Source: a virus
DNA: 31,095 nt
Strand: one strand, 5' to 3'
IMG/VR virus record: IMGVR_UViG_3300025423_000063
Span: 1-31,095 of that record
A model generated the notes under the pieces. It did no database searches. It worked only from the letters and a program-made list of their open reading frames with translations, and was not told where the DNA came from. The position numbers and the translations under genes were made by a program. Shown here piece after piece: positions 1-31,095 of this stretch (the first letter of the stretch is position 1; each line of letters begins with the position of its first letter).

Positions 1-31
1 TTTATATGTATAGTAATTAAATCTATTACAA

Positions 32-1417
32 TTAGTCACCACCACCACCATCACCCTGGCCACAACCAATGCCACCATTGCCAGGATCACTACCTTGGCA
101 ACTATTGCCATCGCTACCACGACTACCACCACCACGTTCATCGTTACCACCATCGCTTTGAGGTGGTGGATCGATATGTGTAGTATAGTTTGATGTGGTT
201 TGAGATGTAGTTGTATTCCAGTTAAATGTAGGTTGAATGATTGATAGTGAATCACTTTGTCTAGTAATTGATTGTGCAGATGCTGTATAGGTCTGTGTTG
301 CTGAAGTAAGAATACCACCAGTATCAGCCAAATCTTGTACGTTAGTAAGAACAAAAGATCTTTCACCTGTTCTAAACATACCTGCAGGCAAATTAAATAT
401 TAAGTAAGCCATACCATACATATTCGAAACAATTGGATCACCATAATTACCATTCTTCAATAGAAGAGCTGGTGCTCCACCAGCACCCAATTGGCCACAC
501 TTAGATCTATCAACGTTTCCGTTTTCATCTGCATAGATTGGATTTACATATGCTGGTGCACAATATTGTGACACTGGTACCTTGTCAAAGAATCCATATA
601 GAGTGTGACCTGGCATCATACCTGTAGCATAAATTGCAATTGTTCTTGAATTCATATAAGGAAGATTGGTAACATTTGTAACAAAGTCACCTAAATCTTG
701 TGATACTGGGTTTGCTGCAGCTGTTACTGCTAGATCTTTTACAGTAGTGGTAGAAGTTTGAGACCAGTAGTTAGTAGTTGATGTGTGCGCAGTCAATACA
801 GGCTTAGCAGCAACAGTGCTAATATCCTGTGTAGTGATACCAAGACCCGATGATAGTAGGTTTTGGAATGAATCTACTTCATTAACAGTAATATTTTGAG
901 GAGCTGCTTGTACTGTATCAATATAATTATCATAGTTAGGATTCAAAGCAAGATCACCCATGAATGAGTAATAACCCTCTGCAGGATTTCTATATGTAGT
1001 AGCAGTAGGATTGCCTTCCATCTTTTCTTCAGAGTAATTAACTAAACCAAGTCTTCCTCTTAAACTGTATCCGCTGCTTTGTGAGGCAACCAATTGGTAT
1101 CTTGATAATGATGTGGTGTATCTAGGACGTGCCATAGATGCAGAAGAATCAATTGCTATTCTAAATTCAGGATCACTAATGTCACTCAAAGAAAAATCAT
1201 TGAATGGATCTGAAAAGATACCAGTCTTAAATCTTTGGATACCTGTTTGTGTATTGGCTATTGATAGTGATGTAGCATCTGTATCCAATGCTTGCAAGAC
1301 ACTATAATACTCTAATCTAGAAATTCTAGAATCCAATCCACCTATTTGTTTCATAGTATAGCCTCTTAGCGAGGTAGTATCTACTTTAACGGCTAGGTCA
1401 GGTCTGTTGTATGTCAT
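32..1417 (-). CDS. C-terminal DUF4815-like baseplate/fibre protein with Gly-rich tail
   Basis: This 461-residue protein starts with RPDLAVKVDTTSLRGYTM followed by a helical SRISRLEYYSVL segment (about residues 20-40). In DUF4815-type structural proteins of marine T4-like phages, as I recall them, this stretch lies near the C-terminus of a single large protein. Here it is a separate cistron 4 nt after the 1541-residue upstream gene, in a different frame, at a TAATAAAATG junction. That junction suggests coupled translation. About residues 415-461 are extremely Gly/Ser/Asp-rich (GGGSRG and GGGGD blocks) with two Cys. Glycine-rich blocks of this kind occur in receptor-binding tips such as T-even gp38, so a role in host recognition is possible. 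The link to the upstream protein is fairly sure; the adhesin role is inference. Confidence 0.7.
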   Translation of the reverse strand: MTYNRPDLAVKVDTTSLRGYTMKQIGGLDSRISRLEYYSVLQALDTDATSLSIANTQTGIQRFKTGIFSDPFNDFSLSDISDPEFRIAIDSSASMARPRYTTSLSRYQLVASQSSGYSLRGRLGLVNYSEEKMEGNPTATTYRNPAEGYYSFMGDLALNPNYDNYIDTVQAAPQNITVNEVDSFQNLLSSGLGITTQDISTVAAKPVLTAHTSTTNYWSQTSTTTVKDLAVTAAANPVSQDLGDFVTNVTNLPYMNSRTIAIYATGMMPGHTLYGFFDKVPVSQYCAPAYVNPIYADENGNVDRSKCGQLGAGGAPALLLKNGNYGDPIVSNMYGMAYLIFNLPAGMFRTGERSFVLTNVQDLADTGGILTSATQTYTASAQSITRQSDSLSIIQPTFNWNTTTSQTTSNYTTHIDPPPQSDGGNDERGGGSRGSDGNSCQGSDPGNGGIGCGQGDGGGGD

Positions 1418-1421
1418 TTTA

Positions 1422-4400
1422 TTACTGTGCTTCTGAGAATGTTAGAGAAGGATATGGTGGTACGTATATCTGAGCTAGATTTAATCCTGTTTTATTTAGG
1501 GTAGGTGGCTGTGGATGTTCTGCTGAAGCACCCATTCTAGCAATAAATTGTGAACCACTTGTAAGAATTAAATTATCAAATCTAGGTAGGTAATATGTTG
1601 CACTATAGTTAAACTTACTATCTGGGTCAGGGATGATGTTATACCCACTTGATATCCATGAACCATTTTTGGTTCCATTGTTTAAAGCTGGATCCTGAGT
1701 AGCAAGGTTAACATTGTTTGTAATTACAGCTGTGTTAGCCATTACAGGTCTTGTATCAATGAAGTTTCTTAGATCATATGATACGCCAGATACTGATGTA
1801 TAGATTGGAATTTGAGCAGTTGCAATTGCATATAGATTAGCTGTATTAACGTCATCTATTGGATATGAATCTACTGAGTAGAAACCAGCTTGTGTTGCAG
1901 TTGTGTTAGGTGTGAAGCAATTTAACTTAACCAATAACACAGAAGTATTTGTCAATGCACCATTGTGAGAAGGAAGTAGACTCAATTTTGCATTGCCGTA
2001 GAAAGCATCTCTTTGGCCATTGTCAACACTGAACCATGTACCGTAATCAGGATTGTTTGTGTTTGCTGTAGAACCAACATATACGTTAGCAACACCAAAC
2101 ACATCTGAGATACCTAAAGCCCAAGGACCAGTAGTACCACCAAGATTTGAACCACAATTAATGATTACATATTGGCCTTTATTTACTACCTTGCCTGTAG
2201 GATTGGCATTAGATCTGAATAATGGAATTTGTCCATATACATTATATGTGTTAACATCAAGAGCTGTACAGATGTTCATTGTCATTGATGTGGTGCTATC
2301 CTGACTGATTGTGTTTCCAGAACCAGTTAAGTTAATTGCTTCACCCTGCTTAAAGAACTGTTGGACAGTAAGTGAACTACCAAGAACATTTGGTGTAGTT
2401 ACGAAGCTTACCGATGTAGCATTGGTAGAACTAATCGTCACAGGAACAGATGTACCTGTGGAATCTGTAAGCTGTAATGAAGCACCAGGATAAAGTGTAG
2501 AAGAGAATGTTGGGTTAGAAGCACTTACTAGATATGAACCACCTGTTGTAAGAGCGATTGAAGTACCAAACACAGCAGGTATATCTGCCACTGTAATTGA
2601 GTTTGCAGAGTTTATTGATGAAACCTTGGTTTGGAATGGTGTGCTTCCTGTTGTATTAGAAACATACAATACTGTACCAACTGTTAGTGGAGTTGTAAAT
2701 TGCGTAGGAGAAGTGATTGTTTGTCCTACGATTCCAACCTTAATATTGGTTCCTACTGCTCCTGGCACACTTTGTAGTGTAATTGAGTTAGCACTATTAA
2801 TGCTGGCAATATAGCTATATGAATGCTTTGAGTAATCTGAAGATGAGTTAGCAACCAAAATAGGTTGACCAATCTGAAGATTGTTTGGTGAACCAGTAAA
2901 TGATGTTGGACTAGTCAATGTTGTAGAAGAAGCCTTCAATACAATCGTACCATTGCTTCCACTTATAGAAGGTGGAGTTGTAAATGTTACTGAATTGCTA
3001 CTATTAATTGTACTAATGGTACTATAAGAAACGCCACCAGTGCTATTAGCTACTGTTACAACTTCACCTTGAACCAATGTGCTGGTAAAGGATGATGGGC
3101 TAGTCAAAGTACTTCCATTAATACCTACTGAGATATTACCATTACCACTGACTGTAGAAGGAGCAGTAAGAATAATAGAGTTAGGAGAAGGGACACTCTT
3201 TACAATATTGTAAGAGAACCCACCAGTTGTATTAGAAAGTATTATTGAACTACCTTGCTGGAAGTTTTGAGTAAAGTAAGTTGGGCTAGTAACAACTGTA
3301 TTACCATTGATTGAAGCAGAAAGGCTAGCACCATAAACTGGTGAAGCTGTGGTAAGAATCAATGCTGTTGAGTTGACAACTGAAGAGATTGTATCATTAA
3401 AATACGAAGAAGAGGTATTAGAAATTAGAATTGTCTGGCCTGCTGACAACCCAGATGTAAATGGTGTCACACTTGTAATAACTCTTGGGTCTTGTACGAG
3501 ATTAATATTCCATGCAGAGTATGAAGTGGAATAACCTACGATATTTTTACTAGCATTGTTTGCTAGATGAATGGCAAAGCCATTAGCTGTACTTGCACCA
3601 GGTGTGAAAGTCTCAACGCCAGTGATTGTAGTACCATACGATACAGTTGTGTTGGATAAAACTACATATGTTCCTACTGTAGGAGACGAAGAAGGAGGGT
3701 TAGCAGCGACGATTAAGCTCTTTGCGTATGTGCTTAGTCCTTGATTTTGTGAAGCTACAGTTGGTGTTGTATACAACCAAGTTGGATCATAAGAAACACT
3801 AATGGTTCCTGCTGGTCCAGTAACAGATGGTGTTGAATCCAAAGTTATTGATCTACTGCTATTAACTCTAGTAATTTTATTATAAGATGTAGCACCTGTT
3901 GTATTTGCAACAATAACGTGATAACCTGCTGAAACTTCAGCTGTTGGAATATCATCTAAAAATTCTCTGGCACTATTAATGGTATTTCCAGAAATTGTAC
4001 CAGTTGTAGTGAAGGTACCAGTTAGGACAGCAGCATTAGCAGTGATTACACCAGTTGCACCAGCATTAATAACAGCATTGTTAACTAATGAGTAGCTTGT
4101 AATCGTAGCATTAGATATAAGAACATTTTCTGGAATACTACCATTTGTAATTAACGTGCTGTTAAGCACTACACCGTTATTAATAATTGTATTGTTTAAT
4201 ACCGTACCATCTGTAATAAGAGTTGATGAAGGAATTGCACCATCAGTCATTAGAGGTTGTGTAAAAGTATCTTGTGCAAATGTTATGTTTACATCCAATG
4301 ATGTACTATCATCAAGGAATCCATCACCATAACTGAAAATATCTGGACCAGGAACAGTAAAGTTTGCTGTTGCACCAGTCATAGTCTGAGTAAGAGATGC

Positions 4401-6047
4401 TTGAAGAGTGGGTCTATAATAGAATGATGTATTATTCATTCCAGCATTGCTTACCAAGGAATCTAAACCACTAACACCTGTATCGTATATTGGAAGGCTA
4501 AGTGTTGGTTCTTGAATAATAGCAATACCCTTCAACGAATCAAGAACGATATCAGCATAGAAGGCACCATATGTGCTTGAATAAGCATATAGGCTTCTAA
4601 TGTTTGCAGGATTTCCAGTTAACTGGATATTGCAAAGATACATTTTATATTGAGCCTCAGGTGTTCCTTTTGTGCCCTGATAGTACTTAAACGCTCTAAT
4701 GTTTGCAGTACCAATCTGACGACCAGCTGGTTGAAATACAGGAGGTAATGAAAGAGCAGTTCTCGGTGCATCATAAAGAATAACTTCTTCAAGGCCTTGT
4801 ACATCTGGTGTACCAGCAACCTCATTTACAATATAGTAGTTACCAAGGCTAAGAGATAGCACATCTTGGTTAATTGATTTAGTAAAGATACCTCTTGGAA
4901 CTTCAACGGTGCTTGTGCCTAATGTCTGTACTCTATAACCATCAACATAGGCAGTGCCTGATGATATAGAATACAAGAAAGTTTCATTGTTTGCAGAAGG
5001 AACAACGTTAACAGTAAATGGTGTTACAATAAAATTACCAGCTGTTTCCAATTGTTGAGTAGCAATAGTGTCACCTAATGTGCTTAGCTGTGGAGTGCTC
5101 TTGTTTAAGATTACTTGACCAGTTCCTGTATCAAACTTAACAATCACGAGGAAGTTGTTAGGAACAGAAACAGCTGTATTTGATGAATCATAGAATACTG
5201 GTCTTGGAACCAACTTCAATCTATATGCACCTGGTGCACTATAGTTAGAACTTCCTTGTGAATTATCAAATAACGATGTATCATCATAAGGAGTAATGAT
5301 TTCTTCTGATGTATCAAAACCAACAACAATACCATTTTGGTTTGAAACATGCTCGCTGATAATGAAATTGTCTGGCATAGATTCAATAAAGAATCCTTTC
5401 TGGTAAATGATACCAGGACCAACATGCATTCCATAACCTGTAGCAAGAGCATTAACAGTAGAGTTAGAAGTAAGTGTATAGATTACACCTAACTTATTAG
5501 CTGGGTTCAAAGGACCCTGTTTGCTTTGATTGCCACTATAAACATCAATCTGTTCTGATGTTTGGCTAAATGTAGTAGAGCTATTGTTACCTACGTTTAG
5601 ATACTGTACATATGCTCTATTAGAATAAGGAGCCTGTGACTGTGCACCATAATATGCTCTGAATACAGAAGCTCTTAAGCCTGATGTATTAGAAACAAGC
5701 AAGAATGAATTTGATGCATTGACAATGTTATTAGATGTATCAAAAGCAACGTCAGTATAATTCAAAGTCAATGTGGTGAAATCAAGAGTAGAGCTGTTGC
5801 TATCAACAAATTTAATCTGCTGCATATTAGGATACGTTGTGAAGTTACAACCTTCAATAACAGAACCATCCTTGTATATGCTATTACCAAAACTAGAAAC
5901 TTGATTCTGAAGAATAGTCTGAAGCTGGGTTAACTCTCTCGCCTGGACAGCTGTTCCTGGACGGAAAAGTATTCTATAGTATTGATTATTTGGATCATAA
6001 TCATCATAGAATGGTGCAACATTAAAATTAGTTGATAACCCAGCCAT
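1422..6047 (-). CDS. giant DUF4815-type baseplate-associated structural protein with tandem beta repeats
   Basis: The 1541-residue product opens with FNVAPFYDDYDPNNQYYRIL and RPGTAVQARELTQLQTILQ (to about residue 50). This is the signature start of DUF4815 phage structural proteins, which are baseplate or fibre components of T4-like phages. About residues 600-700 hold short degenerate repeats of the type ITNGSIPENVLI, likely a beta-helix. About residues 705-1240 hold at least seven tandem repeats of roughly 55-65 residues built around LTSPTSFT...GQPILVANSS...INSANSITL. The end (DLRNFIDTRPVM, then the YLPRFDNLIL region) returns to conserved DUF4815-like sequence, so the repeats look like an expansion inserted into a shorter family member. 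A start codon with an AGGA box (TTAATAGGAAAATTAA) lies 12 nt after the gp8 gene. Position after gp8 corresponds to T4 genes 9-12. Confidence 0.8.
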   Translation of the reverse strand: MAGLSTNFNVAPFYDDYDPNNQYYRILFRPGTAVQARELTQLQTILQNQVSSFGNSIYKDGSVIEGCNFTTYPNMQQIKFVDSNSSTLDFTTLTLNYTDVAFDTSNNIVNASNSFLLVSNTSGLRASVFRAYYGAQSQAPYSNRAYVQYLNVGNNSSTTFSQTSEQIDVYSGNQSKQGPLNPANKLGVIYTLTSNSTVNALATGYGMHVGPGIIYQKGFFIESMPDNFIISEHVSNQNGIVVGFDTSEEIITPYDDTSLFDNSQGSSNYSAPGAYRLKLVPRPVFYDSSNTAVSVPNNFLVIVKFDTGTGQVILNKSTPQLSTLGDTIATQQLETAGNFIVTPFTVNVVPSANNETFLYSISSGTAYVDGYRVQTLGTSTVEVPRGIFTKSINQDVLSLSLGNYYIVNEVAGTPDVQGLEEVILYDAPRTALSLPPVFQPAGRQIGTANIRAFKYYQGTKGTPEAQYKMYLCNIQLTGNPANIRSLYAYSSTYGAFYADIVLDSLKGIAIIQEPTLSLPIYDTGVSGLDSLVSNAGMNNTSFYYRPTLQASLTQTMTGATANFTVPGPDIFSYGDGFLDDSTSLDVNITFAQDTFTQPLMTDGAIPSSTLITDGTVLNNTIINNGVVLNSTLITNGSIPENVLISNATITSYSLVNNAVINAGATGVITANAAVLTGTFTTTGTISGNTINSAREFLDDIPTAEVSAGYHVIVANTTGATSYNKITRVNSSRSITLDSTPSVTGPAGTISVSYDPTWLYTTPTVASQNQGLSTYAKSLIVAANPPSSSPTVGTYVVLSNTTVSYGTTITGVETFTPGASTANGFAIHLANNASKNIVGYSTSYSAWNINLVQDPRVITSVTPFTSGLSAGQTILISNTSSSYFNDTISSVVNSTALILTTASPVYGASLSASINGNTVVTSPTYFTQNFQQGSSIILSNTTGGFSYNIVKSVPSPNSIILTAPSTVSGNGNISVGINGSTLTSPSSFTSTLVQGEVVTVANSTGGVSYSTISTINSSNSVTFTTPPSISGSNGTIVLKASSTTLTSPTSFTGSPNNLQIGQPILVANSSSDYSKHSYSYIASINSANSITLQSVPGAVGTNIKVGIVGQTITSPTQFTTPLTVGTVLYVSNTTGSTPFQTKVSSINSANSITVADIPAVFGTSIALTTGGSYLVSASNPTFSSTLYPGASLQLTDSTGTSVPVTISSTNATSVSFVTTPNVLGSSLTVQQFFKQGEAINLTGSGNTISQDSTTSMTMNICTALDVNTYNVYGQIPLFRSNANPTGKVVNKGQYVIINCGSNLGGTTGPWALGISDVFGVANVYVGSTANTNNPDYGTWFSVDNGQRDAFYGNAKLSLLPSHNGALTNTSVLLVKLNCFTPNTTATQAGFYSVDSYPIDDVNTANLYAIATAQIPIYTSVSGVSYDLRNFIDTRPVMANTAVITNNVNLATQDPALNNGTKNGSWISSGYNIIPDPDSKFNYSATYYLPRFDNLILTSGSQFIARMGASAEHPQPPTLNKTGLNLAQIYVPPYPSLTFSEAQ

Positions 6048-6059
6048 TTAATTTTCCTA

Positions 6060-7577
6060 TTAAGCTTTAAAGTACAGTTTGATATTCTCAGAAGTCGTAG
6101 CATCTCTTGTTATCGGTGCAAAGTTTTTGTAATATAAAACTTCACCAGTATTCACAACAAGATCATTAGTATTTATTGAATTTATATAACATGTATACCC
6201 TGTATATGTTCCTGTGATTAACTCACCGACCATAAAGTCACCTGAAACACCAACGACATATACATGCTCACTATCTGGCTGATTAACTACTGTTGCTGTA
6301 GCACCACTTACAAAACCTGTAACAACTTCTGATTCTGGAAATACATTTTGCGCAAGACCAGAAACTGTAAACTTTGTCATTTGACTAAAAGTAGCATTTG
6401 TAAACAATTGACTATTAGCAGTAGCAATAGGATTGTTTATTAGACTTAACTGTCTGTATGTAATGAAGTTTGGAATAGGATCTGTCTTGAGTATGTTAAC
6501 TGAAAGACCAGCTACTGAGCAACCTAACTCTGAACTAGGTTTGGAACCATGACCACCTGGTGGAGGTATAATAGCTGTTGCATATGCTTGTGTTGTAACA
6601 AAGCTGCTATTTGCAATTATAGATGCTTGTGCTGTAGTATAGTTAATACCTCTACTGACAATTTGGATTGATTGAATTCCAGAAGTATATGTATTAACAT
6701 ATGCAACTGCTCCAGCATTAATACCATCACCAGTGATTTGAACCTGAGGGCTAATCATATAACTGGAAGTAACATCAAGAGCCGGAATAGGATTTTGTGT
6801 TTGAACAAACTTACCAACAGAGTTGACAACGTAATTAACAATAGGTGATAAGTAACCAACACCAGTACCTGAAGTAATATACAATGAGGATAGGTTATAT
6901 ATACCAGATTGAGGTGAAGAGTTTGTATTTGAAATTTGAACTATGTTTGTTCCTATCGTCGAGGTAACAAAACCATTAGTTGAGTAATAACCAGAACCAT
7001 TACCACCATCATTAACAAATATAGTATGGATAGCACCATTCTCTGCATATCTCGATACGTTAACATCAGTAGTCACAGGAATATATGTATCAGTGGTGAA
7101 CTTCTTACTCTGAGCACTTGTTACTGTGAACAAATACTTCCACACATAGCCATCTGCAGTAGTAAAGTCACCAACTGTAGAACTTGATGTAGGCTCAATA
7201 GTTGAAGGAGCATTGTAGTTGTTAAACAAGCACTTGTATACGCGTCCAGAAGAATTAACAACATAAAATTGTTCGTTGTATAGATTAGCATCCATATCAC
7301 TATAGTAAGTGTATACAGTATTTGAAGACCAAGGATGGTTTGGAGCAAGATGTGCTATATCTGTCGCTTGAACCTTCTTACCTGTTAGGATATTTTCTTG
7401 GACATTGTAATATGAACTATGTACGCTGACATCTGTATTTGGGGGAAGGTCATTAGAGTTCCACGGAGAAGGTTGACCAAAACAAACGTAATAGTTAGAT
7501 GTATTACTAGATACATCTTCAATAAAGTTACCAATCAACTTATTCTTCATGTCTTGGGTAAAGGTACTAAATTGCAT
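6060..7577 (-). CDS. 8: baseplate wedge subunit gp8
   Basis: The 505-residue product resembles T4 gp8, a baseplate wedge subunit. Near the N-terminus it has SNYYVCFGQPSPWNSNDLPP (about 29-48). Further in come AHLAPNHPWSSNTVYTYYSDMD and then EQFYVVNSSGRVYKCLFNNYN with TADGYVWKYLFTVTSAQ (about 75-160). This order is typical of gp8 in marine T4-like phages. The middle carries repeats of the form V-x-D/R-G-G-x-G-Y (for example FVNDGGNGSGYY and IVSRGINYTTA), a motif shared with the neighbouring wedge protein. It is longer than T4 gp8 (334 residues), so it probably carries an added surface domain. The gene follows the gp7-position gene by 22 nt, with a GGAAA ribosome site, and is part of the long baseplate operon. 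Confidence 0.8.
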   Translation of the reverse strand: MQFSTFTQDMKNKLIGNFIEDVSSNTSNYYVCFGQPSPWNSNDLPPNTDVSVHSSYYNVQENILTGKKVQATDIAHLAPNHPWSSNTVYTYYSDMDANLYNEQFYVVNSSGRVYKCLFNNYNAPSTIEPTSSSTVGDFTTADGYVWKYLFTVTSAQSKKFTTDTYIPVTTDVNVSRYAENGAIHTIFVNDGGNGSGYYSTNGFVTSTIGTNIVQISNTNSSPQSGIYNLSSLYITSGTGVGYLSPIVNYVVNSVGKFVQTQNPIPALDVTSSYMISPQVQITGDGINAGAVAYVNTYTSGIQSIQIVSRGINYTTAQASIIANSSFVTTQAYATAIIPPPGGHGSKPSSELGCSVAGLSVNILKTDPIPNFITYRQLSLINNPIATANSQLFTNATFSQMTKFTVSGLAQNVFPESEVVTGFVSGATATVVNQPDSEHVYVVGVSGDFMVGELITGTYTGYTCYINSINTNDLVVNTGEVLYYKNFAPITRDATTSENIKLYFKA

Positions 7578-7599
7578 TTAAATTTCCAGTTTACGTTTA

Positions 7600-9243
7600 T
7601 TATACAGTCTGAACATCGTTTGAGTATTGAATAGATAACACACCGTTTTCATATACACTCAACACATTGTTAACTTCATCTAATGTGATATCATCGGTGT
7701 CTATGAATTCAACTTTGCCAAATACTTTGTTGCCAGCAGGATGAACTAATTTTTTTAATACAGTCAAATATTTATCTAAAGCTTTTTCAGTTTGGATTTC
7801 ATACGAATAAGTTTGATAGTAATAACTATCTTGCATATACTTATCCGAGTTTAAGAACCCATCATCATTATCCCAATAGCCTTGTTCAAACCCTACACCA
7901 CCAACAACAAGAGATAACTCTGCAAACTTAGTATTATCAGTAACATTGTAAGCTACAATTTGTTCTGCATTAGAATTAAACCCATATCCAGAAGAAAGAA
8001 CAACAACGTTTGCAACATAACCGTTGCCTGTAGCAGGATTAGCAGTTATAATGGCATTACCACCCCAATAACCTCCATTAGGACCTTGGATGTCATAACC
8101 AAATGTAGTTGGCTCAATTATACTTACATCCAATGTACCATTATACATATGATCGCCAGATGTAGCACTACCTATCTTTGCAATGGTACCTACAGTCTCT
8201 GTTGCATATTCAAGAGCAGCACTAATGGGACTTGTTTTGCTGGTATAGTTAAGATTGGCACCATAGTCAGAGGCATTGATTGCTATATTGATATTAGGAT
8301 AGATCTTGTTGAGGTTGTATGTAAATGGCGATGTATTTGACAAAGCTACAATTTTAAAATTAGCACCAGATCCTGATGTAGCTGTACCATAAGAAATATA
8401 GATGTTTGAATTTAATGTATATCCATTACCACCATCTACTATTTTAAAATCAATATATCCTTTGAGTTTATTTGGATCTATAAGTTTTGTAACGTAGTAT
8501 AATCCATCTTCACCTTGTGGTGTAATACCTGTTCCTAAAATATCACCAACTTGATTGTATTCAGTAGAATCTAATACAATAGCATCGTATGGGGAACCAA
8601 GAACAAATGGACTGTTAGTAATACTAATACCAGGAGTTGTAACAATCTCGCCTTGTTGAAATGATAACCCACTTGGCCCATGTGACATATCTTCAAGATA
8701 GAACAACGATGAAATTCTATTTCCCGAATTGATCTTTACCACATTGGAAATATACGCAGAAGCTCCAGATGAACTACCAGTTACATACTGGTGGATAAAA
8801 TCAAAATTATTATCTTTCATCTGTACTTCAAGATACTTATTAACAATCCACTTGCCATCAGATGTTTTTAAAATATCTTTTTGAGGAAGGTAGATTGATG
8901 CATCGAGATTGTAAAGAATTTTGAATAGCAACTTAATGCTTTCAATAGAGCCCTTGCTTCTATAAAGATCGAGGATATACTTTTCAACTAACTTAGGATC
9001 TGCAGCCATATCATATGGCACATTGATCATAAATTCATCCATGAAGTACTTAATGTACTCTCTGGCTGATTGATCTATGTCACTAGTCTCTGCTAGTCTT
9101 CTTGCTTTATAAGTAGGACCTTGTTTATCCATCCACTCATAATAAGCTTGAATGAATTGAATAAAGTTGGGACCCTCTTCGTTATAGAAGGCTGGAAACT
9201 GCTTTTGAACTAATGGGGCAATATCTTTGAGAGGTGTGTACAT
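7600..9243 (-). CDS. baseplate wedge protein in the gp7 position
   Basis: This 547-residue protein begins with LVQKQFPAFYNEEGPNFIQF and then has YILDLYRSKGSIESIKLLFK (about 90-110) and YLPQKDILKTSDGKWI. These are hallmarks of a widespread family of myovirus baseplate proteins with a helical N-terminal half. The second half is beta-rich with G-N-G-Y and S-G-Y-G-F repeats (around 265-280 and 410-425), like those of the gp8 neighbour. Gene order gp6, this gene, gp8 matches T4 6-7-8, so by position it corresponds to gp7, the wedge initiator. It is about half the length of T4 gp7 and I see no direct sequence match, so the gp7 equivalence is inferred from synteny. The start is 3 nt after the gp6 stop. 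Confidence 0.7.
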   Translation of the reverse strand: MYTPLKDIAPLVQKQFPAFYNEEGPNFIQFIQAYYEWMDKQGPTYKARRLAETSDIDQSAREYIKYFMDEFMINVPYDMAADPKLVEKYILDLYRSKGSIESIKLLFKILYNLDASIYLPQKDILKTSDGKWIVNKYLEVQMKDNNFDFIHQYVTGSSSGASAYISNVVKINSGNRISSLFYLEDMSHGPSGLSFQQGEIVTTPGISITNSPFVLGSPYDAIVLDSTEYNQVGDILGTGITPQGEDGLYYVTKLIDPNKLKGYIDFKIVDGGNGYTLNSNIYISYGTATSGSGANFKIVALSNTSPFTYNLNKIYPNINIAINASDYGANLNYTSKTSPISAALEYATETVGTIAKIGSATSGDHMYNGTLDVSIIEPTTFGYDIQGPNGGYWGGNAIITANPATGNGYVANVVVLSSGYGFNSNAEQIVAYNVTDNTKFAELSLVVGGVGFEQGYWDNDDGFLNSDKYMQDSYYYQTYSYEIQTEKALDKYLTVLKKLVHPAGNKVFGKVEFIDTDDITLDEVNNVLSVYENGVLSIQYSNDVQTV

Positions 9244-9246
9244 TTA

Positions 9247-11049
9247 TTATATTGGGTTTACTAAAATGTTGGTTTTAGAGAAATCTATTGTCAAGTATTT
9301 ATTAGTCGAAACTGTGATATCAGAGTTCAACAATCTTGCATAGATATCAATCGTATTTGTTGTATAATCCCAAACATTTATAGTAAAGTTCAATTCACCT
9401 GTAGTATAGTTTACTGTTCCAATATTGCTCTGAAGAATAACAACTGGGTTGTATATTGTACTGTAGTAAATTCTTAGATTACCTAAGCCATCATCAGAAA
9501 TAACAGCATTGTTATAAAAGTTATTATTAGAATCTTTGTAAGTAAATGTAGTACTCTTGATTGCTTCTGCTTCACCTGGATTGTATGCGAACTTAATTGT
9601 TCTATCAATAGGATTACCAAATGTGAAGTTGTAAATTGTAGAAAGGTCCTTTACAGGAGCAATTTTGTAGATTGCTTTTACTGATGTCTGATTGCTTATG
9701 ATAGCACTATCAGACTGGTCAATATATGAAGACAACTTGGACAAACGAAGACTGTCACCAAAACTAGATAAGTGGTCTGCAGAGAATTTTTTTATTTGAT
9801 TGAGTACTTCAGATTGTATCTGGCCTTGGTTATTGGTAGTTGCTGAAGGATCATAATTGATCTCACAATTTACTTGAACGTAAATGATTACAGGATCCTT
9901 AATTACAGCCTGCACAGTAATAGTCTTAGAGCTCAAGTACTTAATGATATCAGCTTTAATATCATCAGGAACAATTGGGTTTGTACCACCCATTATCATT
10001 GAAAGCACTACCTTACCATATTCAGGAGGAACTGCATCCTCACCACCATAGGCAATCATAGTAAGAATTTCTGGATAGTTATCTTGAACAAGAGTAACAA
10101 AATCTTCAGTTGTTACAGCTCTATTTTGTGTAGCAAAATGACGAGGAGCATAGAATCTAATTGATTCAATATCCTCTGCTGATGAGCCTTGTGAAGCAGG
10201 TGAGACTGTAGCAACGGAAACAGTATAACCACCAGGCTGAATAGTATTTGTTGGAGAGAACGAGGTTACAAGATTACCCAATTCACCATGAGTGGATCTA
10301 TATGTAACTTTAACAATATTACCATTGGATAATGGCTTTCCAAATACACCATCACCAAATAGGATTTCATATTGATTGCTACCATACCCTTGGATAAAAT
10401 ATGCATTAGAGTTAGAATTTAATCCATATAGACTATCAGCAAAAGTGTAATCTACGTTTGCAAAATCTGTGCTTGAGTTGCTAACATTTACAACAATACT
10501 ATTGATATCAACAGTTTCAGACTTTAGAACATACCCACCAGTTTCACCTGCTGTAAATATTTCATTTACGATCTTACCTTCATAGATATATGTTGGCTGA
10601 CTTACATAATAACCTTCAGCAGACTTAAACACAACAACATCTTCAGCTGTTGTAAAGTCTATTAATGTGTTGTTAACCACTGCTCTTGAAGAGTAATATT
10701 TGGGAATTATAAGAGTCTGAGGACCTCCAATCTGAGGAGCACCAATTGTGAATACAACTTGTGCTTTTGCAGAGGTAGCAGATCTTGGAACATAGTTTAA
10801 TTCTTTTGCATGTGAAACGACCGAGCTCTTGACCTGAGCGGAGTCAAGAAACATTTCACTACCCACCATATTAAGGTAGTATGCATTCATGTAAGAGTTA
10901 TAAGAAAGAATATCCAATAACGCATTGAGGTTTGAACCTTCAAAGTTATAATCTGTAAACTGAGGTTGCGCTTGCAAGAATGTTTTTAAATTATTCTTGA
11001 GTCCATCAAAACTTAATTCTGAAACATCTAGAAAACTTGGAGTGGTCAT
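9247..11049 (-). CDS. 6: baseplate wedge subunit gp6 (baseplate J-like)
   Basis: The 600-residue protein matches T4 gp6, the wedge subunit whose dimers form the ring joining baseplate wedges. The N-terminus has FTDYNFEGSNLNALLDILSY and SYMNAYYLNMVGSEMFLDSA (about 32-75), the most conserved part of the family, followed by KELNYVPRSATSAKA. The region ESIRFYAPRHFATQNRAVTT with EDF (about 293-315) is the baseplate-J signature for recognition of the central hub. The length is close to that of T4 gp6 (660). The start lies 1 nt after the gp25 stop, so translation is probably coupled. Identification is firm. Confidence 0.93.
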   Translation of the reverse strand: MTTPSFLDVSELSFDGLKNNLKTFLQAQPQFTDYNFEGSNLNALLDILSYNSYMNAYYLNMVGSEMFLDSAQVKSSVVSHAKELNYVPRSATSAKAQVVFTIGAPQIGGPQTLIIPKYYSSRAVVNNTLIDFTTAEDVVVFKSAEGYYVSQPTYIYEGKIVNEIFTAGETGGYVLKSETVDINSIVVNVSNSSTDFANVDYTFADSLYGLNSNSNAYFIQGYGSNQYEILFGDGVFGKPLSNGNIVKVTYRSTHGELGNLVTSFSPTNTIQPGGYTVSVATVSPASQGSSAEDIESIRFYAPRHFATQNRAVTTEDFVTLVQDNYPEILTMIAYGGEDAVPPEYGKVVLSMIMGGTNPIVPDDIKADIIKYLSSKTITVQAVIKDPVIIYVQVNCEINYDPSATTNNQGQIQSEVLNQIKKFSADHLSSFGDSLRLSKLSSYIDQSDSAIISNQTSVKAIYKIAPVKDLSTIYNFTFGNPIDRTIKFAYNPGEAEAIKSTTFTYKDSNNNFYNNAVISDDGLGNLRIYYSTIYNPVVILQSNIGTVNYTTGELNFTINVWDYTTNTIDIYARLLNSDITVSTNKYLTIDFSKTNILVNPI

Positions 11050-11050
11050 C

Positions 11051-11443
11051 TTATCTTACTCTTCGAAGGATTACATTGAACGTAATAGGATTGACATTGT
11101 TATTAATAGAAAATACTATTGTTGCGTTATAAGCATTTTGATCTGGAAAAGCATTAACCGTGACAGAGAATAAGTTTGCTCTTGGTTCGTGATTTTCAAT
11201 AACTTCTCTAATCTTCTGAGTCATGAAGTACTCAGTATCTGGCCCTATGTTTTCAAAAAGACTAGCTCTTATTCCACCACTGAGGTCAGGGTTAAAGAAT
11301 CTTTCGTATGGATCTGTAAGTAACAAGTTTTGAATTGAATTCTGTACAGCATCGGCGTCAGTTAGCAATATCAAATCACCCTTGATAGGGTGGATGTCAA
11401 AATTAGTAGGTAGATCTCTATAATACGATTTTACAATTGCCAT
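11051..11443 (-). CDS. 25: baseplate wedge subunit gp25
   Basis: The 130-residue protein belongs to the GPW/gp25 family, found in all contractile tails, which helps connect the baseplate wedge to the sheath. Typical features are YYRDLPTNFDIHPIKGDL near the N-terminus, AVQNSIQNLLLTDPYERFFN (about 35-55), GGIRASLFENIGP and the family EPR motif in ENHEPRANLF (about 82-90). Length is normal for the family (T4 gp25 is 132). It sits between a structural gene of unknown function and gp6; in T4, gene 25 lies elsewhere, next to 26, so the order is rearranged but functionally coherent. Confidence 0.93.
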   Translation of the reverse strand: MAIVKSYYRDLPTNFDIHPIKGDLILLTDADAVQNSIQNLLLTDPYERFFNPDLSGGIRASLFENIGPDTEYFMTQKIREVIENHEPRANLFSVTVNAFPDQNAYNATIVFSINNNVNPITFNVILRRVR

Positions 11444-11450
11444 CTTTTAT

Positions 11451-12977
11451 TTATAGTGACGTTCTACATGTTTGAAGGAATTGTGGGTTAGCTTTTTGAA
11501 TATCATTAGCAGCAGATGATGCTAATTTCCAACCATCAGTAAAATGATTAGAAGGGAATGGGGTATGTGTCTCACCAACAGAAACAGCACTAAATGCTAA
11601 CATGAAAGGAATGGCATGGTCGGATCTTCTTGGTTCAATAGAAGAAGTAGGACTAACATTCATTACGTTAGCAAGATTAGAAGTGATTGTAGCAATTTCT
11701 TGGCCATAATGGTTTGAAGGATCTGGTATATCAGAAGAACCTGTAATCATACTAGAAACTAAAGAAGCAACAGACATAGCACTACCCATAGATGCAAAGT
11801 TTTGCATGTTGAAGCTAACAACACCATTGCCACCCTTTGGACTTCCAAATGCTGCAACTCGTTTACAAAATGTTTGATCTGTGGAAGGTAGCGATACAGG
11901 AGCTTCACCAAAGAAACTTTTTCCTTGGAAAGAAGGAGGAGTTAGCATAGGATTGTTAGCAATTTGCGATGTCTTTAATCTCTGACCTAATAATACTTCA
12001 GACATAAAGCCACCAATTGCACTACCACCAGAACCACCCAGCAACATACTAGCTACAACGCCACCCAAAGCTCCAAAAGAACTTAAAGCACCACCAAGTG
12101 GTGCGCCATTCAATAAGCTATTGATAGCTTGAGGACCTAATGATGATGACATTGCTTGAAGATCTGAAGCAGGATTAAGTACTGAATTAATCTCTGAAGG
12201 AGAAAGTGTTGTTTCACCACCTGCCAATGCAGAAAAAGCACCAACAGAGCTTGCAATTGCACTATCTGAATATGATGGTGTTTGTGATAGAATACCAGGT
12301 GAGTTGCCTGTGAAGTTAGCTGTAGCAGAAAGCACCTGCATTCCAATAGCACCTAATGCTGCTGCTTGGCTAGCTTGATAAACTATTTGGCCTGTGCTTG
12401 ATTGAGTATAATCTTCAATATTAGAAACGCTTTGATATTGTGGAGCATATCTATTAGTTACAGCAGAAAGACCATTGGCAAGATAACCAATTTTATAGAT
12501 GTCTTGAATACCAGTAATTCCTCTGACATTTCTAACATACCTTTCATCACCCAACTCATCAACACCTGTGACAGCTGCAACATATGAAAGATCTGATACG
12601 CTAGTCATAGCAGCAAGAGTATAGAAGAAACCTTCAATAACATCAAAAGGTACAACACCATACGATGCTAATTCGTTACTCTTGTTTAATATTGCTAGCT
12701 TTTCTTCTACTGTTAAAATATAATTATCTGGTGTTCTTTGATAGTTGGAAGGAGGTACAGGTGAAGCTTTTAATGATTGACCAACGCCATGAAGTGCAGC
12801 AGACATATCGACTGCTTTGTTAAATGCTGTATCAGAATTACTTAAGGCTTGATTACCAAAAGTGCCTGGTTGTGCAATGATACTTTTTTGTATCTTTGCC
12901 ATTGTATCTTTATTAAGATCTAAGCTAGGACTACCAGCAGAAGGATTGCCTTGACTATCAAATTGTACATTACCCAC
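11451..12977 (-). CDS. unknown virion structural protein (Ala/Ser/Gly-rich)
   Basis: I do not recognise this 508-residue protein. The first 80 residues are polar. About 80-165 form a more ordered region (TVEEKLAILNKSNELASYGV, then ELGDERYVRNVRGITGIQDI). About 200-330 are low-complexity Ala/Ser/Gly/Leu sequence with LLGGSGGSAIGGFMSEVLLG. A C-terminal region contains HAIPFMLAFSAVSVGETHTP. It lies inside the baseplate operon, between the spike gene (8-nt overlap) and gp25 (7-nt gap), so it is most likely a baseplate hub or wedge component. The Ala/Gly-rich middle resembles membrane-interacting or tape-measure-like segments, but there is no direct evidence for such a role. Confidence 0.6.
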   Translation of the reverse strand: MGNVQFDSQGNPSAGSPSLDLNKDTMAKIQKSIIAQPGTFGNQALSNSDTAFNKAVDMSAALHGVGQSLKASPVPPSNYQRTPDNYILTVEEKLAILNKSNELASYGVVPFDVIEGFFYTLAAMTSVSDLSYVAAVTGVDELGDERYVRNVRGITGIQDIYKIGYLANGLSAVTNRYAPQYQSVSNIEDYTQSSTGQIVYQASQAAALGAIGMQVLSATANFTGNSPGILSQTPSYSDSAIASSVGAFSALAGGETTLSPSEINSVLNPASDLQAMSSSLGPQAINSLLNGAPLGGALSSFGALGGVVASMLLGGSGGSAIGGFMSEVLLGQRLKTSQIANNPMLTPPSFQGKSFFGEAPVSLPSTDQTFCKRVAAFGSPKGGNGVVSFNMQNFASMGSAMSVASLVSSMITGSSDIPDPSNHYGQEIATITSNLANVMNVSPTSSIEPRRSDHAIPFMLAFSAVSVGETHTPFPSNHFTDGWKLASSAANDIQKANPQFLQTCRTSL

Positions 12978-14793
12978 GGCTACTCTCCCCAGAATTCAAT
13001 GCTGCAACAGCAAATTTAAGTTGTATTCCATCTACTTTATTGCTGCAATGTTTGTCAGCGCAAGTATATACTTTACCACCACCTTTTTGTCCAACAGGAG
13101 CAGCTCTTACGTGGCAATGAATGCCAGGCGAGTCGTTAGCTTCTAAGAACACTTGATCGTATGGTAAGTTATCTCTTACGAAAGCAGCAATTTCTGCAGT
13201 CAGGGCAACATCATTCTTGTTTGCAGCTCTAAGATCAACGGCATCACCAATAACGTGGTTGACTGATGTTCCTGCTCTCCACCACGAAGTTACTTGGACT
13301 CTCGAACCATACTTTTCAACAAGAGGATCGAGAATGTTCCATGCTGTATGCATTGCAGCTTTGATTACAGCTTGCTGTTTGTTTTCTGGACATGATTTAA
13401 TATTTTGGACAACATTCATATGTCCTATTGTAAAGTGCTTAGATAGTTTGGCATTTGCATTGTATACTGATGTAGGAACAGGAAGAGGGTTCTGTTCTGC
13501 TACACCATTAGAAGTTGCTCCTGCTGGCTTATCATAAGTTGTCGTAGCAGGAGGATCTGCTTGAATACCAGTATCCTTAGGTTCTGGAACAATACCTGAC
13601 CCCGTATTAGGAGTTGCTGCTGCTTCTGCTTTTGGGTTAGGATGTTGATTCTCATTTTGAAATCTAGAGAAGTCTTCTTTAGACATTCTTTTCGTATTCA
13701 TTGGGAAATCAGGAGCAACTCTTATTGTTGTAATACTATCAATAATCGTATTTGCTGGAGCATATTGTGCAAGAGGTGCTGTGGCAGCTGCATCAACAGA
13801 ATCCACACTTGGTGAACCACTTGTCTGAATAACTGTATCAGATCCATTGATTGAGATCTCACCAGATGCCCAAATACCCATTCCTGCAGAACCATTTAAT
13901 GAAAGGTCACCAGTAGAAGATGCTTTGGTTGTTCCAGATGACTTTGTTTCAAAGTTTGCTGCACTCTGAAGTGTCATGTTGCCTGTTGAAGTAACAGTAA
14001 TTGTATCTTTTGTGTCTATGCTAATTAATGCTTTTGCAATTGCCTTTAAGGTTTTCTGAGTGTTTAAAGAAAGAGCACCATCAGATCTTGTTGTAAGATC
14101 ACCTTGCGTATCAAAGATTAGATTACCATTAACCTGTGTCTGCATATTACCTGCAACAGTGGTTCTATTATCTCCAGCAACAGTAGTACTTAAATGTTTT
14201 ACAACCTCTACAATCTTACCACCGTCAACAACTTCTTCTACGTTGCCTTTAACTATAGAAGACATATTACCATCAACATGGAAGTTTAAATCACCACCGA
14301 TATTGAAATCAAGATCACCTGCAGATTCAATTGTTATTCTTCCATTACCTTTCAATATCAAATGACCTGCAGCAAATACAGTAGCATCACCACGAGGAGC
14401 TATCATACCAACACCCTTCTTACCAGAAGAGATCATATGAATTGATCCATCAACGTCAATCATAATAGTTGCACCAGAATGATGTTGAAGCGTGATTGTA
14501 TCAGCACCAAAAGTATTATCTACTATTATTTTATTACCTGTGGCAGATATAAATCCTTGGACGTCCGTTGGACCTCCTATACCACCCATAGTGCCTGCGC
14601 CAGGACCTGTGTGAGTAATCTGTTGATCGCTACCGTGACCAGGCTTATCCTTTACAGAAACATCATAATAAGGAGAATGGTTACCACCACCAGTAATTGA
14701 TTGTGGTGCTTGGCTTCTTGAGGCACCATCTCTTGATGGATTGGTAAATTGTTTTACTCTGGAAGGATCATTAGTAAATCTACTAGTTGTCAT
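12970..14793 (-). CDS. baseplate spike: gp5C-like beta-helix fused to M15-type peptidase
   Basis: The 607-residue product has three parts. Residues about 75-330 are repeating strands of the type GNMQTQVNGNLIFDTQGDLT, the pattern of the triple-stranded beta-helix of T4 gp5 C-terminal and VgrG spikes that puncture the outer membrane. Residues about 330-445 are a Pro/Ala-rich linker. Residues about 445-570 look like a zinc D-Ala-D-Ala carboxypeptidase (peptidase M15 type): TSWWRAGTSVNH, then GDAVDL supplying the first His and the Asp ligand (about 505-518), and GIHCHV (about 557-563) supplying the last His. The end has a Cys/His-rich tail (TCADKHCSN). In T4, lysozyme precedes the helix within gp5; here the OB-fold and lysozyme are in another gene two cistrons upstream and a different cell-wall enzyme follows the helix. 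Fold calls are by eye. Confidence 0.8.
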   Translation of the reverse strand: MTTSRFTNDPSRVKQFTNPSRDGASRSQAPQSITGGGNHSPYYDVSVKDKPGHGSDQQITHTGPGAGTMGGIGGPTDVQGFISATGNKIIVDNTFGADTITLQHHSGATIMIDVDGSIHMISSGKKGVGMIAPRGDATVFAAGHLILKGNGRITIESAGDLDFNIGGDLNFHVDGNMSSIVKGNVEEVVDGGKIVEVVKHLSTTVAGDNRTTVAGNMQTQVNGNLIFDTQGDLTTRSDGALSLNTQKTLKAIAKALISIDTKDTITVTSTGNMTLQSAANFETKSSGTTKASSTGDLSLNGSAGMGIWASGEISINGSDTVIQTSGSPSVDSVDAAATAPLAQYAPANTIIDSITTIRVAPDFPMNTKRMSKEDFSRFQNENQHPNPKAEAAATPNTGSGIVPEPKDTGIQADPPATTTYDKPAGATSNGVAEQNPLPVPTSVYNANAKLSKHFTIGHMNVVQNIKSCPENKQQAVIKAAMHTAWNILDPLVEKYGSRVQVTSWWRAGTSVNHVIGDAVDLRAANKNDVALTAEIAAFVRDNLPYDQVFLEANDSPGIHCHVRAAPVGQKGGGKVYTCADKHCSNKVDGIQLKFAVAALNSGESSRG

Positions 14794-14805
14794 GTCATCT
14801 AACCA

Positions 14806-15153
14806 TTAATTTTGAAAGTGTGAATATACTGCAAACAAACCAACTGCAATCCAAAAGTATTTACTGCTAAGAATAGCACCCCAGAACTGTGCCTCTGCTT
14901 TTGTCATTTTGCGAGGTCTTTTTGTTTTTTGACTTGTGCCTATGGAGCGAGTTGTTCTTTGTGTCCACCCACCACTAGTTCTTGTAGTGGTAATTTTTGG
15001 AGCTTTACCTGTTGTATATGAGGTTGTAGTTCTATAACCGTTGCCACCCGTACTATTAGAAGAAGTTATTTTACCATTGCTATTTCTAGTAACAGTTGAT
15101 CTGTATCCTCCACCATAATTAGTCGTTGTTCGTTTAAACCAGTTGTTGCTCAT
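14806..15153 (-). CDS. small basic Thr/Ser-rich protein with C-terminal membrane segment
   Basis: The 115-residue protein is dominated by Thr, Ser, Gly, Arg and Lys up to about residue 80 (for example SNNWFKRTTTNYGGGYRST). It then has a basic stretch (KTKRPRKMTKAEAQFW) and a hydrophobic segment, SSKYFWIAVGLFAVYSHF (about 94-112), that could cross a membrane. Similar Thr-rich proteins beginning SNNWFKRT are known to me from T4-like marine phages, without function. It lies between the gp5-related genes, so it may take part in hub assembly or act at the host membrane. That is inference from context. Confidence 0.6.
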   Translation of the reverse strand: MSNNWFKRTTTNYGGGYRSTVTRNSNGKITSSNSTGGNGYRTTTSYTTGKAPKITTTRTSGGWTQRTTRSIGTSQKTKRPRKMTKAEAQFWGAILSSKYFWIAVGLFAVYSHFQN

Positions 15154-15155
15154 AT

Positions 15156-15539
15156 TTATCCACAGTAATTAGAATATAACGCTGTTAATGATTGTTGTAA
15201 CTTATCACTGTTGCTTGTGATAGTTGCTGAATCTGTATAAATTGCAAGATCCTTCATTATTCTATATAGTGTTACTTTTTGAGGTTCTGTAATATAGAAA
15301 TTTGAAGCTAGTCTATTTGGATTAGAACCATTGACAAACTTATCAATACCACCTATAACAGTAACAGTAGCACTTGCATCACTAGAAGGAGCTGATTGAT
15401 AAACTTGTCCATCAATGTCGATTATAAAACTAGAGGATGCATAATCGTTCATGTTGATAGGTTGATCTTTCAAAGTATTTGAAAAATTAAATGTAATACT
15501 TTTTGAATAAGAAACAGCTTCTGGAGCAACTACATTCAT
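15156..15539 (-). CDS. small baseplate-operon protein, possibly a degenerate amidase-like fold
   Basis: The 127-residue protein has no function I can name with confidence. The order SFIIDIDGQVYQSAP (about 32-46), VTVIGGIDKFVNGS (about 59-72) and NFYITEPQKVTLYRIMKDLA (about 80-99) recalls N-acetylmuramoyl-L-alanine amidases of the T7-lysozyme type (a D-G-x-x-Y-Q strand, a G-G strand, then T-x-x-Q-x-x-x-L). The zinc-binding His residues of that family are absent; the protein has no His. If related, it would be a pseudoenzyme used as a structural part. The start codon overlaps the stop of the gp5-like gene (ATGA), so the two are translationally coupled, and it sits between the lysozyme and spike genes. 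Confidence 0.55.
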   Translation of the reverse strand: MNVVAPEAVSYSKSITFNFSNTLKDQPINMNDYASSSFIIDIDGQVYQSAPSSDASATVTVIGGIDKFVNGSNPNRLASNFYITEPQKVTLYRIMKDLAIYTDSATITSNSDKLQQSLTALYSNYCG

Positions 15540-16501
15540 GTTGATGGTGTCCCTGAGCTACCAGTGTATGACATTGAAGACAATACACTTCTAGCTTTTG
15601 TTAGTTTATTAATATAAATTGGATTGGTTCTATCAGCAGATCCATGCTTGTATGAAGCATCTCTCTCGTATCCTATTATTGCAGCAACTGCATCCTGGAT
15701 AGTAGTTTGTGTCAATAGATTGTTAAATGCATGCTTTTCTGAACTATTAAATTCATTCCAAACAAAGTCTAATTGCTTTTCTAATGGTGGAAGACCAGGA
15801 GGCTTTGCTACTGCAGAATAACCACAGAACTTAAACATTGGTGTGGCTCTATCATATTTGCCTGTACGCCATTGCGCAATACCAAATGAAGCTTCACCCA
15901 AGTCATTGCCATTGTATGCTTGTGGATTAATGTTATCGCCAGACTCAACCATGAAGTTACCAATGATTGCTGCAACAATACATTTTCTATCACCTGAAAC
16001 ACTACCTTGTGAAGTAATTTTTTCCCAGAAGTAGTTGTATGCTTTTGTGCGATTATCACTTCCAGTCAACTGTGTAGTCGTTGTAGTTTCTGGAGAAGTA
16101 GTTTGTGTTTGGTTTTCTGCAGGATTAGATGTTGAGGTTGAGAGGTCACTTGATTGCTGTGGAGTTACAGGAGCACGAGGAGCTGAGTTTGTAGATCCTG
16201 GACCACCATTAATAACTCCCAAGACAATTGGTTGTTGTGAGTCTATACCATCAACAAAGAAGCCAACTACCCATGAGCCTGGTGTTAGGTTGTGACTACC
16301 CATACCACCAGATGTCTGTCCTGCTGTTGTTGGATATAATACCATTGCCCATGGAAGATCATCATTGGAGATATCTGTTGTATCTTCTGTGTGATGAACA
16401 CCAAATATTCTTACTTTAACACGAGCCTTATCATCACCAATATCCTTGACGACTCCAACAAACCATCTAAATCTATCACCATAAAAATCTGATTCTAACA
16501 T
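15536..16501 (-). CDS. 5: gp5-like hub protein: OB-fold plus tail lysozyme domain
   Basis: The 321-residue product begins with FYGDRFRWFVGVVKDIGDDK and continues through ARVKVRIFGVHH, LPWAMVLYPTTAGQTSGGMG and GSWVVGFFVDGIDSQQPIVL. This is the N-terminal OB-fold of T4 gp5, which seats on the gp27 trimer. A Thr/Ser/Pro-rich linker (about 105-150) is followed by a phage tail lysozyme domain: VAAIIGNFMVESGDNINPQA with the likely catalytic Glu near 186, then EASFGIAQWRTGKYDRATP and a C-terminal helical region. It would cut peptidoglycan during tail penetration. Unlike T4 gp5 there is no beta-helix here; that part is encoded by the 607-residue spike gene downstream. It starts 3 nt after the hub gene stop. 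Confidence 0.83.
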   Translation of the reverse strand: MLESDFYGDRFRWFVGVVKDIGDDKARVKVRIFGVHHTEDTTDISNDDLPWAMVLYPTTAGQTSGGMGSHNLTPGSWVVGFFVDGIDSQQPIVLGVINGGPGSTNSAPRAPVTPQQSSDLSTSTSNPAENQTQTTSPETTTTTQLTGSDNRTKAYNYFWEKITSQGSVSGDRKCIVAAIIGNFMVESGDNINPQAYNGNDLGEASFGIAQWRTGKYDRATPMFKFCGYSAVAKPPGLPPLEKQLDFVWNEFNSSEKHAFNNLLTQTTIQDAVAAIIGYERDASYKHGSADRTNPIYINKLTKARSVLSSMSYTGSSGTPST

Positions 16502-16504
16502 ATT

Positions 16505-17938
16505 TTACGTACCACCAACTATCTTGCCTGTCGAAGGATCTAATGTAATACCTGACTTTTGTGCAGCTGCTACAGTGTATAGAGAGCTGGTGAACAACGA
16601 AGTCATGTAGCCATCTTTATATATTCTTAAAGAAGTAGCAGCTCTGCCACCATTAGCAATAACGTGTTTAACTTCTGAAACGATAAACAAACCACTTAGG
16701 TATTTGTCTGTCTGTACGTTGTTAAAACCTTGTGTCTCTGGAAGGTCACAATATATGATATCACCAGCATTTAATTCTATATTTGCAGGGATGGTGATTG
16801 TTAAGTCAATTTGATTCAACGCATACAAGTATTTAGTAGCGTTACCAAACTTCAATCTATATTCTGGTTGCGATCTATTCTCTGTGTCAAAGTCTTCATA
16901 GTTGTTAATGATATATCTTATTCTGTTTGAGTACTCTGTTCCGACAACTTCATTTTTAACATAATCAATGTACTTTGCTGTATTCAGTGGATGTGGTTCA
17001 AGAGCAATGTCTTGAGTAGTTTGGTCTGACTTTAGCTCCGTAGGAGTACTATTATATGCCTTTTGAAGCATACTAATTTCAAACAACTCATTTTGATAGT
17101 AACCACCTGCAATCTTTTCAATAGAAGAAAGTCTCTTGTTGTTCACAATGTTTGAAATCAATCTCAAGTCTTGGTTGGGATCTATACCATCACTGACGTT
17201 ATCAGAAATGTATCTATAAGAAGATTTCTTTAAGGCTTCTCTTTTAGTCAAAGCCTCTTCTATTAACTTTTGAATTGTAACAAAGTTAAACCCGTTGTTG
17301 TTTTCAAAGAATAGGTAAAGAAAGTGCTTATCGCTTTCAGAAGCAACAGCGTGTTTGGCTAACCATTGAATCCCTTGGAAAGGTCTAAGATTAGGAACAA
17401 TCATACTTCTAACTTTAATAGACTCTTCTACATTAAATTCTTTATTAATATAATCTTTGCCATATAGCTTTTGTGTATCTTCTTGGATATAAGTTTGGTA
17501 TAGTTGCTTAGCCATATTTTCAATATTATCACTATAGTGCTTTGCAACATACTTTCTTGTATTTTGCAAGAACTCTACGCTAGCCAAATCAAGTGTATAC
17601 ATCAACGAACGAGCACGATCCCCTACAGCAACGTTTCTTACACCCTTAATGATGAACTGCAACTGCTTAACATTGGTTGTAGAGTTAGGTTGCCCAAATG
17701 TAAGAGTTGCTGTTTGTTGATATTGAATAACAACAAGTTCTTCACCAGTCAATGGAAAGTTAAAGAATAAACCAATACCATCATTTACTAACAATTCAGC
17801 TTTGATAGTAGGTTCGAACATCGATTGGAATACTAGTAATTCAACAAACTGCGATTTGATAGACTGCTTATCAGTTCCATCAAACTTTTGAATAAAGATA
17901 TCGACAATGCTAAGTTCTAAAGGATTTAAATTAGCCAT
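16505..17938 (-). CDS. 27: baseplate hub protein, gp27-like
   Basis: The 477-residue protein begins with NPLELSIVDIFIQKFDGTDK and has MFEPTIKAELLVNDGIGLFF followed by FPLTGEELVVIQY (about 38-75). This is typical of the first tube-like domain of the gp27/gpD/VgrG-type hub that joins the tail tube to the spike. The C-terminal part (LSGLFIVSEVKHVIANGGRA, TSLRIYKDG) fits the second tube-like domain. The gene directly precedes the gp5-like OB-fold gene, its expected partner, and follows gp53 with an 8-nt overlap. The length (477) is somewhat above T4 gp27 (391). Overall sequence similarity to T4 gp27 is not obvious by eye, so the call rests on local pattern plus position. Confidence 0.72.
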   Translation of the reverse strand: MANLNPLELSIVDIFIQKFDGTDKQSIKSQFVELLVFQSMFEPTIKAELLVNDGIGLFFNFPLTGEELVVIQYQQTATLTFGQPNSTTNVKQLQFIIKGVRNVAVGDRARSLMYTLDLASVEFLQNTRKYVAKHYSDNIENMAKQLYQTYIQEDTQKLYGKDYINKEFNVEESIKVRSMIVPNLRPFQGIQWLAKHAVASESDKHFLYLFFENNNGFNFVTIQKLIEEALTKREALKKSSYRYISDNVSDGIDPNQDLRLISNIVNNKRLSSIEKIAGGYYQNELFEISMLQKAYNSTPTELKSDQTTQDIALEPHPLNTAKYIDYVKNEVVGTEYSNRIRYIINNYEDFDTENRSQPEYRLKFGNATKYLYALNQIDLTITIPANIELNAGDIIYCDLPETQGFNNVQTDKYLSGLFIVSEVKHVIANGGRAATSLRIYKDGYMTSLFTSSLYTVAAAQKSGITLDPSTGKIVGGT

Positions 17939-18503
17939 TTACAAACAATGTATTAAATTGTTGCACGAAGTCTGCAACGTATATTGGACGAAGAAGGTTA
18001 ATATTTCTCTTTGCTTCATTCTTCTCATTCTCATCATCCCAAATGCTCTTGGCAACCCAACCTGACTTCTCTTCTGCACTCAACGAATCATAAGTCTCTG
18101 GTGACATGGTATAATTGAAACCATTGATATATTCCTGTGAGTCACTATCCAATCCCTTATAATAGTAATAAGCAATAGAAGAAGGGATCAAAGTTGATGT
18201 TAATTTATATGCAGGGGTATTGTACTTATCTTCGAGATAAGCAGTAAAATCAGAAGGTGACATTACCCAATCGTAGTAGGGATCAATGATGTTATTTGCA
18301 AGATAAATTACCCAATCAAGAGAAGAATCACTATATTGATTGTATGCAATCACATCAGCTCTTTCACCTTCCAACACAGTATAGCTATAGAACTTCGTAT
18401 AGTCAGAAAGATAGTCATTAATTAATACAGCACGTGCTAAAATAAAATTAGCTTTTACGTTGTTGTATTTAATATAAGGATAATAATTGAAAATTGATGA
18501 CAT
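17931..18503 (-). CDS. 53: baseplate wedge subunit gp53
   Basis: The 190-residue protein resembles T4 gp53, the wedge subunit that clamps gp6, gp7 and gp25 together. It has FNYYPYIKYNNVKANFILAR near the start, TVLEGERADVIAYNQYSDSS (about 43-62) and the LysM-like LDWVIYLANNIIDPYYDWVM (about 63-82) that is diagnostic for the family. The length matches T4 gp53 (196). It lies 4 nt after gp48 and overlaps the hub gene by 8 nt, an arrangement that keeps these early-assembling parts together. Confidence 0.88.
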   Translation of the reverse strand: MSSIFNYYPYIKYNNVKANFILARAVLINDYLSDYTKFYSYTVLEGERADVIAYNQYSDSSLDWVIYLANNIIDPYYDWVMSPSDFTAYLEDKYNTPAYKLTSTLIPSSIAYYYYKGLDSDSQEYINGFNYTMSPETYDSLSAEEKSGWVAKSIWDDENEKNEAKRNINLLRPIYVADFVQQFNTLFVNG

Positions 18504-18508
18504 TTAAT

Positions 18509-19315
18509 TTAACTCGAACCTGAAGTTGTGAAATCATCTCTGGTGAGAATATCAATTTCTTGAAACGACATTGAAAGGTCTATAGAAATAGGATTACCAT
18601 CTCTATAGAAAGAAATGCCACCACCCGAAGCATTATTTACTTTCATGGATGTGATGAAAGAGTCTCTAACTTTAGGTAGAGTAGAATTGTTTACTGCACC
18701 AACTTGGAAATCAACGGTAGCAAGATATGGATACTCTAAAGCAAATCCTGATCCTGTAATTTGAGGATGCATGTACATCTTTACTGTTTTAATTATTTGA
18801 TTAATAGTTTGAGCTTCTTCTTGACTCGTAGCTGATAGCTTCCAATCAAATTGAAAATGTCTTAACTGTACGCCATCAAACACTGTTGTCAAGTGAGGGT
18901 TTCTGACAACACCTGCTTGAGATGATATATACTTAGCAACACCTGTATCTGATATGCCTGGTACTAAAGCTGCCATTTGCAATGCAGTTAAATTCATCTG
19001 CTTTGTTATGTCCATACCAGCTTTAAATGTCTTATTAATCATTTCACCTGTAGTTGCACCAGCTGCCATCTGATCTGAGATAGCTTTCAATGATGCTGCT
19101 GCACCTGGAATTAAACCCATGCTAGTTGAACTGACGGACATATTGTAGTCATCCAACAATTGAGTAGGCAAAGGTAATCTTATTACTTTTTGAGTGGTTA
19201 AGTTACTGGCAGATCCTGGGCTATTGCGACTGTATTTTCTCAGAGAAACTCTAGAATAATACAATGGCACTTCTGCAGGGTAAGCAAATAAGAATTGATC
19301 TTTGGTATCAGGCAT
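18509..19315 (-). CDS. 48: tail tube cap / baseplate protein gp48
   Basis: The 268-residue product matches the gp48 family of marine T4-like phages, which caps the hub and starts tail tube polymerisation. Seen features: RLPLPTQLLDDYNMSVSSTS (about 46-65), an Ala/Gly-rich helical middle, then RNPHLTTVFDGVQLRHFQFD and WKLSATSQEEAQTINQIIKT with KMYMHPQ (about 135-185), and a final strand region (PISIDLSMSFQEIDILTRDD). The conserved pattern of a tube-fold strand followed by an I-I-x-x-x-K-x-x-M-H-P helix is typical. It is the first gene of the minus-strand baseplate operon, with a GGGAG ribosome site and a late-type TATAAATA box 25 nt upstream of the start codon. Confidence 0.82.
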   Translation of the reverse strand: MPDTKDQFLFAYPAEVPLYYSRVSLRKYSRNSPGSASNLTTQKVIRLPLPTQLLDDYNMSVSSTSMGLIPGAAASLKAISDQMAAGATTGEMINKTFKAGMDITKQMNLTALQMAALVPGISDTGVAKYISSQAGVVRNPHLTTVFDGVQLRHFQFDWKLSATSQEEAQTINQIIKTVKMYMHPQITGSGFALEYPYLATVDFQVGAVNNSTLPKVRDSFITSMKVNNASGGGISFYRDGNPISIDLSMSFQEIDILTRDDFTTSGSS

Positions 19316-19325
19316 TGGGACTCCC

Positions 19326-19333
19326 TATAAATA
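19326..19333 (+). promoter_or_regulatory. late-type promoter box for the gp4-tape measure operon
   Basis: An exact TATAAATA, the T4 late promoter -10 element recognised by gp55-RNA polymerase, lies 27 nt upstream of the gp4 start codon in the 45-nt gap between divergent operons. A gp33 co-activator gene is present in the window, which supports late transcription of the T4 type. Confidence 0.75.
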
Positions 19334-19339
19334 CTTATA

Positions 19340-19347
19340 TATTTATA
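19340..19347 (-). promoter_or_regulatory. late-type promoter box for the baseplate operon
   Basis: Read on the minus strand this is an exact TATAAATA, 25 nt before the gp48 start codon. It is arranged back to back with the plus-strand box and only 6 nt separate the two. All minus-strand baseplate genes down to the left edge follow with minimal gaps, so this box is probably their main promoter. Confidence 0.75.
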
Positions 19348-19360
19348 CGAAAAAAATAAG

Positions 19361-19804
19361 ATGGCATATAGAGGCAAGTTCAAACCACACAATCCCCAGA
19401 AGTATGTAGGTAATGTTGAGAACATAACCTATAGAAGTCTTTGGGAATTGAGATTCATGAGACATTTGGATTCACATCCTCAGGTGCTTCAATGGGCATC
19501 TGAAGAATTGGTGATTCCTTATTATAGTCCTGTAGATAAAAAGATGCATCGTTACTTTCCAGACTTTTGGGTGAAGGCAATGACTGCAGAAAACAAAATA
19601 AATACTATGGTAATAGAGATCAAACCTGCAATTCAAACTGTGCAACCAGTAAAAAAACAAAAGACCACAAGAAGATACATTGGTGAGTTAAAGACATACG
19701 GTGTTAATACTGCTAAGTGGGAAGCTGCTGTCAAATACTGCACAGAAAAGAACTGGGAGTTTAAAGTGCTAACAGAACGCGAATTAGGTTTAGGAAAGTT
19801 TTAA
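19361..19804 (+). CDS. 4: head completion protein gp4
   Basis: The 147-residue protein matches T4 gp4 (also called gp50/65), needed to finish DNA-filled heads before tail joining. It has a PD-(D/E)XK/TnsA-like nuclease pattern: YRSLWELRFMRHLD with Glu near 29, HRYFPDFWVKAM with Asp near 68, and VIEIKPAIQTVQPVKKQKTT with Glu and Lys near 86 and 88. SEELVIPYYSPVDKKMHRYF is strongly conserved in the family. Length is standard (T4: 150). First gene of the plus-strand late operon, directly after the late-type box. Confidence 0.92.
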   Translation: MAYRGKFKPHNPQKYVGNVENITYRSLWELRFMRHLDSHPQVLQWASEELVIPYYSPVDKKMHRYFPDFWVKAMTAENKINTMVIEIKPAIQTVQPVKKQKTTRRYIGELKTYGVNTAKWEAAVKYCTEKNWEFKVLTERELGLGKF

Positions 19805-19807
19805 TAA

Positions 19808-20401
19808 ATGCCAATATTTCTCGATGCTCTTGAAAAAGGTAGAACTACACGCATTTATTCCAAACAGGATAGACTTGCAACTGATTGGTTGCGTGATAAG
19901 GCTCAAGAAGTTAAGCACGTCAATCCAAATTCATTCATTAAAGCACATACAGATTTAAATAGAGCTAAGATTAGACCAGGATCACTTTACCTTTTCAATT
20001 ATGATCCAAAGACAAAAGAAGATCTTCCTTACTACGATAGATTCCCTATTGTATTTCCTTTTAAAGGTGATACAGAAGGATTCTTAGGGATGAATCTACA
20101 TTACCTCCCTCCTGTGTATAGAGCAAAGTTAATGGATGCTCTCTATCCTTTGGTAACAAATCAAAAATATGATGATACGACTCGCATCAAAGCATCATAT
20201 GCTTTACTTAATTCTTCTTCCAAATATAAATATTTTGTCCCTTGTATAAAGAGATATTTGTACAGTCACGTGAGAAGTAAGTTTCTTCTAGTACCTGCAA
20301 ATGAGTGGGATACTGCAATGTTTCTTCCACTTCAGAGATTTGTTAAAAAAGGTGACAACTATGTTTATTCAGAGTCAAGAAAGATAATAAATGGCCTTTA
20401 A
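19808..20401 (+). CDS. conserved T4-like phage protein of unknown function
   Basis: The 197-residue protein sits 3 nt after gp4 and overlaps the tail-tube-like gene by 11 nt. I recognise the pattern PGSLYLFNYDPKTKEDLPYY followed by DRFPIVFPF and GFLGMNLHYLPPVYRAKLMD from conserved hypothetical proteins of T4-like phages, but know no assigned function. It is soluble, basic and has many aromatic residues, with no signal or membrane segment. Its place between a head completion gene and tail genes suggests a role in head finishing or tail assembly. In T4 the neighbour of gene 4 is gene 2 (DNA end protector), but I see no clear sequence support for calling it gp2. Confidence 0.7.
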   Translation: MPIFLDALEKGRTTRIYSKQDRLATDWLRDKAQEVKHVNPNSFIKAHTDLNRAKIRPGSLYLFNYDPKTKEDLPYYDRFPIVFPFKGDTEGFLGMNLHYLPPVYRAKLMDALYPLVTNQKYDDTTRIKASYALLNSSSKYKYFVPCIKRYLYSHVRSKFLLVPANEWDTAMFLPLQRFVKKGDNYVYSESRKIINGL

Positions 20402-21137
20402 CATTACCGAACTACAAGGTGCAATTAACGCACATGGTGGGCTTTCTAAGGCTTCGAAGTTTTATGTTAATATAACACCTCCTTCATCATTGAGTGGTTT
20501 AATTGACCAAAGCTTCTGGATGCTTTGCGAATCAGCAATGCTTCCTGGTCTTTCTATTCAGGCTGATGATTTTAAGCAGTGGGGTTATGGTGGTTCTGAA
20601 AAGAGACCACATGCAATGAACTTTCAAGAATTACAAGTTAACTTCTTTAGTGATGTAGATGGTGCTGTATTCAAGTTCTTCCATCAATGGTTTCAAACTA
20701 TATACAACTTCGACAACTCAACTAATCCTAATGGTGAAGTAAACGGTCTTATGATTAACAATTGGGCATACCCAAATGAATATCAGGGAACAGTAGAAAT
20801 CATTCATATGGATGGGTTTAGTGATGGATACAATAGCACGACACCTGCATCAGATGAAGAAAACACTGTAATTAAATATACACTAAACAAAGCATTTCCT
20901 ATATCGATGACAGACATCCAAGTTGATTGGAGCATGGCTGATCAGTTGGTAAGAATACCTGTAACATTTGCATATAAAAATTGGTCTGCTACTACAATGG
21001 CTGCAAGTGATGTTACTGCAAGATCTCAATCTAGAATGAATTCAATATCAACTACACAAACTAGAGTTGACCAAGAAATTCAAGACGTCACCTCTCAGGT
21101 GATTACAAACGGTTCACAAAACAACCTTAATTATTAA
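20391..21137 (+). CDS. tail tube-fold protein (gp54/gp19-like)
   Basis: The 248-residue protein has the phage tail tube pattern. FWMLCESAMLPGLSIQADDF (about 42-61) is the typical C-E-x-A-x-L-P-G strand, followed by RPHAMNFQELQVNFFSDVDG and a helix, FKFFHQWFQTIYNFD (about 93-107). Later come EYQGTVEIIHMDG and KAFPISMTDIQVDWSMADQL, then VRIPVTFAYKNW, the closing strands of the fold. The C-terminal 50 residues are Ser/Thr/Gln-rich. In T4 such proteins are gp19 (tube), gp54 (tube initiator) and gp48 (cap). A single copy beside baseplate and tape-measure genes argues for gp54 or a related initiator, but the family members cannot be separated by eye. Confidence 0.75.
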   Translation: MAFNITELQGAINAHGGLSKASKFYVNITPPSSLSGLIDQSFWMLCESAMLPGLSIQADDFKQWGYGGSEKRPHAMNFQELQVNFFSDVDGAVFKFFHQWFQTIYNFDNSTNPNGEVNGLMINNWAYPNEYQGTVEIIHMDGFSDGYNSTTPASDEENTVIKYTLNKAFPISMTDIQVDWSMADQLVRIPVTFAYKNWSATTMAASDVTARSQSRMNSISTTQTRVDQEIQDVTSQVITNGSQNNLNY

Positions 21138-21160
21138 TGAAACTATAAGGATCCTATATT

Positions 21161-21859
21161 ATGGCATTACCAAAAATTAAACACCCTACTTACCCAGTAA
21201 CAATTCCTTCTTCTAAGAAGAAGATTACTTTAAGACCATTTACGGTTCAAGAAGAAAAGCTATTGTTTATGGCTAAGTCTTCTGAAGCCTCTGATGATAT
21301 TCTTTCTGCAGTTAAACAAATTATTCAAAATTGTATTACTGAGAAGGTAGATGTTGATAAACTTGCTACGTTTGACATTGAGTATTTGTTTATTAAGTTA
21401 AGATCAAAATCAGTTGGTGAAGTTGTTGATCTTGAATACAACGATCCTGATACCAAGGAAACTATCAAGTTTCAAGTTAACTTGGATGATATTGAGATTA
21501 AGAACCATCCTGACCATTCTAACAAGATTATCGTTCAGGGTGACATTGGTATGGTAATGAGATATCCAACGTTGGAAGAGATCAAATCTATTGATAGAAA
21601 CAAAGGTGATGATACGAATGCAATCTTTGATGTGTTGTATGCGTGTATCGAAAAGATCTTTGATGATGACAAAGTCTATACTGATTTTTCGAGAGAAGAG
21701 TTGCTAGATTTTATCAACACTCTACCAATGGACTCCATGGAGAAGGTAAAAACCTTCTTCAATACCATGCCATCCGTAGAACACACTGTGAAGCTAAAGA
21801 ATAAGCAAGGTGATACAAGAGAAGTTGTGCTAAAAGGAATTAATAGTTTTTTTACGTAA
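21161..21859 (+). CDS. 26: baseplate hub subunit / tail assembly chaperone gp26
   Basis: The 232-residue protein belongs to the T4 gp26 base-plate family. Seen features: PTYPVTIPSSKKKITLRPFT, VQEEKLLFMAKSSE (about 20-42), ATFDIEYLFIKLRSKSVGEV with VDLEYNDPDTKETIKF (about 68-105) and KIIVQGDIGMVMRYPTLEEI (about 125-145). In T4 it is followed by gene 51; the pair resembles the G/GT tail chaperones of lambda in position before the tape measure. The ribosome site is the AGGA of ATAAGGATCC. The last codons run AGT TTT TTT ACG TAA, and a likely -1 frameshift site is described separately. The stop overlaps the next start as TAATG. Confidence 0.87.
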   Translation: MALPKIKHPTYPVTIPSSKKKITLRPFTVQEEKLLFMAKSSEASDDILSAVKQIIQNCITEKVDVDKLATFDIEYLFIKLRSKSVGEVVDLEYNDPDTKETIKFQVNLDDIEIKNHPDHSNKIIVQGDIGMVMRYPTLEEIKSIDRNKGDDTNAIFDVLYACIEKIFDDDKVYTDFSREELLDFINTLPMDSMEKVKTFFNTMPSVEHTVKLKNKQGDTREVVLKGINSFFT

Positions 21860-21884
21860 TGACCGGATATAGTAATATCTCGGT
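21847..21884 (+). promoter_or_regulatory. predicted -1 ribosomal frameshift site between gp26 and gp51-like ORF
   Basis: A run of seven T (21847-21853) gives the slippery heptamer T TTT TTT in the gp26 frame, codons 230-231. An 8-nt spacer follows, ACGTAATG, containing the gp26 stop and the downstream ATG. Then comes a hairpin: ACCG and GATAT (21862-21870), loop AGTA, ATATC, one bulged T, CGGT (21875-21884), 9 base pairs in all. Slipping back one base leads in frame into the 60-codon ORF, giving a fusion of about 293 residues. Slippery site, spacer length and stimulatory stem all match the standard pattern. Function is inferred by analogy to lambda G/GT; ordinary TAATG re-initiation remains possible. 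Confidence 0.65.
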
Positions 21885-22041
21885 CTATTATCAAACTCTT
21901 TTTTCTTTGGTACAACATCATAAATATTCTTTGACAGAAGTATATAATATGTACCCCTACGAGAGAGACTTATTTGTGGAACTATTGACACAATATCTGA
22001 AACAAGTAGAAGAAGAAAACAAGAAGAGACAAAATGGCTAG
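21859..22041 (+). CDS. 51: gp51-like small tail assembly chaperone ORF
   Basis: This ORF of 60 codons overlaps the gp26 stop (TAATG) and the tape measure start (8 nt). The product is rich in aromatic residues at the start (YSNISVYYQTLFSLV) and ends in YPYERDLFVELLTQYLKQVE followed by EENKKRQNG, a charged helix. That recalls the GT-type C-terminal domain of tail assembly chaperones. Order 26, small gene, tape measure fits T4 26-51-...-29 and lambda G-T-H. It could be made alone by re-initiation or as a C-terminal extension of gp26 by frameshift. Equivalence to gp51 rests on position and size, since short sequences of this class diverge quickly. Confidence 0.7.
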   Translation: MTGYSNISVYYQTLFSLVQHHKYSLTEVYNMYPYERDLFVELLTQYLKQVEEENKKRQNG

Positions 22042-24178
22042 TATTAGTTCTATCACATCGAAGTTGGCCAAAGGTACTGCTAAGGCAGCTTACAACGTAG
22101 CTGGCAGTGTTTTGCAAGCAGGTGCACTTGGAATAGAGAGTGAGCTAGGGCTACATGGCTTTGGTATTGTACAAGGCGTACAGGGTGCTTTCAGCGGAGG
22201 TGGCAGTAAAGGTGGTGGAAGACCTACAGCAGGAGGCACAGTTCCTGCTGGTCCAAGTAGTAATATGGAAGGATTGCTGAACCAGTTAATTACAGTAAGC
22301 AATGCTATTCTTGAAGCTACAAAAGACAATGCTACTGCAATTAGTGATGTATCGGAAGCTATTAATAAACAAACAGCATTCCTCGGTGGGGATCTTAGAC
22401 AGATAGAAGATACATTAAAGCAGATAGCAGCTTCTATTGGTGGTATGGGCGGCGGTGGCGGTGGCGGTGATGAAGGTGAGAAAGAACAACCAGGATGGTT
22501 GACTGCACTTGAAACAATTGGTCTTGGTTTAGCTGCATCTCTTGGTGCCATTGTAGGTTTCCTAAAAGGTTACCTTAGACCACTAGAAGAATTTGGAATA
22601 CTTTTGGGTAAAGCATTTTCATCTTTGTTTGAAAAGCTAGGTGTTGTTTTTGAGGATGCAGTGAAGATGTTTAAATCATTCTTCTCTGGTGAAGGAGCAG
22701 CTGGTGAAATAGGTAAAGTGTTCACAGCTATTGGTGATGCGTTTACAGAATTCTTAAAGCCCATTGAAGAAGCATTGCAGCCTGTTGCTGAGATATTCTC
22801 AAAAGTATTTAAGTGGATTAGTGAAGTCGTAGGAACTGCAGGTGAATGGCTTGGCGCAGTAGGAAAGATGATGCCTTTCCTTGAGGATATGGTTAAAGTA
22901 TTTTCGCTTGCATTAAAGTGGCTTGAACCTATTGGTTGGATAGTGATGGGTATCCAAGCTGCATACGAAGGTATCACTGGTGCTATCGAGGGTTATAAGC
23001 AAGGTGGTATATGGGGTGCAATCAAAGGTGCATTGGAAGGATTGTTTGATGCGTTGATTGGTGGACCATTAGATATCATAAAAGATCTTATATCTTGGGT
23101 CTCGGAAAAATTAGGATTTAAAGAATTCTCTAAAATATTAGATTCATTTAGTTTCAGTGATCTATACAAGAAGCTCCTTGACACAGTAGGAGATGTTGTA
23201 TCAGGTACTGTTGACTATATGATAAAATTCTTCAAAGCAATACCAGGTGTTATTGCAGGTGTGTTTAGTTCTGTATGGGATTTCGTTAAAGCAATTCCAG
23301 GAAAAGCACTTGGCTACATTGGTGATGCAATTGGAGCAGTATCCAGCACTGTAAAGGGTTGGTGGGATAAGATGGTTGGTGGCTCAGGCTACAACCAAGG
23401 CCTCGATGCTAAAGAAGGTGAAGCATTACCTACTGTCAACGTACAAAGTAATAGATCACTTCAAGAATCAAAGAACGAACAAAACCAAGTATCGTCAGTA
23501 TCAGATCAAGGGACAATTGTTCAAAAAAGTACGTTTGGCAGCACTGCTGCTGGTGCATTGCTTACTGCCAAAGGTAAAGAGTCTGGTAGTTTCAATGCTG
23601 CAGAAGTTAAAACTTCTAACATGCAAACAGAAGACAATAGAGCAAATCCAACAACTACAACCATGACTGACTTCACTGGTCGTCGTATATCTGGTGGGTT
23701 ATTTGGCTCTGACACTTATGAAATTTATAAAGGTGGGCAAAAGATTGAAATGGGCAAGAAAGATTACTTTGCCGTTCAAGATCTTGTTGCTGCTGGTAAT
23801 ATTAAACAAGCAGCAGATATGGTTGATCAAATTCAAGCAGCTAATGCTAGAAAAGCAGCTAACCAAGGTTCAGTTGAGTTTGATGCTGCAGGCAATCCTG
23901 TGAGTGCAATGACACCACAGAATGTTAACTTTGCTGGTGTTCCTAATGCAACACCTCCTACGTTTAACCAACAATCAGCTCAGATGGCTGTATCTAATGG
24001 TGCTGCTGCTTCTGCTGCACCAGTTGTTGTGGTCAACAATTCTAGTGGTATTGGTCAACAAGCTGCACCTGCTGCTTCACCTCCACCTAGAACTTCAGGG
24101 GCAGTTTCCACTGCCCCTGCTTCTTCACATATTGATCGCGCATTGTATGGCGATACTTTTGGTGCTGGTGTATTTTAA
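22034..24178 (+). CDS. 29: tape measure protein (gp29-like)
   Basis: The 714-residue protein is long, helical and hydrophobic, with Ala/Gly-rich N-terminal sequence, a Gly8-type hinge near 135-145 (GGMGGGGGGGDEGEK) and several hydrophobic stretches (about 155-180 LGLGLAASLGAIVGFLKGYL, about 290-330 and about 390-440). This is the composition of tape measure proteins that set tail length and enter the host envelope. It directly follows the chaperone pair, the standard position. By the usual 0.15 nm per residue, 714 residues would suggest a tail of about 100-110 nm, T4-like. The C-terminal 180 residues are Ala/Pro/Gln-rich and polar. It ends tail to tail with gp32, overlapping its stop by 4 nt. 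Confidence 0.83.
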   Translation: MASISSITSKLAKGTAKAAYNVAGSVLQAGALGIESELGLHGFGIVQGVQGAFSGGGSKGGGRPTAGGTVPAGPSSNMEGLLNQLITVSNAILEATKDNATAISDVSEAINKQTAFLGGDLRQIEDTLKQIAASIGGMGGGGGGGDEGEKEQPGWLTALETIGLGLAASLGAIVGFLKGYLRPLEEFGILLGKAFSSLFEKLGVVFEDAVKMFKSFFSGEGAAGEIGKVFTAIGDAFTEFLKPIEEALQPVAEIFSKVFKWISEVVGTAGEWLGAVGKMMPFLEDMVKVFSLALKWLEPIGWIVMGIQAAYEGITGAIEGYKQGGIWGAIKGALEGLFDALIGGPLDIIKDLISWVSEKLGFKEFSKILDSFSFSDLYKKLLDTVGDVVSGTVDYMIKFFKAIPGVIAGVFSSVWDFVKAIPGKALGYIGDAIGAVSSTVKGWWDKMVGGSGYNQGLDAKEGEALPTVNVQSNRSLQESKNEQNQVSSVSDQGTIVQKSTFGSTAAGALLTAKGKESGSFNAAEVKTSNMQTEDNRANPTTTTMTDFTGRRISGGLFGSDTYEIYKGGQKIEMGKKDYFAVQDLVAAGNIKQAADMVDQIQAANARKAANQGSVEFDAAGNPVSAMTPQNVNFAGVPNATPPTFNQQSAQMAVSNGAAASAAPVVVVNNSSGIGQQAAPAASPPPRTSGAVSTAPASSHIDRALYGDTFGAGVF
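24096..24119. terminator. perfect 10-bp hairpin at the convergent tape measure/gp32 junction
   Basis: CAGGGGCAGT and ACTGCCCCTG form a perfect 10-bp stem around the 4-nt loop TTCC (GGAA, a GNRA loop, on the minus strand). It lies inside the last part of the tape measure gene and about 55 nt past the gp32 stop on the minus strand. There is no long T tract on either side. It most likely ends or protects the gp32 transcript, and could also act on the plus-strand message just before its end. It is the most GC-rich short segment in the neighbourhood. Confidence 0.6.
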
Positions 24179-25089
24179 TCCGTAGCCAGCTTCTTAAAGA
24201 AGCTGAGATCATCATCGTCATCTGCATCCCAAGGTGCAGTTGACTTAGGTGCTTCCTTTGCAGCAGCAGCCTTCTGAGGAACTGGGAAAGCTTCATCTTC
24301 ATCTACTTCACGACGTGAAGAGGTTGGAGTGAAGTCACCAGCAACACCAATTGCCTTTTCAAAACGAGTCTTCAACTCTTCATAAGACTTGAAGTGCTTA
24401 GGATCAACAAGTTCCTGAAGTGAGTGTTCAGAAGACCAAATCTTCTTCAACTCTGCATCATCTTCAGAGATAGCTTCTGGTGCATCAAACTCAGACTTGT
24501 CATAGTTACGATATCCATCGAGCTGACGAATCTTGAACTTGAAGTTAGCACCTTCCCAAAGATCAAAAGGATTAATTGCCTTCTCACCAGGAAACTGTGG
24601 ATGCATTGCTTCGTTAATCTTGTCGAAGATCTTCTTGCCGTACTTGAACAAGAATACCTGACCTTCGTTTTGAGGACGATTAGGATCCTTAACAACCAAG
24701 ATATTTGAGTAGTAAGAGAGACGGCGCTTCTGTTCACGAACAATCTTCTTGTTTGACTCAATACCAGAGTTCCACAACTTGGAGTTGTATTCGGAAACTG
24801 GATCTGGTTGATTAAGAGTAGTCAAGCTCTTTTCAATATACCATCCACCAGTACCCTTGAACCCATGATCCCAAATACGTACGAATGGAACATCTTCACC
24901 TGCAGGAGCAGGAAGAAAACGAATAACTGCATATCCGTTGCCTGCCTTATCAACATCAGGCTTCCAGAAGCGGTCATCATCAGTATTGCTTTGAGGGGTT
25001 GTTGGCTGATTGAGCTTGTTCAACTCAGTGGTAAGTTTATCAAAAGAAGACTTACGGTTTTGCTTAAGAGCATCGAAATTGGTAGTCAT
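24175..25089 (-). CDS. 32: single-stranded DNA-binding protein gp32
   Basis: The 304-residue protein matches T4 gp32, which coats single-stranded DNA and organises the replication fork. The N-terminus holds the basic RKSS motif (about 12-15) for cooperative binding. The core has AGNGYAVIRFLPAPAGEDVP and FVRIWDHGFKGTGGWYIEKS (about 49-90), then LSYYSNILVVKDPNRPQNEG and the GANFKFKIRQLDGYRNYDKS region (about 180-200). The tail is acidic (DADDDDDLSFF) as needed for recruiting partners such as gp59. It contains no Cys, so the T4-type zinc site is absent. The ribosome site is GGAG (ACGGAGAACACAC). Gene order 33-59-32 is that of T4. An upstream hairpin may be a translational operator. Confidence 0.93.
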   Translation of the reverse strand: MTTNFDALKQNRKSSFDKLTTELNKLNQPTTPQSNTDDDRFWKPDVDKAGNGYAVIRFLPAPAGEDVPFVRIWDHGFKGTGGWYIEKSLTTLNQPDPVSEYNSKLWNSGIESNKKIVREQKRRLSYYSNILVVKDPNRPQNEGQVFLFKYGKKIFDKINEAMHPQFPGEKAINPFDLWEGANFKFKIRQLDGYRNYDKSEFDAPEAISEDDAELKKIWSSEHSLQELVDPKHFKSYEELKTRFEKAIGVAGDFTPTSSRREVDEDEAFPVPQKAAAAKEAPKSTAPWDADDDDDLSFFKKLATD

Positions 25090-25122
25090 GTGTGTTCTCC
25101 GTTATATGACGTTGTATGTTTA

Positions 25123-25155
25123 TATGCGATGTATAGCATCAAGTGATGCTGCACA
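25123..25155 (-). promoter_or_regulatory. possible gp32 translational operator (leader hairpin)
   Basis: In the gp32 leader, 46-61 nt before the start codon, AGCATC and GATGCT pair around the 4-nt loop ACTT (25135-25150). The flanks TGTGC (25151-25155) and GCATA (25123-25127) can add five more pairs with one G-U. An A/T-rich, unstructured stretch then leads to the ribosome site. T4 gp32 represses its own translation through a structured element at a similar distance followed by unstructured RNA. The similarity of layout is suggestive only. Confidence 0.4.
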
Positions 25156-25156
25156 G

Positions 25157-25342
25157 TTATTTATCAAGAATTTGGAATGCCTCTTCCATTTCCTCATTAC
25201 TTATTATAGCAAGTGTTAAGTAATTTTGCAACTGCTGTTTGATTAGTTTCTTGTGCCAACCTTCATTATATAACATGTGTGTAATGTATTCATTCAAGGT
25301 TTCAAACTTAATGCCACATTCTGTGCAAGGAATAATGTTCAT
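25157..25342 (-). CDS. small zinc-finger protein
   Basis: The 61-residue protein starts with MNIIPCTECGIKFETLNEYI and continues THMLYNEGWHKK. Cys6, Cys9, His22 and His30 form a C-X2-C-X12-H-X7-H zinc-finger pattern; the rest is a helix. The start overlaps the gp59 stop (ATGA), so it is translated together with gp59, between the helicase loader and gp32. It may bind nucleic acid or modulate the replication proteins encoded beside it. I recognise no named homologue. Confidence 0.7.
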   Translation of the reverse strand: MNIIPCTECGIKFETLNEYITHMLYNEGWHKKLIKQQLQNYLTLAIISNEEMEEAFQILDK

Positions 25343-25914
25343 TGGCTAAACTTGTTCTTAAGAATGTGGCAATACTTATCCTTCTCGTAAGAAAGAAATG
25401 GATAGAGCTTCTTACAGTTCAATGCAATCTGAGGCCAGAGTACAGGATCTGTAATTCTCTTATTCCAGGAACCAAAGAATCTCACGCAGTCATTCATAAT
25501 AATAAATGATTCTTTGGTTATCTTTTTTCTCGTCAGAAGCTTCAACAAGAACGGATAGTCACCATTTGGTACTTCAAAGTTCTTATCAAAGTCTTCCAAC
25601 AAGTTATCAATGTCATTCTCAAACGTATATGTTAAAGATTGTCTACGTCTAAGAAATTCATTATACTTCATTTCCCTATCTAAATTAAACATATCAGCAA
25701 CGTACAGCTTGGAGTTTTCTGATAAGTTAGCAACAAGGAATGTTAATGGATCCTCATGTTTAGACAATTTATGAAACATATACTTGTCTTTACGAGTGTC
25801 AAAAGTATTCTGTGATACTCTTGTCTTTCCATGGTACTTAAAGTAATCATACGACTCTGTTGTGAAATGATTCTTTATTGCCGTGTATAGTTGAAAGGCT
25901 TCAAATGCATTCAT
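25339..25914 (-). CDS. 59: helicase loader gp59
   Basis: The 191-residue protein matches T4 gp59, which loads helicase gp41 onto gp32-covered forks. It starts MNAFEAFQLYTAIKNHFTTE and SYDYFKYHGKTRV, the family signature (Y-D-Y-F-K-Y-x-G-K). It is basic and helical throughout, with FLVANLSENSKLYVADM in the middle and SWNKRITDPVLWPQIALNCK near the C-terminus. Length is close to T4 gp59 (217). The start overlaps the gp33 stop by 4 nt and the stop overlaps the zinc-finger gene start, so three genes are coupled. Confidence 0.9.
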   Translation of the reverse strand: MNAFEAFQLYTAIKNHFTTESYDYFKYHGKTRVSQNTFDTRKDKYMFHKLSKHEDPLTFLVANLSENSKLYVADMFNLDREMKYNEFLRRRQSLTYTFENDIDNLLEDFDKNFEVPNGDYPFLLKLLTRKKITKESFIIMNDCVRFFGSWNKRITDPVLWPQIALNCKKLYPFLSYEKDKYCHILKNKFSQ

Positions 25915-26144
25915 ATTGGTAGTCTGGCTGACTTCTTCATGAGGTTAAGGTTTTCTGCTTCTGATTGAATCTTGGCCTTAAGAATACTGTTCTGTTTGAC
26001 CAACGAAGCAGCAGTTTCTACTTCAATGTTATTGACTTCACAATAATACAACACTGCATCAAAGAATTCAATGTTTTTCGTAACTACTAATTTTTCAATT
26101 TCTTTTACGAAATCTGATGAGGACTTGATGTTCTTTAATTTCAT
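25911..26144 (-). CDS. 33: late transcription co-activator gp33
   Basis: The 77-residue protein matches gp33 of marine T4-like phages. FVKEIEKLVVTKNIEFFDAV, then LYYCEVNNIEVETAASLVKQ and NSILKAKIQSEAENLNLM cover the typical RNA polymerase flap-binding helices, and it ends in SARLPI, where a sliding-clamp contact is expected. With gp55 and the gp45 clamp it activates TATAAATA late promoters, four of which stand at transcription-unit starts in this window. It is shorter than T4 gp33 (112) but normal for marine relatives as I recall them. The ribosome site is AGGAA (CAGGAAATAAA), downstream of a strong hairpin. Confidence 0.85.
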   Translation of the reverse strand: MKLKNIKSSSDFVKEIEKLVVTKNIEFFDAVLYYCEVNNIEVETAASLVKQNSILKAKIQSEAENLNLMKKSARLPI

Positions 26145-26160
26145 TTTATTTCCTGAAATA

Positions 26161-26184
26161 GTGGAGGGAACGCATTCCCTCCAC
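26161..26184 (-). terminator. 10-bp hairpin upstream of gp33
   Basis: GTGGAGGGAA and TTCCCTCCAC form a perfect 10-bp stem with a 4-nt loop (CGCA on the plus strand). It lies in the 55-nt gap between the 71-residue gene and gp33. On the minus strand it is followed by TATTTCAGG rather than a T tract, so it may be a partial terminator or an RNA processing or stability element controlling gp33-59-32 expression. Confidence 0.55.
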
Positions 26185-26199
26185 CCAATTAATTATAAA

Positions 26200-26415
26200 T
26201 TACTTGGAATCTACAAAACTCTTTAAGGTATTAGCTAGTGAAATAATATCTTCTTGAGAAGGATATTTGAGTTTATTAATTAACTCACGGCGCTCTTTAG
26301 ATTGCTCTAGAGTTGATTCACGAATACGTTCTAGTTCTGAATAATAAGAACCTGATAATTGAGATTGTGCAAAATCTAAAAGGTTCATTCGTAGTTCAAA
26401 AGGTGTCTTTGTCAT
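26200..26415 (-). CDS. small helical protein of unknown function
   Basis: The 71-residue product starts MTKTPFELRMNLLDFAQSQL and has a charged helical region (SELERIRESTLEQSKERREL) that may form a coiled coil. Proteins beginning T-K-T-P-F-E-x-R are common small hypothetical proteins in marine T4-like phages, in my memory, without assigned function. It has a clear GGAG ribosome site (ACATAGGAGACTAAA) and lies upstream of gp33, separated by the strong hairpin. It is divergent from the homing endonuclease gene. Confidence 0.7.
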   Translation of the reverse strand: MTKTPFELRMNLLDFAQSQLSGSYYSELERIRESTLEQSKERRELINKLKYPSQEDIISLANTLKSFVDSK

Positions 26416-26457
26416 TTTAGTCTCCTATGTGTTGTGTTTGTGTTTGTGTAGTATTTT

Positions 26458-26465
26458 TATAAATA
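26458..26465 (+). promoter_or_regulatory. late-type promoter box for the homing endonuclease gene
   Basis: An exact TATAAATA on the plus strand lies 57 nt before the start codon of the GIY-YIG gene, in a gap between divergent genes. This would make the endonuclease a late gene independent of its minus-strand neighbours. Confidence 0.65.
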
Positions 26466-26467
26466 GT

Positions 26468-26495
26468 GTTAGTCGCGGATGGCAGTCCCACTAAC
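26468..26495 (+). promoter_or_regulatory. leader hairpin of the homing endonuclease mRNA
   Basis: GTTAGT (26468-26473) and ACTAAC (26490-26495) pair around a 16-nt loop that includes a smaller GGA/TCC stem. The hairpin lies between the late-type box and the AAGAGGAGA ribosome site. It does not cover the ribosome site as drawn. A regulatory role is only a suggestion, based on the structured leaders known for some T4 homing endonuclease genes. Confidence 0.35.
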
Positions 26496-26521
26496 TCTAT
26501 GCTCAAGAGGAGAACACAGCA

Positions 26522-26992
26522 ATGAATAATTTAAATTATACTGGCTATATTTATATTTGGCAAGATAAAGTTGCCAAATTGAATTATATTGGCGGACATT
26601 ATGGTAAAGTTAGTGACTCATACATATGCTCTAATAAACCAATGAAAAGAGCTTATAAATTAAGACCACATACCTTTAAGTTTAGAGTTTTAGAATATAC
26701 TTATGGTGATACTAAAGATTTAAGAGCAAAAGAACAAAAATGGCTTAATATGATAAAAGATAATGAATTACTTTTATCAGAAAATGTAATTAATAAGACA
26801 GTAAGATATTATAACGTTAAAAAGAATTCTACGGGTGGTAATGGATTTGGAACTAATAAAGGTAAATCTACAATAGGCGGTTGGAATAGAGGTCTTAAAG
26901 GTATTCAAATTTACTCAGAAGAAACTAAACTAAAAATGTCTATGAAAAAGAAAGAGTATTGGGCAAGAAAAAAAAGTGAGCCCGTTATTTAA
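26522..26992 (+). CDS. freestanding GIY-YIG homing endonuclease
   Basis: The 156-residue protein has the GIY-YIG nuclease pattern: GYIYIWQDKV (Tyr-Ile-Tyr at 9-11), NYIGGHYG (21-28), a basic region SNKPMKRAYK and the metal-binding Glu71 in RAKEQKWL. After a Gly/Asn-rich linker the C-terminus (GWNRGLKG, then SEETKLKMSMKKKEYWARKK) is a NUMOD3-type DNA-binding motif. Such Seg-like genes move by cutting phage genomes that lack them. It is the only plus-strand gene between 24.2 and 31 kb, carries its own late-type box and a strong AGGAGA ribosome site, and no interrupted gene or intron is visible. Its last codons overlap the 3' end of the tmRNA gene on the other strand. Confidence 0.85.
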   Translation: MNNLNYTGYIYIWQDKVAKLNYIGGHYGKVSDSYICSNKPMKRAYKLRPHTFKFRVLEYTYGDTKDLRAKEQKWLNMIKDNELLLSENVINKTVRYYNVKKNSTGGNGFGTNKGKSTIGGWNRGLKGIQIYSEETKLKMSMKKKEYWARKKSEPVI

Positions 26993-27011
26993 TAGGGTGG
27001 AGCTCATACCC
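26968..27011 (-). terminator. pseudoknot plus T8 at the tmRNA 3' end
   Basis: On the minus strand an H-type pseudoknot (ACCC/GGGT at 27008-27011 and 26995-26998; GCTCAT/GTGAGC at 27002-27007 and 26976-26981) is followed immediately by eight T (26968-26975). It probably serves both as a tmRNA pseudoknot after the tag and as the terminator. The same bases code for the last residues of the homing endonuclease on the plus strand. Confidence 0.65.
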
Positions 27012-27023
27012 CAGACTCAATTC

Positions 27024-27071
27024 TTAAGCAGCAACTTTCATTGCGGAATAAGGAACGTTGTCGTTGGATGC
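27024..27071 (-). other. tmRNA tag reading frame
   Basis: The frame has 15 codons plus TAA and encodes ASNDNVPYSAMKVAA. The first GCA is the likely resume codon. The final V-A-A resembles the hydrophobic-Ala-Ala degron read by ClpXP. Compared with common alphaproteobacterial tags of the form ANDN...AA it has an extra Ser after the first Ala and an unusual middle (VPYSAMK). Confidence 0.85.
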
Positions 27072-27154
27072 TTTTAACATGCCATTTAGTTTTTTTACCT
27101 CAGTCTCAATCTTATCTTTACTGCACCTGTCGATCCTAATTCACCCCCATCAAA

Positions 27155-27243
27155 GATACACTACGCAGAAGTCTCTAATCTCGCAGCCAAGCAAGCATAA
27201 CATATGACCTCAGTGCACTGATATGTCCAGTATCCAGTGTATC
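27155..27243 (-). repeat. inverted repeat closing the tmRNA intervening segment
   Basis: AGTGTATC at 27236-27243 and GATACACT at 27155-27162 (plus strand) form a perfect 8-bp inverted repeat. In the precursor it extends the acceptor helix past the CCA end and the 5' end of the coding piece. It would hold the two pieces together until the segment is cut out. A 10-nt palindrome, CAGTGCACTG, lies inside. Confidence 0.75.
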
Positions 27244-27317
27244 CATGGTGGAGGTGGAGGGAATTGCACCCTCGTCCAGTACGCCTATTCCATTAGATGT
27301 CAACGACATCGGTACGC

Positions 27318-27348
27318 TATTTATAGTACATTTTAAACAAGAGGTCAA
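27318..27348 (-). promoter_or_regulatory. tmRNA promoter combining sigma-70 and late-type elements
   Basis: On the minus strand TTGACC (27343-27348) is followed after 17 nt by TATAAA (27320-27325), a near-perfect sigma-70 promoter. The -10 is also part of an exact TATAAATA (27318-27325), the T4-type late box. The tmRNA could thus be made early by host polymerase and late by the phage-modified enzyme. Confidence 0.7.
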
Positions 27349-27364
27349 CAATAATATTTAATTT

Positions 27365-28069
27365 TTATAGATTATATTTTAGTCTATACTGCTCTCTAAC
27401 TTCAAGCAATTTAGGTACATAATAATCTCTACGATCTTCAAAGACTTGTGGAAGTTCATTATCTACAGAGATCAAAATTACAATCCTGCTGACAGGTATA
27501 TTATAACGCTCTTCGTACATAATAGCGTACGCAGCAGCCTGACAAAAGTAATTTAGGATGTGATCTCTATTCTTTAGCTTCTTTGCTGTCTTGAAATCAA
27601 TGATAGACAGCTTGCCCTTCCACTCAGCTACACAATCAACGGTACCCGCCATCTTTAAGTAATCTGAGTACAATCTTTCTTCTTGTAAGTGAATATTGTC
27701 TAGATTACGATCTAGTTCTTGTTTAAGTTCTGCAAAGTTGCTAGCGTCATTAAGATCATATTTGCTGGTATCAATAACATCATTGTTGAGATAGTCTTCA
27801 CAGAGTTGATGTATGCGTGTACCTCGAGCTGATGCTTGGCTGCTAACTCTATTTGCTTCTTCATTACCGACTCTAGATCTCCAGGCGTGTATTGCATTTG
27901 CATTCATTAATCCTGTTACAGTTGTTACGGAAGGATAAAGAACTCCGGTAGGTGTTTTGTAGTACCTACCGGAGTCAGTGTTTACTTGTTCAAGTACCTC
28001 TGTAGAATTACGGATCCCTTGGGGGAGGTGCGTGAACGACTTGCGAGTCGTTAAAATATTTTGTAGCAT
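27365..28069 (-). CDS. PD-(D/E)XK (RecB/Cas4-like) nuclease
   Basis: The 234-residue protein has RYYKTPTGVLYPSVTTVTGL (about 35-54), SARGTRIHQLCEDYL (about 80-94), GTVDCVAEWKGKLSIIDFKT with catalytic Asp145, Asp158 and Lys160, and NYFCQAAAYAIMYEERY (173-189), where QAAAY is the usual RecB-type motif IV. This is the exonuclease family common in marine T4-like phages, possibly acting in recombination or degradation of host DNA. The start chosen overlaps the PhoH gene by 62 nt; no ATG occurs downstream until residue 55 (M of GLMNANAI), and that would remove conserved sequence, so the long overlap seems real. The tmRNA promoter lies just after its stop. Confidence 0.83.
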   Translation of the reverse strand: MLQNILTTRKSFTHLPQGIRNSTEVLEQVNTDSGRYYKTPTGVLYPSVTTVTGLMNANAIHAWRSRVGNEEANRVSSQASARGTRIHQLCEDYLNNDVIDTSKYDLNDASNFAELKQELDRNLDNIHLQEERLYSDYLKMAGTVDCVAEWKGKLSIIDFKTAKKLKNRDHILNYFCQAAAYAIMYEERYNIPVSRIVILISVDNELPQVFEDRRDYYVPKLLEVREQYRLKYNL

Positions 28070-28817
28070 TTACTGGTACTCTTGCGTTATTTTCAATTTG
28101 TGTCTTTTTAATAATAAAATCTTTTACGAGTCCAGATCTTACAATGTCATCTTCATTAAACTCAATACAACTAAAGTATCTTGTCATCTTGTGAAGGATT
28201 TTCATAAAATTAAATATGCCTGATTTCTCATCATCATATTTTAGATCAGTTTGTCTATAATCACCACAGAAGATTACTTTACAATTATTTCCTGCTCTGG
28301 TAATGATGGTGCAAAGTTCTTGGTATGTCATGTTCTGACATTCATCAACAATGATAATTGTATTATCTAATGTCATACCTCTCAAGAATGAAGAGGTCTG
28401 GAAATCTATTATATTCTTTGCCTTTAATAGATCGTATGCATCACCTCTACCAAATAATTCTGCACAAATTGATTTGTAAGGTGCTTCGTAAATCTTTGAT
28501 TTTTCAAGAATAGATCCTGGAAGGAATCCCATGTCCCTAGAAGGAACTACAGATCTAATAATAGTGACGTTGTGGTATGTCTTATAGTTTTCTATTTCAT
28601 CTAAAGCCAAATAAAGTGAAATAAATGATTTGCCTGTTCCTGGTAATCCATGTATTAGAAGGTTTTTGCCCTGTGTGGAAAATTCTCTAAAAACTAGCTC
28701 CTGGTTTTTTGTTTTTGGTTTAATATCTTTTAGCATAAGGTTGTTTTTATTTTGTCGAGCCTCGTTGCGTCTTTCTTGCTTTTGAAGTCTTTTTTCAGCG
28801 CGTGAGATTCTTTCCAT
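28008..28817 (-). CDS. phoH: PhoH-like ATPase
   Basis: The 269-residue protein has a basic coiled N-terminus (RAEKRLQKQERRNEARQ), a Walker A motif GLPGTGKS at 57-64, FLPGSILEKSKIYEAP (98-113) and a Walker B, TIIIVDECQN (153-162), then the PhoH motif RAGNNCKVIFCGDYRQTDL. This is the phage PhoH type found in most marine T4-like phages. Its cellular role is unproven; phosphate stress and RNA metabolism have been suggested. The last 20 codons overlap the nuclease gene in another frame. It follows the 81-residue gene by 19 nt. Confidence 0.9.
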   Translation of the reverse strand: MERISRAEKRLQKQERRNEARQNKNNLMLKDIKPKTKNQELVFREFSTQGKNLLIHGLPGTGKSFISLYLALDEIENYKTYHNVTIIRSVVPSRDMGFLPGSILEKSKIYEAPYKSICAELFGRGDAYDLLKAKNIIDFQTSSFLRGMTLDNTIIIVDECQNMTYQELCTIITRAGNNCKVIFCGDYRQTDLKYDDEKSGIFNFMKILHKMTRYFSCIEFNEDDIVRSGLVKDFIIKKTQIENNARVPVNATKYFNDSQVVHAPPPRDP

Positions 28818-28836
28818 AGGTTACCCCTTATTGTTT

Positions 28837-29082
28837 TTACCATGTGTTGATAGTGTTGTGCTTTCTCCCGCTAGCTTTCTTAATACGCTTTAATACATCA
28901 CGAAAACCCGAATCAGGCTTGTTAAGGCCTAATCGGGTTGGGTCAACCATAGCGGGAAATGAGTTCCAGATATTTTGTTCTAGATGTGGGTTTTTGGCTT
29001 TGTAGTCGTCCAGCTCAGAGATTGGCATAGAAATGTCAAACTCTTCCTTGGTTTCTTTATTATAAAAAGTATAATTAGCCAT
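28837..29082 (-). CDS. conserved small T4-like phage protein
   Basis: The 81-residue product begins ANYTFYNKETKEEFDISMPI, has NPHLEQNIWNSFPAMVDPTR in the middle and ends in SGFRDVLKRIKKASGRKHNT. I recognise this pattern (Y-T-F-x-N at the start, NPH, then P-A-x-V-D-P-x-R) from conserved small proteins of marine T4-like phages. They have no proven function; some are annotated as FmdB-like or structural. It is soluble and basic at the C-terminus. It overlaps the preceding gene by 8 nt. Confidence 0.75.
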   Translation of the reverse strand: MANYTFYNKETKEEFDISMPISELDDYKAKNPHLEQNIWNSFPAMVDPTRLGLNKPDSGFRDVLKRIKKASGRKHNTINTW

Positions 29083-29272
29083 TATAATGAATACCCTTTG
29101 ACGACCAGTACTTCTGGACGTCTTCCTTATTTAGGGGATCGAGACCTTTAGAACGCATCTCTTCTTCAACCAAATCCTGCAAATGTGCTTTTTCATTTAA
29201 ATTTCTTGGGTTGTAGTACTCATCAATAACTTTACCCTGGAGAGTGCTATTAAGCATCTGTTTTTCTGACAT
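29075..29272 (-). CDS. small hypothetical protein
   Basis: The 65-residue product (starting MSEKQMLNSTLQGKVIDEYY) is hydrophilic, with an acidic helix (KAHLQDLVEEEMRSKGLDPL) and NKEDVQKYWSSKGIHYNG at the end. It overlaps both neighbours (23 nt upstream, 8 nt downstream), as expected for a real gene in this compact operon. No family is recognised. Confidence 0.65.
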   Translation of the reverse strand: MSEKQMLNSTLQGKVIDEYYNPRNLNEKAHLQDLVEEEMRSKGLDPLNKEDVQKYWSSKGIHYNG

Positions 29273-29456
29273 TGATTAATTCCTTTAATTTGCCATTGAT
29301 TCTAAACATAGCCTCTGGCTCATGTTCAAATAAAATACGAGTAGTTTCATAGACACCCTGACGCTTACCTCTTTGATAGTAGTAAAAAGATATAATCATC
29401 ATCAGTATCGTATACAGTACAGATGAATATACTGTATCTAAATCAATCATCATCAT
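29250..29456 (-). CDS. small single-pass membrane protein
   Basis: The 68-residue product has one hydrophobic segment near the N-terminus (VYSSVLYTILMMIISFYYY, about 9-27) followed by a positive stretch (QRGKRQG), predicting an inner-membrane protein with a cytoplasmic C-terminal tail. Three consecutive ATG codons stand at the start, so the exact start is uncertain by one or two residues. It overlaps the genes on both sides. Function unknown. Confidence 0.65.
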   Translation of the reverse strand: MMMIDLDTVYSSVLYTILMMIISFYYYQRGKRQGVYETTRILFEHEPEAMFRINGKLKELINVRKTDA

Positions 29457-29637
29457 ATGAAAGCAACCTATCTAAATTTTTAGATCTCAAAGCATTATCA
29501 TAATTCCGATATTGCTTTTGATGTCTATCCCTCTTAATCTCTGTCAATGACATATGATCATCTTCTGCAAAGCTAGAGTGTTTTCTTTTGTTCTTGGCAT
29601 CAAACTTAATATTGTTTTTAGAAACCTTGATAGTCAT
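29443..29637 (-). CDS. small basic hypothetical protein
   Basis: I chose the ATG at 29637 (protein starting MTIKVSKNNIKFDAKNKRKH, 64 residues), one nt after the DUF6433-like stop (TAAAATG). The longer version starting at 29673 would overlap that gene by 35 nt. A GGAG lies 13 nt upstream, somewhat far. The product is strongly charged (Lys/Arg/Asp) with SLTEIKRDRHQKQYRNYDNA and ends SYDDD. Function unknown; nucleic-acid binding is conceivable from the charge. Confidence 0.6.
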   Translation of the reverse strand: MTIKVSKNNIKFDAKNKRKHSSFAEDDHMSLTEIKRDRHQKQYRNYDNALRSKNLDRLLSYDDD

Positions 29638-29638
29638 T

Positions 29639-30067
29639 TTAGGCAAAAAGCTCCGGAAATGCTTGTTGTACAAGATCCTTATTGATATTAGGATAAGGAC
29701 TGGTTTTTTCTTTCATTGCAACGAGAAGTAATGCATCGTTAGGACTGACAGACTCTAATAGCTGAATGAATAGTTGTTCACGACGAAGAGGTTTCATGTC
29801 TTTAGGACCAACACCTTCGACGAAGAGATAGAACTTTGATACTTGCTGAACAAGAGCAGCAGGCTCATCAAACTTACTAACTCTGTAAGGAGGTACACCT
29901 GGTGGCAGTGCAAACTTAATTCTTTCGTCAAACATATGACCTAGAATGCTCTTGAGAGTAGGATTACCATTAGCCTTTAATGCAGCAACGCGATCTTCCA
30001 CTTTAGGTAGTTCACCAATTTGTTCTAACAAATCAGCAACAGAGGACATTTTATAAGTAAAGCTCAT
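29639..30067 (-). CDS. DUF6433-like conserved T4-like phage protein
   Basis: The 142-residue protein has the pattern of a family common in marine T4-like phages, which I recall as DUF6433: ALKANGNPTLKSILGHMFDE, then FALPPGVPPYRVSKFDEPA, KFYLFVEGVGPKDMKPLRRE with QLFIQLLESVSPNDALLLVA, and the end DLVQQAFPELFA. No function is established. It lies between RNase H (2-nt gap) and small genes. I considered the clamp loader small subunit gp62, since size and neighbourhood fit, but the motifs do not support it. Confidence 0.75.
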   Translation of the reverse strand: MSFTYKMSSVADLLEQIGELPKVEDRVAALKANGNPTLKSILGHMFDERIKFALPPGVPPYRVSKFDEPAALVQQVSKFYLFVEGVGPKDMKPLRREQLFIQLLESVSPNDALLLVAMKEKTSPYPNINKDLVQQAFPELFA

Positions 30068-30069
30068 TT

Positions 30070-30912
30070 TTAAAACTCACCAACATTTTCCATAAGAAGT
30101 TTCAATTTATGAGAAATAAAGTAATTGAATAGCTTGCTGCGATCCTTACCTGATTCCTCGTTATATTTATTAATTACCAATTGTTTGATGCTTTCAGGAA
30201 TCATTGATAGATCAACAAGCATCTTGTTGCGTGAGTAGTTGCGATCAGCAACACTATCAAGGATTACAGCACCATCATTATATATCTTGTCAATCTTCTT
30301 CTGTGTGAGAGGCTTTTGACGACCTCCATTAACAAACACATCATCATTAGACAAGACATTGGGTACACCGTCTCCTGCATCACCCTTTAGAATATGTTCA
30401 AAAAGGTAACGAGAAGGGTTATCGTGGTTGATCCACTTCTTTCGAACAGGATCATACTGCTTGACGTTTTCATTGTGAAGTTGAATAAAATCCTTATCAC
30501 CAGATAGAATTAATACTTCTTCAGTGATGTCTGGATTATTACAAAGAGTAGCAATAATGTCATCTGCTTCTGCAGAATCAACCTGGATTACTCTATATGG
30601 GAAGTTTTCCCTTACTTCATTCTTAATCTTATTGAACGTCTCAAATACCATCGTCCAATTAATTTCAGAAGCTTCACGATTCTTTTTACGATTGGCTTTG
30701 TAATAAGGATATGCCTGCTTACGCCAATAGTTCTTATCATCGCACGCAATGATTATTTCACCATATTCACTACCAAACTTTTGTTTGTATGAACGTAGGG
30801 AATTAATCACCATGTGCCTAAACAATCCCTCTTCGATAGGGATGTTAGTATGATTACCAATCTGCATCATTAGATTGGATATCATAACCTGGTTAAAATC
30901 CACCAATATCAT
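30070..30912 (-). CDS. rnh: RNase H (5' flap exonuclease)
   Basis: The 280-residue protein matches T4 RNase H, a FEN-1-like nuclease that removes RNA primers during lagging-strand synthesis. Metal-binding acidic motifs are visible in order: ILVDFNQ near the start, IIACDDKNYWRKQAYPYYKA (about 53-73), VDSAEADDIIATLCNNPDI (about 110-128), LILSGDKDFIQLH and the GDAGDGVPNVLSNDDVFVNG loop (about 175-195). The last corresponds to the helix-hairpin-helix entry that binds duplex DNA. It is the first gene after a sigma-70-like promoter and begins a block of closely spaced minus-strand genes. Confidence 0.9.
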   Translation of the reverse strand: MILVDFNQVMISNLMMQIGNHTNIPIEEGLFRHMVINSLRSYKQKFGSEYGEIIIACDDKNYWRKQAYPYYKANRKKNREASEINWTMVFETFNKIKNEVRENFPYRVIQVDSAEADDIIATLCNNPDITEEVLILSGDKDFIQLHNENVKQYDPVRKKWINHDNPSRYLFEHILKGDAGDGVPNVLSNDDVFVNGGRQKPLTQKKIDKIYNDGAVILDSVADRNYSRNKMLVDLSMIPESIKQLVINKYNEESGKDRSKLFNYFISHKLKLLMENVGEF

Positions 30913-30946
30913 TTTAAATGTTCCACTTTAATTTAAACTATAATAT

Positions 30947-30976
30947 ATTATATATCTGTTAAGTTATAATAGTCAA
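30947..30976 (-). promoter_or_regulatory. sigma-70-like promoter for the rnh operon
   Basis: On the minus strand TTGACT (30971-30976) and TATAAT (30947-30952) are separated by 18 nt, a near-consensus host promoter, about 35 nt before the rnh start codon. The -35 overlaps the stop codon of the upstream gene. This suggests early expression of rnh through phoH and the nuclease gene. Confidence 0.7.
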
Positions 30977-31095
30977 GTGTTTTCTTCTATTAATTCTTCC
31001 ATTGCAGCGCGAGCATCACCATCAATGGTAACACATGATTGTGCAATTTCTTGGAATGCATGTGGAACTTTTTTAATAGAATATAAAAGAGATTT
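30973..31095 (-). CDS. 3' end of an unidentified gene (cut by the window edge)
   Basis: On the minus strand an open frame enters at the right edge and runs 40 codons to TGA at 30973-30975. The visible C-terminus includes KVPHAFQEIAQSCVTIDGDA and RAAMEELIEENT, a well-formed helical, acidic end with codon use like the neighbours, so it is probably a real gene. Too little is visible to name it. Its stop overlaps the -35 of the rnh promoter. Confidence 0.6.
   Translation of the reverse strand, partial: KSLLYSIKKVPHAFQEIAQSCVTIDGDARAAMEELIEENT

Follow-up and report, generated by a model that had tools for sequence, protein, structure and literature searches.

The tmRNAs of mycobacteriophages and of Bacillus phage G take, as far as is known, the standard one-piece form, whereas the gene described here is permuted. 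To our knowledge, no phage two-piece tmRNA has been tested for function. The mycobacteriophage and phage G molecules are, like the present one, phage-encoded (PMC4131195), and mycobacteriophage DS6A encodes a tmRNA relative that consists of the tRNA-like domain only, in contrast to our gene, which has the tag part (PMC4131195). Two-piece tmRNAs were described in T4-like marine phages in the 2022 paper on phage Melnitz, in which a count over the phage genomes public by 2021 gave 53, including 50 marine or aquatic ones (PMC9004378), and the 2025 tmRNA database holds 79 bacteriophage sequences (PMC11915505). Pelagibacter phage Mosig, which has an annotated SsrA, and Methylophilales phage Melnitz both match the Rfam family tmRNA_permuted (RF04321). 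With these precedents, and with many IMG/VR contigs carrying such a gene, the suggestion of the initial annotation that a two-piece form is unusual in a T4-like phage is not supported; the phage two-piece tmRNA is an already known kind of molecule and the claimed novelty fails.

The predicted genes of the window, by which we mean the whole 31,095-base viral record analysed, mark it as a fragment of a T4-superfamily myovirus. They include a single-strand DNA-binding protein, helicase loader, baseplate wedge and hub, tail tube cap, tape measure, PhoH and exonucleases, and for the baseplate wedge protein the nearest isolates, among them Stenotrophomonas, Caulobacter and Rhizobium phages, Melnitz and Pelagibacter phages, are at most 41% identical. 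The minus strand carries, from about 27313 to 26968, a complete tmRNA gene in circularly permuted (two-piece) order and of the alphaproteobacterial type (Table 1). The covariance model RF04321 matched over its entire length (model positions 1-213 of 213) at 27308-27024 (-) with 98.7 bits, the gathering score being 47, and RF01849 (alpha_tmRNA), the top member of its clan, matched over positions 1-355 of 355 at 27352-26975 (-) with 88.2 bits, the gathering score being 50. Independently, ARAGORN called a permuted tmRNA at 27339-26933 (-). A chance origin is ruled out by the E-values of the covariance models (2.7e-18 and 7.3e-23), together with the comparative covariation described below.

Table 1. 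Features of the tmRNA locus and its flank, in window coordinates
Feature	Position	Strand	Basis
PD-(D/E)XK exonuclease, conserved 5' neighbour of the tmRNA	27365-28069	-	PHROG 298, E = 5.3e-69; Pfam PF12705
-35-like TTGACC, sigma70-type promoter	27343-27348	-	direct reading
-10-like TATAAATA, also fitting the T4 late promoter consensus; predicted transcription start ~27313	27318-27325	-	motif conservation
Acceptor piece: 5' strands of helices shared with the coding piece, T-arm, CACCUCC, discriminator A, CCA	27246-27313	-	ARAGORN, Rfam, pairing
Encoded CCA ending the acceptor piece	27248-27246	-	direct reading
Spacer between the pieces, 97 nt, presumably cut out	27149-27245	-	closing stem at its ends
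Coding piece: GGGGGUG 5' acceptor strand (GGGGGTG from 27148), tag frame, pseudoknot, U-run	26968-27148	-	ARAGORN, Rfam, covariation
Tag reading frame ASNDNVPYSAMKVAA, stop TAA	27024-27071	-	ARAGORN
H-type pseudoknot 3' of the tag: S1 27013-27008/26998-26993, S2 27005-27000/26983-26978	26978-27013	-	pairing in relatives
Eight-T run past the pseudoknot, likely transcription end (putative termination)	26968-26975	-	direct reading

The initial annotation, drawn up from the letters of the DNA, had proposed that a T4-like phage here encodes a permuted tmRNA of two pieces and alanine type, and this was upheld in all tests run. Both searches that it suggested gave a call, the two Rfam models over their cut-offs and ARAGORN in permuted form. 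Every element of the layout it named (acceptor arm with encoded CCA, intervening segment, GGGGGTG start, tag frame and pseudoknot) is present on the minus strand, and its range of 26976-27313 is correct for the RNA, with the promoter extending the gene to 27348. The acceptor stem that it described, of 7 bp with the alanine G-U wobble, reads directly as GGGGGUG/CACCUCC, with all seven pairs formed and G3-U70 among them. The roles that the initial annotation put forward, namely redirection of host ribosome rescue, tagging of different proteins or substitution for the host tmRNA, are hypothetical. We place the 5' end of the acceptor piece (~27313) from the position of the promoter. Taken as a whole, the locus is very probably a working alphaproteobacterial-type permuted ssrA gene borne by a T4-like phage.

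Evidence for function comes from the relatives, for which a script pairing acceptor and coding pieces yielded 27 sequences, repeats of the window among them. Across 20 distinct relatives, 95.5% of the cells in the 26 pairs of the tRNA-like domain were paired, a percentage that for the acceptor stem leans to structure because coding pieces were chosen by at least six of that stem's seven pairs. Two-sided changes occurred in 11 of the 26 pairs (46 cells), no shuffle out of 500 scored as high on the three covariation measures, and when the partner strand was slid by 1-3 columns only 39-54% remained paired. Three acceptor-stem pairs changed on both sides, giving the variants GGGGGUG/CACCUCC, GGGGGCG/CGCCUCC, GGGGUCG/CGACUCC, GGGGACG/CGUCUCC and GGGCCGG/CCGGUCC, all of which retain G3-U70, invariant in 20/20 relatives (U-G at columns 53/65). 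Names for the remaining helices came from the known fold. Two-sided changes were also seen in the T stem and in the helices joining the two pieces, although these were unused in picking the sequences; pairing in the outer inter-piece helices was weaker than in the acceptor and T stems, with helix 2 paired at 85%. This pattern indicates that the tRNA-like helices, including the inter-piece helix, are kept by two-sided compensatory changes, so that the predicted structure is under selection. For the pseudoknot after the tag, 100% of cells were paired against 29-55% in slid versions, with two pairs changed on both sides among five distinct sequences, which is modest evidence; some other relatives have a different pseudoknot whose arms are varied yet matching. 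In the literature searched we found no earlier report of compensatory-change evidence for the function of a phage two-piece tmRNA.

The gene order and the spacer suggest that the mature tmRNA is in two pieces. In the window the spacer is closed by a stem between its ends, GATACACT and AGTGTATC, and across 23 distinct spacers the closing helix averaged 9.9 bp as compared to 5.0 bp in shuffles. These helices are built from differing sequences (for instance GATACAC/GTGTATC, AACACTA/TAGTGTT and AAGCATATCC/GGATATGCTT), while spacer length ranges from 26 to 193 nt among relatives and the middles are mostly unrelated. The spacer would thereby act like a discarded segment, free to change yet stem-closed. 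We also note that in one group of relatives (L284, L287, L297, L301 and L318) the spacer, of 180-186 nt, contains an open frame, MIYVRDEGQK...HIASF, some 54 codons long, the stop of which overlaps TTTTTGAT directly before the coding piece; with 15 silent versus 16 replacing codon differences, this frame is only putatively coding.

The tag predicted by ARAGORN, ASNDNVPYSAMKVAA*, ends in hydrophobic-Ala-Ala followed by a stop. Among the relatives fetched by way of the neighbouring exonuclease, 28 of 39 base differences fell at third codon positions, and the codon differences were 28 silent to 7 replacing (pairwise counts, which are mutually dependent), indicating that the predicted tag is constrained at the protein level. 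Members of the family NDNVPYSAMK[IV]AA were found in 40 viral contigs and in 0/385 alphaproteobacterial genomes, in a search that held the amino acids fixed and is uninformative on silent change. From this distribution a phage-specific tagging outcome is possible, in which host adaptors or proteases would treat the phage tag differently and certain proteins would be spared or selected; the presence of the one tag on several different tRNA-like backbones favours it as well. However, the tag begins with NDN and closes on hydrophobic-Ala-Ala as ordinary alphaproteobacterial tags do, which points to degradation by the usual route, and the 385 genomes represent a larger class only by sampling. We hold altered tagging to be unlikely.

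The backbones that share this tag with the window are those of L289, L299, L305, L306 and L314, and near-identical spacers (93-96%) occur with differing acceptor pieces in L298, L299 and L320. Such mixing of tags, spacers and backbones suggests recombination within the tmRNA gene. One might speculate further that a large clade of T4-like phages, with two-piece tmRNAs in which tag and pseudoknot move among tRNA-like backbones and with tags foreign to their hosts, operates its own tagging programme and marks stalled proteins unlike the host does, although we consider this bolder proposal quite improbable.

Upstream of the tmRNA, at 27348-27318, the promoter has the layout TTGACC-N17-TATAAATA. 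An exact TATAAATA stands 20-22 nt upstream of a GTTGA motif in 33/36 distinct relatives, where about 0.8% per locus would be expected by chance, and TTGA[CT]-N16-18-TAnnnT or TATAAA is present upstream in 26 of 30. We dropped a pure T4 late promoter, as most relatives also have TTGA[CT] at a spacing of about 17 nt, which makes a sigma70-type promoter at least as likely. Because the -10 element and the T4 late motif overlap, early and late expression are indistinguishable; for the Melnitz two-piece tmRNA, early use has been suggested (PMC9004378). Elsewhere in the window, back-to-back copies of TATAAATA at 19326 (+) and 19347 (-), between the divergent head-closure and tail-tube-cap genes, fit T4-type late promoters. 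The motif occurs seven times in the window, not clearly beyond chance (random sequences: mean 3.6, maximum 11).

In the working that we propose, host RNA polymerase would make one precursor from the sigma70-type promoter, perhaps with a second transcription late in infection through the overlapping TATAAATA, and host tRNA-processing enzymes would remove the spacer to leave an acceptor RNA and a coding RNA base-paired together. Host AlaRS would charge the molecule, and host SmpB and EF-Tu would deliver it to ribosomes stalled on broken mRNAs, where the nascent protein would gain ASNDNVPYSAMKVAA and pass to ClpXP-type proteolysis. SmpB was found in 0/19 related viral records, a weak result since the records are possibly all fragments, and host SmpB is on that account probably used. 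The putative role is likely to be supplementing host trans-translation during infection, the likely gain being added capacity while mRNAs break down in the infected cell. Alternatively, the tRNA-like RNA might serve as a decoy that sequesters host SmpB or AlaRS and blocks host trans-translation, as has been suggested for the DS6A molecule; a molecule with little beyond the tRNA-like domain does occur in a phage, and strong inhibition of tmRNA is reported for one similar to it (PMC4131195). A decoy would need neither a tag frame, nor a resume codon region, nor a pseudoknot, and all of these are retained here, with change in the tag mostly silent, which makes this alternative very unlikely.

As to distribution, relatives of the neighbouring exonuclease are encoded at 80 IMG/VR loci, and at nearly every closer locus with enough downstream sequence (67-82% identity, L124-L154) a permuted tmRNA lies 3' of the same exonuclease; permuted tmRNAs also occur in many further viral contigs. 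Among the viral contigs retrieved with a T-arm search pattern, ARAGORN also called standard one-piece tmRNAs in L010, L023, L029, L033, L035, L044, L054, L057, L059 and L061, some of which are perhaps false or host-derived. On the far side of the tmRNA a convergent ORF of 156 aa, at 26522-26992 (+) and lacking family matches, overlaps its 3' end, the final codons being antisense to the pseudoknot and T-run; sequence similar to this ORF region also follows the tmRNA in L150 and L285.

A recent host donor was sought and rejected. In a DNA search of 385 alphaproteobacterial genomes only short conserved blocks matched, which argues against a recent copy from any of those sampled. A stricter acceptor-piece pattern matched nothing in the collection of bacterial and archaeal genomes, and the hits of a looser one were chiefly a second Microvirga tmRNA, plus several one-piece tmRNAs in other phyla. 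In a tree of the tRNA-like parts (119 columns, 84 rows, midpoint rooting), which is not strong enough for dating or counting transfers, the window clade groups with bacterial alphaproteobacterial tmRNAs and not with another viral group (100/100 branch). That the gene is a passenger copy or remnant from a host without a role, left for instance by imprecise excision of an integrating element, has in its favour that host ssrA genes often serve as integration sites and that such an origin was considered for Melnitz (PMC9004378), but it is hardly credible for a gene that is intact, carries compensatory changes, keeps its position over divergent phages and matches the closest of the 385 genomes only in blocks of ~40-50 nt at ~80-90% identity. 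Separately, a divergent permuted tmRNA was matched in many Microvirga genomes (L203, L233, L249, L260; G001 C51 and C211). M. calopogonii has it as an additional copy (tag ANDNVDMGAVRLAA, 139 bits) beside another at 319.6 bits, and in another Microvirga strain it lies on plasmid pMVF16-2; this divergent tmRNA may be borne by mobile elements.

The natural variation described above separates the parts that are kept (acceptor stem, G3-U70, tag and pseudoknot) from a spacer that is free, and the large family offers good material for understanding why lytic phages retain a ribosome-rescue RNA of their own. Set beside alphaproteobacterial ssrA (RF01849, RF04321; Caulobacter, for instance), the window gene shares the gene order, helices, G3-U70, encoded CCA, ANDN-type tag and two pieces, and differs in being phage-borne and divergent in sequence (88 bits as compared to 319.6 for a chromosomal Microvirga copy). 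Melnitz and Mosig are also among the closest known carriers, each a T4-like myovirus (Kyanoviridae in records) with a permuted two-piece tmRNA of alphaproteobacterial type, in Mosig likewise near a PD-(D/E)XK nuclease gene. The Mosig tag, however, is GEDNFALAA in place of ASNDNVPYSAMKVAA, and DNA likeness between the two genes is limited to a 60-base stretch. A glutamine riboswitch has been reported for Melnitz and Mosig, whereas none reached threshold near the window gene, nor did one appear between 26400 and 27800 when E-values as high as 5 were allowed; downstream of the tmRNA, the window has the convergent ORF and Mosig a late-promoter accessory gene. What is modestly new in comparison is the large phage clade, apparently undescribed, together with its tag family, which adds a well-supported and apparently functional branch to the phage-encoded two-piece tmRNAs.
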